Positions 1 through 64,000 of a stretch of DNA of 64,000 bases are shown in pieces. The position numbers and the translations under genes are program-made. The DNA is from Microbacter margulisiae (GTDB lineage: Bacteria; Bacteroidota; Bacteroidia; Bacteroidales; Paludibacteraceae): the NCBI RefSeq assembly GCF_014192515.1, contig NZ_JACHYB010000002.1, positions 1,248,187 through 1,312,186 on the forward strand, read 5' to 3'. The number at the start of each line of letters is the position of its first letter. The stretch's first letter is position 1. A model generated the notes under the pieces. That model did not search any database and was not told the origin of the DNA. It saw only the letters and a program-made list of their open reading frames with translations.

Positions 1-483
1 AGCGTATTTCCACACACAGTAGTTCAAACTTGTGTGGTGCATCAAATCCGCAATTCAATTAAATATGTTGCAAGTAAAAATCAGAAAACGTTCATGAAAG
101 ATTTGAAGCTTGTTTATCAAGCAGTAAGCAAAGAGCAGGCAGCAATCGAACTCGATAATCTTGATTCAAAGTGGGGAAAGGATTATCCAATTGTCATTAA
201 ATCATGGCGTGATAATTGGGAAAAACTAACCGCTTATTTTGAGTTTTCTGATGCTATCCGAAGAATCATATATACCACCAATACCGTAGAAGGCTATCAC
301 CGTCAGATAAGGAAAGTTACCAAAAACAAAGGTGTTTTTACCAATGATACAGCATTGGAAAAATTGGTGTATTTGGCCTATCGCAATATCCGGAAAAAAT
401 GGACTATGCCTCTGTCAAACTGGGGGTTAACTGCACAACAACTGGCGATTAAATTTCCTGAAAGGTTTAATTTATTTGAATAA
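1..483 (+). CDS. IS256-family (Mutator-type) transposase, C-terminal part
   Basis: The reading frame is open from base 1, so the gene is cut by the window edge; about 160 C-terminal residues are visible. It begins with a segment matching the IS256 pattern (VQTCVVHQIRNSIKYV). Further on is TTNTVEGYHRQIRKVTK, which carries the conserved glutamate of the DDE catalytic triad. The two catalytic aspartates would lie upstream, outside the window. The protein would cut and paste its own element. The visible part shows no frameshift or stop, so the element may be intact. The family call is secure; whether it is active cannot be judged. Confidence 0.88.
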   Translation, partial: SVFPHTVVQTCVVHQIRNSIKYVASKNQKTFMKDLKLVYQAVSKEQAAIELDNLDSKWGKDYPIVIKSWRDNWEKLTAYFEFSDAIRRIIYTTNTVEGYHRQIRKVTKNKGVFTNDTALEKLVYLAYRNIRKKWTMPLSNWGLTAQQLAIKFPERFNLFE

Positions 484-571
484 AATCACAACATCAAATA
501 AATATCCAGGCATTTTTCTTAGTTTTGCTTCCACCCAACAAAACGATGGTGAAACTTTGTGCCATTGTAAT

Positions 572-608
572 AAAAAACGATTAGGGGGTCGACCCCTAAC
601 CGTTTTTG
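572..608. terminator. Strong GC-rich hairpin flanked by A and T runs
   Basis: The arms read AAAACGATTAGGGG and CCCCTAACCGTTTT around a short GTCGA-type loop, with one bulge or mismatch. A runs on the left and T runs on the right make it a plausible intrinsic terminator in both directions. It lies about 90 bp after the IS transposase stop and would also stop transcription arriving from the minus-strand peptide genes to the right. Confidence 0.55.
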
Positions 609-777
609 CCCAACAAAACTCAGGATCTTCATTATCCATTATAAAAAATCGGATTAATTGAGTATCTGAAATTTGATAAGAATTGAAACTGACACAGTTT
701 ATTTTACGCTACCGAAAATAGATCAATTAAAAGCCAAGTAATTACAACGAACACAATCACTTTACATATTCATAGAG

Positions 778-945
778 TTAGAACAATTCTACTATCGCCC
801 TAAAAAACCAGACGTTATCAATCCATTGACGAACTGTTGCTCCGGCACTGTATCCTGCAGCATAGGTCGCTACGCTGCCACCATTAACATCAAACAATTC
901 TTGATGAGTCAATTCAGGCATGCCTATATTTTCAAATGTTTTCAT
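778..945 (-). CDS. Small double-glycine-leader peptide (55 aa), bacteriocin-like, second gene of the pair
   Basis: A 55-residue gene starting ATG at 945 and ending TAA at 778. The first 23 residues form a classic double-glycine leader, ending ELTHQELFDVNGG. The 32-residue core after GG is small-residue rich (SVATYAAGYSAGATV) and ends hydrophobic and aromatic (WFFRAIVELF). The core contains GYSAG, a GxxxG motif. In known systems a C39-peptidase ABC transporter cleaves after GG and exports the core; no such transporter is in the window. It lies 28 bp downstream of the similar gene at 974-1132, in the same direction, so the two are probably one transcript. The last 16 leader residues align without gaps with those of the neighbour. 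The product could be a bacteriocin or a signalling peptide. The leader is clear; the role is inferred. Confidence 0.7.
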   Translation of the reverse strand: MKTFENIGMPELTHQELFDVNGGSVATYAAGYSAGATVRQWIDNVWFFRAIVELF

Positions 946-973
946 AAGTACACATGTTTATTTGTTAGAGAAC

Positions 974-1132
974 TTACTTTATTCCAAAAATGCCATTACA
1001 AAATCCTTCTACATAATCAAACCCGTTTACAATTGCGGTTTTAATTTCTTGCAAAAACCCTCCTTCAAAACTTTTCATTTCCATTTCATTCAGTTCGCTT
1101 ACGCCACAGGCGTTTAAATCAAAACTTTTCAT
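974..1132 (-). CDS. Small double-glycine-leader peptide (52 aa), bacteriocin-like, first gene of the pair
   Basis: A 52-residue gene starting ATG at 1132 and ending TAA at 974. The leader is about 25 residues and ends GVSELNEMEMKSFEGG, close to the leader pattern common for Bacteroidetes GG-peptides. The 27-residue core starts FLQEIKTAIVNG, holds a single cysteine, and contains GFCNG, a GxxxG motif, before ending IFGIK. GxxxG in both partners is typical of two-peptide (class IIb) bacteriocins, where it mediates helix pairing. It is first in transcription order, about 130 bp after the stop of the MutS-like gene on the same strand. No immunity or export gene is visible on the right; any would have to lie beyond the IS element to the left. 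A self-signalling peptide is the main alternative. Confidence 0.7.
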   Translation of the reverse strand: MKSFDLNACGVSELNEMEMKSFEGGFLQEIKTAIVNGFDYVEGFCNGIFGIK

Positions 1133-1260
1133 AGTTATAAAAATTATATTTCTTGCTTACTCTTTTTCAGGCTTTTCAGCTTCTGCCTACAATGCGTTGC
1201 AACTTATTGTAGAGCGAAAGTAAAGGCCTGCACTCTAATAAAAGTGGAGTGAGCAAAGAT

Positions 1261-2280
1261 TTAACTTTCTTTGTTTTCATCAGCAAAAACCACCTTGTTC
1301 TTATCCATGTTTCTTTGTCCTTTCCCCAATGTAACTGTTGTCTCATAAGCTTCGGCAACAGTTTCGGGCGGATAATGGTAGAGCTCCAGGATACGAATGG
1401 CGTTTCGTTGGGTCATAACGCCTTTTTTCAGTTTATAATCGAATGCAAGCTCTGCCCCATTGATTTGCTCGCTAAAATGATAAAGATCGTATTCATTTTG
1501 CAGCAGCTCTGCCAGTTCAAGGTCATGCGTGGCAATCAATACCAGGTTGTTCCCTGTATTCAGCGCAGAAAGCACAGCTTTACCTGCCGCAATCCGTTCC
1601 GTTGTATTGGTTCCCTTAAATAGTTCGTCCAGCAGGAAAAGAGATGAGGCAAGTTTTTCGGTTGCTTCGATCATCTCTTTCACAGTCAATACCTCCTGCA
1701 GATAGTAGCTCCGGGCATTCATCAGGTCGTCGCTGATTTGAATAGAGGAAAAGATCTGCATGGGTGTCAGATGAAAGTTTTTAGCAAAACAGGTATGAAT
1801 GGTTTGTGCCGTCAGTACATTGATGGCTACCGTCCGGATAAAAGCCGTTTTTCCCGACATGTTCGAGCCGGTAAGGATAACGGACTTTCTCCGGTTGGAA
1901 AAATTGTTGGAGATGCACGCTTCGATCAACGGATGGTACATATCGACGGCTTCAATGCATTTGGGTTCTGCCGGTGACGGATGGCAATAATAGGGCAATC
2001 CTGCCCACAAAGAGGCAATGGAACAGAGCATGTCAACATCTCCGACAAACCGGTATACCTGTTCTATTTCACGGTGTTGCCGGTTGAAAAGTTTCATCAC
2101 ATCCAGCAACGTATTTGGCTCAAGCAGGAAAAAACAGCGGATCAATTCGCTGATAATAAAAAACACAACGGATAGGTCGGCATCCAGCTTGACATCAAAA
2201 CGGAACAAGATACCGTCCAAAAAACTGTGTAAATAGAAATAAATGATTCTTTCTCCAAACATTTCAATGATCTTTGGCAC
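1261..2280 (-). CDS. MutS-family ATPase domain protein, short form
   Basis: About 339 residues. The C-terminal half is a MutS ATPase domain: Walker A TGSNMSGKT (about residues 137-145), Walker B LFLLDELFKGTNTTER, and the D-loop/H-loop region ending VLIATHDLELAELL. The N-terminal 130 residues resemble part of the lever/clamp region, and no mismatch-recognition domain is present. Related short MutS-like proteins of Bacteroidetes are usually longer, roughly 440-600 residues. The frame is closed by a stop just upstream (2290-2292), with only a GTG at 2280 or an ATG at 2262 as start. It may therefore be a naturally short protein or a 5'-truncated gene. Its role is not mismatch repair in the strict sense and remains unknown. 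Confidence 0.75.
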   Translation of the reverse strand: MPKIIEMFGERIIYFYLHSFLDGILFRFDVKLDADLSVVFFIISELIRCFFLLEPNTLLDVMKLFNRQHREIEQVYRFVGDVDMLCSIASLWAGLPYYCHPSPAEPKCIEAVDMYHPLIEACISNNFSNRRKSVILTGSNMSGKTAFIRTVAINVLTAQTIHTCFAKNFHLTPMQIFSSIQISDDLMNARSYYLQEVLTVKEMIEATEKLASSLFLLDELFKGTNTTERIAAGKAVLSALNTGNNLVLIATHDLELAELLQNEYDLYHFSEQINGAELAFDYKLKKGVMTQRNAIRILELYHYPPETVAEAYETTVTLGKGQRNMDKNKVVFADENKES

Positions 2281-2493
2281 GTGGCAAAGTTACTTTACCG
2301 GAATGAAAAAAAATAAGATCAATTTTGATCAATTTTTATGGCAGTTAAAATGGAGATCATAACATATAATGGACTTGCTATATTCTTATTTCATAAGTGT
2401 ATATCCCCATTATTAAGATTTTGGAACAACAGCAACATATATATAAAAACATTCTTATATAAACTTTTTGTGCGTTTAAATTGTAGTCTGTTA

Positions 2494-2523
2494 TTGTGAT
2501 GTTAAAACTATATCGTAACTTTG
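2494..2523 (+). promoter_or_regulatory. Bacteroidetes-type promoter for the LuxR-family gene
   Basis: A -7 box TAACTTTG (2516-2523) is preceded, after 19 bp, by TTG (2494-2496) as the -33 element. The start codon at 2562 gives a leader of about 30 nt. The rest of the AT-rich gap 2281-2561 shows no gene. Confidence 0.5.
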
Positions 2524-2561
2524 ATATTTCTAATAATGATTTACATTACATCTAATTAACT

Positions 2562-3380
2562 ATGCCAACCATTCGGGAAGAGCACGCAGCTATGATCAGC
2601 AACCATGTTTGCAAGGTAAAGGAATCCGATTATGCGCTGATCCTGCAGGATGTCCTAACACTGACTATTTTGGAATCGGTAAACTGTATGACAGCCATCT
2701 TTGACTTGCACCGGGGCAACTACAGGCATATCGATCCTCAGTTTCAGAAACTTCTGGGCCATCCTTTTCCCGTTAAGGCAGGCTATGAATCGAATGTGTC
2801 CTTCTATGACCTGGTGCATCCCGATGATGTAACAAAACTGCAGGAGGCAGACATACAGGCTTATGACCGTTTTCATGAAATTGCTGCGGATAAGCGCCAT
2901 CACTACTGCATGAACTGCGATTTCAGAATACGGACGGCTTCGGGTGACTATATCCGCATACACCGCAACATGTCGCCTCTTACATACGACAGGGAGGGGA
3001 AGCTCTGGTTGGTCTATCTTCAGTTCGGATGTATGCGTTATAAAACCGATAAGCATCCCATAAGCGCATGGTTGTTGGACAAGAAAACACTGAGGATGGA
3101 ATCGCTTATGAAGGGTTGGATGTCAGCTTTCAAAAAAAAGATAATCTCAAAGCGCGTGTTAGAGGTGCTGATATTAACCAGGGAGGGGCTGACAGTGGAG
3201 CAGATTGCCAAAGAGTTGTCTTTATCTGTCACCACGGTGTACAATTACCGGCGGTTGGCGATGCGGGAACTTGGACTACAGACCATCGACCAGGTGAATC
3301 ATTATCTCGGACTGGCAGGTATCATGAAGCTAGTGGCACAATTCATCATATCTCTTTTTATGTATGGCTTTGCTACCTGA
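2562..3380 (+). CDS. PAS-like sensor with C-terminal LuxR-type DNA-binding domain
   Basis: 272 residues. Residues about 40-165 look like a PAS fold: an FQKLLGH...FYDLVHPDDV segment typical of PAS domains, followed by FRIRTASGDYIRIHRNMSPL. Residues about 195-245 form a LuxR/GerE helix-turn-helix (LTREGLTVEQIAKELSLSVT then TVYNYRRLAMRELGL). The protein is probably a cytoplasmic one-component regulator that senses a small ligand or redox signal. It has no receiver or kinase domain. The last ~20 residues are hydrophobic (LVAQFIISLFMYGFAT), which is unusual after a LuxR domain and may reflect replacement of the original end by repeat DNA starting just downstream. Its target is unknown. Confidence 0.8.
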   Translation: MPTIREEHAAMISNHVCKVKESDYALILQDVLTLTILESVNCMTAIFDLHRGNYRHIDPQFQKLLGHPFPVKAGYESNVSFYDLVHPDDVTKLQEADIQAYDRFHEIAADKRHHYCMNCDFRIRTASGDYIRIHRNMSPLTYDREGKLWLVYLQFGCMRYKTDKHPISAWLLDKKTLRMESLMKGWMSAFKKKIISKRVLEVLILTREGLTVEQIAKELSLSVTTVYNYRRLAMRELGLQTIDQVNHYLGLAGIMKLVAQFIISLFMYGFAT

Positions 3381-3400
3381 TGGAGGGGTGTTGATTGAAA

Positions 3401-3466
3401 AAATGAATAAAAGGTGGCGCTGGTTTGAATCTTTGAAAGTAAGTGGATTAAAAATCCTAATAATAC
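3401..3466. repeat. Direct repeat A, left copy
   Basis: About 66 bp beginning ATGAATAAAAGGTGGCGCTG is repeated with few changes, in the same orientation, at 4645-4715. The two copies form the outer pair of repeats around the RAYT transposase. See the right copy and the inner repeats B. Confidence 0.75.
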
Positions 3467-3661
3467 AGCCACGACAGGAGTAGCCAACGTGCAGACCTCC
3501 GCCAAAGCCCGCACCACACTGGCCGCTAATGCGAAAAAGAAACGCGAATATTTGGCTGGCTCCCCATGCCATACGATAGAGCAATATAATCACATGCAAC
3601 CCCTCCGGGGTATGGTTGGTTTTGCGTGGAGCATATTTCTATTGATATGCAAGTCCTGACG
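3429..3661 (+). pseudogene. Possible remnant of a coding region, unidentified
   Basis: After a stop at 3426-3428 a frame stays open and reads like a real C-terminal protein segment: KWIKNPNNTATTGVANVQTS, then AKARTTLAANAKKKREYLAG, before running into repeat B. GC content is higher here than around it. No start codon fits. The right copy of repeat A encodes a related but diverged segment (ESKRIKNRNNTVATG). I do not recognise the family. It may be the decayed end of a gene broken by the repeat insertion. Confidence 0.3.
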
Positions 3662-3842
3662 GACTAAATGTGCGGCAGATGTGGGATGTTTCGATGCTTG
3701 TGAGTACATAGCAAACCTTTTGCCCGAAGGGCATGGCAAAAGATCGTAAACATGCAACATGTCTTTGCCCGTAGGGCATTCATATCAATAGAAGAACGAT
3801 GCAATAAATAGATATAATGCCCGTATGGGCATTCACAACATT
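3597..3842. repeat. REP-like repeat B, left copy, with several small palindromes
   Basis: About 245 bp made of short hairpins: CCCCTCCGGGG, TTTTGCCCGAAGGGC, TGCCCGTAGGGCA and AATGCCCGTATGGGCATT. It recurs in direct orientation at 4323-4562 with about 85-90% identity over its core. Such clustered palindromes next to a single-tyrosine transposase are typical of REP/RAYT systems. Small frames on the minus strand here are products of the repeat, not genes. Confidence 0.75.
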
Positions 3843-3857
3843 CAACAAACATTTATT

Positions 3858-4319
3858 ATGGCAAACACATACACCCAAATCTACATTCATTACGTCTTTG
3901 CCGTTCAAAACCGGCTGGGTCTGATACAAAATCGCTGGCGTGACGATTTGTATAAATATATGTCGGGTACAATAGCAAACAAAGAACACAAGCTACTTGC
4001 TATGGGTGGAATGCCCGATCACGTTCATGTGCTGGTAAGCATGTCGCCCAAACAATCGCCGTCCGATTTGATGGCGGATGTCAAGCGGAGTTCTTCGTTA
4101 TGGATCAACGAAAATCGCTTTGTGATGGGAAAATTTGCTTGGCAAGAGGGATATGGCGCATTTAGTTATGGGAAATCTCAGATTCATGATGTGGCAAATT
4201 ATATTGAAAGGCAGGAGCAACATCACAAAAAGCAGACATTCATGGAAGAGTATCTCGAATTTCAACGACTCTTTGAGATTGAACTTGATGAACGATATGT
4301 TTTCAGACAGATAGAATAA
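3858..4319 (+). CDS. REP-associated tyrosine transposase (IS200/Y1 family)
   Basis: 153 residues from ATG 3858, beginning MANTYTQIYIHYVFAVQNR; an upstream in-frame ATG at 3825 lies in the repeat and is less likely. It carries the HUH metal site MPDHVHVLV and the Y1 region WQEGYGAFSYGKSQ, whose tyrosine attacks single-stranded DNA, then the typical tail YIERQEQHHKKQTF...IELDERYVF. The protein would bind and move palindromic single-stranded DNA. It is embedded between direct repeats of hairpin-rich DNA (3597-3842 and 4323-4562), its likely substrates. No accessory TnpB is present. It appears intact. Confidence 0.88.
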   Translation: MANTYTQIYIHYVFAVQNRLGLIQNRWRDDLYKYMSGTIANKEHKLLAMGGMPDHVHVLVSMSPKQSPSDLMADVKRSSSLWINENRFVMGKFAWQEGYGAFSYGKSQIHDVANYIERQEQHHKKQTFMEEYLEFQRLFEIELDERYVFRQIE

Positions 4320-4322
4320 TGT

Positions 4323-4562
4323 GCAATCCCTCCGGGGTAGATGGGTGTTGTTACGACATTCATCTATTGATATGTAAGTCCTAACGGACTAAATGTGTAG
4401 CGAATTTGGGATGTTTCGATGCTTGTGAGTACATAGCAAGCCTTTTGCCCGAAGGGCATGGCAAAAGATCGTAAACATGCAACATGTCTTTGCCCGTAGG
4501 GCATTCATATCAATAGAAGAACGATGAATAAACGGATATAATACCCGTAGGATATTCACGTT
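4323..4562. repeat. REP-like repeat B, right copy
   Basis: Direct copy of 3597-3842. It retains the CCCTCCGGGG, TTTTGCCCGAAGGGC and TGCCCGTAGGGCA hairpins. The last palindrome is decayed (AATACCCGTAGGATATT against AATGCCCGTATGGGCATT on the left), which suggests the left copy is the intact form. Confidence 0.75.
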
Positions 4563-4644
4563 CATGCGCATCCTCCATGATGGGAATTCCTTCGAGATGG
4601 ATTTATTGATAGATACCCTGTTCATTTGGATCTGTCAATGATTA

Positions 4645-4715
4645 AATGAATAAAAGGTGGCGCTGGTTTGAACCTTTGAAAGTAAGCGGATTAAAAATCG
4701 TAATAATACAGTTGC
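4645..4715. repeat. Direct repeat A, right copy
   Basis: Same orientation as 3401-3466, with several base changes. The order A-B-transposase-B-A with all copies in direct orientation is not a simple tandem duplication. The following 120 bp up to the next gene are AT-rich, with a possible promoter. Confidence 0.7.
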
Positions 4716-4759
4716 AACGGGATTCCAAAAATCCCGTCACACAACGCAGTATTTGATGA

Positions 4760-4767
4760 TATATTTG
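4760..4767 (+). promoter_or_regulatory. Possible -7 box TATATTTG for the AbiH-like gene
   Basis: Matches TAnnTTTG and lies 70 bp before the start codon at 4838. No clear -33 TTTG is seen at the right distance. Confidence 0.3.
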
Positions 4768-4837
4768 ATGGAGGAAGTGAGGAGGGAGAAAAAAGTTTTA
4801 AGTTTATATTGCTAATAACTATACACGCCATTTAATC

Positions 4838-5983
4838 ATGAATAGATTAGTTTTAATTGGAAATGGATTTGATCTTGCCCATGGTCTTCATACCTCATAT
4901 TCTCAATTCATTGACAATATGTGGAAAAAAATCATTGATAAACTTTTAATAAACTGTCGATATGATGATCAATTCTTCACTTTTACTATAAAGGGTATTT
5001 CTGGAGACATATTATGCGCTAATCAATTAAGGAGTAATTCTTTCGACAATATATCTATCAAAGATTATGTGTCATTTCAGAAATGGATTAAAGATTATGA
5101 GACAAGTTTTCAAATCGAATACAAAATAAAAAACCGATTCTTTAATCATTTGACGAATAAAATTGGGAAATTAGAGAATTGGGTAGATATAGAAGAAGAA
5201 TATTATAAATTTCTGAAATATCCTGTTATAGAAAATGGCGACCAAGCTTATAAATATCCTGGTGGCGTAACTCAATTAAATGAAGATTTTAAGCAGATAA
5301 AACAAGCTTTGAATGAATATCTGGGTAGTTTGTTGCGAACCAAAATAAAAAAAGATACAACAATAGACAAGATCATAAAGTCAGATTTTGGAGATCATGA
5401 TTTTGCGTTGAATACGGAATTTCAAACCGACAAAATAGATAAAGAAAAAGCGCCAGAATCAACAGTTATTTTAAACTTCAATTATACACCATTGGAGACT
5501 TGTTATCTTCCTGATGATTCGGATGTAATTCATATACATGGCAAAGTTAATGACTCTAAGAATCCCATGATATTCGGATATGGAGATGAAATGGATTCTG
5601 ACTATTCAGAAATTGAAAAGCTGAATGACAATGAATATTTGGAAAATATAAAATCAATAAGATATTTTCATACAGACAATTACAAACGTCTTCTTGGTTT
5701 TATGAATATGGATTATTATCAAGTTGTCATTTTAGGACATTCGTGTGGAAATGCAGACAGAACCTTATTAAGCACATTATTTAATCATCCAAAATGCATT
5801 TCGATCAAACCATACTATCATGAAATTATTAAGAAAAATGATTCAACCGGGGAAAAGACGCATGAAGATAACTATATTGATATCATTCAAAATATTTCAC
5901 GCCATTTTTCCAATAAATCAGTGATGAGAGATAAAGTAGTGAGTAAAATTTATTGTTCTCCCTTTAGCACTACCATTCTATAA
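4838..5983 (+). CDS. AbiH-family abortive-infection protein
   Basis: 381 residues. It opens with the family signature MNRLVLIGNGFDLAHGL followed by TSYSQF, seen in AbiH proteins, which block phage infection by an undefined suicidal mechanism. Later family marks are ILNFNYTPLE (about residue 210), IHIHGKVND, PMIFGYGDEMD and VVILGHSCGNADR; the latter segments suggest a nucleotide-binding, SIR2-like arrangement. The protein has no signal peptide or membrane segment and is probably cytosolic. It is a lone gene between the RAYT repeats and an MscS channel and is clearly more AT-rich than its neighbours, which fits horizontal transfer. AbiH usually acts as a single gene, so the missing partner is expected. 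The family call is strong; the antiphage role here is inferred. Confidence 0.85.
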   Translation: MNRLVLIGNGFDLAHGLHTSYSQFIDNMWKKIIDKLLINCRYDDQFFTFTIKGISGDILCANQLRSNSFDNISIKDYVSFQKWIKDYETSFQIEYKIKNRFFNHLTNKIGKLENWVDIEEEYYKFLKYPVIENGDQAYKYPGGVTQLNEDFKQIKQALNEYLGSLLRTKIKKDTTIDKIIKSDFGDHDFALNTEFQTDKIDKEKAPESTVILNFNYTPLETCYLPDDSDVIHIHGKVNDSKNPMIFGYGDEMDSDYSEIEKLNDNEYLENIKSIRYFHTDNYKRLLGFMNMDYYQVVILGHSCGNADRTLLSTLFNHPKCISIKPYYHEIIKKNDSTGEKTHEDNYIDIIQNISRHFSNKSVMRDKVVSKIYCSPFSTTIL

Positions 5984-6062
5984 ATCCTGATGCTGACCAT
6001 GGAATAGCGTGGGGAATACTTAGATCAAATAACAGGGGGTTATTGAACCAAATTATAAACAT

Positions 6063-6872
6063 ATGAAAGATTTTCTTGGATATAAGCTTTTTGAATTGGA
6101 TGGTTACACGCTTGATGTTTTTAAGCTGATCAGCTTGCTGCTATTCTTGGTTGCTATCTTTATTCTTATTATTATTCTTAAACGTATCATCTACCGATCG
6201 AAATCATTAGACACAGCCAAAAAGTTCGCCATCAACAAATTAACCCGGTATATCCTTCTCGTTTTGGCATTTATTGTCGGGGTACGCATTTTAGGATTTA
6301 AACTCTCGGTTTTACTGGCAGGATCTGCTGCCCTTATGGTTGGCCTGGGCTTTGGATTGCAAAACCTGTTCAACGATTTTATTTCAGGCATTATTCTTTT
6401 ATTGGATGGTACACTCAAAGTGGACGATGTCATAGAGGTGAATGGCATTATTTATAAAGTTCAGGAAATCAATTTCAGAACTACGACTGTCATTGGAAGG
6501 GATGAAAACTATGTTATTTTGCCTAATTCGACACTGACGGGCAATCGAATTATAAACTGGACGCACGGTAAGATTTCTTCCAGATTCAGTATCTCCATTG
6601 GGGTGGATTATTCCACGGATGTCCCCCTTTTGATGCAACTGTTAAAAGAAATAGCAGCCCGTCATGAGAAAGTGCTTAAAAATCCCGAGCCATTTGTCCG
6701 TTTTGAAGATTATGGCGATTCATCCCTGCTGTTTTCGGTTTATTTCTATACCGAAGAACTCTTTCGGGTCGAAAACATCAAGAGCGAAATCCGCGTTGAA
6801 ATATTTCATGCACTGAAAGAACGGGGCATCAACATCCCCTTCCCACAACGCGACATACATATTAAATCATAA
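6063..6872 (+). CDS. Small-conductance mechanosensitive channel, MscS family
   Basis: 269 residues. There are three N-terminal membrane helices: about residues 18-42, 58-78, and the pore-lining third helix rich in Gly/Ala (LLAGSAALMVGLGFGLQNLF, about 84-104). The family beta domain follows (FISGIILLLDGTLKVDDVIE, ...GRDENYVILPNSTLTGNRIINWTH), then a C-terminal alpha/beta domain. It opens under membrane tension to release osmolytes. The length matches E. coli MscS (286). It stands alone, with a 79-bp gap after the AbiH-like gene and no visible operon partner. Confidence 0.9.
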   Translation: MKDFLGYKLFELDGYTLDVFKLISLLLFLVAIFILIIILKRIIYRSKSLDTAKKFAINKLTRYILLVLAFIVGVRILGFKLSVLLAGSAALMVGLGFGLQNLFNDFISGIILLLDGTLKVDDVIEVNGIIYKVQEINFRTTTVIGRDENYVILPNSTLTGNRIINWTHGKISSRFSISIGVDYSTDVPLLMQLLKEIAARHEKVLKNPEPFVRFEDYGDSSLLFSVYFYTEELFRVENIKSEIRVEIFHALKERGINIPFPQRDIHIKS

Positions 6873-6905
6873 CTCCGCCCGCGCGAATCCTTATATGTGG
6901 AGGAA
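6873..6905. repeat. 33-bp imperfect direct repeat, left copy, hairpin-forming
   Basis: Begins CTCC, contains CGCGAATCCTT and ends TGGAGGAA. A counterpart with 24 of 33 identical bases lies at 8113-8145. CTCC and GGAG at the ends can pair. The two copies bracket exactly one gene (7029-8087). Confidence 0.55.
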
Positions 6906-7028
6906 GCCGGATAGTAAGAAATTCACTACAATGATTAGCCGTTATAAAACACTTTAATATTCAAACTTGAGCTGGACAACAAGAAAACCCAATTATGAGG
7001 GGAAAGTTAGCTCTAAACAGACAGAACA

Positions 7029-8087
7029 ATGGACATTGAATTTCAAAATACAGAAAAAGACTACAAAAGTTTTTATGTATTTTATTACAAGAATGCACTT
7101 CGGAAAAACATTTTTATTTTAATCCTAATACCTTTATCTATTGGCTATATTGTTGCTGGACAACCTTTTGCCTTGACAACGTTTATTGATGGTGTAATTA
7201 TTTCTGCACTTCTCTTTGTTGGCAGTTTTTATGTCGTGCCGTATTTAATCTCAATACATAATCTAAATAAAGCAATATTGAAAGACCCTTGGTATTTAGA
7301 GAAAAGGAAACTAAGCATAACCGATGAGGGTATATATTGTGAAACTGACACAATAAGCGGCATCTGGAGATGGGAAAGTATTGTTTCTTTTGAATTTAAT
7401 GATGAGTTTCTTGCACTTATACTTGCCGATAAGAAATTCTATTTAATTCCGCAAAAAGCATTTCCATCCAATGCCGAAGCTATAAATTTTCTTGGAATCA
7501 TTCAAAGCAAAGTCATTAAACCAAGAGGGACAATTAAGCCTTTATTTGCAACAGCAGACAAAAAACCACCATATTTATTAGGTCTTATTTGTTTAATTCC
7601 ATTGATCGGCGCATTTATAGGTCTGGTATTCATTATTTTGGGAGTAACAAGATTTAAAGACAAATGGTTTACACTGATTGGCGTATTTGGAATCGCATTT
7701 ACGATTATTATTTATTCGACACTTTTCTATACTAACAAGCATTCTTTTAAAAATGAATTACGAGCATTATCCCAAACGGAACTTAATGACTTAGTAAAAG
7801 ATATAGAGTTTTATAAGTTAGAAAATGGGCAATATCCAGACAGTTTACAACAACTCACAAAAGATAATAGTAATGATTTTATATTTGATCCGGTTCAAGC
7901 AAATCAAAGAGGGAAAAATAGTTTATTTTATTATTTAAAAGTAGGTGATAAGTATAGATTATTTTCTAAAGGTGAGGATGGAATTCCATATACGAAAGAC
8001 GACATATATCCTCAAGTGTCAGACAAAGTAGTCAGTAAAATTGGATTGATAAGATATGCGTTGAATCCGGATACAGTAAACAAATGA
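7029..8087 (+). CDS. Membrane protein with YcxB-like region and pseudopilin-like C-terminal domain
   Basis: 352 residues. Hydrophobic helices lie at about 26-48, 52-75, 183-208 and 213-236. Residues about 95-165 (LSITDEGIYCETDTISGIWR WESI, ...KKFYLIPQKAF) resemble the YcxB-like domain, a small beta-rich module of unknown role. The C-terminal ~100 residues (LVKDIEFYKLENGQYPDSLQ; then YRLFSKGEDGIPYTKDD) read like the globular part of a type II secretion pseudopilin (GspG-like), placed after a membrane helix. I know no defined function for this combination. The gene is AT-rich and bracketed by short repeats, so it may be a mobile cassette. The start ATG at 7029 fits; the domain names are tentative. 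Confidence 0.5.
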   Translation: MDIEFQNTEKDYKSFYVFYYKNALRKNIFILILIPLSIGYIVAGQPFALTTFIDGVIISALLFVGSFYVVPYLISIHNLNKAILKDPWYLEKRKLSITDEGIYCETDTISGIWRWESIVSFEFNDEFLALILADKKFYLIPQKAFPSNAEAINFLGIIQSKVIKPRGTIKPLFATADKKPPYLLGLICLIPLIGAFIGLVFIILGVTRFKDKWFTLIGVFGIAFTIIIYSTLFYTNKHSFKNELRALSQTELNDLVKDIEFYKLENGQYPDSLQQLTKDNSNDFIFDPVQANQRGKNSLFYYLKVGDKYRLFSKGEDGIPYTKDDIYPQVSDKVVSKIGLIRYALNPDTVNK

Positions 8088-8112
8088 TAAATAAAAACCC
8101 TGTTTAGCACCC

Positions 8113-8145
8113 CTCCTTCTACGCGAATCCTTTAACGTGGAGCAA
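8113..8145. repeat. 33-bp imperfect direct repeat, right copy, hairpin-forming
   Basis: CTCC...ACGCGAATCCTTTAACGT...GGAG; ACG/CGT and CTCC/GGAG can pair into a stem. Counterpart of 6873-6905, exactly 1240 bp away. It opens a 370-bp gene-free stretch (8088-8458) that holds only repeats. Confidence 0.55.
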
Positions 8146-8179
8146 GAGATTTAACTTCGTGCTGTTTTATCAGTCATTC

Positions 8180-8224
8180 TATTATTCAGTTATTCACTTT
8201 GGGGACAACACTTGAGAATGATGT
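8180..8224. repeat. Degenerate copy of the end of the dispersed repeat found at 38.6-39.4 kb
   Basis: CTATTATTCAGT followed by GGGGACAACACTTGA and ATGATG matches the end of the repeat copy ending at 38973, with an internal deletion. It shows that this repeat is dispersed in the genome and not confined to one locus. Confidence 0.45.
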
Positions 8225-8235
8225 TTTTGACGTAG

Positions 8236-8268
8236 AGACCTCAAAGGTTTTCAAAACCTTTGAGGTCT
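8236..8268. repeat. Perfect 33-bp palindrome
   Basis: Sixteen-base arms AGACCTCAAAGGTTTT and AAAACCTTTGAGGTCT around a single C. Palindromes of this GACCT(C)...AGGTC type recur in many Bacteroidetes genomes. It lies between two converging genes (plus-strand gene ending 8087, minus-strand gene ending 8459) and could form a hairpin in either transcript, though no T run follows. Confidence 0.8.
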
Positions 8269-8410
8269 GCAACATATAAATATAAAAGCCGGAGGCAAAT
8301 TAAACAAGGATTGAAGGTTCTAACTTCCTTGATTTCAGATTATCAGATTTCTACTATACTCCCATCTACCACCTACTATCTACTGGATTGTTATCTTCTC
8401 TAACTTCCAG

Positions 8411-8444
8411 ATTTTCATTGTCAACTGTCCATTGTCAATTGAAT
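8411..8444. repeat. Inverted copy of a 29-30-bp dispersed repeat
   Basis: CATTGTCAACTGTCCATTGT followed by CAATTGAAT. The reverse complement recurs at 12254-12282, with a 29-base perfect match. The pair brackets the GH31 gene and hddA. Confidence 0.8.
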
Positions 8445-8458
8445 CAGTCGTTTGATTC

Positions 8459-10912
8459 CTACCAATGCACCTGCATTTCGTTGTCATTGTCAGGGAAGGA
8501 GACGCTCAATACATGCTTTGTGTCAAATGGCCCATAGTCGGCAAAAGCAAAATGACTTGTAAAGAAGCGTATCTCTTCCGGCGTGACTGTTTTTGCAGCG
8601 CCGTTGACCGTCAGATGTTGTACCTCTTCCGGTGTGAAGCCATGCAGCACCAATGTGATGACATGAAACCTTGAGGTAAAACTCCCTTCCTTCTTGCCAA
8701 AGGTAAGCATTGCCTGTTGTGGGTCGTAGCTGATCAACCGTTTGTAATAATGTCCCGATTCATATTTGTACGTTGTCCCGTCATCCTCGTAATAACGGTA
8801 TTGATTCGGTTGTTGTCCCTCATAGAGGTTGATAAACAGGGTATCGCCACTGTTGTCGGCTGTCGATTCTACCAGCTTCTGCATCGGAATGATGCTCCCT
8901 GCCTTCACGTACAACGGCAAACGGTTCAGTTCCGAGTTTGCCACAATCACTTGCTTGCCGGCATAAGGTTTATCATTGAAAAGGTCATACCAGTTCCCTT
9001 CCGGCAGATAGACCCTGCAAAGGGATTCCGTCCCTTTTACGGGAGCCACCAGGATGGAAGGCCCGAAAAGATATTCCTGCTGGAATTCGGGATCATAAAT
9101 GGTAGAATCGTTCGTATAGTTAATGGCCAGTGACCGGTTAAGCGGCATCCCGTCCTGTGACGATTCATAAAAGCCAGCATAAATATAAGGGAGCAACTGA
9201 TAACGGAACCCGATATAACGGCGGGCAATATCTTCACATGTCTCCCCGAAATCCCAGGGTTCTTCCCGGTTGGAGTTGATCGTGGTATGAGCCCTGTACA
9301 TCGGAAGGAAAGCCCCGATCTCCATCCAGCGGGTGTAGAGGCTCTGGGTAGGATTGCCGCTGAATCCGCCCACATCCATTCCTGCAAAAGTAACACCTGA
9401 TAAACCCAGGCTGTTGATGAGGCGGACACCCAACAACATATGGTCTTCCTTGGCCTGGTTGTCTCCTGTCCAGATCGCTGTATAACGTTGTAATCCCGAA
9501 TAACCTGAACGGCTCAGTACAAAGGGACGCTTGCCATCCATGTATTTCTTTGCTCCTTCATAGGTGCTTCGTGCCATCTGGAATCCATATACATTCTTTG
9601 CCTGCCGGTAAGTAGTGTGTAATCCATCCCAGTTCAGGTTAAGCAAGTCGGGCACTTCCTTTCCCCAGACCGCTATTTCGTTCATGTCGTTCCAGAATCC
9701 GGTTACTCCTTCGTCGGCATAGGTCTTCACCCATCTGCCCCACCATGCACGCGTCTTTGGCATGGTGAAATCAGGGAAGTTACACCATCCCGGCCATACC
9801 TGTCCTGCATAATTGGTTCCATCGGGGTATTTGATAAACAGGGACGAATCCACTCCCTGCTGGTAAACAGGATAGTTCTTGGCAATCTTGACCCCCGGAT
9901 CGATGATCACGGCCAGATGCATCCCCATCTTCTGCAATTTTCCCGTCATGGCTTTCGGATCGGGGAAACGGTTCGGATCCCAGGTGAAAATCTTATAATG
10001 ATCCATATAATTGATGTCCAGATAGATCATGTCAATGGGGATATGCCGTTCCCTGAACTTGGCAGCCGTTGAGAGCAGGTCGGCTTCAGGGAAATAACAC
10101 CAGCGGCATTGCTGGTACCCTAAGGACCAGATGGGAGGAATAGGAGTGCGTCCCGTAAGCCAGGTGTAGGAACCGATGATCCCTTTTACGGTAGAATGAT
10201 AAATAAAATAGTAATTCATCTCCCCGCAACTGGCCCTGAAGTAGTCAAAACGATTGCTACCGGCGCCAAAACTGAAGAGGCTGCGCGATGAGTTGTCCAT
10301 AAAGATGCCATAGGCCAGGTGATCGTGCAATCCCATATAAAAAGGAATGGTGGAGTACATCCTGTCGCTGGCATCATCGTATTCGGGATTATCCGTGTTG
10401 TAATTCACGCAGGCTGTCCCTGCACGATCGAGGTTTCCTCCGTGTTCTCCCATCCCGATGAAACGTTCTCCCGGTTGCAGGGTCTTGTATGTGGTGACTT
10501 CTTCTCCGAGCCATGAAGTGCCGAAAGCCGGATCATCGGCATTGATCACTTCTCCTGTTTTTGTCAGGAAGGTGAATCGTAGCGGATCTTTGGTAATACG
10601 CAATGTAACCGAGTCGGTTGAAATGGTGTAGAGCCCTTTGGCGTCTGTCACCTGAACGTGGCAGGCTTCGGGCTTCACTTCAACGGCATAACTGAAGTCC
10701 GGGGCAAAAGCCTGGTGTGCAACCCGGATACGGATGACACCCGGAGAATAAACTGTCACTTGTGCCCTGCCGTTTGTGGTCAGAAAGGTGTAGGTGGAAT
10801 GCGATACTTCGATCTTTTTCACATTCCCCAGCGGACTGTTAGCCGGTACCTGCCCTTTCATATTCGGATACAGAATCCCTAACAAAATCCAAAGTAAATA
10901 GTAGCGTTTCAT
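8459..10912 (-). CDS. GH31 alpha-glucosidase-family enzyme, secreted
   Basis: 817 residues. The N-terminal signal peptide is MKRYYLLWILLGILYPNMKG. The order is an N-terminal GH31 beta-sandwich (to about 255), the (beta/alpha)8 barrel, and C-terminal beta domains from about 600. The catalytic nucleophile is Asp409 in GFWNDMNEI and the acid/base is Asp484 in WTGDNQA. Further marks are PIDMIYLDINYMD and GLSGVTFAGMDVGGF. It removes alpha-linked glucose (or a related sugar) from non-reducing ends, probably in the periplasm. It stands divergent from hddA with a 309-bp gap, and a -7 box TACATTTG sits about 100 bp upstream. It is only distantly similar to the PA14-GH31 at 39.7 kb and lacks PA14. Substrate could be starch-type glucans or N-glycans. 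Confidence 0.9.
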   Translation of the reverse strand: MKRYYLLWILLGILYPNMKGQVPANSPLGNVKKIEVSHSTYTFLTTNGRAQVTVYSPGVIRIRVAHQAFAPDFSYAVEVKPEACHVQVTDAKGLYTISTDSVTLRITKDPLRFTFLTKTGEVINADDPAFGTSWLGEEVTTYKTLQPGERFIGMGEHGGNLDRAGTACVNYNTDNPEYDDASDRMYSTIPFYMGLHDHLAYGIFMDNSSRSLFSFGAGSNRFDYFRASCGEMNYYFIYHSTVKGIIGSYTWLTGRTPIPPIWSLGYQQCRWCYFPEADLLSTAAKFRERHIPIDMIYLDINYMDHYKIFTWDPNRFPDPKAMTGKLQKMGMHLAVIIDPGVKIAKNYPVYQQGVDSSLFIKYPDGTNYAGQVWPGWCNFPDFTMPKTRAWWGRWVKTYADEGVTGFWNDMNEIAVWGKEVPDLLNLNWDGLHTTYRQAKNVYGFQMARSTYEGAKKYMDGKRPFVLSRSGYSGLQRYTAIWTGDNQAKEDHMLLGVRLINSLGLSGVTFAGMDVGGFSGNPTQSLYTRWMEIGAFLPMYRAHTTINSNREEPWDFGETCEDIARRYIGFRYQLLPYIYAGFYESSQDGMPLNRSLAINYTNDSTIYDPEFQQEYLFGPSILVAPVKGTESLCRVYLPEGNWYDLFNDKPYAGKQVIVANSELNRLPLYVKAGSIIPMQKLVESTADNSGDTLFINLYEGQQPNQYRYYEDDGTTYKYESGHYYKRLISYDPQQAMLTFGKKEGSFTSRFHVITLVLHGFTPEEVQHLTVNGAAKTVTPEEIRFFTSHFAFADYGPFDTKHVLSVSFPDNDNEMQVHW

Positions 10913-11010
10913 AGGTAAAAATATTGAGTTGAAATTTGTGGATATTACAAACCGGTTGGTTCTATCTTAATCATTGCAATCCGCTATCTGAATTCATTCA
11001 GATGCGTTGT

Positions 11011-11018
11011 CAAATGTA
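11011..11018 (-). promoter_or_regulatory. -7 box TACATTTG for the GH31 gene
   Basis: Reads CAAATGTA on the plus strand, about 100 bp before the GH31 start at 10912. A GTTG about 18 bp upstream (11037-11040) may serve as the -33 element. A TGCAAACGTTTTCA palindrome (11074-11087) further upstream resembles a LacI-type operator core (AAACGTTT), but this is weak. Confidence 0.4.
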
Positions 11019-11188
11019 CAACTTATCACCCAAAAACAACGGAATCGCTTTTGTGAAATAACGAAGCTCTGTTTGCAAACGTTTTCATGTGACAATTTGT
11101 TTATTTCTTCTCTCTCAATAGGTTTCTATAATCTTGATTTATCATCCGGTTATCCATAAAATTCCCGTGTGATTTCAAATTTTACGGG

Positions 11189-11196
11189 TATATTTG
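11189..11196 (+). promoter_or_regulatory. -7 box TATATTTG for the heptose operon
   Basis: Matches TAnnTTTG and lies 26 bp before the hddA start codon. No convincing -33 element is seen. Confidence 0.45.
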
Positions 11197-11221
11197 CACG
11201 AAAAATTAAACGTAATACAAA

Positions 11222-12244
11222 ATGTTACACCGTTCAAAAGCTCCCTTGCGACTAGGCCTGGCAGGCGGGGGAACAGATGTAAGTCCCTTTTCCGATTTAT
11301 ACGGAGGAACGATACTCAACGCCACGATATCCTTGTATGCGCATGCCACAATCGAGCCCATACGTCAACCCAAGGTCATTTTGCAGGCATGGGACAGGAA
11401 TGAACGGGTAGAGATAGGGTTGGAAGAAGCGATAGAGATCGACGGATTGTTACCTTTACATAAGGGGATTTACAAGCGCATCCGGCAGGATTACCTGAAG
11501 ACGCCGCACGGCTTTCGCCTGACCACCTTTGTGGATGCACCGGCAGGCTCAGGTCTCGGTACCTCTTCGACACTGGCCGTTGCCATCATCGGGGCATTTG
11601 TGGAATGGTTGAAACTGCCGTTGGGAAGTTACGAAATAGCCCGTTACGCATACGAGATCGAACGCATTGACCTGGGGATGGCAGGAGGGAAACAAGACCA
11701 ATACGCCGCTACCTTCGGAGGAGTTAACTACATGGAGTTCTTCGCCGATGACAAAGTCATCGTCAACCCCCTTCGGATTGGTCAGAAATACCTTCGTGAA
11801 CTGGAACACAACCTGTTGCTTTACTATACGGACCAAAGCCGGGACTCATCCCAGATAATAAAAGAGCAACAGAAAAACGTACGTAACCAGAATGCCGCCT
11901 CCCTGGAAGCCATGCACCGGCTGAAACAACAAGCCACCGATATGAAGAATGCACTGCTAACGGGCAGGTTGCATGATATCGGCTATATCCTTGACGATGG
12001 TTACAGCCATAAAAGGGAGATGGCACAGGGCATCAGTACCCCGAAAATGGATACGATTTATGAAGAAGCAAAAAAAGCCGGGGCGCTGGGTGGCAAAATC
12101 TCGGGAGCGGGAGGCGGAGGCTTCATGATGTTTTATTGTCCAGACAATGTACAATATGCCGTGGCCAAAGCCCTCAGCCAGTTCGAAGGTCGCTTGTTCC
12201 TCTATTCGTTTGTGGAAGAAGGGTTGTACACATGGAGCATGTAA
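11222..12244 (+). CDS. hddA: D-glycero-alpha-D-manno-heptose 7-phosphate kinase
   Basis: 340 residues, a GHMP-family sugar kinase. It opens with RSKAPLRLGLAGGGTDVSPF, shared by HddA-type kinases and related kinases. The ATP-binding motif is APAGSGLGTSSTLAVA (about 106-121) and motif 3 is KISGAGGGGFMMFY near residue 290. It phosphorylates heptose 7-phosphate at C1 to the 1,7-bisphosphate on the way to GDP-heptose for surface glycans. It is first of three genes (hddA, gmhA, hddC). A 130-bp gap before gmhA contains a dispersed repeat (12254-12282). A bisphosphatase (GmhB) is not in the window. Confidence 0.88.
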   Translation: MLHRSKAPLRLGLAGGGTDVSPFSDLYGGTILNATISLYAHATIEPIRQPKVILQAWDRNERVEIGLEEAIEIDGLLPLHKGIYKRIRQDYLKTPHGFRLTTFVDAPAGSGLGTSSTLAVAIIGAFVEWLKLPLGSYEIARYAYEIERIDLGMAGGKQDQYAATFGGVNYMEFFADDKVIVNPLRIGQKYLRELEHNLLLYYTDQSRDSSQIIKEQQKNVRNQNAASLEAMHRLKQQATDMKNALLTGRLHDIGYILDDGYSHKREMAQGISTPKMDTIYEEAKKAGALGGKISGAGGGGFMMFYCPDNVQYAVAKALSQFEGRLFLYSFVEEGLYTWSM

Positions 12245-12253
12245 GGGAGACGC

Positions 12254-12282
12254 ATTCAATTGACAATGGACAGTTGACAATG
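12254..12282. repeat. Dispersed repeat copy between hddA and gmhA
   Basis: ATTCAATTGACAATGGACAG followed by TTGACAATG; exact reverse complement of the copy at 8411-8444. Repeated TTGACAATG units within it make it internally repetitive. Confidence 0.8.
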
Positions 12283-12373
12283 GATAATGAAAATCAGCAT
12301 ACAGCGGTCAATGGTTAAAGGTTAAAGAACATTAGACTTTCGACCTTTGGCCAATTACAATTATCCTCATATT

Positions 12374-12946
12374 ATGGAAAATAACCAGATACAAACCATC
12401 CTTCTTGCATCGGCAGAAGTAAAACAAACCATCGCCCGGGACCAGCAACAGGTTGAAACCATACGGAAAGCAGCCGAAACCATTGCCCACAGTTTCCGCA
12501 ATGGAGGGCGCGTCTATTTCTGCGGGAACGGAGGCAGCGCAGCCGATGCGCAACATCTGGCGGCAGAGTTTTCGGGCAAGTTTTATAAAGACCGAGCCGT
12601 ACTCCCCTCGGAAGCTTTACATACCAACAGTTCCTACCTGACGGCAGTAGGCAATGACTACGGGTACGAAGAAGTCTATGCCCGTCTGGCAAGCTCATTC
12701 TCGCCGCACGATGTCCTCGTTGGCCTCTCCACTTCGGGGAACTCCACAAATATCGTACGCGCTTTCGAAGTATGCCGGGCAAGAAAAGTTACCACCATAG
12801 GGATGACCGGCAAAGGAGGGGGCAAGATGCAATCATTGTCCGATATATGGATTGAAGTGCCGAGCAATGACACTCCCCGTATCCAGGAAGCCCATATCAC
12901 GATAGGGCATATCATTTGTCAACTGGTAGAAGAAATGCTGTTTTAA
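12374..12946 (+). CDS. gmhA: Sedoheptulose 7-phosphate isomerase
   Basis: 190 residues from ATG 12374; a TTG 27 bp upstream is possible but less likely. It is a SIS-domain protein: GGRVYFCGNGGSAADAQHLA (phosphosugar-binding loop), AEFSGKFYKDRAVLPSEAL, then VGLSTSGNSTNIVRAFEVCR. It converts sedoheptulose 7-phosphate to D-glycero-D-manno-heptose 7-phosphate, the first committed step of heptose synthesis. The length fits GmhA (about 190). It sits between hddA and hddC, with only 2 bp before the hddC start, so translation of the two is probably coupled. Confidence 0.92.
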   Translation: MENNQIQTILLASAEVKQTIARDQQQVETIRKAAETIAHSFRNGGRVYFCGNGGSAADAQHLAAEFSGKFYKDRAVLPSEALHTNSSYLTAVGNDYGYEEVYARLASSFSPHDVLVGLSTSGNSTNIVRAFEVCRARKVTTIGMTGKGGGKMQSLSDIWIEVPSNDTPRIQEAHITIGHIICQLVEEMLF

Positions 12947-12948
12947 CT

Positions 12949-13644
12949 ATGAGAGAATGCATCATCTTAGCCGGAGGATTTGGTACCCGCTTGCAAAGCG
13001 TGGTGAACGACCGCCCCAAATGCCTGGCTCCTGTCAATGGGCGTCCCTTTTTGGAATATCTGCTGGCCTATCTGGAACAAGAACACATACAACATGCCGT
13101 TCTCTCCCTGGGATACAAACACGAGAAGGTAGAAGAATGGTTGGCCAGCTATAACGGGGAACTGAAGATTACAACTGTAGTAGAACAAGAACCATTGGGA
13201 ACCGGGGGAGGGATAAGACTCGCATTGCAGGAGACTAGGGCAGATCAGGTGTATGTGGTCAACGGCGATACCCTGTTCCGGGTAGGGCTGGAACAGATGT
13301 TGCATCAACACAGGCAAGGAGACAATAAGGCAACATTAGCCTTGAAACCGATGCAGGATTTTGATCGATACGGGAGTGTCACCTTCGAGAAGGGACACAT
13401 CACAGCCTTTCAGGAGAAGCGCTTTTGCCGTGAAGGATTGATCAATGGGGGAGTGTACCTGCTAGAGCGGGATATCCTGGCTGATTTTCCCAGGAAGTTC
13501 TCTTTTGAAAAGGAGTATCTGGAGGTTGAAGCTGCCCGGAATACGATAGGCGGATATGTGGAAGATGCCTATTTTATTGACATCGGTATCCCTGAAGACT
13601 ATAAAAGAGCCCAGATAGATTTCCGGGAACAATTCAGTTTGTAA
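12949..13644 (+). CDS. hddC: D-glycero-alpha-D-manno-heptose 1-phosphate guanylyltransferase
   Basis: 231 residues from ATG 12949, two bases after the gmhA stop. The nucleotidyltransferase signature is MRECIILAGGFGTRLQSVV, with the downstream motif DRPKCLAPVNGRPFLEYLL and metal-binding VNGDTLF. It transfers GMP from GTP to heptose 1-phosphate, giving GDP-heptose for O-antigen, S-layer or capsule glycans. The gene order supports HddC over a generic sugar nucleotidyltransferase. The last gene of the operon; the convergent gene and a terminator follow. Confidence 0.85.
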   Translation: MRECIILAGGFGTRLQSVVNDRPKCLAPVNGRPFLEYLLAYLEQEHIQHAVLSLGYKHEKVEEWLASYNGELKITTVVEQEPLGTGGGIRLALQETRADQVYVVNGDTLFRVGLEQMLHQHRQGDNKATLALKPMQDFDRYGSVTFEKGHITAFQEKRFCREGLINGGVYLLERDILADFPRKFSFEKEYLEVEAARNTIGGYVEDAYFIDIGIPEDYKRAQIDFREQFSL

Positions 13645-13660
13645 ACAACTCCTATATCAT

Positions 13661-13700
13661 AAAAAAGCCGCCCGCAGTTTCTGATAAGATCTGCGGGCGG
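13661..13700 (-). terminator. Intrinsic terminator after the flavoprotein gene
   Basis: On the minus strand, CCGCCCGCAG, a 13-base loop, CTGCGGGCGG and then CTTTTTT: a 10-bp perfect GC-rich stem and T run. Read from the plus strand the stem is equally strong but the tail is TACATTATTA, so it may weakly end the heptose operon too. Confidence 0.85.
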
Positions 13701-13731
13701 TACATTATTATAATAAGGTAGTCTTGAAATG

Positions 13732-15087
13732 TCAACTGTTGCGCATCTTTCCGGCTATAATTTCTGCAGCCTTCATCAATGGATAGGCAGCCGGAGAAGC
13801 CGTCAGGCAAGGATGAGTTCCGATTTGTGAAGTCAGCAATGAATTGACGGTCATTTTATTTTCAACAATCAACCCAATGACATTGGTCAGCTCACCTGCA
13901 CTGAGTCCTCCAATGACTTCTCCACCGATAATCACTCCGGACTGAGCAGCCGAGATCAACTTGACCGTCTGTTTGTGAGTGTCAGGTAAATTACCCGGGT
14001 GACGGTCGATACCTTCAAACAATCCTGTAAGTGTTTCGATGCCTTCTTCACGGGCGCGGGCTTCTGTTACCCCGGCAGTTCCAAACCCGGTCTCTCCGAT
14101 AGCGGTTGAGTAGATGGCTATGGTTCCGCTAAATGTTTTAACCACATGGAGATTAAATAAATTCATTCCTGCAATGCGGGCTTCAGCACATGCAGTTGAG
14201 GCTAACATGGTAGAGACACGTTTCCGGGTGATAAAATCACGTTTCTGTGCACAGTCGCCGATCGCAAATACATCCGGTTCGTGTGTACGCATATATTCGT
14301 CAACAGCAATGAAATTATCTTCATCGATAAATATCCCTGATTTTTTAGCGAGCTCCGTGTTCGGACGATAACCCATGGAGAGGATTACAGCATCGGCTGC
14401 AATAGTTTCCCCGTTTTCCAGTTTCACTCCTTCGACATGATCATCCCCTAGAACTTCAAGAATGCCATTTCCTGCAATAACATTCACGCCTCTTGCTGTC
14501 AGCAATGACTGAATCTTGTCTGAAAGCTCCACGTCAAATGCCATTCCTAAAATATGAGGCAATTTTTCCACCAATGTTACTTCCTTCCCGCGCTTACTCA
14601 GCTCGTCCGAGAATTCAACTCCGATGAAACCCGCACCAATCACAACGATTTTATTACATTGCTGGATTTTTTGCAACATCTCATCCAAATAGACTTTGTC
14701 TTTGGGAATAACAAACACATTTTGCTTGTCGCCCCCCTTCAACCAACGGGGCATTACCGGCATTGAGCCTGTAGCCACAACCAGCTTGACATATTGAATT
14801 GTTTCTCCATCAGCTAATGTTGCGACTTTGTTTTTTATGTCAATATTCGTTACTTCACCTACAATTGATTCAACTCCGCTTTTTGCAAGCGTAGGATCAA
14901 CCGGCATAATATTTTGTTCGCTTTTGTCCAGTGTCCCAAAAATGTATGGAATACCACAGGGAACCATCACATCTTTTTGCTTCTTGACCAAAGTAAATTT
15001 TTTTTCCGGCCAGCTGAATTTTCCGGTTACAGCAGCAACCATCCCTGCTGCACTTCCACCAATGATCAAAACATCTGTCTGTTTCAT
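13732..15087 (-). CDS. FAD-dependent NADH oxidase / CoA-disulfide reductase family protein
   Basis: 451 residues from ATG 15087 (MKQTDVLIIGGSAAGMVAAV); an in-frame ATG at 15168 would add 27 residues with no family match. FAD-binding GxGxxG-like IIGGSAAG is at the N-terminus, and the redox cysteine is Cys44 in VPCGIPYIFG, the single-cysteine pattern of CoA-disulfide reductases and NADH oxidases. An NAD-binding motif VVIGAGFIGVEFSDEL lies near residue 150, and the second FAD motif is DVFAIGDCAQ. It would reduce CoA disulfide, polysulfide or O2 with NAD(P)H. No rhodanese domain is present. It is a single gene with its own promoter and terminator. Confidence 0.85.
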   Translation of the reverse strand: MKQTDVLIIGGSAAGMVAAVTGKFSWPEKKFTLVKKQKDVMVPCGIPYIFGTLDKSEQNIMPVDPTLAKSGVESIVGEVTNIDIKNKVATLADGETIQYVKLVVATGSMPVMPRWLKGGDKQNVFVIPKDKVYLDEMLQKIQQCNKIVVIGAGFIGVEFSDELSKRGKEVTLVEKLPHILGMAFDVELSDKIQSLLTARGVNVIAGNGILEVLGDDHVEGVKLENGETIAADAVILSMGYRPNTELAKKSGIFIDEDNFIAVDEYMRTHEPDVFAIGDCAQKRDFITRKRVSTMLASTACAEARIAGMNLFNLHVVKTFSGTIAIYSTAIGETGFGTAGVTEARAREEGIETLTGLFEGIDRHPGNLPDTHKQTVKLISAAQSGVIIGGEVIGGLSAGELTNVIGLIVENKMTVNSLLTSQIGTHPCLTASPAAYPLMKAAEIIAGKMRNS

Positions 15088-15220
15088 TTTTGTTGAGTTT
15101 AAATTATTTATAAGTGCGCCATTGTTCTGTAACGTATCCGTTTTTGTCAGCATTCCTCTTGTCTTCAAAAAATGATTGATTGTTGGAAATGAGACATTTG
15201 TTGTCCTTTGTTTTATGAAT

Positions 15221-15228
15221 CAAAGATA
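15221..15228 (-). promoter_or_regulatory. -7 box TATCTTTG for the flavoprotein gene
   Basis: Perfect TAnnTTTG on the minus strand, 134 bp before the start codon at 15087. The -33 element is unclear. Confidence 0.5.
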
Positions 15229-15392
15229 CGGTTTTTCTTTGATTATATCCTGTGTCATAGTCCTTTTTTAAGATATCTGCATTGAAGGGGGATGTTATTG
15301 GAGAAATTCAGGGATGAATATGGAATAAATTTTACAATGTTGCCAGTGTAAAAGAGAAAGATTTGTGTTGATGTTCTGGAGATGTCAAAATA

Positions 15393-15527
15393 GGGGGTAT
15401 TATTTGAAAAACGATGATATTTTATCATTATGGCATTAAAAAAAGGGGGTATTGATTCAAAATGATGCATTATTTTCATTTTTAACATCAAAAATAATGG
15501 GGTATTCAAAAATAATACATATTTTTG
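15393..15527 (+). promoter_or_regulatory. Three GGGGTATT sites in helical phase upstream of the nitrogen operon
   Basis: GGGGGTAT(T) followed by a TCAAAA-like half occurs at 15393-15410, 15445-15462 and 15499-15514. The spacing is 52 and 53 bp, which is about five helical turns. The third site lies in CAAAAATAATGGGGTATT (15489-15506), which differs by one base from 29285-29302, upstream of the second PII-Amt operon. A -7-like TATTTTTG is at 15520-15527. The rest of the 690-bp gap 15088-15780 is AT-rich with no supported gene. This is probably a binding array for an unknown nitrogen regulator. Confidence 0.5.
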
Positions 15528-15780
15528 TCGCGTCATCCAATTGAAAACAATAGAGGGGAGAAAAAGAATAGTTATTTCGTAAAGTTTAGAATCAATTTCA
15601 GGTAAAAAAAGATAAGGTTGTAGTATATGAAAGGCAAAAAAGAATTTGTGTAGTTTATTTCCCCTGACAACAAATGTAGTTTTAACAAAAGAGATCATTT
15701 TTGCCCGTTTCCGGAGACGATGTGAAAATGATTGAGTGAGAAAAAGGGATTTTAGGTGTTTAATTAAAAAAGCAAAGAAG

Positions 15781-16506
15781 ATGAAAACAAAGAATGTAGT
15801 TTTGGCCACCATTTTTGGAGGCATGTTGTTTGTTTTGCCGGCTTCGACAGTACAAGCGCAAACAACTAAAGGCGGTAGTTTTTCAGTAGGGGCGGATGTC
15901 GTCAGTTCATATGTATGGCGAGGCGTCCCGCAGGAAGGAAGCAAAGGCGGTTCACCCAATATCCAGCCTTCCGTTACTTATACAAACGGGATATTCTCAA
16001 TTGGAGCATGGGGCTCGACCGCTTTCTCAGGACAAGTGAAAGAAGTAGATCTTTCCGCCACGTTGGCTATGTCGAAAGATTTTTCTTTCACGGTAACAGA
16101 TTACAATTGGAATAACAACCGCAACTATTTTAATTATCAATCACATGGAACAGATCATATTTACGAAGCTACGCTGTCTTATGCAGGAGTTGAATCATTC
16201 CCGTTGAGCATTTCGGCCAATACCATGTTCTTTGGTGATGATAAAAATGTAAATGGGAAAAATGCCTATTCTTCATATGTAGAATTGGACTATCCGGTTA
16301 CTTCTATGGTAAAAGCCTTTATGGGAGCTTCTTTGGTAAGCAGCCCGATGGTATATGGCAATACAAATTTTGCTGTTATTAATCTTGGATTGCGGGTTAC
16401 AAAGATGGTAAAGATCACCGATTCATTTTCAATGCCTGTTTATGGAATTATCGGATGTAATCCACAGATGGGGAAAGCATTCTTCGTAGCCGGATTTACC
16501 ATTTGA
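15781..16506 (+). CDS. TorF-like putative outer-membrane porin
   Basis: 241 residues from ATG 15781 (MKTKNVVLATIFGG); an ATG at 15736 would place a charged tail before the signal peptide. The signal peptide ends near STVQAQ. The mature part starts with FSVGADVVSSYVWRGVPQEG and PSVTYTNGIFSIGAWGSTAF, matching the TorF (Gcw_chp) family of small beta-barrel proteins. The protein ends in an aromatic-rich strand (FFVAGFTI), as barrel proteins do. It is followed by PII and Amt genes in the same direction, so it may form the outer-membrane pore for ammonium or a nitrogen source; this role is inferred from position. Confidence 0.75.
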   Translation: MKTKNVVLATIFGGMLFVLPASTVQAQTTKGGSFSVGADVVSSYVWRGVPQEGSKGGSPNIQPSVTYTNGIFSIGAWGSTAFSGQVKEVDLSATLAMSKDFSFTVTDYNWNNNRNYFNYQSHGTDHIYEATLSYAGVESFPLSISANTMFFGDDKNVNGKNAYSSYVELDYPVTSMVKAFMGASLVSSPMVYGNTNFAVINLGLRVTKMVKITDSFSMPVYGIIGCNPQMGKAFFVAGFTI

Positions 16507-16597
16507 TAAGAGCATAAGAGGCACTCATTTTGTCTCAGCCATTTGATCAATAAAAAAACAGAGCAATAGTTTTATTCCATTACTAAATAAACTACTT

Positions 16598-16954
16598 ATG
16601 AAAAAAATTGAAGCAATCATTCGCACCTCCAAATTTGGAGAAGTAAAGGAAGCTTTACGCGAAGCAGGTATTGATTTCTTCTCATACTGGGATGTAACCG
16701 GCGTTGGGAATGAAATAACAAAAGGAGAATATTCATATCGTGGGACGGTTTATGACACAAGTTTTATTCCCAGGCAGCTACTTACCATTGTTGTACGTGA
16801 TATCAATTTACAGAAAACAATCGACGCTATTCTCAAGTCAGCACAGACAGGAGTAATCGGCGACGGGAAGATCTTCGTATCGGAAGTAATTGAATCATAC
16901 CGCATCAGAAACGCTGAAAAAGGAGATACTTCTCTATACAACAAGGGTGAGTAA
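16598..16954 (+). CDS. PII nitrogen regulatory protein (GlnK/GlnB type), first copy
   Basis: 118 residues, the normal PII length. It begins MKKIEAIIRTSKFGEVKEAL and has the C-terminal signature AQTGVIGDGKIFVSE. The T-loop end RGTVYDTSFIP aligns with RGAEYMVDFLP of enteric PII, so Tyr52 corresponds to the uridylylated Tyr51. It binds ATP/ADP and 2-oxoglutarate and would plug the Amt channel encoded 33 bp downstream when nitrogen is plentiful. It is in an operon with the porin-like gene and Amt. It is about 60% identical by eye to the second copy at 29.6 kb. Confidence 0.93.
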   Translation: MKKIEAIIRTSKFGEVKEALREAGIDFFSYWDVTGVGNEITKGEYSYRGTVYDTSFIPRQLLTIVVRDINLQKTIDAILKSAQTGVIGDGKIFVSEVIESYRIRNAEKGDTSLYNKGE

Positions 16955-16987
16955 TCATATAACATATAAACATAGGAGTTTACGAAT

Positions 16988-18532
16988 ATGAAAAAATATA
17001 TATTATTAGTGCTGCTAATGGTAGTAACACTATCTGCAACCGGCTATGTGTATGCAGCAGGCACAACTCCCGACCCAAGTGGGGTAACAACAGGAACTGC
17101 AAGTGACGTAACAGCGGCAAATCCAGGTCACCCGACCTTGGATGAAATTGCAACCCAGGCAGGACATAACAAAATAGCCATCAATATGGTATGGTTACTG
17201 ATAACAGGATTTCTGGTTATGTTTATGCAAGCCGGGTTTGCCATGGTTGAAACAGGATTAACACGGGCAAAAAATGCTGCACATACCATGTCGATGAACA
17301 TGATGGTGTATGCCTTAGGTATGTTGGGATTTTTTATCAGTGGTTTTGCAATCATGTTTGGAGGTGTCGGATCCCTGGGAACTCTAGGTGGTTTTGGAGG
17401 CTTGGCCAACGAAGTAACCATTACACTATTCGGCCATACTTTTGGTTTGTTCGGCACCAAAGGATTTTTTCTAAATGGTGTCTATGATGTAGGGGTATTC
17501 GGATTGTTCCTGTTTGAAATGGTATTTATGGATACAACTGCTACTATTCCGACCGGCTCAATGGCTGAAAGATGGAAATTCTCCGCATTTGCTATTTATG
17601 GCATTGTCGTAGGAGCAGTTATTTACCCTGTCTTCGGAAACTGGGTATGGGGTGGAGGATGGCTTTCTCAACTTGGAGCTAACTTTGGATTAGGTCATGG
17701 TGATGTTGATTTTGCCGGATCTTCCGTAGTTCATATGACAGGTGGCGTTTTAGCTTTGGTTGGAGCAAAAATGATTGGTCCCCGTCTTGGGAAATACAAT
17801 AAAGACGGCTCTCCTAACGCCATTCCGGGACATAACATTCCTATGGCTGTCATAGGTTGTTTTATTCTTGCTTTTGGCTGGTTTGGGTTCAATCCCGGAT
17901 CAACATTGGCAGGTAGTGATTTAAGAATCAGTGTTATTGCTGTAAATACCATGATTGCTTCTGCAACTGGTGCTTTAGCATCCATGCTTTACATGTGGTG
18001 GTTTAAAACAAAAAAACCGGATCCATCCATGATGATTAACGGGATGCTGGCCGGTTTGGTAGCTATTACTGCTCCTTGTGCATTCGTAACGGTACAATCT
18101 GCTGCATTGATCGGTTTGATATCTGGAGTCTTAGTAATAGAATCTGCATTTTTCATTGAGAAAAGACTTAAAATTGACGACCCTGTTGGTGCTGTATCGG
18201 TACATGGTGTCAATGGTCTATGGGGAGTCCTGGCCCTTGGTCTCTTTGCAGATGGAACTTATGGAGACGGATGGAATGGAGTAAAAGGGACTGTAACCGG
18301 CCTTTTCTACGGAGATGGAGGTCAATTTGTAGCCCAAGTAATCGGTGGTATCACTAATTTCATCGTAATCGGAGCTATGGGTTGGGTCGTATTTAAATTA
18401 ATTGATGTGATTGTTGGACTCAGGGTAAATGCCAAAGATGAACTTGAAGGGCTGGATGTCCCCGAAATGGGAACAGAAGGTTATGCAGGTATCAAGATGG
18501 ATAAAAACGCGGAAACTCCATTATCGCATTAA
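16988..18532 (+). CDS. amt: Ammonium transporter, Amt family, first copy
   Basis: 514 residues. It has a cleavable-type N-terminus (MKKYILLVLLMVVTLSATGYVYA) followed by about 11 membrane helices. Pore histidines sit in DFAGSSVVHMTGG and SVHGVNGLWGVL, the twin-His pair, and FMQAGFAMVETGLTRAKNA is the family signature. It is a trimeric inner-membrane channel for ammonium. It lies 33 bp after the PII gene that gates it. It is longer than the second Amt (463), mainly at the N-terminus and in the loop around 120-150. A terminator follows. Confidence 0.95.
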   Translation: MKKYILLVLLMVVTLSATGYVYAAGTTPDPSGVTTGTASDVTAANPGHPTLDEIATQAGHNKIAINMVWLLITGFLVMFMQAGFAMVETGLTRAKNAAHTMSMNMMVYALGMLGFFISGFAIMFGGVGSLGTLGGFGGLANEVTITLFGHTFGLFGTKGFFLNGVYDVGVFGLFLFEMVFMDTTATIPTGSMAERWKFSAFAIYGIVVGAVIYPVFGNWVWGGGWLSQLGANFGLGHGDVDFAGSSVVHMTGGVLALVGAKMIGPRLGKYNKDGSPNAIPGHNIPMAVIGCFILAFGWFGFNPGSTLAGSDLRISVIAVNTMIASATGALASMLYMWWFKTKKPDPSMMINGMLAGLVAITAPCAFVTVQSAALIGLISGVLVIESAFFIEKRLKIDDPVGAVSVHGVNGLWGVLALGLFADGTYGDGWNGVKGTVTGLFYGDGGQFVAQVIGGITNFIVIGAMGWVVFKLIDVIVGLRVNAKDELEGLDVPEMGTEGYAGIKMDKNAETPLSH

Positions 18533-18648
18533 CGATAAATCGGTAATAAGGATGCTCAATGAACCGATATATTGTTTCTTTTTGTCCAAGGCGATATTGG
18601 TTCTTACAAGCTACTGTTAACCGATTGTGTTTTTAATTTTATTGTTTG

Positions 18649-18686
18649 GAACAGGCTGTTTCGCAAGAGATAGTCTGTTCTTTTTT
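18649..18686 (+). terminator. Intrinsic terminator after the first Amt gene
   Basis: GAACAGGCT...AGTCTGTTC stem with one mismatch, followed by TTTTTT. It lies 117 bp after the Amt stop. The remaining gap to 18813 holds a promoter-like sequence. Confidence 0.7.
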
Positions 18687-18743
18687 AGAGAATATTTTTC
18701 TCTTATGTAAAGGCAATTTTCGGTTATGAATAGCACGCAAGTA

Positions 18744-18775
18744 TTGTCAATCTTTCCGAAAAAAACGTACATTTA
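18744..18775 (+). promoter_or_regulatory. Possible promoter for the NhaD-type gene
   Basis: TTG (18744-18746), 21 bp, then TACATTTA (18768-18775), one base off the TAnnTTTG -7 consensus, 38 bp before the start codon. Confidence 0.35.
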
Positions 18776-18813
18776 CGGCACACAAATAAGGATTACTTAA
18801 ACTGACAGATCAT

Positions 18814-20094
18814 ATGACAATCATGTTACTGTCCATTTTTGGACTGGGATATGCAATAATTGCATTCGAAAATACGATTAAAATCAATAAAACAGCAACT
18901 GCGCTGATTGCCGGTGTCCTATGTTGGACGGCCTACATTTTATTTTCTCCCGATAAGCTACAGGTGAATAACGATCTGATATCGCATCTGGGGAATATTT
19001 CCAGTATTCTATTTTTTTTACTTGGCGCAATGACTATCGTAGAATTGATTGATGCTCACAATGGGTTTGAGATCATTACTGAATTTATTTCGCAGACCAA
19101 TAAACGTCGACTCATATGGATCGTGGGATTTCTTACATTTTTCCTGTCTTCTATCCTGGATAATTTAACGACAACAATTGTAATGGTTTCCTTATTACGA
19201 AAACTCATCAAGACACGGGAAGATCGGTTGTTGTTTGTCGGGATAGTTGTCATAGCTGCCAATGCCGGAGGTGCATGGACTCCAATAGGAGACGTAACCA
19301 CCACCATGTTGTGGATTGGCGGACAGATATCAACTTTTCATATTATGCAAAAACTCTTTTTACCGAGCTTGGTTTGCCTGATAATTCCATTGTTGTTTCT
19401 TTCATTACAGCTTAAAGGGAAAGTAGAACGGGTGGCTGCAAAAGCATCTGCTGCATCAAGCATTCTTACAAAAAACAAACAAAAGATTATTCTTTCTCTG
19501 GGGTTGCTTATTTTGATTTTAGTTCCGGTATTTAAAACTTATACCGAGTTGCCTCCGTTTATGGGAATGCTACTGGGGTTGGGGATACTTTGGGTTGTTA
19601 CAGAGATTATGTATAAAGGCGCAGATCACGAAGAAAAAAAACACCTGACGCTTGTGAATGCCCTGCATAAGATTGATATACCAAGCATTTTATTCTTTTT
19701 GGGTATTCTAATGCTAATAGCAGCATTGGAGACTTCCGGTATTTTAAGTTCCATGGCTTTATGGCTTTCAAATGCCATTGGCAATCTTAGTGTTATTGTT
19801 ATGTCCATCGGCTTGTCATCGGCTGTTATCGATAATGTGCCGTTGGTGGCAGCAACACAAGGCATGTATCATTTGGTGCAATATCCCGCAGATAGTTTCA
19901 TCTGGGAATTTCTGGCATTTTGTGCCGGTACCGGGGGAAGTATTTTAATTATTGGATCAGCGGCAGGCGTTGCTGCCATGGGAATGGAAAAAATAGATTT
20001 CTTCTGGTATGTGAAAAAAATAAGCTGGCTTGCACTGCTAGGATATTTGGGTGGATCACTGACCTATATCTTTATTGAGAAATTGTTTTATTAA
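18814..20094 (+). CDS. nhaD: NhaD-type sodium/proton antiporter
   Basis: 426 residues, about 11-12 membrane helices. Family marks include FLSSILDNLTTTIVMVSLLR, NAGGAWTPIGDVTTTMLWIG and SSAVIDNVPLVAATQGMYHL; the Asp residues in SILDNLT, GDVTTT and VIDNVP are the likely ion-binding sites of NhaD/IT-superfamily carriers. It exports Na+ in exchange for H+. It has its own promoter and no operon partner, although it directly follows the nitrogen cassette on the same strand. Confidence 0.9.
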   Translation: MTIMLLSIFGLGYAIIAFENTIKINKTATALIAGVLCWTAYILFSPDKLQVNNDLISHLGNISSILFFLLGAMTIVELIDAHNGFEIITEFISQTNKRRLIWIVGFLTFFLSSILDNLTTTIVMVSLLRKLIKTREDRLLFVGIVVIAANAGGAWTPIGDVTTTMLWIGGQISTFHIMQKLFLPSLVCLIIPLLFLSLQLKGKVERVAAKASAASSILTKNKQKIILSLGLLILILVPVFKTYTELPPFMGMLLGLGILWVVTEIMYKGADHEEKKHLTLVNALHKIDIPSILFFLGILMLIAALETSGILSSMALWLSNAIGNLSVIVMSIGLSSAVIDNVPLVAATQGMYHLVQYPADSFIWEFLAFCAGTGGSILIIGSAAGVAAMGMEKIDFFWYVKKISWLALLGYLGGSLTYIFIEKLFY

Positions 20095-20378
20095 ACTTGT
20101 GCTTTCAGGCATATGTCTTATGTTATCTGTTCCTGTCGTCATTTTCATTTTCCCAATAACTAAATTATTGGAAGCAAACTATTCTTTTTTGAATGATAAA
20201 ATTAATTGAGATTATTCTTTGAATTTTCTTTCGATATAAGAATTAGGTATATTGGAAGTAAATTAAATATAGATCTGTTTATTAGGTATATATATCTAAA
20301 TTTTCGTGTTCGGACTTTTCGACTGTGTTTTTTTGAATATTTAATATCGTCTTCTTTATACTTTCGAATGTTTTCTGT

Positions 20379-20386
20379 TACCTTTG
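20379..20386 (+). promoter_or_regulatory. -7 box TACCTTTG for the sugar-catabolic operon
   Basis: Perfect TAnnTTTG, 32 bp before the transketolase start. The AT-rich gap 20095-20417 has two ATTAGGTATAT repeats (about 20243 and 20282) that could be operator-like; otherwise nothing is seen in it. Confidence 0.5.
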
Positions 20387-20417
20387 CAAACAAAGATAAA
20401 CGAAAATAGGAAAAGTA

Positions 20418-21266
20418 ATGTTGAATGCAACAACGACTGTAATTCAAAACCTTCAATTACAGTCTGAAAAGGTCAGAAAGCGGCTGGTTGAAATTATTTA
20501 TGCTTCAAAATCGGGGCATATCGGAGGCTCCCTTTCATCCGTAGAAATAGAAACGGCGCTATATTTTCATTTCATGAATATAGATCCGAAGAATCCACAA
20601 AAAGACGATCGCGATCGTTTCATATTAAGCAAAGGTCATAGTGTAGAAGCTCTTTATTCAGTGTTGGCCGCAGCAGGTTTTATTGATGACGCTTTATTAA
20701 ATACTTACGGGAAGTTTAATTCCATGCTTGCCGGTCACCCAATAAAGAAAATTCCAGGCATAGAGTTAAATAGTGGAGCTTTAGGCCATGGATTGTCTGT
20801 CGGAGTTGGTTTGTCCATTGCTGCAAAACGGGATAAAAAAGGGTATAAAACCTATGTTCTCATGGGTGATGGAGAACAAGGGGAAGGGTCTATATACGAA
20901 GCTGCCATGTCGGCAAGCCATTATAAGCTTGATAATCTTGTAGCAATTATTGATCGGAATCAATTGCAAATAAGCGGAAGTACCGAAGATGTAATGTCGC
21001 TTGAGCCTATGCGTGAACGGTGGGAATCTTTCGGATGGGAAGTGTTTGATATGGAAGGGAATGATATGGAAGATATTATCAACACCTTTGCAAACATAAA
21101 TTACAACAATTCAAAACCAAAGTTGATTATTGCTCATACAACAAAGGGATGTGGAATTACTTTTATGGAAAAAGTCGCTAAATGGCATCATGGCATACCT
21201 AACGAAGAGCAGTATAAAGAGGCAATTGCTGAAATTGAAGAACGTATTAACAACTTGAGGGGATGA
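20418..21266 (+). CDS. Transketolase, N-terminal subunit (split type)
   Basis: 282 residues, the usual size of the N-terminal half when transketolase is split. TPP-binding motif: GDGEQGEGSIYEAAMSASHY ending in DNLVAIIDRNQLQ. It also has SKSGHIGGSLSSVEIETALY and a substrate-binding histidine region AGHPIKKIPGIELNSGALGH. It pairs with the next gene, overlapping it by 4 bp. The complex transfers a two-carbon ketol unit between a ketose and an aldose phosphate. Placement with a kinase, an isomerase and a transporter argues for a dedicated catabolic transketolase, such as the AptAB apulose-4-phosphate type, and not the housekeeping enzyme. Substrate cannot be read from sequence. Confidence 0.9.
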   Translation: MLNATTTVIQNLQLQSEKVRKRLVEIIYASKSGHIGGSLSSVEIETALYFHFMNIDPKNPQKDDRDRFILSKGHSVEALYSVLAAAGFIDDALLNTYGKFNSMLAGHPIKKIPGIELNSGALGHGLSVGVGLSIAAKRDKKGYKTYVLMGDGEQGEGSIYEAAMSASHYKLDNLVAIIDRNQLQISGSTEDVMSLEPMRERWESFGWEVFDMEGNDMEDIINTFANINYNNSKPKLIIAHTTKGCGITFMEKVAKWHHGIPNEEQYKEAIAEIEERINNLRG

Positions 21267-22216
21267 ATATTAAGATAGATAATACTAACACGGTGCCTTG
21301 CCGTAGAATGTTCACCGACACGTTGGTAGAACTGGCAAAAAAAGATAAAGACATCATGGCGGTGACAACAGACGCACGTGGTTCGGTAACCCTGGACGTT
21401 TTTGCAAGAGAACTTCCAAATCAGTTCATAGAGATGGGGATTGCCGAACAGAATGCGGTTGGAGTTGCCGCCGGATTGGCTTCGGCAGGGAAAAAAACTT
21501 TTGTGTGTGGTCCTGCCTGCTTTTATGTTGCCCGCAGCCTTGAACAGGTGAAAATCGATATAGCGTATTCGGCTAATCCTGTTAAAATCTTAGGAGTTAG
21601 TGGAGGCGTAAGTTATGGAGCACTCGGATTTTCACATCATAGTTTGCACGATATTGCCGCATTGAGAACTTTCCCGGGCATGCATATTGTGCTGCCAAGT
21701 GATATTTATCAAACCCGTAAGTTGGTTCAGGAGTTGATAGATTATCCTTTTCCTGTCTATGTCCGCGTAGGGAGAAATGCTGTTCCCAATATTTACGATC
21801 CGGAGAATATAGAATTTAAAATAGGGAAAGCTAATCTTTTGGCAGATGGCAACGATCTTACCATCATTGGCACCGGTGAAATGGTTTATCACTGCTTGCA
21901 GGCAGGGCAGAGGCTGAAAGAACAAGGTATTAATGCCAGGGTAATCGATATGCATACTCTTAAGCCTTTTGACAGAGATATTGTAGAAAAAGCGGCAAAA
22001 GAAACCGGGCGTATTATCACTGTGGAAGAGCATAGTGTAAACGGAGGTTTAGGAGGCGCTGTTGCTGAAATTGTAGCAGAGTGCCATCCAGTCCCAATGC
22101 GAATTCTCGGAATTCCCGATGAATATGCTATTCATGCCAAACCACTGGAGATTTTTCATTATTATAATATTGATGCAGATGGTATTGTAAAAACCGCTGT
22201 GGAGATGTGTCAATAA
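21263..22216 (+). CDS. Transketolase, C-terminal subunit (split type)
   Basis: 317 residues. The start overlaps the previous stop as ATGA, so translation is coupled. It contains the pyrimidine-binding domain with catalytic glutamate in NQFIEMGIAEQNAVGVAAGL, the SYGALGFSHHSLHDIAALR segment, and a C-terminal domain with EEHSVNGGLGGAVAEIVAE. Both subunits appear complete, so the enzyme should be functional. See the N-terminal subunit for the pathway argument. A possible new promoter follows at 22233. Confidence 0.9.
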   Translation: MNIKIDNTNTVPCRRMFTDTLVELAKKDKDIMAVTTDARGSVTLDVFARELPNQFIEMGIAEQNAVGVAAGLASAGKKTFVCGPACFYVARSLEQVKIDIAYSANPVKILGVSGGVSYGALGFSHHSLHDIAALRTFPGMHIVLPSDIYQTRKLVQELIDYPFPVYVRVGRNAVPNIYDPENIEFKIGKANLLADGNDLTIIGTGEMVYHCLQAGQRLKEQGINARVIDMHTLKPFDRDIVEKAAKETGRIITVEEHSVNGGLGGAVAEIVAECHPVPMRILGIPDEYAIHAKPLEIFHYYNIDADGIVKTAVEMCQ

Positions 22217-22232
22217 AAAGAGCAGGTAGTAT

Positions 22233-22240
22233 TAACTTTG
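22233..22240 (+). promoter_or_regulatory. Possible -7 box TAACTTTG before the FGGY kinase gene
   Basis: Matches TAnnTTTG, 80 bp before the start codon at 22320. The 103-bp gap suggests the kinase may be transcribed separately as well as by read-through. Confidence 0.35.
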
Positions 22241-22319
22241 GAGAAATTTTTATCTTATCCGACAAGAAGCAATGTATCGTTAATAATATAGGGCATATTC
22301 CATAATCATTAAATTATCC

Positions 22320-23801
22320 ATGATGAAATACACCTTAGCTATTGATCAAAGCACATCAACAACCAAAGCAATGCTTTTTGATGAAAAGGCAAGGCTGGTT
22401 AGCCGTGCTTCTGTCGATCATAAACAATTTTATCCGCAGCCTGGGTGGGTGGAACATGATCCTGAAGAAATACTTCACAACACATATAAAGCCATTGGAC
22501 TGATTTTAGAAAAAGATAAATCGGTAAAGAAAAATATTATTTCGATTGCTATTACCAATCAACGCGAAACGGTAGTTGTCTGGGATAGAAATACTGGGAA
22601 GCCAGTGTATAACGCGATAGTCTGGCAATGCAACCGTGGCGCCCATATCTGCGAGGAATTAATTCGTCAAGGACGCGAATCGGAGGTGTCGGCCAAGACA
22701 GGATTAATTATCAATCCCTATTTTTCCGCCAGTGGTGTAAAATGGATTCTCGATAATGTCGAAGGTGCACGTGAGCACGCAGAAGCCGGAAGACTGCTGA
22801 TAGGGACTATGGATACCTGGTTAATCTGGAATTTCACGAACGGGAAAAATCATGCAACAGACTATACCAATGCTTCGCGTACCTTATTGTTTAATATCCA
22901 TACTCTGAACTGGGATGATGAGCTTCTTGACATGTTTACTGTTCCATCTTCAATGGTCCCGGAAGTATTGCCCTGCGATGCCATATATGGATCAACAACG
23001 TTGAACGGGTTAATTCCTGAAACCATTATTGCCGGTGTGTTGGGAGATTCACACGGCGCATTAGCCGGACAGATGTGCTTCACAAGCGGTATGGGGAAGG
23101 CAACTTTTGGAACCGGATCATCCATTATGATCAATATCGGGGAGAAAGCACTAACCGCTCCGAAAGGATTAGTTACCTCAATTGCATTTGCTGCAAAAGG
23201 CAAAATATATTATGCATTCGAAGGCAATATTCATTGTACAGGTGCTACTATCAAATGGTTGCAAGATGATTTGCAGCTTATCCAGTCTGCAGAAGAAACG
23301 GAAGCTTTGGCAACATCCATCGAAAGTACTGATGGCGTTTATCTGGTCCCTGCTTTTGCCGGCTTGGGAGCGCCATGGTGGGACAATGATGCCAGGGCGT
23401 TGATTTGTGGTATGACCCGTGGTACCAATAAAGCGCATGTTGTTCGGGCTGCTTTAGAATCTATTGCATTTCAAGTGAAAGATCTCATAGAACTTATTCA
23501 ACGGTCTGGAGTAGAATTGAATGAGTTACGGGTAGACGGAGGCCCGGTAAAAAATAATTTTCTCATGCAATTCCAGGCTGATATGCTTCAGTCAAAAATA
23601 AACCGTAGTCCCATTGAAGAAGCTTCTGCATTAGGAGCTGTCCTGATGAGTCAATTTGCGATGAAACAATTGGCTGATGTTGAAGATGCAATGAAGTTAA
23701 GGTTGGGAAATGATTACATTATTCCCTCTATGGAAATTTCAAACGTAAACAGGCTGTATGGTGAATGGCAGAATGCTGTGAAACGCACTCTGATGAAATA
23801 A
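22320..23801 (+). CDS. FGGY-family carbohydrate kinase, glycerol-kinase-like
   Basis: 493 residues, glycerol-kinase size. Strong GlpK-like segments: MKYTLAIDQSTSTTKAMLFD (ATP site), ITNQRETVVVWDRNTGKPVY, TNASRTLLFNIHTLNWD, GMGKATFGTGSSIMINIG and APWWDNDARALICGMTRGT. Of the glycerol-binding residues of E. coli GlpK, the Arg-Glu pair, the Trp of IVWQ, the Tyr of NPYFS and the Asp of GVLGDSHGAL are kept. The Gln next to that Asp (GDQQ in GlpK) is Ser here, so the pocket differs. In this cluster it more likely phosphorylates a ketose made by the neighbouring isomerase (for example apulose) than glycerol. Plain glycerol kinase remains possible; no glycerol facilitator is nearby. Confidence 0.82.
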   Translation: MMKYTLAIDQSTSTTKAMLFDEKARLVSRASVDHKQFYPQPGWVEHDPEEILHNTYKAIGLILEKDKSVKKNIISIAITNQRETVVVWDRNTGKPVYNAIVWQCNRGAHICEELIRQGRESEVSAKTGLIINPYFSASGVKWILDNVEGAREHAEAGRLLIGTMDTWLIWNFTNGKNHATDYTNASRTLLFNIHTLNWDDELLDMFTVPSSMVPEVLPCDAIYGSTTLNGLIPETIIAGVLGDSHGALAGQMCFTSGMGKATFGTGSSIMINIGEKALTAPKGLVTSIAFAAKGKIYYAFEGNIHCTGATIKWLQDDLQLIQSAEETEALATSIESTDGVYLVPAFAGLGAPWWDNDARALICGMTRGTNKAHVVRAALESIAFQVKDLIELIQRSGVELNELRVDGGPVKNNFLMQFQADMLQSKINRSPIEEASALGAVLMSQFAMKQLADVEDAMKLRLGNDYIIPSMEISNVNRLYGEWQNAVKRTLMK

Positions 23802-23895
23802 TCATCAGTCTCCACACGCTATTTCTTACTGTTGATTTATTAATATTTATCGTGCAAAAAACAACAACAAATCCTTTAATCTAAAATATTAACCA

Positions 23896-25314
23896 ATGGC
23901 TTACAAACAAAAACTCACTTTCGGGATAATTATCGGCACACGGAATTATTTCAATTCGGATCTGGCAGGAGATGTCCGGATAACCCTGCTTAAAGAACTT
24001 GAAGCTCAAGGATATGACTATGTTATCCTCGACGAAGCGGAAACTCAAACAGGAAGTATTGAAACGCGGGAAGATGGGAAAAAATGCGCTCAGCTATTCC
24101 GTACAAACAGAGATCGTATTGACGGGATTATCATTTCCTTACCCAATTTCGGTTTTGAAATTGGAATTATCAATGCTCTTAGCTTGTCAGAACTCCGTGT
24201 TCCTATATTAGTACAAGCTTGCGACGACGAAAATGATAAAGTGACGCTTGATAAACGTCGCGATGCTTTTTGTGGCAAGCTGTCAGTTTGCAATAACCTT
24301 TATCAATACGGGATTCCCTTTACGGATACTACTTTCCACACTTATTCAATCCACAGTGAAACGTTTAAAAAAGACCTGAAGTTTTTTGCAGGAGTATGCC
24401 GTACTGTAAACGGATTACGTAATGCCCGCATTGGAGCAATAGGGACACGTCCGGCAGGATTTCAGACAGTACGCGCCAGTGAAAAAATTTTACAAGCAAC
24501 CGGTATAACCGTTGTACCTGTCGATTTATCAGAGATAATAGCATCAGCAAATAAAATTGACAACCAGGCTGCTATATTAAAATCCAGACTTGGAGAAATC
24601 AAAGCGTATGCCAAAGTCCCAGCGGCTTATGAAGAGAAGCTTATTACACAAGCAAAATTCGGATTAGCGGTTGATGAATGGGTAGCAGAAAATGAGGTTG
24701 ATGCTACGGCTGTTCAGTGTTGGGATTCTCTTGAAAAAAATTATGGATGTGCCGCATGCGTCACCATGAGTATGATGGGAGAAAAAATGATGCCAAGTGC
24801 GTGTGAAGTGGATATTGCCGGAGCTGTTTCCATGTATGCCTTAATGCTTGCGTCCGGTAATCCTGCTGCATTGCTCGATTGGAACAATAATTTTGCTGAA
24901 GAAAGGAATAAATGCGTTTGTACACACTGTGGAAACTTCCCAAAGAGCTTTACACAGAATGATATCGAATTAGGAACACTTGGCGTATTAGGAAATGTTT
25001 TGGGGAAAGTCAATACCTTCGGAGCCGTTAAAGGCAAAGTCACCGAAGGTCCGTTCACATTCTTCCGTATCTCTACCGATGATACCAACGGAATTATCAA
25101 ATCATATCTCGGAGAAGGTAAATTTACGAATGATCCTTACGGTATGGATGGAGGTATCGCCGTGTCTGAAGTAAACAATTTACAGAAGCTGCTCAAATAT
25201 ATGTGTAAAAACGGATTTGAACACCATGTTGCCATGGCACGGGGATATGTGGCTGATATTCTCGAAGAATCTATCAATACGTATCTCGGCTGGTCATTAT
25301 ATAAACACGAATAA
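23896..25314 (+). CDS. L-fucose/L-arabinose isomerase-like aldose-ketose isomerase
   Basis: 472 residues, cytosolic. It has the three-domain layout of the FucI/AraA-like superfamily, including an ANARIGAIGTRPAGFQTV-like hinge (here NARIGAIGTRPAGFQTVRA) and the metal/catalytic site Glu304 (CEVDIAGAVS), Asp328 (LLDWNNN) and His443/444 (HHVAMARGYV). Such enzymes interconvert aldoses and ketoses using Mn2+. It is shorter than FucI (about 590) and diverged, so the substrate is probably not fucose. It follows the FGGY kinase by 95 bp and precedes a sugar transporter, fitting the step aldose to ketose before phosphorylation. Confidence 0.82.
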   Translation: MAYKQKLTFGIIIGTRNYFNSDLAGDVRITLLKELEAQGYDYVILDEAETQTGSIETREDGKKCAQLFRTNRDRIDGIIISLPNFGFEIGIINALSLSELRVPILVQACDDENDKVTLDKRRDAFCGKLSVCNNLYQYGIPFTDTTFHTYSIHSETFKKDLKFFAGVCRTVNGLRNARIGAIGTRPAGFQTVRASEKILQATGITVVPVDLSEIIASANKIDNQAAILKSRLGEIKAYAKVPAAYEEKLITQAKFGLAVDEWVAENEVDATAVQCWDSLEKNYGCAACVTMSMMGEKMMPSACEVDIAGAVSMYALMLASGNPAALLDWNNNFAEERNKCVCTHCGNFPKSFTQNDIELGTLGVLGNVLGKVNTFGAVKGKVTEGPFTFFRISTDDTNGIIKSYLGEGKFTNDPYGMDGGIAVSEVNNLQKLLKYMCKNGFEHHVAMARGYVADILEESINTYLGWSLYKHE

Positions 25315-25345
25315 TCCTGATAATTGGTTTCTTACACTTTCGGGT

Positions 25346-25378
25346 AAAAGATAAGGGGGGAATTCCCTTTTATCTTTT
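25346..25378 (+). terminator. Hairpin between isomerase and transporter genes
   Basis: AAAAGATAAGGG and CCC(TT)TTATCTTTT arms with a small bulge, followed by CTAATTTTAT. It may act as a partial terminator or as an mRNA-stabilising processing point within the operon. Confidence 0.45.
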
Positions 25379-25433
25379 CTAATTTTATCACACTCATATC
25401 TGCCTTATCCTAACCATTTTAATACAATAGACA

Positions 25434-26438
25434 ATGACGCTAATCCAACATTATATTCCGGCTGTTTTATTTCTCATATTTAGCATGATATGCTGGGGAT
25501 CGTGGGCAAACACACAAAAAATGGCAGCAAAAGCCTGGCGTTTTGAGCTCTTTTATTTTGATTTTGTCTGGGGACTGTTATTAACTGCAATTGTTGCTGC
25601 ATTTACCCTAGGTAGTTTTGGCCCTGATGGCCGCAGCTTTTTGGAGGATATTCATCAGGCAGATACTGCCAGTATTGCGTATGCATTTGCGGGAGGTGTT
25701 GTTTGGAATCTTGGAACGTTTTTGTTGGTTGCAGCTATGGCAATTGCAGGCATGTCTGTCGGGTTTCCTATTGGAGGAGGACTTGCTTGGGTTTTAGGCA
25801 TTATTGTAAACTTTTTTATTGCTGGTTCTCAGGGAAATAATATTGTCCTTTTATTTCTAGGAGTGGCATTTATTGTTGCAGCTATCATCTTTTGTATGTT
25901 TGCTTATAAGAAATTGGCGACAGGGCAGAAGGGAACCACTTCGAAGGGTATTATCGTCTCTCTATTGGCTGGCGTCACCATCGCATTTTTCTATGGATTG
26001 GTTGTCAAATCCCTCGATCCGGCATATGTCAGTGGCGGAAGCGGGAATCTTACTCCATTTACCGGCGTATTTTTCTTTACGATTGGTGCTGTAATCAGTA
26101 CTCCCTTTTTTAATCTTTTTGTAATGAAACACCCGGTTCACGGAGATGTAGTTTCTTATAAAGAATATTTCAAAGGTGATTTGAAGACTCATTTTACTGG
26201 TGTATTGGGTGGCATAATATGGATGTCGGGGATGGTGATCAGTTTCATGTCAGTTCCTAAAGCAGGGCCTACAATTTCATATGCATTGACTAATGGAGCA
26301 CCTGTTGTGGCAATGTTTTGGGGTGTCTTTGTCTGGAAAGAATTCAGGACGGCACCTCGTGGAACTAACAAATTACTAACGGCAATGTTTGCTCTTTTTA
26401 TTTTAGGTTTGGTGTTAATCACCTTCTCAAAAGCATAA
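25434..26438 (+). CDS. GRP-type sugar transporter (glucose/ribose porter family, DMT superfamily)
   Basis: 334 residues with about 10 membrane helices. Motifs: ICWGSWANTQKMAAKAWRFE near the N-terminus, AMAIAGMSVGFPIGGGLAWV, GSGNLTPFTGVFFFTIGAVI, and ISYALTNGAPVVAMFWGVFV WKE. These match the glucose/ribose/rhamnose porter group, which takes up monosaccharides by proton symport. It follows the isomerase by 119 bp and precedes a sugar-binding protein, so it is the probable importer for the sugar handled by this cluster. Confidence 0.85.
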   Translation: MTLIQHYIPAVLFLIFSMICWGSWANTQKMAAKAWRFELFYFDFVWGLLLTAIVAAFTLGSFGPDGRSFLEDIHQADTASIAYAFAGGVVWNLGTFLLVAAMAIAGMSVGFPIGGGLAWVLGIIVNFFIAGSQGNNIVLLFLGVAFIVAAIIFCMFAYKKLATGQKGTTSKGIIVSLLAGVTIAFFYGLVVKSLDPAYVSGGSGNLTPFTGVFFFTIGAVISTPFFNLFVMKHPVHGDVVSYKEYFKGDLKTHFTGVLGGIIWMSGMVISFMSVPKAGPTISYALTNGAPVVAMFWGVFVWKEFRTAPRGTNKLLTAMFALFILGLVLITFSKA

Positions 26439-26488
26439 TCATGCCGCATCTTTGTTGAAAATAAATTGCAAGGGATAATTATTCATCT

Positions 26489-27361
26489 ATGTTTCATATG
26501 AAGAAAAAACCTGTTATTGGATTAGTCATGAAGTCATTGAAAGCAGAGTTCTTTCAAACAATGCGAAAAGGTGCTTTGAAGTTTGCAGCTGAACAAAATA
26601 ATTTTCAATTAATCACCACTGGAACGAATTCTCAAACAGAAATTGAACTTCAAATTGAACTGATTGAGTCACTTATTCAACAGAAAGTAGATGGATTGGT
26701 TGTCATCCCGATTGATTCCAAGGCGTTGGTCCCCGTTGTGGCTAAAGCTGTATTGGCTGGAGTTAAAGTGGTTAATATTGATATTCGTTTGGATGAAGAT
26801 CTTTTGCAACAATATGGGATCGAGCTTACATACGTTGGGCCTGATAATGTGACTGCCGCGAAATTAGTTGGAGATGTCTTAGCTGAAAAAATAGGCGAAG
26901 GAGCAAAGGTAATTCTCATTGAGGGACTTCCAGTTGCCGAAAATGCACAACAGCGCAAGCAGGGTTTTCTGAAATCAGTAACAGAACATCAGCTTGACTT
27001 GATCGCTTCTGAACCTGCCGATTGGGAGACAAAGAAAGCAGAAGAAGTTTTTAGCAATCTAATTTATCAACATCCTGATGTTAAAGGAGTAATGTGCAGT
27101 AATGATGCCATGGCCTTAGGCGTTATCAAGGTGCTTGAGAGAAAAGGTAAAGCAGGGAGTATTCCTGTGGTTGGCTTTGATAATGATGCGTCTATACAAC
27201 CTTATCTGATATCAGGGGTAATGGTTGCTACGATTGATATATTTGGATCACAAATGGCTGTACAAGGCATTGAATATGCGCTCAAAATAATAGGTGGGCT
27301 GGACAATAAAGGTTCTTATGCCACTGATTTCAAATTAATTGAATCTTTGGCTAACCTATAA
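26489..27361 (+). CDS. Ribose-binding-protein-like sensor without a signal peptide
   Basis: 290 residues, type I periplasmic-binding fold: KKPVIGLVMKSLKAEFFQTM, QKVDGLVVIPIDSKALVPVV, GVMCSNDAMALGVIKVLERK, PVVGFDNDASIQPYLISGVM. The N-terminus (MFHMKKKPVIGLV) goes straight into the first beta strand; there is no signal peptide, no lipobox and no helix-turn-helix. No ABC permease or ATPase is nearby. The protein is therefore probably cytosolic and may sense the sugar or its phosphate, perhaps acting on the GRP transporter or a regulator. A second ATG at 26498 is an alternative start and gives the same conclusion. It lies 50 bp after the transporter. Confidence 0.75.
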   Translation: MFHMKKKPVIGLVMKSLKAEFFQTMRKGALKFAAEQNNFQLITTGTNSQTEIELQIELIESLIQQKVDGLVVIPIDSKALVPVVAKAVLAGVKVVNIDIRLDEDLLQQYGIELTYVGPDNVTAAKLVGDVLAEKIGEGAKVILIEGLPVAENAQQRKQGFLKSVTEHQLDLIASEPADWETKKAEEVFSNLIYQHPDVKGVMCSNDAMALGVIKVLERKGKAGSIPVVGFDNDASIQPYLISGVMVATIDIFGSQMAVQGIEYALKIIGGLDNKGSYATDFKLIESLANL

Positions 27362-27379
27362 AGAGACCGCATTTCATCT

Positions 27380-27410
27380 TTAGTAAATTTAAAATAAAGC
27401 CTTATCTTTG
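27380..27410 (+). promoter_or_regulatory. Promoter for the ribB-deoR pair
   Basis: -7 box TATCTTTG (27403-27410) with TTTAG (27380-27384) about 18 bp upstream as a weak -33. It lies 36 bp before the ribB start. No FMN riboswitch-like structure fits in this 84-bp gap. Confidence 0.5.
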
Positions 27411-27445
27411 CACATAGAAAATTTTCGTAGCATTAAAGGAAGAAA

Positions 27446-28069
27446 ATGTCATTACAATTGAATAAAGTAGAAGAGGCAATAGAAGATATTCGAAAAGGCA
27501 AAATTGTATTAGTATTTGATGATATAGCTCGTGAAAATGAAGGAGATTTTATAGCTGCTGCCGATTTGGTTACTCCTTCTGTTATTAATTTCATGGCAAA
27601 ATATGGACGGGGACTTATTTGCGTCGCAATAACGCAGGAACGGAGTGATGAGTTAGCGCTTGAGCGAATGGTTCAAAGTAATACGGCTTTGATGGCAACT
27701 AATTTTACGGTATCCGTCGATTTAAAAGGTCATGGTTGTACAACGGGTATTTCAGCTCATGACAGAGCTAAAACGGTCAGAGCATTGGTAGATAAAGCAA
27801 TAAAGCCGGAAAATCTTGCCCGTCCGGGGCACATCTTTCCTCTTATTGCACACCCTAAAGGAGTTTTGGGAAGGATGGGGCACACCGAGGCTTCAGTAGA
27901 TCTTCCTTTATTGGCTGGATTGAATCCATGTGGTGTTTTGGTAGAAGTGATGAATGACGACGGAACAATGGCCCGTTGGGATGATTTGGTAAAAGTGGCA
28001 CAGCACCATTCCATTAAATTGATTTCTATTACACAGCTCGCAGAATACAGAAAACAATATAATAAGTAA
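27446..28069 (+). CDS. ribB: 3,4-dihydroxy-2-butanone 4-phosphate synthase (RibB, stand-alone)
   Basis: 207 residues, matching stand-alone RibB length. All family motifs are present: [19 protein letters not shown] (acidic loop, metal binding), [34 protein letters not shown] and [18 protein letters not shown]. It converts ribulose 5-phosphate to formate and 3,4-dihydroxy-2-butanone 4-phosphate, the precursor of riboflavin. No GTP cyclohydrolase II domain is fused, although many Bacteroidetes carry a RibBA fusion. It is co-transcribed with a DeoR regulator 5 bp downstream and sits at the end of a sugar cluster, with no other riboflavin gene nearby, so a catabolic use of pentulose phosphate is possible. 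Confidence 0.92.
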
Positions 28070-28074
28070 CGATT

Positions 28075-28848
28075 ATGCTTCCAAACCAACGACGCGAAAA
28101 AATTTTAGAATTAATACGGGAAGATGGACATGCCAAGGTGTTGGATTTAAGTCGCATCTTTAAAGTAACAGAAGTAACTATCCGTCAGGATCTTGAAAGG
28201 ATTGAGAAGGAAGGCTTGATTGTTCGTGAACATGGAGGAGCATATTTAAAAGATATTGATTCGAATGTCCGCAATTTTAGCTTGCAGAATCAGCAAAATC
28301 TTGCCGAAAAAATGGCTATCGCCCAAAAAGCCGTTGAATTTATCCACGATGGCAATACGATTATTCTTGATTCCGGTTCCACTACTACAGAAATAGCTAA
28401 ATTACTGACCGGATATCAGGAATTAACCGTTATAACCAATGCTCTTAATATCGCTTTAATATTAGGCGCTCAAATGGGGATCAATGTTGTAGTTACAGGT
28501 GGTGAGTTCAAAGCACCTACTCTTTCATTGACAGGAGAGAAAGCTGCAGATTTTTTCCAAAGCTTACATGTTGACAAATTATTCCTTGCTACAGCCGGAA
28601 TAGCCCTAAAATCGGGGCTAACTTATCCTGGTATCAGCGATATTTGCGTCAAAAGAGCTATGATTGAGTCAGCGGATGAGATATATCTTGTGGCAGATTC
28701 TACTAAAATTGGGAAGAGTTCATTTGCCAGTCTCGGTGCTTTATCTCTTATTAATTATCTTATCACTGATTCTAAAATTAAGCCTGAAGATATTGAGTGG
28801 TTAAAAAATTATGATGTGCAATTTATTATTGCCGAAGCCACAGAATAA
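28075..28848 (+). CDS. DeoR-family transcriptional repressor
   Basis: 257 residues. N-terminal DeoR helix-turn-helix: LPNQRREKILELIREDGHAK, then VTIRQDLERIEKEGLIVREH and GGA. C-terminal sugar-phosphate sensor domain with DSGSTTTEIAKLL, VVTGGEFKAPTLSLTG and DKLFLATAGI. DeoR proteins bind a phosphorylated sugar intermediate and release the operator. It starts 5 bp after ribB and ends the cluster, so it probably controls the 20.4-28.8 kb genes. A terminator follows at 28891. Confidence 0.9.
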   Translation: MLPNQRREKILELIREDGHAKVLDLSRIFKVTEVTIRQDLERIEKEGLIVREHGGAYLKDIDSNVRNFSLQNQQNLAEKMAIAQKAVEFIHDGNTIILDSGSTTTEIAKLLTGYQELTVITNALNIALILGAQMGINVVVTGGEFKAPTLSLTGEKAADFFQSLHVDKLFLATAGIALKSGLTYPGISDICVKRAMIESADEIYLVADSTKIGKSSFASLGALSLINYLITDSKIKPEDIEWLKNYDVQFIIAEATE

Positions 28849-28890
28849 CCAACCAATCTCAGTCACAATTTCATGTAAATCATTTTGATA

Positions 28891-28930
28891 AAATACTTTT
28901 GCTTCTAATTTTTGCAAAAGTATTTTTTTT
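28891..28930 (+). terminator. Intrinsic terminator ending the sugar cluster
   Basis: AAATACTTTTGC, an 11-base loop, GCAAAAGTATTT (12-bp perfect stem), followed by a run of T. Confidence 0.85.
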
Positions 28931-29246
28931 GTTTGCTCCCTCTTATTAGCTTCTGTTTGATTATCTAAATCTGACGTTGGCTCCGCTGTTTTTCTATAAA
29001 ACATTTGCTCCGCATGTAGGGTGTAATAGACATACCCTTTCCGTGAGATCTATTTCTCGTATAAATTATATTTAAAATGCTCAATATATCATTTTGCATT
29101 TTGCGGTGATTGCTTAATGTCTAAATGGCATAATAATGCCTTGTTTTGTTGGATTATGTATTGAATATTTGGTGTATTAGTATCTAAATGTAACTTATTT
29201 ATCTATTATAATTACCAAAATGTTTTTTGTGTAATCTTTAATGGCT
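28931..29246. other. Gene-free AT-rich spacer
   Basis: Between the terminator of the sugar cluster and the promoters of the second nitrogen operon. No coding frame of convincing composition and no clear structure is seen. Confidence 0.5.
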
Positions 29247-29254
29247 TATTTTTG
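29226..29254 (+). promoter_or_regulatory. Distal promoter of the second PII-Amt operon
   Basis: -33 TTTG (29226-29229), 17 bp, -7 TATTTTTG (29247-29254). The spacing is slightly short. It would give a leader of about 350 nt that runs through the GGGTATT element. Confidence 0.4.
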
Positions 29255-29284
29255 CACAAAAATCACGAAAATGAAAATTACCCC

Positions 29285-29311
29285 CAAAAATAATTGGGTA
29301 TTAGTTCAAAA
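29285..29311 (+). promoter_or_regulatory. Conserved CAAAAATAATTGGGTATT element upstream of the second PII-Amt operon
   Basis: The 18-mer at 29285-29302 differs by one base from 15489-15506. It continues as GGGTATTAGTTCAAAA (29296-29311), which matches GGGTATTGATTCAAAA at 15447-15462. It ends 11 bp before a strong promoter -33 box (29323), the position expected for an activator site. Confidence 0.55.
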
Positions 29312-29322
29312 AACACATTTTA

Positions 29323-29354
29323 TTTGGAAGAATATATACTTATATGTACATTTG
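29323..29354 (+). promoter_or_regulatory. Proximal promoter of the second PII-Amt operon
   Basis: -33 TTTG (29323-29326), 20 bp, -7 TACATTTG (29347-29354): a full match to the Bacteroidetes consensus in sequence and spacing. The leader would be about 245 nt. Confidence 0.65.
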
Positions 29355-29607
29355 CACTGAAAAAAACATGCAGTATATATAATTCGGTATCAAAAATAGA
29401 GATCTTGTTCCCTGATGAACAAATGCATCTAAAATTGAAGTAGAGGGCATTTTTTTAGTTTATATTAAACATAGAAACATTAGTCAGGTAATTCAAGATA
29501 CTATCCCATGATTTGGATATAATCTCAATCAAAAATCCATTGTCGTTTTTATCAATATCAGTTAGGAAGTACAACCATCAGCATATAAACAATAAAACAG
29601 TAAAAAC

Positions 29608-29964
29608 ATGAAAGAGATTAAGGCGATTATTCGCAAATCAAAATTCGAAGATGTCAAAGAGGCTTTGTATGAAGCAGGGATCGAGTGGTTTTCCTACTGG
29701 GATATTACGGGTTTGGGGAAATCGACGGAAGAACAAGTAGTGAGAGGACAGATTTTTCAGTCCAATTACATACAACGGCACATGCTGTCGATTGTTGTAC
29801 GCGACCAGAATTTGGAAAAGACCGTAAATGCTATTATGAATGCGGCTCGTACAGGGGACATGGGGGATGGAAAAATCTTTGTGTCGGATATTGAATCATC
29901 CTACCGTATCCGCACGGGCGAAAGTGGTCCTGAGGCATTATACAATAAAGAAAAGGAAGAATAA
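29608..29964 (+). CDS. PII nitrogen regulatory protein, second copy, without the T-loop tyrosine
   Basis: 118 residues: MKEIKAIIRKSKFEDVKEAL at the N-terminus and ARTGDMGDGKIFVSD near the C-terminus. The T-loop end reads RGQIFQSNYIQ, placing Phe50 where the first copy and enteric PII have the uridylylated tyrosine, so regulation by uridylylation at that site is impossible. The T-loop is also two residues shorter. Nucleotide and 2-oxoglutarate binding regions look intact. The Amt gene starts 112 bp downstream, and the protein should gate that channel through ligand binding alone. Confidence 0.92.
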   Translation: MKEIKAIIRKSKFEDVKEALYEAGIEWFSYWDITGLGKSTEEQVVRGQIFQSNYIQRHMLSIVVRDQNLEKTVNAIMNAARTGDMGDGKIFVSDIESSYRIRTGESGPEALYNKEKEE

Positions 29965-30076
29965 TATCTGTTAACTAACTGATTGTAAAACATAAAAGAC
30001 TTTCCAGGATCATTTAGATTGATTCTTAGGGGGAGTAATAGTCTTGGGATGGATTATAATCGTAAACCGAATTACA

Positions 30077-31468
30077 ATGAAAAAAATAAGTATAGCAATT
30101 ATGGCTCTTTTGACTTTGACGAGTTTGCCTGCAATGGCACAAGGCACTTCCGCGGGTACTGCTGTGGCGCCTACCATTAATACCGGAGATACTGCATGGA
30201 TGATTGTAGCCACTGCTTTGGTGATGTTAATGACCATACCTGGGTTGGCTCTCTTTTACGGGGGGTTGGTTCGTCGTAAAAACGTATTAAATGTACTGAT
30301 GCAATGTTTTGTTATTACTGCTGTTATTAGTATCGAATGGGTAGCCTGTGGTTATAGTCTTGCCTTTGGAAGTTCGAGTGGCGCATTAGCACCTTTTATT
30401 GGTGGATTTCAATGGTCGTTTTTACACGGAATTCATATTGGCGATTTAAGCCCATATTTTATTTCCCATTCGCAACCAAGCGGAGAAGTAGTCAACGGTG
30501 TTCCTGTAATGATAGGAACCATTCCTCACATTGTGTTTATCTTATTCCAGATGATGTTTGCTGTAATTACTCCAGCTTTAATTATTGGAGCCTTTGCTGA
30601 ACGTATCAAATTTAAAGGCTTTGTAGTTTTTTCATTGCTGTGGGCACTATTTATTTACAATCCGATTGCCCACTGGGTATGGTCGTCGAATGGTTGGCTA
30701 GCAAAATTGGGTGCTCTTGATTTTGCAGGAGGAACAGTAGTGCATATTAATGCCGGCATTGCAGCTTTAGTCATGGCCCTGATGTTGGGTAAACGTCGGG
30801 ACTACCAAGGGCATGCTATACCTCCACATAACATCCCTTTTGTAGCCATTGGAGCTGCCCTGCTGTGGTTTGGCTGGTTTGGATTCAATGCCGGTAGCGG
30901 ATTGGCTGCTGATAGCCTGGCTGGAAGTGCATTCCTTGCAACTCATATTGCCACTGCTGCTGCTGCTTTAACATGGATGCTTCTGGATTGGATTATCGGC
31001 AAAAAGCCAACTCTTGTTGGTATTGCAACGGGAGCTGTTGCCGGATTAGTTGCCATTACCCCCGCTTCCGGATTTGTTGATGTCACGGGAGCGCTCATTA
31101 TTGGAGCTGTCGTTTCATTGGTTTGTTTCTTTATGGTGGCCTACGTAAAACCAAAATTGGGGTACGACGATACTCTGGATGCCTTTGGCGTACATGGTAT
31201 AGGTGGTATTGTAGGGGCAATATTTACAGGTTTATTAGCAACTCCTGCTATTCAGGCAGCTTATAGTGGTGCGTTTTACGGTAATCCTCACCAACTTATT
31301 GTCCAATTGATTGCGGTTCTATCGACGATAGTTTATACGTCAATAGGGACATTTATCCTCTTTAAAATTGTTGACAAAATTTTCGGATTACGTGCCAACG
31401 ACAAAGAAGAAGCACTCGGCATGGACGAATCTATGCACGGAGAAACAGCTTATACAACATTTGATTGA
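30077..31468 (+). CDS. amt: Ammonium transporter, Amt family, second copy
   Basis: 463 residues from ATG 30077 (MKKISIAIMALLTLTSLPAMAQG, a cleavable-type signal); an upstream ATG at 30044 would spoil the signal. About 11 membrane helices. Pore histidines lie in DFAGGTVVHINAGIAALV and FGVHGIGGIVGAIFTG. It resembles the bacterial AmtB type (GLALFYGGLVRRKNVLNVLM signature) more than the first copy does, so the two transporters are distinct subfamilies and not a recent duplication. Confidence 0.95.
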   Translation: MKKISIAIMALLTLTSLPAMAQGTSAGTAVAPTINTGDTAWMIVATALVMLMTIPGLALFYGGLVRRKNVLNVLMQCFVITAVISIEWVACGYSLAFGSSSGALAPFIGGFQWSFLHGIHIGDLSPYFISHSQPSGEVVNGVPVMIGTIPHIVFILFQMMFAVITPALIIGAFAERIKFKGFVVFSLLWALFIYNPIAHWVWSSNGWLAKLGALDFAGGTVVHINAGIAALVMALMLGKRRDYQGHAIPPHNIPFVAIGAALLWFGWFGFNAGSGLAADSLAGSAFLATHIATAAAALTWMLLDWIIGKKPTLVGIATGAVAGLVAITPASGFVDVTGALIIGAVVSLVCFFMVAYVKPKLGYDDTLDAFGVHGIGGIVGAIFTGLLATPAIQAAYSGAFYGNPHQLIVQLIAVLSTIVYTSIGTFILFKIVDKIFGLRANDKEEALGMDESMHGETAYTTFD

Positions 31469-31527
31469 TGAAGGAGTCTTATAGATATCCAGCGGTTGGC
31501 AGAGCGTCAATTGCTGGATTTTGAGTG

Positions 31528-31577
31528 AAGAAGGGGTTTAGTCGCGGATAGTGAACTAAACCCCTTCTTGTTTTGTC
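31528..31577 (+). terminator. Intrinsic terminator after the second Amt gene
   Basis: AAGAAGGGGTTTAGT and ACTAAACCCCTTCTT: a 15-bp perfect stem with a 12-base loop, followed by GTTTTGTCTT. It lies about 60 bp after the stop. Confidence 0.85.
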
Positions 31578-31741
31578 TTCTGTTGAACCCACAGATCTAC
31601 ACAATATCTTTTTTCAAACGTATTATACTACAAGGATTCTTGTGTTGCAATAAAACTTTGATTGTTCTCCTTCATTTTCATTCTTTCTTGCGTCTAAATA
31701 TAAGGTGATCTTGATGAAATTGATTTAATCTCTTCTTTTCC

Positions 31742-31772
31742 TTGTTTCTACCTGTTTTTGTGCTTATTTTTG
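31742..31772 (+). promoter_or_regulatory. Possible promoter of the giant secreted-protein gene
   Basis: TTG (31742-31744), 20 bp, -7 TATTTTTG (31765-31772), giving a leader of about 140 nt before ATG 31917. The remaining gap 31578-31916 holds nothing else recognisable. Confidence 0.4.
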
Positions 31773-31916
31773 TTCTCAACTTCGGTTGGATATATAGAAG
31801 ATAATGATGCTTGTTAATGGTATGATTAGTAGCGAGGTACCATTTTGATGATAATCTTACCGATAATGTGCGAAGATGCGTTTAATGTACTTATTTACCT
31901 TCTAAACAGACTATTT

Positions 31917-34900
31917 ATGCAAATATTGCCTTTTTTTTATACGTCATGCCGCCGAATTGCGTGGGTAATTCTTTTATTCTTTGTTATTGGGGGTAATAGT
32001 ATGTTAGCTGATACGTGGGATGGAACAAGAAATACCTCATGGTCTTATTCAGGCTCTACGCTATATATTAATTCTTCCCAGGACCTAGCTCAGATGGCAT
32101 ATCTGGTGAATCATGGCACAACAACATTTGCAGGCCAAACTATTATTTTGAATGTAGATATAGACTTAAACGGAAGTAATTACGTATGGACTCCTATAGG
32201 AACTTCGAGTAATCATTCATTCTATGGAGTATTTAACGGTCAAAATCATATTATTTCAAATGTGACAGTGAATTCTTCATCTAATGATATTGGTTTTTTT
32301 GGGTATGTCACGTTTACGTATTGGCCAACTCCAACAGCGGCCATACAAAATCTTATCATTACTAATGCAACTATTACAGGAAATGCTTATGTTGGGGGAT
32401 TGGTTGGTTATATTTCTGGGCAAGTACCTATAACTAATTGTTCAGTTTCTGGTAACGTGACAGCTTCAACAGAAAGTAATAACGCTTATGTTGGGGGATT
32501 GGTTGGCTATTATAGCCTGAATAACAGCGTGACTATGAGTGGTTGTTCTTCTTCAGCCAGTGTAACTAGTACTAATAATAATGATTATACAGGAGGCTTA
32601 ATAGGGTATGTTACTTCGGGAAGTTTTACCATGACAAACTGTAGTGCTACAGGTGCCATTTCAGGAGGAGACTATACAGGAGGGTTAATCGGGCGATTGT
32701 CAGGACAAGCAACTATCAGTAATTGTTATGCTACTGGAAATATTGGGACTTCAGCTAATAACTACATAGGAGGATTCTTGGGTTATTGGGATGGAGGAGG
32801 CAGTATTTCTAGCTCATATGCTGCGGGAAATATTTCTGGATCCAATAACTATATAGGTGGTTTTATTGGCTATGAACCAACTAATAATGGGTCTAATATT
32901 TCAAATTGTTATGCAATGGGAAGTGTTTCTGGTAATCAATATGCGGGGGGATTTTGTGGATATGCCAATGGTCTTACAAATACCTTTTGTTATGCTACAG
33001 GTAGTGTTATTGGTAGCTCTAATGTAGGTGGATTTGTTGGTAAAACCCAAAATTGGGTTACAAATACTTCTTGTTATGCTACAGGTAGTGTTATTGGGAG
33101 TTCTAATGCAAATGGTTATGTTGGGAGCTGTGCGGGTGGTACTTTTTCTAATTGTTATTTTGACACTCAAGGTACCGGACAAACATCTGGTGGATATGGT
33201 AGTATCACAGGAGAGACAACTTCACAAATAAGTTCTTTATCTATATCCGGCTATACCAATGTAAGCGGCTATTACCCTCAGCTAACGGTGTTTTACAACA
33301 ACGCAAATGCAGTTATTAATGGGTGGTCATCTCTTTCAGCAGTTCCTCTTAATCTAAACAGTACCGATAACAGTAATAGTGTGAATTATAACTTCACGGC
33401 ACCGTTAACATCATCCGGCACTGCCAGTAGTACATTGACATGGGGAAACCAGTCTCCTTCGGGCATGCTCTCTTTTTCCAATGGAAGCACAGCAGAAAAT
33501 GTAAAGTTACTCAATACGGGGACTGTTACTTTTACTGCCACTGATGCCAATGGCTATGTAAAAACGTTTTATGTCAATATCAATAGTATTCCCACACCAT
33601 CTTTCTGGTATAAGGCTGATTTCGGAACCAGTACGACGACGAATGGTACAGGAATCACCCAATGGAACGACCAGTCAGGAGCAAACAATAATGCCACTGT
33701 TTTGACAACAGGAACAGGAACAATTACCTATGCCGACAATACCATCAACTTTAACCCTTCACTTGCTTTTACAAATGTAAGTCGGCAAATGTTGACCAAC
33801 TCCAGTGCCAGTGTAAAATCATTTGTTGTTGTTACCCTTCCCAATATCTCATCATCTACCACACAACATCTTGGTGGTCTTATTGGAGCTACCACTGATA
33901 ATGGAATACGGGTAGGGGCCACAACTTCCCCTTACAACTGGAACGGAGATGTTAATGGGAATGATTGGGTATACGGAAGCAATGGAACAAGCTGGATCAA
34001 TGGAACAAGCGGAACTTCTTCATTTACAGGATGGCACATCGTCACCCAAACCAGTAGTTCGTCCTTGAATTTGCAATATTATTTGGGAGGTTATTATTTT
34101 TCACCACGTCCTTACTGGGGAAATATTGCCGAGGTTATGGCCTTTGCAGGCTCTGTAACACATCAAAACAGCGTGGAAACCTATTTGGCAATTAAATATG
34201 GCATTACGCTTGGTCATGATTACATCGCCGGGGATGGATCAACAAACGTCTATGCTATTTCGGGGTATGCCAATAATATTGCCGGCTTAGGGGATGACAA
34301 TACCTATGGACTGAACCAGAAAGTATCTGCAAGTAACAATCTCCCATCCAGCACATCATCGCGTATTGTGATGGCAACCACCAATGATTTTACTTCCAGC
34401 AACCTTTCCGGCAGCAGAACCTCCCTGACTAACGGACAATACCTGATTTGGGGAGATAACGGCAACGCCATCAGTAGTAGTACTTGGACAACTTCAGGTC
34501 CTTACCAGATTGTCAACCGGACATGGAAAGTACAAAATACCGGAAACGTAGGAGCCGTTTATTTTCAGATCGATCTCAGCGGTTATCCTTCATCCGGTGC
34601 TTATGCCATTTTAGTAGACAACAATACTAATTTTAGCAGTGGAGGAACAGAATATCCTTTGACTCATATTTCAGGAACACTATATAGCACCACGATTCCT
34701 TTCCCGTCAGGCACCTCCTATTTCACCATAACCGGTACTGTTTTTCATGGAGCCATTTATGTACGAAAAGGAGGTTATGGCAGACAAGATGGATCTTCCT
34801 GGTCAAATGCAATGGCTACAGTTCAGAAAGCGGTTGAAACATCGAACTCGATGGTTACAAAGTTGCCTGTCTATGTTGCAGCAGGAGACTATTATCAGGA

Positions 34901-37900
34901 TCCAAATTACACTACAGGTGATTATGCAAAATATTCGAATGGCAATTGGAATGGTTGGGCAAATACGTTTGTAATGCGTCAAGGGGTGAACGTGTATGGA
35001 GCTTTCCCGGAATTCGGTAATGCCAATAACACAAATGAGAGCGGCGTTGCTGCCGATACTACCATGCGAGAGCCGTTAAGTACGCATGCTCTTTACGAAA
35101 CCATTTTACACGCAGGACCTCAGGGAGCAACCACTACCGATTACCGTGTATTGGGACCGGTATATTCTATTACCCCAATAGGTGGGGGAGGCGGATTTAC
35201 CACTCCTACCAAATGGGATGGATTTGACCTGACCGGAGCGAATATCCCCGATAATGCCGGTGGAGGTGATGATGTCTGCGGTGCAGGTGCATTTACGGTT
35301 GCCAATAGCACTTTATCCAATTGCATGGTTGAAAATAATACTGTTGGCAGTAGTTCTAATGATGGAGCAGCAGTTGAAATGAATGGGGGAACTGTTTTGG
35401 GGTGTATAATACATAATAATAATGGGACTGGTAATAGTTCTGCCGGCACAATCAATATTCGATCCGGAGGATCAAATGTAATTAACTGCCTAATATACAA
35501 TAATCATATGTATATGGCCGGAGGCAGTATGTCTATTAATTTATATACGAGCACATCTACACCGTGTTATATTATTAATAACACCATGTCGCAAAACACA
35601 GTGTCTACTTCGAGTAATGGCGCTGAAATTCATGTGTTTGGAGGTAGTGGTGTATGCTACTTTTACAATAATGCCGTTTGGAATGGAACAGCTTCCTACA
35701 CATGTGTATCTGGAGTAACACAAGCTAATGAACAAGACAATGCATGGTCTAACGGATACAGTGGAACTTTAGGTACAGGTAGTTTTGTGCTGAATAGTTC
35801 AAACACTGGAACAATCGCACCTTATTTTGTAAATCCAACCACAAGTGCAGCAGCGGATTATCGGTTACAAAGCTCTTCTTCTGCTTTATGGAACAAAGGG
35901 AGTTATAGTGTGAGCAGTTTAGTTCCCACCACAGACATCCGGGGAGTATTCAGGGATGCCATCCCGGATATCGGGTGTTACGAACTGGCTTCGAGGCTGT
36001 ACTATGTAAATAATGCCACCGGAACGGATGCTGCAGGTTATGGGTTGAATTGGTCGAATCCCTATAAGACGCTCTCCTACGCCATCAGCCAGTACAGTCA
36101 ATATGATTATCCCCAGATTTGGGTAGCTGCCGGAAACGCAAATTATACCCCCGCCTCAGGTTCTTCGTTTCTCCTGAACAAGAACATGTCTATCTACGGA
36201 GGTTTTGCCGGGAATCAGGCAACGGAATATCCTACTACTCTATCCATGATAAGTACGATTTTGAATCATCGTAATTTGAAGGTACATCAGACTACATTAG
36301 CAGGAAATTCATCTGCAACGGTAGTAGGGCCTGCCTCAAATTATGCATCCGTGGGAAGTATTGCCGCTTTACTTGACGGATTTACAATTACCGGCGCTAC
36401 CACCGGAAATTTTGCCGTGGTAACGCCTACAGATACAGTAAAAGTAGAAAACTGCAAAATCATTAATAATAGCGGAGGAGGCCTTAGTTTAGGCAGTACT
36501 TCGAAAGCCATTAATCTTCTGGTAGCCGATAACAGCGGCGTAGGAATTAACTTTGCAGGTGCTTCGGCTAAGGTAGTTAATGCAACTATTACCAATAACA
36601 CCGGAGCCGCTATTGCATGCAGCGACGGATCTAATACAGTGGCAAACTCCATTGTATGGAACAACTATAACAACTTCTCGGGATCAACAGCACCGGCTGT
36701 TACCTATAGTGCCGGTTCTTCCAATTATGGAAGCATGACATGGTCGTCTGGTACAGGAGATATTGACCTGCTGCAGCGTTCTCCCAACTTCAAAAATCCA
36801 AAGAACAATAATATCCTTAACCGGAACTACGAACTCCTGCTGATCTCTCCCTGTTTGGGAAACGGGTCGGTAGCTGCCAATCCTCTTACCATCGATGCCA
36901 ACGGAAATCCCCGTACCTATAACAGTACCATTGACATGGGCGCATTTGAAAAATGGGATGGCGTCACCGTGAATGGCAGCACTCTATCCGATATCCGCAC
37001 CGGAACCTCATACACTCCCGCCACATTAGCCGCTGCTGCAAAGGATAGCCTGGAAATCTGTGTTACTCCCGGAACTAACTTTGCTATGGGAAATGCTTCC
37101 ATCGACACTCATTGGCTCGAACTTATGCAGGATACCGTATCAACCCATTTAGCCGCACAGCTCTCCATCGGAACATTAACAGCGGACTCGGTCCTCTATG
37201 TACGCCGTTTCTCAAAAACATTGCCAGGAGCGGATGGATCGCTCGGTATCTGGACATTCCTGGGATTACCCTTGACTACAGCTTCTTTATCTTCCCTTGA
37301 CGGCGCTGTTGATGAAAATACGGTACGTATCGAAGGATACAGTGAAAATGCAAGGGCTGTCAACGGCGTTGGCTACGCCTGGGCATCTGCCCGCCTAACG
37401 GCTGACTCCACCATGCGGGCCGGCAAAGGATATGCCCTCTCCTTTAATCAGAAGGTGCCTCAGAATGATATCGGGCAAACGGTAATCTTCCCATCGCCTT
37501 CGCAGGTTACTTTTAATGAGACAGCATCTCCTGTAACGCAAAATATGACGCTAGCTGAAACCCCGTCAGGTACACCAAGTCCCCTTTGGTACAACTGCGG
37601 ATGGAACCTGATTGCAAACCCGTTGCCTCAAAGCTCAGTGATTAGTACGATGTGGAACTCTTCATCCTCTTCATACTATGGAGCCGTCTATGTGTACAAA
37701 CCCTATACGGATAGTTACAATGTCGTTCCGGCCTCTGATATTATTGCTGCCACAGCCAACTCTACGATTGCACCGGGGCAAGCCTTCTTTGTACAAACCG
37801 ATGTAAATGGGGCAACGACTGCCTTTCAGTCAACAAGTGCATCAAACCCTGTTTTGCAATCCGTGGCATACTCCCGTCCCGCAATGGCTGCGGCTGCTAC

Positions 37901-38567
37901 CACTACTACTAAGCCTGCCACTTTCCAGTTCCATATCACAGGTGGCGGAGACTATTCCAATACCTACGTCATTTTCGATTCCCGTGCCCATACCGCTATG
38001 GAACCGATGGAAGATAACCCAACAATGGGGGGTATTTCCGGGGATCCTGCGTTGCAGCTCAGCACAACAGCTACCGGCAGTTCAATGCCGCTGGCTATAA
38101 ACAGGCTTCCTTTCTCCGGATCATCCATGACCGTGCCCCTACAACTATATGCTCCAAAAGCCGGAAGCTACACCATTACCATGCCCCAGTCGGACACCAT
38201 TGCAAAGACCGTACTGCTGGAAGATTCCCTGGGAAACATGCATAACCTTTCTACTGGTGGATATACTTTCTCCACTGCACAGGATGGACTCTCCCTAAAC
38301 TATATCCTGGTGTTTGGTTCTACAGCCCTCTCAGCTACCAAAGCAGACAAGGGCGTGAGCGTTATTCAGGACCACCGCCAGGTATGGGTCACCAGTGTCT
38401 CATCCATGCAACAGGTCATGCTTGTGGGTGAAAACGGACAAATCTGTTATAGCAGCAATCCCATGGCAACGCAGGTTTCCCTACAACTGCCCCAAACCCC
38501 GGCTCTCTATTTGCTCAAAATCGTTACCGCACAGGGAGTCGTTACAAAAAAACTCGTTAGCTGGTAA
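31917..38567 (+). CDS. Giant secreted GLUG / beta-helix protein with type IX-like sorting tail
   Basis: 2216 residues from ATG 31917 (the frame is open further up, but a signal peptide starts here: MQILPFFYTSCRRIAWVILL ... MLADT). Residues about 150-425 hold at least eight GLUG-type repeats (GGLVGYISG, ITNCSVSGNV, GGLIGYVTSG, NCSATGAISGG, NCYATGNI and so on). About 558-945 is a lectin-like segment (PTPSFWYKADFGTS; AIKYGITLGHDYIAGDG). About 946-1680 holds two right-handed beta-helix regions, each closed by a DIRGVFRDAIPDIGCYEL-like or PRTYNSTIDMGAFE motif. The end LYLLKIVTAQGVVTKKLVSW resembles a type IX secretion sorting domain, so the protein is probably exported across the outer membrane. 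It is likely an adhesin or a polysaccharide-binding surface protein. No enzyme motif was seen. Confidence 0.8.
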   Translation: MQILPFFYTSCRRIAWVILLFFVIGGNSMLADTWDGTRNTSWSYSGSTLYINSSQDLAQMAYLVNHGTTTFAGQTIILNVDIDLNGSNYVWTPIGTSSNHSFYGVFNGQNHIISNVTVNSSSNDIGFFGYVTFTYWPTPTAAIQNLIITNATITGNAYVGGLVGYISGQVPITNCSVSGNVTASTESNNAYVGGLVGYYSLNNSVTMSGCSSSASVTSTNNNDYTGGLIGYVTSGSFTMTNCSATGAISGGDYTGGLIGRLSGQATISNCYATGNIGTSANNYIGGFLGYWDGGGSISSSYAAGNISGSNNYIGGFIGYEPTNNGSNISNCYAMGSVSGNQYAGGFCGYANGLTNTFCYATGSVIGSSNVGGFVGKTQNWVTNTSCYATGSVIGSSNANGYVGSCAGGTFSNCYFDTQGTGQTSGGYGSITGETTSQISSLSISGYTNVSGYYPQLTVFYNNANAVINGWSSLSAVPLNLNSTDNSNSVNYNFTAPLTSSGTASSTLTWGNQSPSGMLSFSNGSTAENVKLLNTGTVTFTATDANGYVKTFYVNINSIPTPSFWYKADFGTSTTTNGTGITQWNDQSGANNNATVLTTGTGTITYADNTINFNPSLAFTNVSRQMLTNSSASVKSFVVVTLPNISSSTTQHLGGLIGATTDNGIRVGATTSPYNWNGDVNGNDWVYGSNGTSWINGTSGTSSFTGWHIVTQTSSSSLNLQYYLGGYYFSPRPYWGNIAEVMAFAGSVTHQNSVETYLAIKYGITLGHDYIAGDGSTNVYAISGYANNIAGLGDDNTYGLNQKVSASNNLPSSTSSRIVMATTNDFTSSNLSGSRTSLTNGQYLIWGDNGNAISSSTWTTSGPYQIVNRTWKVQNTGNVGAVYFQIDLSGYPSSGAYAILVDNNTNFSSGGTEYPLTHISGTLYSTTIPFPSGTSYFTITGTVFHGAIYVRKGGYGRQDGSSWSNAMATVQKAVETSNSMVTKLPVYVAAGDYYQDPNYTTGDYAKYSNGNWNGWANTFVMRQGVNVYGAFPEFGNANNTNESGVAADTTMREPLSTHALYETILHAGPQGATTTDYRVLGPVYSITPIGGGGGFTTPTKWDGFDLTGANIPDNAGGGDDVCGAGAFTVANSTLSNCMVENNTVGSSSNDGAAVEMNGGTVLGCIIHNNNGTGNSSAGTINIRSGGSNVINCLIYNNHMYMAGGSMSINLYTSTSTPCYIINNTMSQNTVSTSSNGAEIHVFGGSGVCYFYNNAVWNGTASYTCVSGVTQANEQDNAWSNGYSGTLGTGSFVLNSSNTGTIAPYFVNPTTSAAADYRLQSSSSALWNKGSYSVSSLVPTTDIRGVFRDAIPDIGCYELASRLYYVNNATGTDAAGYGLNWSNPYKTLSYAISQYSQYDYPQIWVAAGNANYTPASGSSFLLNKNMSIYGGFAGNQATEYPTTLSMISTILNHRNLKVHQTTLAGNSSATVVGPASNYASVGSIAALLDGFTITGATTGNFAVVTPTDTVKVENCKIINNSGGGLSLGSTSKAINLLVADNSGVGINFAGASAKVVNATITNNTGAAIACSDGSNTVANSIVWNNYNNFSGSTAPAVTYSAGSSNYGSMTWSSGTGDIDLLQRSPNFKNPKNNNILNRNYELLLISPCLGNGSVAANPLTIDANGNPRTYNSTIDMGAFEKWDGVTVNGSTLSDIRTGTSYTPATLAAAAKDSLEICVTPGTNFAMGNASIDTHWLELMQDTVSTHLAAQLSIGTLTADSVLYVRRFSKTLPGADGSLGIWTFLGLPLTTASLSSLDGAVDENTVRIEGYSENARAVNGVGYAWASARLTADSTMRAGKGYALSFNQKVPQNDIGQTVIFPSPSQVTFNETASPVTQNMTLAETPSGTPSPLWYNCGWNLIANPLPQSSVISTMWNSSSSSYYGAVYVYKPYTDSYNVVPASDIIAATANSTIAPGQAFFVQTDVNGATTAFQSTSASNPVLQSVAYSRPAMAAAATTTTKPATFQFHITGGGDYSNTYVIFDSRAHTAMEPMEDNPTMGGISGDPALQLSTTATGSSMPLAINRLPFSGSSMTVPLQLYAPKAGSYTITMPQSDTIAKTVLLEDSLGNMHNLSTGGYTFSTAQDGLSLNYILVFGSTALSATKADKGVSVIQDHRQVWVTSVSSMQQVMLVGENGQICYSSNPMATQVSLQLPQTPALYLLKIVTAQGVVTKKLVSW

Positions 38568-38586
38568 AATCTCTTTCCCGTCTCAT

Positions 38587-38973
38587 CGGATTTACAAATC
38601 CGATGGGGGGCAGGCAGTAGGCAGGCAGCACTTGACCTCCCCCATCCCCTCCAATAGCGGGGAGTAAATCTGCCGGATCTTCAGTATCATAAGAAGCGTA
38701 GCTCTGGCATCTTCGTAGGAAACGGCATCAATTACATCAAAATAGCCGCGTAGCGGTGACGTCTTTAATTCCTGATAATTTGGCAATCCAGGCTCATATG
38801 AATAAAACAGATCGCAGGGCTAACGCCCCTTTCTTCCTTTGGGATCCATTTTTCTATGAAGATTACAGGGCTAACGCCCCTATAAATGGTTCTATTATTC
38901 AGTGATTTGATTTCCAACCCCTCCGCTCCGCTCGTCCCCTTTAGCCAAAGGGGACAACACTTGATGATCATGT
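38587..38973. repeat. Dispersed ~390-bp repeat, copy 1
   Basis: Starts with the hairpin CGGATTTACAAATCCG and contains two GGGCTAACGCCC palindromes and CCCCTTTAGCCAAAGGGG. It recurs at 39050-39402 in the same orientation. Copy 2 lacks about 31 bp (the CCCCTTTAGCCAAAGGGG hairpin and flank), and a degenerate end lies at 8180-8224. REP-like palindromes of this type also surround the RAYT gene. The gene-free stretch 38568-39668 is mostly these repeats. Confidence 0.85.
38592..38786 (-). CDS. Possible 64-aa protein encoded in repeat copy 1
   Basis: Frame starting at a TTG (PNYQELKTSPLRGYFDVIDA, then VSYEDARATLL). No ATG start is available, and the frame is closed by a TAG upstream. Across this frame the two repeat copies differ at five bases, all at third codon positions, four silent and one Ile/Met; outside the frame they differ more and by indels. 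That suggests coding constraint, now or in the past. I know no family for it. It could equally be a fragment of a longer lost gene carried in the repeat. Confidence 0.3.
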   Translation of the reverse strand: MPNYQELKTSPLRGYFDVIDAVSYEDARATLLMILKIRQIYSPLLEGMGEVKCCLPTACPPSDL

Positions 38974-39049
38974 ATTGGTAACCATGGCAGCATTGGCTTG
39001 TTTGGCAGATTCCTCTTCCCTTATGTTGAAGGAAAGTTCCCTGTCACGC

Positions 39050-39402
39050 CGGATTTACAAATCCGATGGGGGGCAGGCAGTAGGCAGGCAGCATTTGACC
39101 TCCCCCATCCCCTCCAATAGCGGGGAGTAAATCTGCCGGATCTTCAGCATCATAAGGAGTGTAGCTCTGGCATCTTCATAGGAAACGGCATCAATTACAT
39201 CAAAATAGCCGCGTAGCGGTGACGTCTTTAATTCCTGATAATTTGGCAATCCAGGCTCATATGAATAAAACAGATCGCAGGGCTAACGCCCCTTTCTTCC
39301 TTTGGGATTCCTTTCTACGAAGATTACAGGGCTAACGCCCCTATAAATGGTTCTATTATTCAGTGATTTGATTTCCAACCCCTCCGCACTTGATGATCAT
39401 GT
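39050..39402. repeat. Dispersed ~390-bp repeat, copy 2
   Basis: Direct copy of 38587-38973 with the hairpin segment near its end deleted. The start points of the two copies are 463 bp apart. Confidence 0.85.
39055..39249 (-). CDS. Possible 64-aa protein encoded in repeat copy 2
   Basis: Same frame as 38592-38786, identical but for one Ile/Met change. See that entry for the third-position pattern. Low confidence that it is expressed. Confidence 0.3.
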   Translation of the reverse strand: MPNYQELKTSPLRGYFDVIDAVSYEDARATLLMMLKIRQIYSPLLEGMGEVKCCLPTACPPSDL

Positions 39403-39472
39403 CATTGATATATTTGACAAATGATGCCCTCTTTTTTGACATTTTATCCTCTTCGTTTTGGGGAAGAAGCGC

Positions 39473-39480
39473 TACGTTTG
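39473..39480 (+). promoter_or_regulatory. -7 box TACGTTTG upstream of the glycosidase locus
   Basis: Perfect TAnnTTTG, about 190 bp before the GH31 start. The -33 element is unclear. Confidence 0.4.
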
Positions 39481-39668
39481 CATCTACTTAAAGGTCAATT
39501 ATTAGCCTGGTTATATTTTTTCTACCAAAGGAGACCCAAGCCAGAAAAATAGTTAGCGATACGATTAAAGCCTTATTTTGAAAGTAGCTGAACCTTAGTA
39601 GCAATAGATTGAAGATCAGGCAAACCTTATTCTTTATATGATACAGCCATAAAAAACAATCAAAACGC

Positions 39669-42479
39669 ATGAAAAAACGCTTCGCATTTGTCTTCTCTTT
39701 GGTTTTTATAACAGCAACCGGATTCTGCCAGTCATACAAAGTCCTTCCTTCCGGCATCTTAATTACGTTGCATCCTACACACGCAAATACCAAACATTTA
39801 ATCGAACTCGAACCGGTTACCGCTGCCATTATTCATGTGACCGAATCTCCCGCTTCAATCATGCCTGAAGAAAAAAGCCTTATCGCCATACCACCGAAAC
39901 AATATGCCCACTTTTCGGTTACCAAGAAGGGAGACCTGATTATCCTTTCGACTCAGAAACTTAATGTTAGTGTTTCGTTGAAAACAGGCGTTGTTGCATT
40001 TGCACACCGGGATGGAAGTCCAATTTTATCCGAGATGCAGGATAGCAGCATGTTTCATCCGGCTCAAGCAGGTCAGGACAAAGGATATACCATTCAACAG
40101 GTATTCAACGGATCTTCCGGAGAAGCTATTTATGGCCTTGGGCAACAGCAATCGGACGTTCTTGACTATAAACATAAAAGCGAAATATTGTATCAATACA
40201 ACACCAAAGTATCAATTCCTTTTATTACTTCTACCAAAAATTATGGCATTTTGTGGGACAATTATTCCCTGAGTAAATATGGCGATCCACGGAACTATTG
40301 CAATCTGAACCAGTTTGTCCTGTTTAATAAAAACGGGGAACAAGGTTCATTAACAGCTACATATACCGAAGCAAATGGTCATTCTTTTGTCAGACAGGAA
40401 GACAGCATCGATTATGAGAATCTGACCACTGTGAAAAATTTTCCTGATCACTTTAACTTCAACAACGCAACTATTACCTGGGAAGGATGGATTGAACCCC
40501 GAATATCGGGAGATTACAAATTCAACCTTTATTACGCAGGATACACCACCGTCTATATGAATGATTCATTGATTGTCCCGGAACGCTGGCGTACGGCATG
40601 GAATCCAAATACATATCGTTATCAGATTCACCTGACAGCCGGTAAACGGACTCGTCTTAAACTGGTTTGGCATCCTGACGGAGGTATTTCGTACATCGGA
40701 CTAAAAGCATTGTCCATTTGTCCGATAGAAAAAAATGGCAATATCTCATTCTGGTCTGAAATTGGGGATAAAATTGATTATTACTTTATAGATGGCAACT
40801 CACTTGATCAGGTGATCAGCGGATACCGCACCATTACGGGAAAGGCAACTATCATGCCAAGTTGGGCAATGGGTTACTGGCAAAGCAGGGAACGCTATAA
40901 AACGCAGGAAGAACTTTTGTCGGTGGTAAAAGAGTATAGGAAACTCCGGTTACCACTGGACAACATTGTGCAGGACTGGTTCTACTGGCCTGAAAATGCA
41001 TGGGGCAGTCATAGATTCGACAAGCAACGGTTCCCCCATCCTACCGCAATGATTGATTCGGTTCATTTGATGCATGCACATATTATGATCTCAGTCTGGC
41101 CAAAATTTTATGCAACCACCAAACACTTTAAGGAATTTGCCCAACATGGCTGGATGTATATGAGAGCCATTCATGACAGCATCCGGGATTGGGTTGGAAA
41201 AGGTTATGTCGGTTCTTTCTACGACGCATATAGCCCCGGAGCACGAAAACTTTTCTGGGATCAGATCAATGCAAATCTCTTCAGCAAAGGGATAGATGCA
41301 TGGTGGATGGACGCTTCCGAACCGGATATCGAATCAAACTCCAGCATTACATACCGCAAAGCATTGATGAATCCGACCGCTTTGGGAAGTTCGGATAAAT
41401 ACTTTAATGCGTATGCATTGATGAATGCCAAAGGTATCTATGAAGGACAGCGGACAACCGATCCCAATAAGCGGGTATTTATATTGACCCGTTCGGCTTT
41501 TGCCGGGTCTCAGCATTATGCAGCAGCTACCTGGAGTGGCGATATTGGTACCCGCTGGGAAGATATGCAGGCACAAATCCCTGCCGGGCTTAATTTTGCT
41601 ATGTCGGGGATTCCGTTCTGGACAATGGATATCGGAGGATTCTGTGTGGAACATCGTTACGAAACTGCGAAAGAAGGATCCTCTGATTTGACAGAATGGA
41701 GAGAACTGAATGCCCGATGGTTCCAGTTTGGCACATTCTGTCCGCTTTTCCGTAGTCACGGACAGTTCCCTTATCGTGAGATTTATAACATTTCACCTGT
41801 CAATAGCCCTATATATAATATCATGGCATATTATGACCGGTTGCGATATCGCCTGATGCCTTATATTTATACCCTGGACGGAATGACCTATTTGGATAAC
41901 TATACTATTATGCGTCCCCTGGCGATGAACTTTGAAAGCGATTCGAAAACTTTTGACGTGAAAGACCAATATATGTTTGGCCCTGCTTTGATGGTATGCC
42001 CTGTGTATAAATACCTGGCACGCACTCGTGAAATATATTTCCCCGCATCGGCAGGATGGTATGATTTTTATTCCGGCCAATATATTACAGGAGGAGAAAA
42101 GAAACAGGTAGAAGCGCCTTTATCACGGATGCCGCTTTATGTGGCTGCCGGCGCTATTTTACCTATGGGGCCGGTGATGGAATATACCCGTCAGACACCT
42201 GCTACAGAACTGGAGATACGGGTTTATGCCGGATGCAACGGGCTATTTTCTCTTTATGAAGACGAAGGTATCAATTATAATTATGAAAAAGGAGACTATT
42301 CCAATATCCCTTTCAGGTATAACGATAAAACAAAGACCCTGAGCATCGGCGACAGGATAGGCAACTTCAACGGAATGCTCAAAAATCGTATTTTCAAAAT
42401 CGTATTAATTGATAAAAAGGGAGAATCAAAACCGGTATTAGTTCACTATAATGGGCACAAAGTAGTTGTATCTATTTGA
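39669..42479 (+). CDS. GH31 alpha-xylosidase-like enzyme with inserted PA14 domain
   Basis: 936 residues. The signal peptide is MKKRFAFVFSLVFITATGFC (Q). A PA14-like insert lies at about residues 230-355 (WEGWIEPRISGDYKFNLYYA GYTTVYMND). The GH31 barrel has nucleophile Asp548 (WWMDASEPD) and acid/base Asp625 (WSGDIG); a C-terminal beta-sandwich follows. PA14-bearing GH31 enzymes such as Cellvibrio Xyl31A and Bacteroides BoGH31A are alpha-xylosidases acting on xyloglucan oligosaccharides, and the neighbouring GH2/GH3 genes fit that. It is the first gene of a six-enzyme run on the same strand. Activity on other alpha-glycosides cannot be excluded. Confidence 0.88.
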   Translation: MKKRFAFVFSLVFITATGFCQSYKVLPSGILITLHPTHANTKHLIELEPVTAAIIHVTESPASIMPEEKSLIAIPPKQYAHFSVTKKGDLIILSTQKLNVSVSLKTGVVAFAHRDGSPILSEMQDSSMFHPAQAGQDKGYTIQQVFNGSSGEAIYGLGQQQSDVLDYKHKSEILYQYNTKVSIPFITSTKNYGILWDNYSLSKYGDPRNYCNLNQFVLFNKNGEQGSLTATYTEANGHSFVRQEDSIDYENLTTVKNFPDHFNFNNATITWEGWIEPRISGDYKFNLYYAGYTTVYMNDSLIVPERWRTAWNPNTYRYQIHLTAGKRTRLKLVWHPDGGISYIGLKALSICPIEKNGNISFWSEIGDKIDYYFIDGNSLDQVISGYRTITGKATIMPSWAMGYWQSRERYKTQEELLSVVKEYRKLRLPLDNIVQDWFYWPENAWGSHRFDKQRFPHPTAMIDSVHLMHAHIMISVWPKFYATTKHFKEFAQHGWMYMRAIHDSIRDWVGKGYVGSFYDAYSPGARKLFWDQINANLFSKGIDAWWMDASEPDIESNSSITYRKALMNPTALGSSDKYFNAYALMNAKGIYEGQRTTDPNKRVFILTRSAFAGSQHYAAATWSGDIGTRWEDMQAQIPAGLNFAMSGIPFWTMDIGGFCVEHRYETAKEGSSDLTEWRELNARWFQFGTFCPLFRSHGQFPYREIYNISPVNSPIYNIMAYYDRLRYRLMPYIYTLDGMTYLDNYTIMRPLAMNFESDSKTFDVKDQYMFGPALMVCPVYKYLARTREIYFPASAGWYDFYSGQYITGGEKKQVEAPLSRMPLYVAAGAILPMGPVMEYTRQTPATELEIRVYAGCNGLFSLYEDEGINYNYEKGDYSNIPFRYNDKTKTLSIGDRIGNFNGMLKNRIFKIVLIDKKGESKPVLVHYNGHKVVVSI

Positions 42480-42776
42480 CAAAACAAGATGTGATTGTTG
42501 ATTTTTGCATAGGGATATGTTGTATGCTCGCACCCATATCCCTTGCATTTTTTCAAATGGATGATGGGAAATCACTGATTATTTTGATCATGATATACAA
42601 GACCATTATCTATACAGTTTGGCAAAATAATATAACAATTAGTTTGAATGATTGCAATTTATGAATACCTTTGAGATATAAAACAATTCTGTTCATCTAA
42701 AAATAACAGGAAGATCAGGAACAGTTTATTTTACTATCTCAATTTCTAATTTGTTAACGTATTAAATGATCGGAGT

Positions 42777-45191
42777 ATGAAAAATGTGGTACAGTTTTTC
42801 TTTGTGGTAAGTTGTTTGTTTATGTCGGTTTCGTGCCGGTCGACAGGACATGTACGGCAGGTGAATAATTTTGATGAAGGGTGGCGGTTTCATTTAGGAG
42901 ACACGCTCAATGCGCAATCCCCAACCTTTAATGATGGCATGTGGCGTAAACTTGACCTACCCCATGACTGGAGCATCGAAGGCCGTTTTGACAGGAACAG
43001 TCCTGCAGGTGCCGGAGGCGGCTATCTCAACGGAGGTCTGGGATGGTACCGGAAAACCTTTACACTGAGCCCATCCCAAAAAGGGGAAAAAGTATTTATC
43101 GATTTTGACGGCGTATACCGCAACAGCACCGTATGGATTAACGGGCATGAGCTCGGCTTCCGCCCCTATGGTTACATCTCTTTCCGGTATGATCTCACAC
43201 CCTATCTCCACTGGGACAAACCCAACGTGATCGCCGTGAAGGTGGACAACTCGCAACAACCTAATTCCCGGTGGTACTCGGGGTCGGGCATCTATCGTAA
43301 TGTTCATTTGGTATTTACCCATCAGGACCGCTTTGCCCACTGGGGCATTTATGTCACCACCCCGGAAGTGAGCCAGGCCAAAGCGACAGTAAAAGTACAA
43401 TTCCAAACCAAGGTAGAACCCACGAAAGAGCCGGTTACTATCCAGGCACAACTCTATGATGCACACGGGAAACTGGTAGCCTCAGCAAAAGCAATTCCCG
43501 TTAAGGACACCCTGAATGCCACTACGATAGAAATTAACACCCCCCACCTGTGGTCAACAACAGACCCTTACCTCTACACTCTGGTCTCTTCACTTTATGT
43601 TGGAAACAAAATAGAGGATCAGGTAAGCACCAGTGTAGGGATCCGTTATTTTAATTTCGATGTGAATAAAGGCTTTTCCCTGAACGGGAAACCGATGAAG
43701 ATCCTGGGCGTATGCGACCATCACGACCTGGGTTGTCTGGGAAGTGCCGTCAACAAACGAGCAATTGAGCGTCAGTTGGAGATATTAAAAAACATGGGCT
43801 GCAATGCCATCCGTACCTCCCATAACCCCCCTGCACCGGAACTGCTGGATCTGGCCGATCACATGGGGTTCCTGATCATGGATGAAGCCTTCGACATGTG
43901 GATGATTCACAAGACGAAATATGATTACTCACGCTACTTTGCCCAATGGCACAAAGAAGACCTGAGTGACCAGATACGCCGTGACCGGAATCATCCCAGT
44001 GTTATCATCTGGAGCGTGGGAAATGAGATACCTGAACAGGCTGCCAAGAAAGGAAGTCCGGAAGACAGGGGAGCTGCTATAATGAAAGAGCTGTGTTCGA
44101 TCGTCCGCGGTCTGGATGACACCCGCCCTATTGTTACCGCCAACAGCAATCCCGAACCCACAAATCCATTGATTAGCTGCGGGGCAACTGACCTGATAGG
44201 AATGAATTATCATATTGAAGACTGGCTTACCTTCCCCAAGGTATATCCGGGGAAGAAACTCATTATTACCGAATCCACTTCAGCACTGGAGACCCGTGGA
44301 TGGTACAGGATGCCTTCTGATTCAATTATCCGGGTACCCAAAGAATGGAATATACCCTATAGCACGCCAAACCATTTATGCTCAGCTTACGATAACACAT
44401 CTGCTCCATGGGGATCGACACACGAAGAAACATGGAAAGTTGTGAAAGCCCATCCCTACATATCGGGAATGTTTATCTGGACAGGATTCGATTACATCGG
44501 GGAACCCACTCCCTACACATGGCCATCACGCAGTTCCTATTTCGGGATCATTGATCTGGCCGGCTTCCCGAAAGATGTTTATTACATGTACCAAAGTGAA
44601 TGGACACACAAGACCGTATTGCATATCTTCCCGCACTGGAACTGGAAGCCCGGACAAATGGTGGATATCTGGTGCTATTACAACAATGCCGACGAAGTAG
44701 AGTTGTTCCTTAACGGGAAGTCACTGGGGAAACGGCATAAAACAGGAGATGAACTCCATGTAATGTGGAGCGTGCCCTTTGAACCGGGGGTTCTCAAGGC
44801 TGTCTCCTACAAGAACGGCAAGGCGGTGAAAATGGTAGAGGAAAGGACGGCAGGGCCAGCAGACCATATTACCCTGGCGGCAGACCGGAATTTGATCCAT
44901 GCCGATAACAGCGACCTGTCCTTTGTTACGGTAAAGATAACAGACAAAAACGGAACCATGGTGCCGACGGCAGATAATCTGGTACATTTCACCGTTACCG
45001 GGCCTGGAAAGATCGTAGGCGTAGACAATGGCAGTGAGATTGACCACGATCCGTTTAAGGCAAATTATTGCCATGCATTCTTTGGAAAATGCCTGGTAGT
45101 GATCCAATCGACCCATAAACCGGGAGTCATTCATTTGACTGCCACTTCGGAAGGATTGCCAGCCCGGAATCTGCCTATTTTCAGTAAATAA
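42777..45191 (+). CDS. GH2 beta-galactosidase, lipoprotein
   Basis: 804 residues. A lipobox SVSC at residues 18-21 marks an outer-membrane or periplasmic lipoprotein. GH2 layout: sugar-binding beta-sandwich (LDLPHDWSIEGRFDR, GGLGWYRKTF), immunoglobulin-like domain, then a barrel with acid/base Glu417 (WSVGNEIPEQ) and nucleophile Glu499 (IITESTSALETRG). A DUF4982-like domain (VDIWCYYNNADEVELFLNGK) and a C-terminal Ig-like domain follow. It would remove beta-galactose, for example from galactosylated xyloglucan side chains. It lies 297 bp after the GH31; a terminator follows. Confidence 0.9.
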   Translation: MKNVVQFFFVVSCLFMSVSCRSTGHVRQVNNFDEGWRFHLGDTLNAQSPTFNDGMWRKLDLPHDWSIEGRFDRNSPAGAGGGYLNGGLGWYRKTFTLSPSQKGEKVFIDFDGVYRNSTVWINGHELGFRPYGYISFRYDLTPYLHWDKPNVIAVKVDNSQQPNSRWYSGSGIYRNVHLVFTHQDRFAHWGIYVTTPEVSQAKATVKVQFQTKVEPTKEPVTIQAQLYDAHGKLVASAKAIPVKDTLNATTIEINTPHLWSTTDPYLYTLVSSLYVGNKIEDQVSTSVGIRYFNFDVNKGFSLNGKPMKILGVCDHHDLGCLGSAVNKRAIERQLEILKNMGCNAIRTSHNPPAPELLDLADHMGFLIMDEAFDMWMIHKTKYDYSRYFAQWHKEDLSDQIRRDRNHPSVIIWSVGNEIPEQAAKKGSPEDRGAAIMKELCSIVRGLDDTRPIVTANSNPEPTNPLISCGATDLIGMNYHIEDWLTFPKVYPGKKLIITESTSALETRGWYRMPSDSIIRVPKEWNIPYSTPNHLCSAYDNTSAPWGSTHEETWKVVKAHPYISGMFIWTGFDYIGEPTPYTWPSRSSYFGIIDLAGFPKDVYYMYQSEWTHKTVLHIFPHWNWKPGQMVDIWCYYNNADEVELFLNGKSLGKRHKTGDELHVMWSVPFEPGVLKAVSYKNGKAVKMVEERTAGPADHITLAADRNLIHADNSDLSFVTVKITDKNGTMVPTADNLVHFTVTGPGKIVGVDNGSEIDHDPFKANYCHAFFGKCLVVIQSTHKPGVIHLTATSEGLPARNLPIFSK

Positions 45192-45199
45192 ATTACGCC

Positions 45200-45241
45200 A
45201 TAAGAAGCCTGGGACTTTTCAGAATCAGGCTTCTTATTTTT
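45200..45241 (+). terminator. Intrinsic terminator after the GH2 beta-galactosidase
   Basis: ATAAGAAGCCTG and CAGGCTTCTTAT: a 12-bp perfect stem with a 14-base loop, followed by TTTTG. It suggests the downstream glycosidases have their own transcription start. Confidence 0.85.
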
Positions 45242-45319
45242 GAACCAATTTTACATCCATAATTATGATAACATCGGCATGCGAATTTCATGCAACCATA
45301 AAAAATAAATTATGATCGC

Positions 45320-47116
45320 ATGAACGCCACAAAAGCAACTCTATTTTGTATAATCCTGTTTGTCGCGACTTTCCTTCAGGCTCAAACGACACCCGGATTA
45401 CTTCCTTTGATTCAAAATCCACAGGGACGTCATTTCATGTCGCTTGACGGGAAATGGAACTATATTCTCGATCCGATGAATAACGGACTCTCTGCAAACG
45501 GATATTTTAAAGAGCCCCATGTGGATAATAAGACTACGTTTAAAGAGTATGACTTTTCAACATCGCCCACTTTGAATGTTCCCGGGGATTGGAATACCCA
45601 AAATGCCACATTGCTGAATTATGAAGGAAGCATGTGGTTGAAAAAAGCGTTTCTGTTTCATCCGCAATCCGGCATGCGTTATTTTATCTACTTTGGAGCA
45701 GTAAATTACCGTGCTATTGTCTATCTCAACGGGGAAAAGATAGGAGAACATATCGGGGGCTTTACTCCCTTTAATGTAGATGCTACATCTCAATTGAAAG
45801 AGGGCGAGAATAGTCTCATTGTATGGGTTAACGATACACGGCAGGCAGATGGTGTACCAACCTTGAAATACGATTGGTTTAATTATGGAGGTATCACCCG
45901 TAAAGTGCGTTTGCTCGAAGAACCCGCAACATTCATTGAAAATTACAAAATACAACTGCAAAAAAAGAGTCTGCATCATGTGGCAGGTTATGTTCAACTC
46001 AATGGAACAACACCCTCGCAGGCAGTTACGGTTTCTATTCCGGAACTGAAACTTGTCCGGACATTTACCACTGATGCAAAAGGATATGTGGCTGTTAATC
46101 TTAATCTTCCTGCTAAGCAACTAATACTCTGGTCTCCTCAGACCCCTAAATTGTATGAAGTCACTATTGCGACAAAAGATGACACGGTAAAAGATGACAT
46201 AGGCTTCCGAAGTATTGAGACACAAGGGCGTGATATTTTACTCAACGGGAAACCTGTTTTTCTGAAAGGAATCAGTATTCATGATGAAGCTGCCTATCGA
46301 AACGGACGCATTTTTTCAGCTTCCGAGAGTAAGATATTGCTTACCTGGGCAAAAGAACTGGGATGTAATTATGTACGGTTAGCACACTATCCTCATAACG
46401 AAGATATGGTGCGTACAGCCGAAAAGATGGGGATTATGGTATGGGAGGAAGTGCCAAATTATTGGGATATTGAATGGAATAATCCAGAGACTTATGCCAA
46501 TTCCCTGAATCAGGTCAGTGAAATGATTTCGCGTGACCAGAACAGAGCGAATGTCATTATTTGGTCAATGGCCAATGAAACTCCTCAAACACCTGCCCGA
46601 AACCGGTTTCTTTCCAATCTTGTAGATTATACCCACACTCACGATAATACACGCCTTGTCAGTATGGCCATGTTACGGGGTGATAAGTCGCATAACCTGC
46701 TTTCGGTTAATGATAGCATGGCCAACAAGGTGGATGTTATCAGCTTTAATGAATATGTGGGTTGGTACGAAGGAGACAACAGTCGTATTGATCAGGTTAG
46801 CTGGCAGATTGATTACAACAAACCATTAATCATCAGTGAATTTGGAGCCGGTGCTGTTGCCGGGTTGCACGGATCACCTACGGAACGGTGGACTGAAGAA
46901 TACCAGGCTGAGTTCTACCGAAAGACCTTGAAGATGATTGATGAGCGTATGCCTAAAATTGCCGGAATGTCTCCATGGATTCTTAAAGACTTTCGTTCTC
47001 CGCTACGGGTGTTGCCGCATATTCAGGATGGATTCAATCGTAAGGGACTCATTTCTGACCAGGGCCAAAAGAAAGAGGCATTTTATGTATTACAGGCATG
47101 GTACAAGCATAAATAA
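45320..47116 (+). CDS. GH2 glycosidase, short form (beta-glucuronidase/beta-galactosidase type)
   Basis: 598 residues, close to beta-glucuronidase length. The signal peptide ends near FLQAQT. It has an N-terminal sugar-binding domain (GDWNTQNATLLNYEGSMWLK), an Ig-like middle domain, and a barrel with acid/base Glu420 (IIWSMANETPQ) and nucleophile Glu507 (LIISEFGAGAVAG). Unlike the preceding GH2 it has no extra C-terminal domains. The sugar cannot be assigned from sequence: beta-galactoside and beta-glucuronide are the main options. It sits between the GH2 and GH3 genes of the same locus. Confidence 0.85.
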   Translation: MNATKATLFCIILFVATFLQAQTTPGLLPLIQNPQGRHFMSLDGKWNYILDPMNNGLSANGYFKEPHVDNKTTFKEYDFSTSPTLNVPGDWNTQNATLLNYEGSMWLKKAFLFHPQSGMRYFIYFGAVNYRAIVYLNGEKIGEHIGGFTPFNVDATSQLKEGENSLIVWVNDTRQADGVPTLKYDWFNYGGITRKVRLLEEPATFIENYKIQLQKKSLHHVAGYVQLNGTTPSQAVTVSIPELKLVRTFTTDAKGYVAVNLNLPAKQLILWSPQTPKLYEVTIATKDDTVKDDIGFRSIETQGRDILLNGKPVFLKGISIHDEAAYRNGRIFSASESKILLTWAKELGCNYVRLAHYPHNEDMVRTAEKMGIMVWEEVPNYWDIEWNNPETYANSLNQVSEMISRDQNRANVIIWSMANETPQTPARNRFLSNLVDYTHTHDNTRLVSMAMLRGDKSHNLLSVNDSMANKVDVISFNEYVGWYEGDNSRIDQVSWQIDYNKPLIISEFGAGAVAGLHGSPTERWTEEYQAEFYRKTLKMIDERMPKIAGMSPWILKDFRSPLRVLPHIQDGFNRKGLISDQGQKKEAFYVLQAWYKHK

Positions 47117-47534
47117 GAAAGTGACCTTCTATGAATACAGGGTTAAGTTCCATTTGACCAGATGCCTTCATAAAAACATTTTTTGACTGAACTATAAAAA
47201 ATCATTTTGAATCATCGCTTATTTAATTGACAAATAATTATTTGCTTGCTTTTGTGTAGAAGATTAATAGAGGTGTACTTTTACCTGAATAGAGAATTTG
47301 TAGAGTATATATATAATGACAACCAGAAAGAGGAAAATTATTTTTGTTTCGTTATTTGATTTTCGATACAAAAGCAGGAGTTGTGACAGACGAATATCTG
47401 TGTATAGACGAATGAACCGGCAATCGTTCCTGTGAAATCAAATTAGAAAAGGAACAAAATGTACGGTATTATGTAGATTGAATGAGAAAGACGAAATATA
47501 ATGTATTAACCCAATTTCAAATTATGAGAAGATT
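47117..47534. other. AT-rich intergenic region
   Basis: 418 bp between GH2 and GH3 genes. No gene, strong hairpin or clear promoter match was seen; the last 60 bp before the GH3 start are A-rich, as is usual for translation starts in this genome. Confidence 0.4.
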
Positions 47535-49868
47535 ATGAAAGCAAGGAAATTACTAACCGGGATCACCCTATTAATGATTGGATGTATGTCATACAGTTTT
47601 ACACCGCCACAAGAGGTTTCTCCGTACGAAAATCAAATTACACAATTGATGTCAAAAATGACATTGGATGAAAAGATTGGGCAAATGTCCCAATTTGCCA
47701 TTGATGTGTTGCTGAAAACGAAAGACAATGTTCCTGTAGAGCCAATTGAACTCGATACGAACAAAGTCAATTATATTCTGGGCCATTTAAAAGCAGGATC
47801 GATCCTGAATGTACCTGCCGGCGTAGCTCAAAAGCCTGCTTTATGGGAAAAGATCATATCTGAAATGCAAAAAGAAGCAATCAAGGCGACAGGAATCCCT
47901 ATGATTTATGGAATTGACGCCATTCATGGCGGAACATATTCGCGTGGTGCAACACTGTTCCCACAAGAAATCGCAATGGGAGCTACGTTCAACCCGGAAC
48001 TTGTTTACAAAGGTGCCGAGGTAAGTGCTTACGAAACAAGGGCATGTGATATTCCATGGAGCTTTTCTCCTGTACTTGATATGGGACGGATGCCGTTATG
48101 GCCACGTATGTGGGAGACATATGGAGAAGATACCTATCTTAATTCCACAATGGGCGTAGCCTGTGTAGAAGGATACCAGGGAAAAGATAGAAACAAAATC
48201 GGCATGGACAATGTAGCAGCTTGCCTGAAACATTATGTCGGATATGGAGTTCCCGTCAGCGGTCAGGATCGGACACCGGCCATGATTCCACAAATCGAAC
48301 TTCTTGAGCGGCATTTGAAACCCTTTGCAGAAGCAATTAAAGCCGGCGCACTTTCCGTAATGGTCAATTCAAGTATTGTCAATGATTTACCGGTACATGC
48401 CAATCATCATTTGATTACTGATGTATTGAAAAATGATCTTCATTTTGATGGTGTGGTAGTAACCGACTGGCAGGATATCAACAATCTTTACGTGCGTGAT
48501 CATGTTGCTTCCAGTAATAAAGATGCCATTCGCCTGGCTATTAATGCAGGTATCGACATGGCGATGATTCCTTATGATCCTTCATTCTGCAGTGACCTGA
48601 AAGAACTGGTTTTAGAAAAGAAAGTTTCCATATCGCGCATTGATGATGCAGTGCGTCGTATCCTGCGATTGAAATACCGCCTGGGATTATTCTCAAAACC
48701 CACCTGGAATATCGCACCTTATACACAATATGCCTCCGATGCTCATCAAAAACTGGCTGAAGAAGCTGCTGATGAATCGATTACTTTGCTGAAAAATGAT
48801 GATCATATTTTACCGCTTTCAAAGAATACCAAAATTTTGCTTACCGGTCCAAATGCCAATTCAATGCGTACGCTTAACGGTGGATGGACCATCTCATGGC
48901 AAGGAGATAAAGCAGATCAATACCTGCCAAACGGCATCACAATTCTGAAAGCGCTTCAGGAGAAAGTAGGCAAAGACAACGTCATTTACGAACCAGGCGT
49001 TACATACGATATGAATGGGCCATATTATGCCGAAAACAAGCCCGACTTTGCCAAAGCCGTTGCAGCAGCTAAAGATGTCGACGTGATTGTTGCCTGTGTT
49101 GGTGAAAATTCTTACGCCGAAACACCCGGGAACCTCAACGACCTGCAATTATCAGAAAATCAACAGGAATTGGTAAAAGAACTTGCAAAAACAGGAAAAC
49201 CCATTATCCTGATTCTAAATGAAGGCCGTCCACGAATCTTCTCAGGCATTGAACCGCTTACAAAAGCTGTGCTCGATATCTACCTGCCCGGAAGTGAAGG
49301 TGGATTAGCATTGGCTAATATCCTGTTCGGGGAGGTAAATCCTTCAGGTCGTTTGCCATTTACGTATCCCAAATATACTAATTTACTTACAACCTACGAT
49401 TACAAACCCTGTGAAAACCGGGCTACAATGAATGGAACTTATTTTTATGCTGCTAACAACACTGTTCAATATCCTTTTGGATACGGATTAAGCTACACTA
49501 CGTTCGAATATTCCGGTTTGAAGGTGAATAAGACACATTTCTTGCCCAATGATGAATTAATCTTTACTGTGAATGTGAAGAACACCGGTAAAGTAGCCGG
49601 TAAAGAGACTGTTTTGCTCTATTCATCGGAAGAAGTTGCCTCGATAACACCCGATAACCGCCGCTTGCGAGCATTTGACAAAATTGAACTTGCCCCGGGT
49701 GAAACCAAAGTGGTCACATTAAAAGTGAAAGCTTCTGATCTTTCGTTTATCGGATTAGATCACAAGTGGCATCTCGAAAAAGGTGCGTTCGACATTCATG
49801 TCGGCAGTCAATCCTTGAAAATTTATGCCGACACCACTAAAATCTGGCAGAACTACCTGAAAGAATAA
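47535..49868 (+). CDS. GH3 beta-glucosidase, first of three
   Basis: 777 residues. N-terminal signal (MKARKLLTGITLLMIGCMSY) with a cysteine at residue 17 that could be a lipobox. It has the GH3 barrel, the alpha/beta sandwich and a C-terminal fibronectin-like domain (LIFTVNVKNTGKVAGKETVL). The nucleophile is Asp311 in VVTDWQDINN. Marks include IPMIYGIDAIHGGTYSRGAT and NAGIDMAMIPYD. It resembles BglX/BoGH3-type periplasmic beta-glucosidases that cut glucose from cello- or xyloglucan-oligosaccharides. Confidence 0.9.
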   Translation: MKARKLLTGITLLMIGCMSYSFTPPQEVSPYENQITQLMSKMTLDEKIGQMSQFAIDVLLKTKDNVPVEPIELDTNKVNYILGHLKAGSILNVPAGVAQKPALWEKIISEMQKEAIKATGIPMIYGIDAIHGGTYSRGATLFPQEIAMGATFNPELVYKGAEVSAYETRACDIPWSFSPVLDMGRMPLWPRMWETYGEDTYLNSTMGVACVEGYQGKDRNKIGMDNVAACLKHYVGYGVPVSGQDRTPAMIPQIELLERHLKPFAEAIKAGALSVMVNSSIVNDLPVHANHHLITDVLKNDLHFDGVVVTDWQDINNLYVRDHVASSNKDAIRLAINAGIDMAMIPYDPSFCSDLKELVLEKKVSISRIDDAVRRILRLKYRLGLFSKPTWNIAPYTQYASDAHQKLAEEAADESITLLKNDDHILPLSKNTKILLTGPNANSMRTLNGGWTISWQGDKADQYLPNGITILKALQEKVGKDNVIYEPGVTYDMNGPYYAENKPDFAKAVAAAKDVDVIVACVGENSYAETPGNLNDLQLSENQQELVKELAKTGKPIILILNEGRPRIFSGIEPLTKAVLDIYLPGSEGGLALANILFGEVNPSGRLPFTYPKYTNLLTTYDYKPCENRATMNGTYFYAANNTVQYPFGYGLSYTTFEYSGLKVNKTHFLPNDELIFTVNVKNTGKVAGKETVLLYSSEEVASITPDNRRLRAFDKIELAPGETKVVTLKVKASDLSFIGLDHKWHLEKGAFDIHVGSQSLKIYADTTKIWQNYLKE

Positions 49869-49885
49869 GCTTCTGATTCTTCCTA

Positions 49886-49959
49886 TTCTGTTGTTCCCTT
49901 TATTCATGCAATACTCCTCATCTCTCCACTAACCAGAGAGATGAGGAGACAACAGAATC
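49886..49959. terminator. Two-part inverted repeat between GH3 genes
   Basis: Inner arms CTCCTCATCTCTC / GAGAGATGAGGAG (13 bp, perfect) lie inside outer arms ATTCTGTTGT / ACAACAGAAT (10 bp, perfect), with a 19-base bulge on the left. A T-rich stretch (TTCTTTTTTCC) begins about 7 bases later. It is a plausible terminator or an mRNA 3'-end structure. Confidence 0.5.
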
Positions 49960-50038
49960 ATCCGTTCTTTTTTCCCATTACTTTGATTATTTATCTTTTG
50001 CAGCCAAATTCATTGCTTTGCAGCTCATTCCATATACC

Positions 50039-52225
50039 ATGCGTTATCTAAAAGAAATTCTGTTAAGTGTCTTTTTTTCTGGCACATTCATCATTTATTC
50101 ACAACAAAAGCTCCCTGTTTATCTGGACGTCACAAAGCCCATCGAACAACGGGTGGAGAATGCTCTTTCCCTGATGACTACCCGGGAAAAAGTCGATTTA
50201 TGCCATGCGCAATCAAAATTCAGTTCAAAAGGTGTCCCCCGTTTAGGAATTCCTGAACTATGGATGGATGATGGCCCGATGGGAATCCGGGAAGAAGTCT
50301 ATTGGGATGAATGGAACGGAGCTCATTGGACCAACGATTCCTGCACAGCATTTCCTGCCTTAACCTGTTTAGCCGCTACGTTTAATCCGAAGATGGCTTA
50401 TCTGTATGGAAAATCAATCGGAGAAGAAGCACGTTACCGTAACAAAAGCGTTTTGCTTGGCCCCGGCGTAAATATTTACCGGACTCCTTTAGGCGGACGA
50501 AACTTCGAGTTTATGGGAGAAGATCCTTTCCTTGCATCGCAAATGGTTGTCCCTTATATCAGAGGCGTACAGTCAAATGGGGTAGCTGCCTGTGTCAAGC
50601 ACTTTGCACTCAACAACCAGGAGACATGGCGTGGCGATGTGGATGTGAATGTCAGCGACCGGGCGCTACATGAAATCTATTTGCCGGCATTCAAAGCAGC
50701 CGTAACCAAAGGGAAAGCATGGGCGATCATGGGTTCCTACAACCAGTTCCGGGGAGAACACTGCTGTGAAAATAATCTCTTGTTGAATAAGATACTGAAA
50801 GGCCGATGGAAATTTGACGGTGTGGTGATTAGCGACTGGGGTGGAGTTCATAATACCACTCAGGCGGTCAATAACGGACTGGACATTGAAATGGGGACAT
50901 ACACCAACGGATTGACAACCAACAGCTCATTTTCTTACTCGGACTATTATCTTGCCAATCCTTATCTTAAAGGGTTAAAGGGAGAAAAGTACAGCATAAG
51001 TGGATTGAACGACAAGGCCCGCCGGATCTTGCGCCTTATTTTCCGTACGGCGATGAACACGCACCGTCCGTGGGGAAGCTTTGCTACGGCAGCTCATGCC
51101 GAGGCAGACCGCAAGATAGCCGATGAAGGGATTGTGCTATTAAAAGATGAAGATCATATTCTCCCAATCGTTTCCAGTAGCATCAAAACTATCGCTGTCA
51201 TCGGTGAAAATGCTACCCACAGAATGACGATAGGAGGAGGAAGTTCATCATTGAAAGTAAAGCAGGAAATTGTCCCTCTTGAAGGGTTACAAGCCCGTTT
51301 TGGCAACGAATATACACTGCTGTATTCTATCGGATATAGCTCCGAAGTCAAAAACAGTGCCGAAGCCGATTCCTTGAGGCAAGCTGCCATCAATGTGGCG
51401 AAGAAAGCCGATATTGTCCTTTTCATCGGAGGTTTGAATAAAGATCCTCACCAAGATTGTGAAGGGACGGATAGGTTGTCATACGGATTACCTTACGGGC
51501 AGGATCAGTTAATCGACAGTCTGGAGAAAGTCAACAAGCATGTGGTAGTTGTTCTGGTCAGTGGAAATGCAGTTGCCATGCCGTGGGCTAACGATGTGCA
51601 AGCCATTGTGCAGGCGTGGTATCTTGGTTCGCAGGCCGGTAACGCCATTGCCGATATTCTCAGTGGTGATGTCAACCCTTCGGGGAAATTACCTTTCACT
51701 TTCCCGGTGAAACTGTCTGATTGCGGGGCGCATTCTTTCGGCGCCATCGCCTATCCTGGCATCGACAAGAAAGAAGTGTACAAAGAGGGCATTCTGGTAG
51801 GATACCGATGGTACGACACGAAACATATCCGGCCATTATTCCCATTTGGTTTCGGACTTTCCTACACCACATTCGCCTATTCGAAACCCGAAGCCAGCCG
51901 GCACGAGTATGCTTTGAATGACACGATTCATGTCCGGTTCAGATTGACCAACAGCGGGAAAAGAGCCGGAGCCGAAACCGCCCAGTTGTACGTAAGCAAA
52001 CCCCAATCGAAGGTCATGCGCGCCGAGAAAGAATTGAAAGCCTTTCAGAAAGTATTCTTGCAGCCCGGAGAAACAAAAGCTGTCATTTTATCGGTACCTG
52101 TAAAGTCCCTGGCCTATTATGATGAGGCAAAAAACGGTTGGATAGTCGAACCCGGAGCTTATAATTTGTTATTGGCAAGCTCATCAAGTGATATTAAGGG
52201 AGAAGCAAGTGTAGTGGTGAAGTAA
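50039..52225 (+). CDS. GH3 beta-glucosidase-like enzyme, second of three
   Basis: 728 residues from ATG 50039 (MRYLKEILLSVFFSGTFIIY signal); a TTG 21 bp upstream is less likely. The nucleophile is Asp266 in VVISDWGGVHNT. GH3 marks: RLGIPELWMDDGPMGIREEV, GGRNFEFMGEDPFLASQM, AACVKHFALNNQETWRGDVD. The C-terminal domain has PFGFGLSYTTFAYS and a fibronectin-like end. It is only distantly similar to the first GH3 (different N-terminal motifs), so substrate or linkage preference probably differs. Confidence 0.9.
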   Translation: MRYLKEILLSVFFSGTFIIYSQQKLPVYLDVTKPIEQRVENALSLMTTREKVDLCHAQSKFSSKGVPRLGIPELWMDDGPMGIREEVYWDEWNGAHWTNDSCTAFPALTCLAATFNPKMAYLYGKSIGEEARYRNKSVLLGPGVNIYRTPLGGRNFEFMGEDPFLASQMVVPYIRGVQSNGVAACVKHFALNNQETWRGDVDVNVSDRALHEIYLPAFKAAVTKGKAWAIMGSYNQFRGEHCCENNLLLNKILKGRWKFDGVVISDWGGVHNTTQAVNNGLDIEMGTYTNGLTTNSSFSYSDYYLANPYLKGLKGEKYSISGLNDKARRILRLIFRTAMNTHRPWGSFATAAHAEADRKIADEGIVLLKDEDHILPIVSSSIKTIAVIGENATHRMTIGGGSSSLKVKQEIVPLEGLQARFGNEYTLLYSIGYSSEVKNSAEADSLRQAAINVAKKADIVLFIGGLNKDPHQDCEGTDRLSYGLPYGQDQLIDSLEKVNKHVVVVLVSGNAVAMPWANDVQAIVQAWYLGSQAGNAIADILSGDVNPSGKLPFTFPVKLSDCGAHSFGAIAYPGIDKKEVYKEGILVGYRWYDTKHIRPLFPFGFGLSYTTFAYSKPEASRHEYALNDTIHVRFRLTNSGKRAGAETAQLYVSKPQSKVMRAEKELKAFQKVFLQPGETKAVILSVPVKSLAYYDEAKNGWIVEPGAYNLLLASSSSDIKGEASVVVK

Positions 52226-52387
52226 TCCTCCCATGCATCGAAATAGAAAATGAATAACATCATAACCCTTTCCCTTATTGATGTAATATCATTAAATCCA
52301 TTCATCAGGATTATAGGTCATTATAAAACATGAAACAATGCAAATTAGAATTGATTCGGCAAATAATTTAATCCATACATACTCATC

Positions 52388-54565
52388 ATGAAACGTATTT
52401 TTATTTGGTTCCTTTGTGCTGTCCTTTCTCTTCCCCTATCTGCGCAATGTTATCCTTTTCAGAATCCCCAATTACCGGACAGCGTGCGGATCAATAATCT
52501 TATTTCATTGATGACTTTGGCGGAAAAGGTCAATGCATTGTCAACATCTTTCGGTGTGCCTAGACTTGGCATCCGTGCTATAGGCCATTCCGAAGGCTTA
52601 CATGGCATGGCGCTCGGAGGACCAGCCAATTGGGGAAGCTATGGTTCTCCTAAACCTGTTACTTATCCTACTACCATCTTTCCGCAAGCCTATGGTTTGG
52701 GAGAAACATGGGATACTGCGCTCATTCGCAAGGTAGCTGATGTGGAAGCAACGGAAGTACGATATTATGTACAAAATCCGAACTTCGAAAAAGGAGGGCT
52801 TGTTGTGCGGGCGCCCAATGCCGATCTGGCGCGTGATCCTCGCTGGGGCAGAACGGAAGAGAGTTATGGGGAAGATCCTTATCTTACTTCATGTATGGCT
52901 GTTGCATTTATAAAAGGATTGCAAGGCGACAACCCACGCTATTGGAAAACGGCTTCATTGATGAAACATTTCATGGCAAACAGCAACGAAGACGGGCGCG
53001 ACTCTACGTCGTCAAATTTTGACGAACGGCTCTTCCGCGAATATTATGGGTACCCATTCTATAAAGGCATCACTGAAGGCGGGGCGCAAGCCATAATGGC
53101 ATCCTACAACTCGTGGAACGGCACACCCATGTGTGTCAACCCTGTTTTGAACCATGTCGTGCGCAAAGAATGGGGCAATCATGGCATTATCTGTACCGAC
53201 GGCGGCGCACTGAAGCTGCTCATTACTGCACATCATGCCTATCCAACATTGGCACAGGGAGCGGCTGCCACTATCAAAGCAGGTGTCGGTCAGTTTCTGG
53301 ACAATTACAAACCGGCTGTTTACGAAGCGTTGCGAAAAGGATATATCACTGTGGCAGACATTGACAAGGTATTAAAAGATAATTTTTACGTTGCTCTCCG
53401 GCTGGGACTCCTGGATGGAAATCAAACCAAAGTGCCTTATGCCAATATCGGCGTCACCGATACGGTAGCTCCCTGGCGCAGCCCGAAGGTGCATCAATTC
53501 GTGCGGCTCGTTACTGCTAAATCGATCGTATTGCTCAAGAACAATGACCATTTGCTCCCGCTCGATTTGCATAAAATCAAATCCATTGCCGTCATCGGCC
53601 CGCGGGCAAACAGTGTGATTCTCGACTGGTACAGCGGGACACCTCCCTATAGAGTGTCAGTATTGCAGGGAATTAGAAATGCCGTCGGAAAGAATGTCAT
53701 CGTACGCTATGCACCATCCGACCAGATGGATGAGGCGGCCAATGCTGCAAAAGCGTCCGATGTAGCCATTGTATGTATAGGGAACCATCCCTATGGAACC
53801 GATCCGAAATGGATGTATTCGCCTATCCCAAGTGACGGGCGCGAGGGTGTTGACCGCAAAGCCTTATCGCTCGAAATGGAAGACCTGGCCAAAGTAGTTT
53901 ATAAAGCCAATCCCAATACCATATTACTCCTTATTAGCAGTTTCCCCTTTGCCATCAACTGGTCGGAACAACATCTGCCGGCTATTTTACACGTCACACA
54001 ATGCAGCCAGGAGCTAGGCAACGGCGTGGCAGATGTCCTGTTCGGAAAGGTCGACCCTGCCGGACGCACTACACAAACATGGGTAAAATCTATTGCCGAC
54101 CTCCCTCCAATGATGGATTATAACATTCGCGACGGACGTACCTATATGTACTTTAAAGGGAACCCCCTTTATCCTTTTGGCTATGGGCTTAGCTACACTA
54201 CTTTCGCCTATTCGCATTTGAAAACAAATGCTACCGTTATACATCCCAACGACACCTTGCTGGTCTCAGTTGCTATAAAAAACACGGGAAAATATGACGG
54301 AGATGAAGTCCCTCAATTATATGTATCATTCCCCGATTCAAAAGTATCCCGTCCCATGGAAGAACTCAGGGGATTTCAACGCGTTTTTATCAAAACGGGA
54401 GAAACAAAAACCGTCACCTTCCCGCTGAAAGTTTCCGATCTTGCCTATTGGAATACAACCAAACATGCCTTTACCATCGAACCTGGCAAAGTAATCCTGA
54501 AAATAGGCGCTTCATCAACTGATATACGCTTGCACAAGAACGTGAAAATAGACAATTATGAATGA
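52388..54565 (+). CDS. GH3 beta-glycosidase (beta-xylosidase-like), third of three
   Basis: 725 residues with signal peptide MKRIFIWFLCAVLSLPLSAQ. Nucleophile Asp271 in IICTDGGALKLL. Motifs GVPRLGIRAIGHSEGLHGMA, RAPNADLARDPRWGRTEESY and LMKHFMANSNEDGRDSTSSN place it in the GH3 branch that includes beta-xylosidases and alpha-L-arabinofuranosidases; the nucleophile loop (TDGGA) is close to their SDCGA. It ends with YPFGYGLSYTTFAYSHL and a fibronectin-like domain. It is the last enzyme of the locus. Confidence 0.88.
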   Translation: MKRIFIWFLCAVLSLPLSAQCYPFQNPQLPDSVRINNLISLMTLAEKVNALSTSFGVPRLGIRAIGHSEGLHGMALGGPANWGSYGSPKPVTYPTTIFPQAYGLGETWDTALIRKVADVEATEVRYYVQNPNFEKGGLVVRAPNADLARDPRWGRTEESYGEDPYLTSCMAVAFIKGLQGDNPRYWKTASLMKHFMANSNEDGRDSTSSNFDERLFREYYGYPFYKGITEGGAQAIMASYNSWNGTPMCVNPVLNHVVRKEWGNHGIICTDGGALKLLITAHHAYPTLAQGAAATIKAGVGQFLDNYKPAVYEALRKGYITVADIDKVLKDNFYVALRLGLLDGNQTKVPYANIGVTDTVAPWRSPKVHQFVRLVTAKSIVLLKNNDHLLPLDLHKIKSIAVIGPRANSVILDWYSGTPPYRVSVLQGIRNAVGKNVIVRYAPSDQMDEAANAAKASDVAIVCIGNHPYGTDPKWMYSPIPSDGREGVDRKALSLEMEDLAKVVYKANPNTILLLISSFPFAINWSEQHLPAILHVTQCSQELGNGVADVLFGKVDPAGRTTQTWVKSIADLPPMMDYNIRDGRTYMYFKGNPLYPFGYGLSYTTFAYSHLKTNATVIHPNDTLLVSVAIKNTGKYDGDEVPQLYVSFPDSKVSRPMEELRGFQRVFIKTGETKTVTFPLKVSDLAYWNTTKHAFTIEPGKVILKIGASSTDIRLHKNVKIDNYE

Positions 54566-54644
54566 CCATTCCCTATTATCATATCTTGAATGTAAAGAAT
54601 TTATATGCCATTTCATGGCCATAAATCTCACACAATATAATTCA

Positions 54645-54652
54645 TATCTTTG
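54645..54652 (+). promoter_or_regulatory. -7 box TATCTTTG before the outer-membrane protein gene
   Basis: Perfect TAnnTTTG about 145 bp before ATG 54797. No clear -33 element. Confidence 0.4.
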
Positions 54653-54796
54653 TATTAAGTTTTAATATGAAAGCTATTACGTTAATATTTATTCGAACAG
54701 ATATCCTCCTAACATCGCGACTTGGCTATGTTACCAAAAAATATCAATGAAAATGAGTTGAATGATAATAAGCAATCATAAACCATTACTAATCGT

Positions 54797-56023
54797 ATGA
54801 GAACACATGTACTTGTCCTGCTTGCCTTTGTTGCAACCGGTTGTTTTGCCCAGGCTCCCTTTAAAAAAGGATATTTCATAAACAATAGCAACCAAAAGAC
54901 AGAATGTTTGATCAAAAATGATGACTGGAAAAATAATCCGAAGTCATTTGAATATAAGATCAATGAAAGGGGTGAGGTTAAACAGGGAAATCTGGCTACT
55001 GTCAAAGAGTTTGGCATAGATGGTTATTCAAAATATGTAAGAACTTCTGTCAATATCGATCGTTCTCCAATGTTAACATCCGATCTTTCCAACACACGAA
55101 ATCCTGTTTGGGAAAAAGATACATTGTTTCTGAAAGTGATTCTTGAAGGGAAGGCCTCTCTTTATTATTATGATAATGGATACATTGTGCGATTCTTCTA
55201 TTCGGTGGCAAGCACTCCTATTCAGCAGTTGATTTATAAAGAATATCTGACAGGTGAAACCGGAATAGCGACGAACTCCGATTATCAAAATCAATTATGG
55301 TTGTATGTCAGGGCAAAAGGAGCAACAATGAATTCTATGCGTTATATCTCGTACGGCGTAAGTGATCTGGAGCATTATTTTAATAAATATAACACCGAAT
55401 ATTCGGGAGCATACGCATCTGCACAGTTCGAAACAACGCAGGATATACAAGTCCCAGTAAACATAAGGATCACCCCAGGAATCGACGTTACATCATTAGC
55501 TATTGAAAATAATTTTGTTGGCTCACCGCGATATGCAGATTATGGACATGCATCAGTATTTAGAATAGGATTGGAAGGAGAATTCCTGTTACCATTTAAT
55601 CATCATAATTGGGGTGTTGTCATTGAACCGGCATATCAATTGCTTAATGCACATCCTAAAGGCTCAAGTTCCACCGTGCATCTGAGTTTTGTTGAATTTC
55701 CGGTAGGACTACGGCGTTATTTTGTCTTTAAGAACTGGAAGCTATTCCTTGATGGCTTCTATACCAATGATTATGGACTGACATTCAATTCCAACTTCCA
55801 GGTAGATCCTTTTTATTTTGAGACGCCTTACAAAATAAAAAGAGTCGGTGGAAGTTTTGCTATAGGAGGAGGATTCGGTTATTCTCTGCTTAGCGTGGAA
55901 CTCCGGTATTATACTTCTACAAACTTTCTGGATAATTATATTAATTGGGACTCTAATTACAACAGAGTAGCCCTTATAGTTGGGATCCGGATATTCGGAA
56001 CAAGGACAAAATATCAGAAATAA
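54797..56023 (+). CDS. Secreted protein with C-terminal outer-membrane beta-barrel-like region
   Basis: 408 residues. The signal peptide is MRTHVLVLLAFVATGCFAQ. Residues about 22-190 form a soluble domain (KKGYFINNSNQKTECLIKND, ...GIDGYSKYVRTSVNIDRSP) of a kind common in Bacteroidetes outer-membrane proteins. Residues about 215-405 alternate polar and apolar residues with aromatic strand ends (VRIGLEGEFLL-like, VEFPVGLRRYFVF, ALIVGIRIFGTRTKYQK), as in 8-10-strand barrels. Function is unknown. It stands alone between the glycosidase locus and miaB. Confidence 0.6.
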   Translation: MRTHVLVLLAFVATGCFAQAPFKKGYFINNSNQKTECLIKNDDWKNNPKSFEYKINERGEVKQGNLATVKEFGIDGYSKYVRTSVNIDRSPMLTSDLSNTRNPVWEKDTLFLKVILEGKASLYYYDNGYIVRFFYSVASTPIQQLIYKEYLTGETGIATNSDYQNQLWLYVRAKGATMNSMRYISYGVSDLEHYFNKYNTEYSGAYASAQFETTQDIQVPVNIRITPGIDVTSLAIENNFVGSPRYADYGHASVFRIGLEGEFLLPFNHHNWGVVIEPAYQLLNAHPKGSSSTVHLSFVEFPVGLRRYFVFKNWKLFLDGFYTNDYGLTFNSNFQVDPFYFETPYKIKRVGGSFAIGGGFGYSLLSVELRYYTSTNFLDNYINWDSNYNRVALIVGIRIFGTRTKYQK

Positions 56024-56294
56024 CGTATTTATCCTTAGTGATTTAAGTAGGAAATAATATTGTAAATCTTCCCGATTGAAATCAATAAAGTTCCTCTCTT
56101 GTGTTAGAGGAATTTAGGGAACGGCTTTAATATTGGGATGCACATGTGCCTCAGTATCTATGTATTTTGGTCCATTCCAGGAAAGATTTCTGGAATATCA
56201 TTGTTTCTTGGGCAGAGTTAAAGATTACCGGATGAAGAGAAACGATCCCTTTTCCTCCCTTTCCCGCGTCATGGAACAATATTCAAAAAATGCG

Positions 56295-56302
56295 TATCTT
56301 TG
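56295..56302 (+). promoter_or_regulatory. -7 box TATCTTTG of miaB
   Basis: Perfect TAnnTTTG, 24 bp before ATG 56327. This argues against the upstream in-frame TTG at 56300 as the start, since it lies inside the promoter. The preceding gap 56024-56290 holds only a small hairpin (ATTCCAG/CTGGAAT at about 56175-56197). Confidence 0.6.
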
Positions 56303-56326
56303 CCACAAATTAAGTGCTTACTATTC

Positions 56327-57700
56327 ATGCAATCAACATACAACAAAGATACAGAAGAGACAGGAACGCCTGCTCTTCCTAAAAAATTATACATTGAAAC
56401 TTATGGATGCCAGATGAATGCAGCAGATTCGGAGGTTGTGGCTTCCATCCTGAAAATGGATGACTACGAGCTAACCGATCAGCTGAACGAAGCGGACGCT
56501 ATCCTGATGAACACCTGTTCCGTGAGGGACAATGCAGAGCAGCGTGTCATCCACCGTTTGCAGCAGTTTGACAGCCTGAAAAAGAAAAAGGAACGGTTGA
56601 TCGTAGGCGTTATCGGCTGTATGGCCGAGAGGGCAAAAGAAGATCTCATCAATCATTATGGTGTTGATGTAGTTGCCGGCCCTGATGCCTATCTTGATCT
56701 TCCGCATCTGATGCAAAGCGCGTTGCAGGGCGAAAAAGCCATCAATGTGAATCTCTCCACAACAGAGACGTATAGCAAAGTGCTTCCGGCACGTATTGGG
56801 GCTTCTATTTCGGGATATGTTTCCATTACGCGGGGATGCAACAATTTTTGTTCTTACTGCATAGTGCCTTACACCCGGGGGCGCGAACGCAGCCGTGATG
56901 TGGAAAGTATTTTGCAGGAAGTGGCCGATTTGCAGCAAAAAGGATACCGCGAAGTGATCCTCCTGGGGCAAAACGTGAACTCTTATTTGTCGCGTCAACC
57001 CGATAGCAACATTGATTTCCCCGCATTGCTGAAACTCGTTGCCGAAGCAGCTCCCGGATTGCGTATCCGCTTTACAACATCACATCCCAAGGACATGAGC
57101 GATAAAACACTGGAAGTTATGGCGGCTTATCCGAATTTATGCAAAAATATCCACCTTCCCGTGCAGTCAGGAAGCAATCGCATATTGCACAAGATGAACC
57201 GCAAATACACACGCGAGTGGTATCTGGACCGTATTGCAGCTATCCGGCGGATCTTACCTGAAGCGAGCATCACGACGGACGTTTTTTGCGGATTCCCGAC
57301 AGAGACGGATGAAGATCATGAACAGACCCTTTCATTGATGCGTGAGGTGGGTTTCGACGCCGCCTTTATGTTCAAATATTCGGAAAGGCCGGGCACTTTT
57401 GCCGCAAAACATTTGCCGGACGATATCTCCGAGCCGGTAAAAGTGAAACGGTTGCAGGAGATCATTGATTTGCAAAACCAACTCTCGGCCGAAAGCAACA
57501 AAGCAGCTATTGGCAAAACCTTTGAGGTGTTGGTGGAAGGATTTTCAAAAAGGTCGCGTGAACATTTCTTTGGAAGGACATCCCAGAACAAGGTGGTTGT
57601 TTTCCCCAAGGCGGGTTATCACATCGGCGACCGGGTTGAGGTACGCATTACCGATGCTTCGTCGGCAACCCTCCAGGGAGAACCCATAATGCATTCATAA
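56327..57700 (+). CDS. miaB: tRNA-2-methylthio-N6-dimethylallyladenosine synthase
   Basis: 457 residues from ATG 56327. N-terminal UPF0004 domain with three cluster cysteines (ETYGCQMNAADSE, NTCSVRDNAEQR, VIGCMAERAK). Radical-SAM domain with RGCNNFCSYCIVPYTRGRER, the CxxxCxxC site. The C-terminal TRAM domain (about 390-455) ends the protein. It adds a methylthio group to i6A37 of tRNAs reading UNN codons. The YfhO-like gene follows by 63 bp on the same strand. Confidence 0.96.
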   Translation: MQSTYNKDTEETGTPALPKKLYIETYGCQMNAADSEVVASILKMDDYELTDQLNEADAILMNTCSVRDNAEQRVIHRLQQFDSLKKKKERLIVGVIGCMAERAKEDLINHYGVDVVAGPDAYLDLPHLMQSALQGEKAINVNLSTTETYSKVLPARIGASISGYVSITRGCNNFCSYCIVPYTRGRERSRDVESILQEVADLQQKGYREVILLGQNVNSYLSRQPDSNIDFPALLKLVAEAAPGLRIRFTTSHPKDMSDKTLEVMAAYPNLCKNIHLPVQSGSNRILHKMNRKYTREWYLDRIAAIRRILPEASITTDVFCGFPTETDEDHEQTLSLMREVGFDAAFMFKYSERPGTFAAKHLPDDISEPVKVKRLQEIIDLQNQLSAESNKAAIGKTFEVLVEGFSKRSREHFFGRTSQNKVVVFPKAGYHIGDRVEVRITDASSATLQGEPIMHS

Positions 57701-57763
57701 TTATTTCAAAACACTTGAAGAGTCATCAGATATTGCCGTAAAACATTAAAAAACACAGCACAA

Positions 57764-60244
57764 ATGAACAAACAAATTTGGTCGAAATCAGTACCGCACC
57801 TTGTGGCAATTCTTTTTTTCATTATCGTTTCTTATATCTATTTCAGTCCGGTTATTGAAGGAAAGGTCGTGATTGGCCATGATAACCAGACATGGGCGGG
57901 CATGTCAAAAGAAACAATGGATTATAATGCCACCCATAAAACGCCTACGCTATGGACAAACAGTATGTTTGGCGGAATGCCGACCTATCAGATTGCAATG
58001 AAAACACCTGCCGACGCAGTGAGCTTCATTTATTCCTTTTTTACGGTTTTCCCACGTCCGGTTTACTACCTGATATTATATCTAATCGGTTTTTATATCC
58101 TAATGCTTGCTTTGCGCATCAATCCGTGGCTGAGCATGATAGGTGCGGCGGCGTTTGCTTTTGCTTCATATAATTTTATCATCATTGCCGCCGGACATAG
58201 CAGCAAGGCGATTACAATTGCCTACATGGCGCCTGTGATTGGCAGCGTGGTGATGGCTTTCAGGGAACGACGATGGCTCGGGGCAATATTGACTGCTATC
58301 TTCCTGGGACTGGGCATTAAAGCAGGACATTTCCAGATTGTCTATTATGTGCTGATTATTATTCTTATCCTGGGCATTTCGGAACTGATTTACAGCATAA
58401 AAGACAAACAGTTTGGTGACTTTCTGAAAACACTTGGCGCATTGGGCATCAGCCTGGTGCTGGCTGTAGGGATTAATGCCACAACGTTGCTTACCACTTA
58501 TGAATATGGCCAGTATTCGATGCGGGGACAAGGATCATCGGCCTCTCAAAATCACCAGAGTAACAAAGGCGGACTGGATAAGGATTATATTACCCAATGG
58601 AGTTATGGGATTGGAGAAACATTAACATTGCTGATCCCCGATTTCCGTGGCGGTGCAAGCGATGGAACATTGACGGAGAATTCGGCAACGGGTCAGAAGC
58701 TCGACGCTTTGGGAGCGGATGCTTCACAGATAATGAGTACTCAAAAATGGCCGCTTTACTGGGGGAACCAACCAATGACCTCAGGCCCTGTTTATGTAGG
58801 GGCTATTGTTTGCTTCCTTTTTGTCCTTGGATTGTTTTTGGTGGAAGGACGTTATAAGTGGTGGCTTCTGGCAGCTACTATCCTGTCTGTTATGCTGGCA
58901 TGGGGTAAAAACTTCGGACTGATGACAGACTTCTTTATCGATCATGTACCTATGTATAATAAGTTCCGAACGGTATCCATGATTCTGGTCATTGCCGGAT
59001 ATACCATGCCGATTTTGGCCGTGTTGGCCATACAGCGTATTGTGAAGGGCGAATATGATCAGGAAAAATTCAAAAAAGCGCTTTACTGGTCATTGGGCAT
59101 CACGGGAGGTCTGAGTTTGCTTTTTGCGCTGATACCTTCGCTGGCCGGTAATTTTATGTCACCGTCAGATAACCAGTTTACCGGAAATTATGCTTTCCTG
59201 CAAAACACATTGCCAATAGACCGTGAATCGTTGCTTCGCTCTGACGCGTTCCGTTCGTTCATCTTCATCCTGTTGGCAGGAGCTGCCATCTGGTTGTTTA
59301 CAAAAAAGAAAATCAATACCTCATGGCTTTACATCAGTCTTGGTGTTTTGATTTTACTTGACATGTATCCCGTCGCAAAACGCTATCTGAACGATAGCAA
59401 CTTTGAATCGAAGACAGTTGCTGCAAGCATTAAACCCAGTGTTGCCGATAAAGCCATTTTGCAGGACACAACGTATTATCGTGTGCTGAATTTATCGGTA
59501 AGTCCGTTTAATGATGCCTCGACTTCCTATTTTCATAAGAGCATCGGAGGTTATCATGGCGCAAAATTGCGCGAATATCAGGATTTGATAGACGCACAAC
59601 TGATTCCTGAAATTGAATCCATCTTTAGTTCGTTCAAACAGGCCAAAACAGCAGCAGACATACAACAGCCCCTGGCAGCACAGGTAGTGTTGAATATGCT
59701 TGATATGAAATACCTGATCTACGATCCGCAGGCTCCCCCGATCCTTAATCCATATGCTAACGGAAGCCAATGGCTGATCCGGAAAGTCGTTACGGTACCC
59801 GATCAGGCAGCTGCCCTTCAGAAAGTAGGACAGATTGATACCAAACATGAGGCAGTAGTGACACAATCTGTGGCAACTACTCTGCCATCGTCATTCGGGA
59901 GCGATACTACAGCTACAATTACCCTGCAGAAATATGAACCCAATAAACTGGTCTATGATTATCAGTCAAAGAGTCCCCAGATTGCTGTCTTCTCGGAAAT
60001 TTATTATCCCAAAGGATGGAACGCTTATATTGACGGGAAGAAGGTGCCGTTTGTCAAAGCAGATTACCTGTTGCGCGCAATGGCGCTTAATGCAGGTCAG
60101 TATCAGATTATGTTCCGGTTTGATCCGAAATCATATTCACTTGGAAATGCCATTTCGATGATTTCTTCTATCCTGTTGATCCTCTTTGTGCTGGGTGGTC
60201 TGTTTTTGCTTTTCAGAAAATGCAGGAAAAAAAGAGAACAATAA
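57764..60244 (+). CDS. YfhO-family large membrane protein
   Basis: 826 residues. About 12 membrane helices lie in the first ~530 residues, with the family motif GHDNQTWAGMSKE and TPTLWTNSMFGGMPTYQIAM in the first external loop. A soluble region (about 540-790) follows, and one last membrane helix (ISSILLILFVLGGLFLLF) before a basic tail. YfhO-like proteins have a GT-C-type fold and are linked to glycosylation of teichoic acids or surface glycans in other phyla; the role in Bacteroidetes is unclear. The gene is common next to cell-envelope genes. Confidence 0.8.
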   Translation: MNKQIWSKSVPHLVAILFFIIVSYIYFSPVIEGKVVIGHDNQTWAGMSKETMDYNATHKTPTLWTNSMFGGMPTYQIAMKTPADAVSFIYSFFTVFPRPVYYLILYLIGFYILMLALRINPWLSMIGAAAFAFASYNFIIIAAGHSSKAITIAYMAPVIGSVVMAFRERRWLGAILTAIFLGLGIKAGHFQIVYYVLIIILILGISELIYSIKDKQFGDFLKTLGALGISLVLAVGINATTLLTTYEYGQYSMRGQGSSASQNHQSNKGGLDKDYITQWSYGIGETLTLLIPDFRGGASDGTLTENSATGQKLDALGADASQIMSTQKWPLYWGNQPMTSGPVYVGAIVCFLFVLGLFLVEGRYKWWLLAATILSVMLAWGKNFGLMTDFFIDHVPMYNKFRTVSMILVIAGYTMPILAVLAIQRIVKGEYDQEKFKKALYWSLGITGGLSLLFALIPSLAGNFMSPSDNQFTGNYAFLQNTLPIDRESLLRSDAFRSFIFILLAGAAIWLFTKKKINTSWLYISLGVLILLDMYPVAKRYLNDSNFESKTVAASIKPSVADKAILQDTTYYRVLNLSVSPFNDASTSYFHKSIGGYHGAKLREYQDLIDAQLIPEIESIFSSFKQAKTAADIQQPLAAQVVLNMLDMKYLIYDPQAPPILNPYANGSQWLIRKVVTVPDQAAALQKVGQIDTKHEAVVTQSVATTLPSSFGSDTTATITLQKYEPNKLVYDYQSKSPQIAVFSEIYYPKGWNAYIDGKKVPFVKADYLLRAMALNAGQYQIMFRFDPKSYSLGNAISMISSILLILFVLGGLFLLFRKCRKKREQ

Positions 60245-60288
60245 ACGATTGATTGGTTAGCTTCGGATAAATAACAGACATAAAACGC

Positions 60289-60296
60289 TATCTTTG
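60289..60296 (+). promoter_or_regulatory. -7 box TATCTTTG of the ftsX operon
   Basis: Perfect TAnnTTTG, 79 bp before ATG 60375. It would drive ftsX, DUF3098, uppP and truB. Confidence 0.5.
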
Positions 60297-60374
60297 CAGG
60301 CGTGAAACCAACCCGGTTTTCGGGAAGGATTATTCTGAAGCATTTACAGGAAACACGGTTAAAGCAGAAAGAGA

Positions 60375-61253
60375 ATGTCACATCGTGCATCAAGGCAAAA
60401 AAAGCGGTTTTTTAACTTGCATGTTATCTCCACGATAAGTATTGCATTTGTACTTTTCCTCATAGGACTCATCTCCATACTGGTTATTATTGGGAATGAT
60501 GTATCAAACTATGTGAAGGAAAACGTGAACATGTCAGTTGTCATCGAGGATAGCATTTCCCCGCATGATTTGCAGGTGGTGCAGCAATTGATTCAAACAA
60601 TGCCTGGTGTAAAATCCTATGAATATATCAGCAAGGAGCAGGCCTTAAAAGATCATATCCGCGATTTGGGAGAAAATCCTGCCGATTTTCTGGGCTACAA
60701 TCCTTTGCTGGCTTCTTTTGAAGTGAAACTGACCTCTTTTTATGCTAATACAGACAGTGTGTCCCATATCGAGAAACGGTTGAAAAAATATGCCGGCGTG
60801 AAGCAGGTTATTTACCAAAAAGATATTATCCAGCTGGTAAATGATAATTTAACCAAGACAGGCTATTTCCTGATGGGGATAGCGGCTATTCTGATCTTTA
60901 TTTCGACGGTATTGCTGAATAATACGATCCGGTTGAGTATTTATTCCAAGCGGTTTGTGATTAATACCATGCGTTTGGTAGGCGCTAAGGCATGGTTTAT
61001 CCGCCGGGCGTTTGTGTGGCGGTATTTGTGGAACGGACTCATTGCCGCTGTAATAGCGCTGGCGTTGCTTGGTGTTGCTGCCTATTATGTTCAGATTGCC
61101 CTTGGCGTCAACTTTAATCTGTACAACCTTCGTGTTGAGCTGATGGTTAGCGGGGTAGTAGTCCTGTTCGGATTGCTGATCAGCTTCTTTGCTGCCCTTT
61201 TTGCCGTAAACCGCTATATACGGATGCGAACTAATGATATGTATTTTATTTAG
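60375..61253 (+). CDS. ftsX: Cell-division protein FtsX
   Basis: 292 residues, four membrane helices: one near residues 20-42 and three in the C-terminal FtsX permease domain (about 170-285). The periplasmic domain follows the first helix (VNMSVVIEDSISPHDLQVVQ ... MPGVKSYEYISKEQAL). FtsX with FtsE forms an ABC-like complex that transmits signals to cell-wall hydrolases at division. FtsE is not adjacent; in this phylum ftsX often stands without it. First gene of a conserved envelope/tRNA operon. Confidence 0.9.
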   Translation: MSHRASRQKKRFFNLHVISTISIAFVLFLIGLISILVIIGNDVSNYVKENVNMSVVIEDSISPHDLQVVQQLIQTMPGVKSYEYISKEQALKDHIRDLGENPADFLGYNPLLASFEVKLTSFYANTDSVSHIEKRLKKYAGVKQVIYQKDIIQLVNDNLTKTGYFLMGIAAILIFISTVLLNNTIRLSIYSKRFVINTMRLVGAKAWFIRRAFVWRYLWNGLIAAVIALALLGVAAYYVQIALGVNFNLYNLRVELMVSGVVVLFGLLISFFAALFAVNRYIRMRTNDMYFI

Positions 61254-61290
61254 TCCATAGTATTTACCAAAACATTAATACTTTCTACTG

Positions 61291-61566
61291 ATGAAACAGA
61301 CAAAACAACCGGTAAAAACCGATGAAACGCAAAACCAGAGGGATTTTGCCCTGGGAAAGACCAATTGGATTTTAATAGGCGTTTCTGTGTTTATGATCAT
61401 TTTAGGTTTTCTTCTCATGACAGGCGGTAAGTCAGGATCGGTATTTAATCCGGATATTTTTAGCACACGACGCATCACTGTTGGCCCAATGATTTCTTTA
61501 TTTGGCTTCTTATCTATGTTCTTTTCTATCATGTGGCGTAACAAAAAGGAGGACGAGAATAAATGA
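61291..61566 (+). CDS. DUF3098 small membrane protein
   Basis: 91 residues with two membrane helices (about 28-48 and 67-87) and the motif GSVFNPDIFSTRRITVGP between them, typical of DUF3098. No function is known. It sits between ftsX and uppP, and its stop overlaps the uppP start as ATGA, so expression is coupled. Confidence 0.88.
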   Translation: MKQTKQPVKTDETQNQRDFALGKTNWILIGVSVFMIILGFLLMTGGKSGSVFNPDIFSTRRITVGPMISLFGFLSMFFSIMWRNKKEDENK

Positions 61567-62366
61567 CCTGGTTACATACCCTCATCTTATCGGTTATAGA
61601 AGGCCTTACCGAATTTTTGCCCGTTTCATCAACTGGTCACATGGCTTTAGCCGGAGCTTTTATGGGCATTGATAAAAACGCTTTTACTAAATTATTTATT
61701 GAGAATATCCAGTTTGGAACCATTTTATCGGTGGTTGTTGTGTATTGGAGAAAATTTATTGACTTCAAAAGCTGGCATTTTTATCTCAAATTAATCCTGG
61801 CATTGATTCCTTCTGCTGTGGTTGGTTTGTTGTTGAAGAGTTATATCGACAACGCCCTGCAAACTCCGTTGATGATTGCGTTTACCATGTTCGGAGGTGG
61901 CTTTGTCCTTTTGTTCGTTGACAAATGGTTCCTGAATCCAACGATTCATTCCGAAGAAGAAATTCCTTATAAAAAAGCATGGATGATCGGTGTGTATCAG
62001 ATATTATCGGTTGTGCTTCCCGGATTGAGCAGAAGCGCTTCGACAATTATCGGCGGGATGCAACAAAAACTGACGCGTAAAGCCGCTGCCGAGTTTTCGT
62101 TTTTTCTTGGAGTGCCTACCCTGGCAGGCGCATTTGTAGTAAGCTTTTGGGATGCTTATAAGAAAACTCCTGAATTGCTGACGCACCATAACCTTATGCT
62201 GCTCGCAGCAGGTAACTTTATCGGGTTTGTGGTAGCTATCTTTGCCATCAAAGGTTTTATTGCTTATTTAACCAAACACGGATTCAAATTTTTCGGCTAT
62301 TACCGTATTATCTTCGGTTTTATCATTATTGTACTGTTACTATTGCACGTCCACGTTGACTTTTAA
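61563..62366 (+). CDS. uppP: Undecaprenyl-diphosphate phosphatase
   Basis: 267 residues, about eight membrane helices. The two catalytic motifs are present: EGLTEFLPVSSTGHM (residues about 14-28) and PGLSRSASTIIGGM (about 155-168). It recycles the lipid carrier for peptidoglycan and glycan synthesis, and its loss or gain alters bacitracin sensitivity. It overlaps DUF3098 by 4 bp and is followed by truB after 21 bp. Confidence 0.96.
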   Translation: MTWLHTLILSVIEGLTEFLPVSSTGHMALAGAFMGIDKNAFTKLFIENIQFGTILSVVVVYWRKFIDFKSWHFYLKLILALIPSAVVGLLLKSYIDNALQTPLMIAFTMFGGGFVLLFVDKWFLNPTIHSEEEIPYKKAWMIGVYQILSVVLPGLSRSASTIIGGMQQKLTRKAAAEFSFFLGVPTLAGAFVVSFWDAYKKTPELLTHHNLMLLAAGNFIGFVVAIFAIKGFIAYLTKHGFKFFGYYRIIFGFIIIVLLLLHVHVDF

Positions 62367-62387
62367 TGCGATACGAAATTTTTTTAC

Positions 62388-63083
62388 ATGGATTTTATCG
62401 AAGGAGAAGTTCTTTATTTCAATAAACCCCTGCATTGGACTTCATTTAGCTTAGTCAACAAAATTCGTTGGTTAATCAGTAAACAGCTTAAAGTCAAAAA
62501 AATAAAGGTAGGCCACGCCGGAACGCTTGATCCTCTTGCAACCGGCGTGATGATTCTTTGTACCGGGCGGGCCACCAAACTGATTGAATCTTTTCAATAT
62601 CAGACAAAAGAATATGTGGCAACGCTTTTTCTGGGCGCCACTACGCCTTCATTCGACCTTGAAAAACCAATTGATAAAGAATATCCCACAAGCCATATCA
62701 CAAGAGAATTAGTAGAGACTAAATTGCAACAGTTTATTGGCTCTATAGAGCAGATTCCACCCGTTTACTCCGCCGTGAAAGTGGATGGGAAAAGAGCGTA
62801 TGAATATGCACGTGAAGGTGCCGATGTAGAGCTGGCTTCAAAAACGCTGGTCATTGACGAGCTGGAAATCCTTGCTTTTGACCTGCCTGTCTTAAAACTT
62901 CGTATCGTGTGTAGCAAAGGAACTTATATCCGGGCTTTGGCAAGAGATATCGGGCAAGCACTCGACAGCGGAGCTCATCTTACCGAACTTACACGCACAC
63001 GCATTGGAAATGTTACCATTGACCAGTGCATGACGCCGGAGGATTTTGAAAAGTTCCTTAAATTACCACAAAAGGAGCCCTAA
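62388..63083 (+). CDS. truB: tRNA pseudouridine(55) synthase
   Basis: 231 residues, the short TruB type lacking a full PUA domain. Catalytic Asp in GHAGTLDPLATGVMILCTGR; further motifs KLIESFQYQTKEYVATLFLG and YSAVKVDGKRAYEYAREG. It makes pseudouridine 55 in the T-arm of tRNAs. Fourth gene of the operon; queA follows after 185 bp with its own promoter. Confidence 0.95.
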   Translation: MDFIEGEVLYFNKPLHWTSFSLVNKIRWLISKQLKVKKIKVGHAGTLDPLATGVMILCTGRATKLIESFQYQTKEYVATLFLGATTPSFDLEKPIDKEYPTSHITRELVETKLQQFIGSIEQIPPVYSAVKVDGKRAYEYAREGADVELASKTLVIDELEILAFDLPVLKLRIVCSKGTYIRALARDIGQALDSGAHLTELTRTRIGNVTIDQCMTPEDFEKFLKLPQKEP

Positions 63084-63140
63084 AGTTTCCTTGTTAGCAC
63101 ATTCTCAGTCAAATGTTACGGTAATTTAACCGTTTGTCTA

Positions 63141-63172
63141 TTGACATTGCCTATCTGCAAAGCGTACTTTTG
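63141..63172 (+). promoter_or_regulatory. Promoter of queA
   Basis: TTGAC (63141-63145) and -7 TACTTTTG (63165-63172), with 21 bp between TTG and TAC. About 97 bp before ATG 63269. Confidence 0.5.
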
Positions 63173-63268
63173 CACACAATTTGCTGTTTTGTAATCTCAT
63201 CTGTGATCTATTCTAATAAGCTTAATCAAATAATCGCGAGATTCTTTATTATCTAATTAATTCATATT

Positions 63269-64000
63269 ATGAAGCTTTCCCAGTTCAAATTTAAATTACC
63301 TGACGAATTAATCGCCCTCTATCCTACTAAACACAGAGACGAATCACGCCTTTTAGTCTTACACCGAAAAACCGGAGAAATTGAACATCGCTATTTTACC
63401 GATATCCTTGCTTATTTCAACGATCAGGATGTATTTGTTTTTAATGATACACGGGTATTTCCTGCCCGTTTATACGGGACAAAAGATAATTCCGAGGCAA
63501 AAATCGAAGTTTTTTTGTTGCGGGAATTAAATCATAACCTGCGCATGTGGGATGTGCTGGTTGATCCTGCCCGTAAAATTCGTGTCGGGAACAAACTTTA
63601 TTTTGGACAAAATAATGAGTTGGTTGCCGAAGTCATTGATAACACAACCTCACGTGGCCGGACTGTCCGTTTTCTGTATGATGGTGAATATGAAGACTTC
63701 CGAAAGACCCTTTATGCTTTGGGAGAGACTCCTCTTCCCCGTTTTATTCAACGGCAAGTTGAGCCGGAAGATGCGAGTCGCTATCAAACGATTTTTGCCC
63801 GAAACGAAGGTGCTGTCGTTGCTCCCACTGCAGGATTGCACTTTAGTCGCGAGTTGATGAAACGTCTTGAAATTTTAGGCGTAAACTTTGCTTTTCTAAC
63901 GTTGCATGCCGGTTTGTGCAATTACCGTGAAATTGATGTTGAGGATCTGACCAAGAACAAGATGGATTCCGAGCAAATGTTGCTTACCCCGGATACTGCA
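63269..64000 (+). CDS. queA: S-adenosylmethionine:tRNA ribosyltransferase-isomerase, N-terminal part
   Basis: 244 residues from ATG 63269 are visible; the frame is still open at the window end (full QueA is about 350). Motifs: [47 protein letters not shown] and [15 protein letters not shown], the last containing the conserved GLHF. It transfers ribosyl from SAM to 7-aminomethyl-deazaguanine in tRNA, giving epoxyqueuosine. The gene directly follows truB, as in many Bacteroidetes. Confidence 0.95.

Follow-up and report, generated by a model that had tools for sequence, protein, structure and literature searches.

Introduction

Antibacterial peptides of two-part design are best known from lactic acid bacteria; cationic, amphiphilic helices are the usual trait of class IIb, and the plantaricins have double-glycine (GG) leaders, a type of leader that serves pheromones too. 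Every class IIb bacteriocin characterized to date is described as having GxxxG or GxxxG-like motifs (PMC6382864). The proteins PlnI and PlnL, which protect the producers of plantaricins EF and JK, are described as Abi-related (PMC8538875), and the angicin locus is reported to include a gene of the CPBP family (PMC8692603). For Bacteroidales, the class II group named in the literature is that of the bacteroidetocins (PMC10352776). According to a commentary (PMC12648078), class II bacteriocins of Bacteroidota are among the predictions of a pipeline from 2025, and individual peptides like those described below may therefore already be catalogued. Among the titles and abstract openings listed by literature searches, none described two-peptide GG bacteriocins in Bacteroidota. 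The conserved unit of two peptides and a CPBP gene, together with its likeness to plantaricins E and K, looks new.

The DNA analyzed here, referred to as the window, is a stretch of 64 kb at the end of contig C2 (G000:C2:1248187-1312186) of the 3.56-Mb genome of a Bacteroidales bacterium. It contains a pair of short genes, A and B, which is real and is part of a recurring unit. We consider it probable (roughly 0.6) that A and B together make up a class IIb-like bacteriocin of two peptides, for which CPBP proteins provide immunity. The initial annotation had put forward a two-peptide bacteriocin or a signaling pair; the former interpretation gains from the recurrence of the pair, the CPBP and C39 genes of the loci and the likeness to plantaricins E and K, and it is weakened by the lack of a matching exporter in this genome.

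Results and Discussion

Two tandem genes with double-glycine leaders

Peptide A is encoded on the minus strand (window 974..1132) as a precursor of 52 aa that starts with ATG and consists of a 25-aa GG leader and a 27-aa core containing YVEGFCNG (MKSFDLNACGVSELNEMEMKSFEGG then FLQEIKTAIVNGFDYVEGFCNGIFGIK). The precursor of peptide B (778..945, minus strand, ATG start) has 55 aa, namely a 23-aa GG leader and a 32-aa core with AAGYSAGATVRQWIDNV (MKTFENIGMPELTHQELFDVNGG then SVATYAAGYSAGATVRQWIDNVWFFRAIVELF). The two frames stand in tandem with a spacing of 28 bp; their leaders align without gaps over the last 16 residues and carry hydrophobic residues at positions -4, -7, and -12. The core motifs are GFCNG in A and GYSAG in B, and the cores have one cysteine and none, respectively. 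What the initial annotation had reported of the pair (strand, sizes, spacing, leader alignment, core lengths, and a GxxxG in each core) was confirmed.

A scan for GG leaders, which used the same three hydrophobic positions as its rule, returned two ORFs in the 64-kb window, namely A and B in tandem. In 60 dinucleotide shuffles of the same sequence, such ORFs numbered 0.38 on average per shuffle and never formed a tandem pair. In a search of the host genome with a 20-row leader profile, A and B were the sole peptides at E <= 10.

The motif GxxxG arises by chance in 35% of residue shuffles of core A and in 6% of those of core B, and the argument from it is weak by itself. Among the cores of relatives it was present in 26 of 52, compared with 14.2 expected from residue shuffles, where the rows are non-independent and the reading of P0003 and P0004 with alignment gaps slightly lowers the expectation. 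The cores are neutral or acidic (net charge -1 for A and 0 for B), and their best hydrophobic moments are unexceptional, being reached by 7% and 36% of shuffles. In both respects A and B depart from the cationic, amphiphilic helices of class IIb, and an argument from amphipathic helices, the prediction of which the initial annotation had suggested as a check, was dropped because the moments do not exceed those of shuffles.

Neither peptide reaches a curated cut-off of NCBIfam or Pfam. The best sub-threshold profiles for B were TIGR03949 (lactobin A/cerein 7B; 17 vs. 21.5 bits), which is passed by one A-type relative (L155, 24.6 bits) but not by A or B, and PF10439 (Bacteriocin_IIc; 17.6 vs. 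27.1 bits). For several members of the group, class IIb families (cerein and lactococcin G alpha/beta) are the nearest ones in NCBIfam, with scores that are mostly under the cut-off, and NCBI names the Paludibacter relative P0007 as a cerein-family bacteriocin of class IIb.

Recurrence of the ordered pair in Bacteroidia

Single-sequence searches brought few relatives. Peptide A is 85% identical over its full length to P0003, a protein of 52 aa from a 663-bp contig, and its leader is nearly identical to that of P0004, which has a different core. Peptide B retrieved itself alone from the protein set, and searches of the family (300 genomes for each peptide) gave largely noise for it. On plasmids there was no match for B and one chance-level match for A (E 10), and viral contigs gave no match to the leader pattern. 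The 20-row leader profile retrieved 54 proteins at E <= 0.01, including 50 new ones, 39 of which have a leader of the form KNLDL..VQEMN and highly diverse cores. The DNA pattern of the leader occurred in 31 stretches of named genomes, eight of them matching solely inside a long unrelated frame.

An A-type GG peptide followed by a B-type GG peptide, always in this order, was found in seven Bacteroidia loci. Besides the window, these are the loci of Pedobacter yonginense (L110:1181-1357 and 1372-1536), P. petrophilus (L104:5449-5625 and 5285-5446, minus strand), Paludibacter G135 (L071:8986-9183 and 9208-9420), G589 (L155:8138-8311 and 7929-8093, minus strand), G331 (L166:9012-9203, minus strand, with a B-type stretch at about 8701-8820 that has no in-frame ATG), and G674 (L167:8997-9158, a middle peptide, and then 8646-8810, minus strand, making three peptides in a row). 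Gaps measure 2-44 bp in directly adjacent pairs without a broken frame. Of the outcomes that the initial annotation had named as refuting, none came about in full, with the reservations that one relative (L166) has a B frame that appears damaged, the frame being intact in the other six pairs, and that the host lacks an exporter of the pair-associated clade.

The A-type cores share approximately the motif [FY]VEGFxxG, to which those of L104, L155, and L166 are loose fits, and the B-type cores share GYxxGxxV[RK]. GxxxG occurs in both peptides of five of the six pairs with an intact B frame and in neither peptide of L104. In single comparisons, window B agreed with the B-type peptide of L155 in 44% of 45 aligned residues (E 4e-8), and window A was 33% identical over 52 residues to the A-type peptide of L155 (E 4e-7) and 36% identical over 56 residues to that of L110 (E 3e-5). 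Since the A and B motifs were drawn up after the loci were known, the weight is borne by a small out-of-sample test, in which a three-row B profile was run over 395 Bacteroidia genomes. It matched six, four of which were new; the remaining two were the host genome and G589, itself a source of the profile. The new matches in G331 and G674 have B-type cores, each with an A-type peptide upstream. Two others were dropped as B-type peptides, that of G400 for matching by the leader alone and that of G659 (E 0.009) for lacking GYxxG in a match that reaches the core.

The same data bear on the possibility that A and B are two independent one-peptide bacteriocins or microcins that have GG leaders, lie side by side, and each act alone. 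Among the relatives' GG peptides one conserved leader commonly precedes very different cores, as in P0004, and peptide arrays occur in Paludibacter and other Bacteroidia, including the three peptides in a row of L167; these observations suit independent peptides. This explanation is nevertheless unlikely, given that seven loci with diverged sequences repeat this combination of core types in one order, and that the B-type cores are similar to single members of two-peptide bacteriocins.

Further features of the relatives were noticed. In the G589 locus (L155:7739-9494), a run of seven GG peptides lies upstream of one HlyD/C39/TolC set, and two of these peptides, GIIGLVLTVAGIICNYYGV and GAIGTILCIAGAICNFLGL, are closely alike. 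The Paludibacter-type GG peptides (P0001, P0003, P0004, and P0005-P0051) combine a near-fixed leader with highly diverse cores, and their sequences suggest a shuffling of leaders and cores, P0004 apparently representing the leader of A on another core. The B-type peptide of Paludibacter G135 (L071:9208-9420) is near-identical to P0052, filed by NCBI under a Weeksellaceae metagenome bin; this may reflect transfer or mis-binning.

Likeness to plantaricins and other described systems

When the B profile was compared with 177,635 PDB sequences, the top two matches were PlnE and PlnK, at weak E-values of 0.075 and 0.18, neither of which is significant singly. A profile of the cores only retained PlnE (E 0.084) and lost PlnK. 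Searched singly against the PDB, P0054 had PlnK as its top match (E 0.032), and window B retrieved neither plantaricin. The A-type profile, built on a short alignment as core-only MAFFT alignments of the A-type peptides were misaligned, did not retrieve PlnF or PlnJ from the PDB; a longer A profile retrieved carnobacteriocin B2 alone, via its leader (E 0.011).

Gapless scores against the PlnE and PlnK segments were then compared with 1,000 residue shuffles, the segments having been chosen because the profile matched them. The score of window core B for the PlnE segment was reached by 0 of 1,000 shuffles, and six of the seven B-type cores stood at p 0.001 for one or both segments, the exception being that of L110 (p 0.13 and 0.09). 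Among the A-type cores, the lowest values were those of L155 for PlnE (p 0.006) and of window A for PlnK (p 0.024), the other five being >0.09. A weak resemblance of the B-type cores to plantaricins E and K is suggested by these scores, and it includes the pattern GYxxGxxVRxxxD common to window B and PlnE and the pattern GYxxGYxxGAV common to P0054 and PlnK.

At the level of the locus, the likeness to plantaricins EF and JK lies in an adjacent pair of genes, in short cores (unmodified in our proposal), in GxxxG, and in genes of the Abi/CPBP type, as these systems are described in PMC4985602, PMC8538875, and PMC6854853. GG leaders are a further common trait. The systems differ in that A and B come from Gram-negative hosts and have neutral or acidic cores, that relatives of A and B have C39-HlyD(-TolC) export genes, and that the A-type peptides have no similarity to PlnF or PlnJ detectable in the PDB search.

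With the bacteroidetocins A and B share the GG leader, a Bacteroidota host, and, in pair-bearing relatives, an ABC exporter with a double-glycine peptidase domain (PMC6671954). The bacteroidetocins are described there as having leaders of 15-16 aa, two or more cysteines, self-inhibiting producers, and in most cases a thiol oxidoreductase, whereas A and B have leaders of 25 and 23 aa, one and zero core cysteines, and CPBP neighbors. Based on the leader length and cysteine count given in that account (PMC6671954), identity with bacteroidetocins was rejected.

An insertion element separates the pair from CPBP and TolC genes

The region to the left of the window was covered by the stretch L003 (G000:C2:1238000-1257000). 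An element of the IS256/Mutator type, about 1.5 kb long, lies just downstream of peptide B on the plus strand (L003:9386-10899; its right part is window 1..712; PF00872, E 2.6e-97). It encodes a transposase of 404 aa, the ORF of which ends at window 483, and is bounded by inverted repeats that are imperfect. On the right it is adjoined by the 9-bp direct repeat CGAAAATAG (window 713..721, L003:10900-10908) and on the left, outside the window, by an exactly matching copy of that repeat (L003:9377-9385). This exact target-site duplication on both flanks marks a clean insertion.

Three genes on the strand of the peptides follow beyond the element: CPBP1 (L003:8562-9287), a CPBP-like protein of 241 aa that matches NF052640 far under the cut-off (E 9.8e-11) and no Pfam family at E <= 0.001; CPBP2 (L003:7780-8493), a CPBP protein of 237 aa over the cut-off of PF02517 (E 2.8e-7); and a TolC-type protein of 441 aa (L003:6444-7769; PF02321, E 1.9e-55). 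Both CPBP1 and CPBP2 retain the Abi motifs EExxxR, FxxxH, and HxxxN. The element thus lies between the peptides and the CPBP-CPBP-TolC genes, partners that the initial annotation did not see because the left edge of the window hid them. It had suggested looking for C39 transporters past that edge; CPBP and TolC genes were found there, and the single C39 transporter of the genome lies about 505 kb away.

The insertion point lies within an intergenic hairpin, toward its top. One arm is at window 732..755 (minus strand) and the other past the element (L003:9323-9346); joining the flanks to rebuild the empty site gives a hairpin of 97 nt with an MFE of -34.2 kcal/mol (z -6.9, 300 shuffles). A dispersed element was rejected as an explanation of the hairpin, since a search of the genome that allowed up to 3 mismatches gave the two arms and no further copy.

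A second IS256-type element, with a broken transposase frame, ends near the A-B pair of G331 (L166:7139-8420). It is convergent to the pair, an orientation also seen in the window, and its DNA identity with L003:9386-10899 is about 70%; the right ends of both elements abut CGAAAATA, perhaps by target preference. One insertion event common to both loci was dropped from consideration in view of this 70% identity and of the left flank in L166, which has no CGAAAATA repeat.

CPBP genes as putative immunity genes

A counterpart of CPBP1 with 77% identity was present in G121, one of the seven other members of the genus, and a weak partial match (E 3.9e-6) in another of them, G033; within the family, CPBP1 had matches in three of 250 genomes, the host's own counted. 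CPBP1, CPBP2, and part of TolC align with G121 at 78.6% DNA identity, on a contig that begins exactly at CPBP1 and on which the full TolC frame was not seen. The dN/dS values against G121 were 0.27 for CPBP1 and 0.25 for CPBP2. Among the seven other genus members, the A-type profile had no peptide match and a single-sequence search with peptide B stayed at noise level (E at least 0.69).

Proteins of the CPBP family over the Pfam cut-off are encoded next to the pairs, on their downstream side, in five of the seven loci (L110, with three, L071, L104, L167, and the window, with CPBP2), and L155 and L166 have no CPBP match. Among the 41 scanned loci, 31 hold scan-positive GG peptides, and CPBP was present in three of the 24 among these without the pair (L112, L153, and L154; Fisher p 0.006 against 5/7), a comparison in which the loci are unequal in length, some come from one genome, some have other kinds of GG peptide, and part of the training set of the scanning profile came from these loci. 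In several relatives' CPBP proteins ETxxxQ replaces EExxxR, and one has no such motif; protease activity therefore need not be general. We regard CPBP1 and CPBP2 as candidate immunity proteins for A and B.

Their presence also bears on the possibility that A and B are a secreted signaling pair, that is, peptide pheromones exported by C39 transporters and sensed by a regulator. Small HTH-like proteins are encoded near the peptides in L071, L104, L112, and L167 (that of L167 just under the Pfam cut-off for HTH_11, 23.2 vs. 25 bits; that of L104 without a Pfam match), and two-component genes were noticed by eye near GG arrays without the pair in L068 and L069. In the loci with the pair, inspection of the ORF listings by eye gave no gene of a histidine kinase or receptor, and CPBP genes come after the pairs instead. 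A signaling role thus appears quite improbable.

Export of the pair and the state of the window copy

The initial annotation had suggested looking for C39 transporters near homologs, and in this respect the relatives and the host differ. A C39-type exporter is encoded near four of the seven pairs: C39 and HlyD domains were found by Pfam in L071, L155, and L167, L155 also having TolC, and the ABC part of an exporter was found in L104 within the stretch covered. These loci resemble export of the colicin V type, for which a PCAT, a membrane fusion protein, and TolC are described (PMC10352776), whereas in the genome of the window just a TolC adjoins the CPBP genes. Identity among the four pair-associated exporters is 55-66%, and their identity to the C39 protein of the host is 31-32%. 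The single C39 transporter of the host, beside a radical-SAM/SPASM gene, does not belong to the pair-associated clade, and a search without a positive control did not find an HlyD of the Paludibacter type in this genome.

That single transporter is part of a separate RiPP-like locus (L002:8798-13478), which combines it with the radical-SAM/SPASM gene and a GG precursor of 48 aa whose last residues are NGVCLNKC. As it is the sole C39 transporter found in the genome, A and B might be regarded as RiPP precursors of this radical-SAM/C39 system. We rejected this identity as highly improbable: L002, about 505 kb away, has a GG precursor of its own with a different leader, and leaders of the A/B type accompany exporters of the HlyD/C39 type in relatives.

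With the putative unit split and an exporter of the pair-associated clade lacking in the host, its copy of A and B may be silent for want of expression, may depend on export in trans, or may be an orphan. An orphan relic in the strict sense would consist of genes that are intact by chance, were severed from their exporter and immunity genes by the insertion and a segment duplication, and are functionless now. The insertion with its 9-bp duplication, the adjacent duplicated MutS-like fragment, the failure to find a matching C39 or HlyD in the genome, the lack of A-type matches in the seven other genus members, and the TolC frame not seen in full in G121 are all in line with such a relic. Against it are the intact frames and leaders of A and B, the 85% identical relative of 52 aa elsewhere, and the dN/dS of about 0.25 of the CPBP genes, and we regard it as a serious but doubtful possibility. 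It concerns the state of the window copy, not the identity of the system, and its odds therefore overlap with those of a two-peptide bacteriocin.

Proposed mechanism and significance

For the two-peptide bacteriocin that we favor, the following course can be proposed. A C39-type ABC exporter would remove each leader after GG, and the two short, unmodified cores would meet at the target membrane. There, the small-residue GxxxG faces of both cores may let the helices pack together, and the packed helices, in combination with a membrane receptor, would make the target membrane leaky. The producer would be protected by the two membrane proteins of the CPBP/Abi type. In this genome, the putative A-B-CPBP-CPBP-TolC unit would have been split by the IS256-type insertion in the upper part of the intergenic hairpin.

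It is conceivable, at somewhat less than even odds, that Bacteroidota harbor a widespread and unrecognized branch of two-peptide bacteriocins of the plantaricin EF/JK type, with immunity by CPBP intramembrane proteases, colicin V-like export, and uncharged peptides. If so, Bacteroidales would gain a second class of class II bacteriocins, with a recognizable partner rule and immunity genes, which could be searched for by a three-gene signature (an A-type GG peptide, a B-type GG peptide, and CPBP). A class of weapon described from Gram-positive bacteria would then also operate among Gram-negative ones, across the outer membrane. This would raise the questions of how an uncharged pair of peptides traverses that membrane and why lactic acid bacteria have CPBP immunity in common with Bacteroidales.

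Other features of the window

Beside the peptides, a MutS-like gene (window 1261-2280, minus strand) contains, chiefly at 1337-2209, a duplicated fragment of 873 bp that is 99.1% identical to part of an open frame of 541 aa at another place in the genome (L088:8969-9841). Farther on, at window 3401-4722, an IS200-like (Y1) transposase gene (3825-4319, PF01797) lies between long direct repeats (164 nt at 95% and 79 nt at 90%), an arrangement that resembles a REP-associated transposase unit. It is followed on the plus strand (window 4838-5983) by a gene for an abortive-infection protein of the AbiH type (PF14253, E 9.3e-30).
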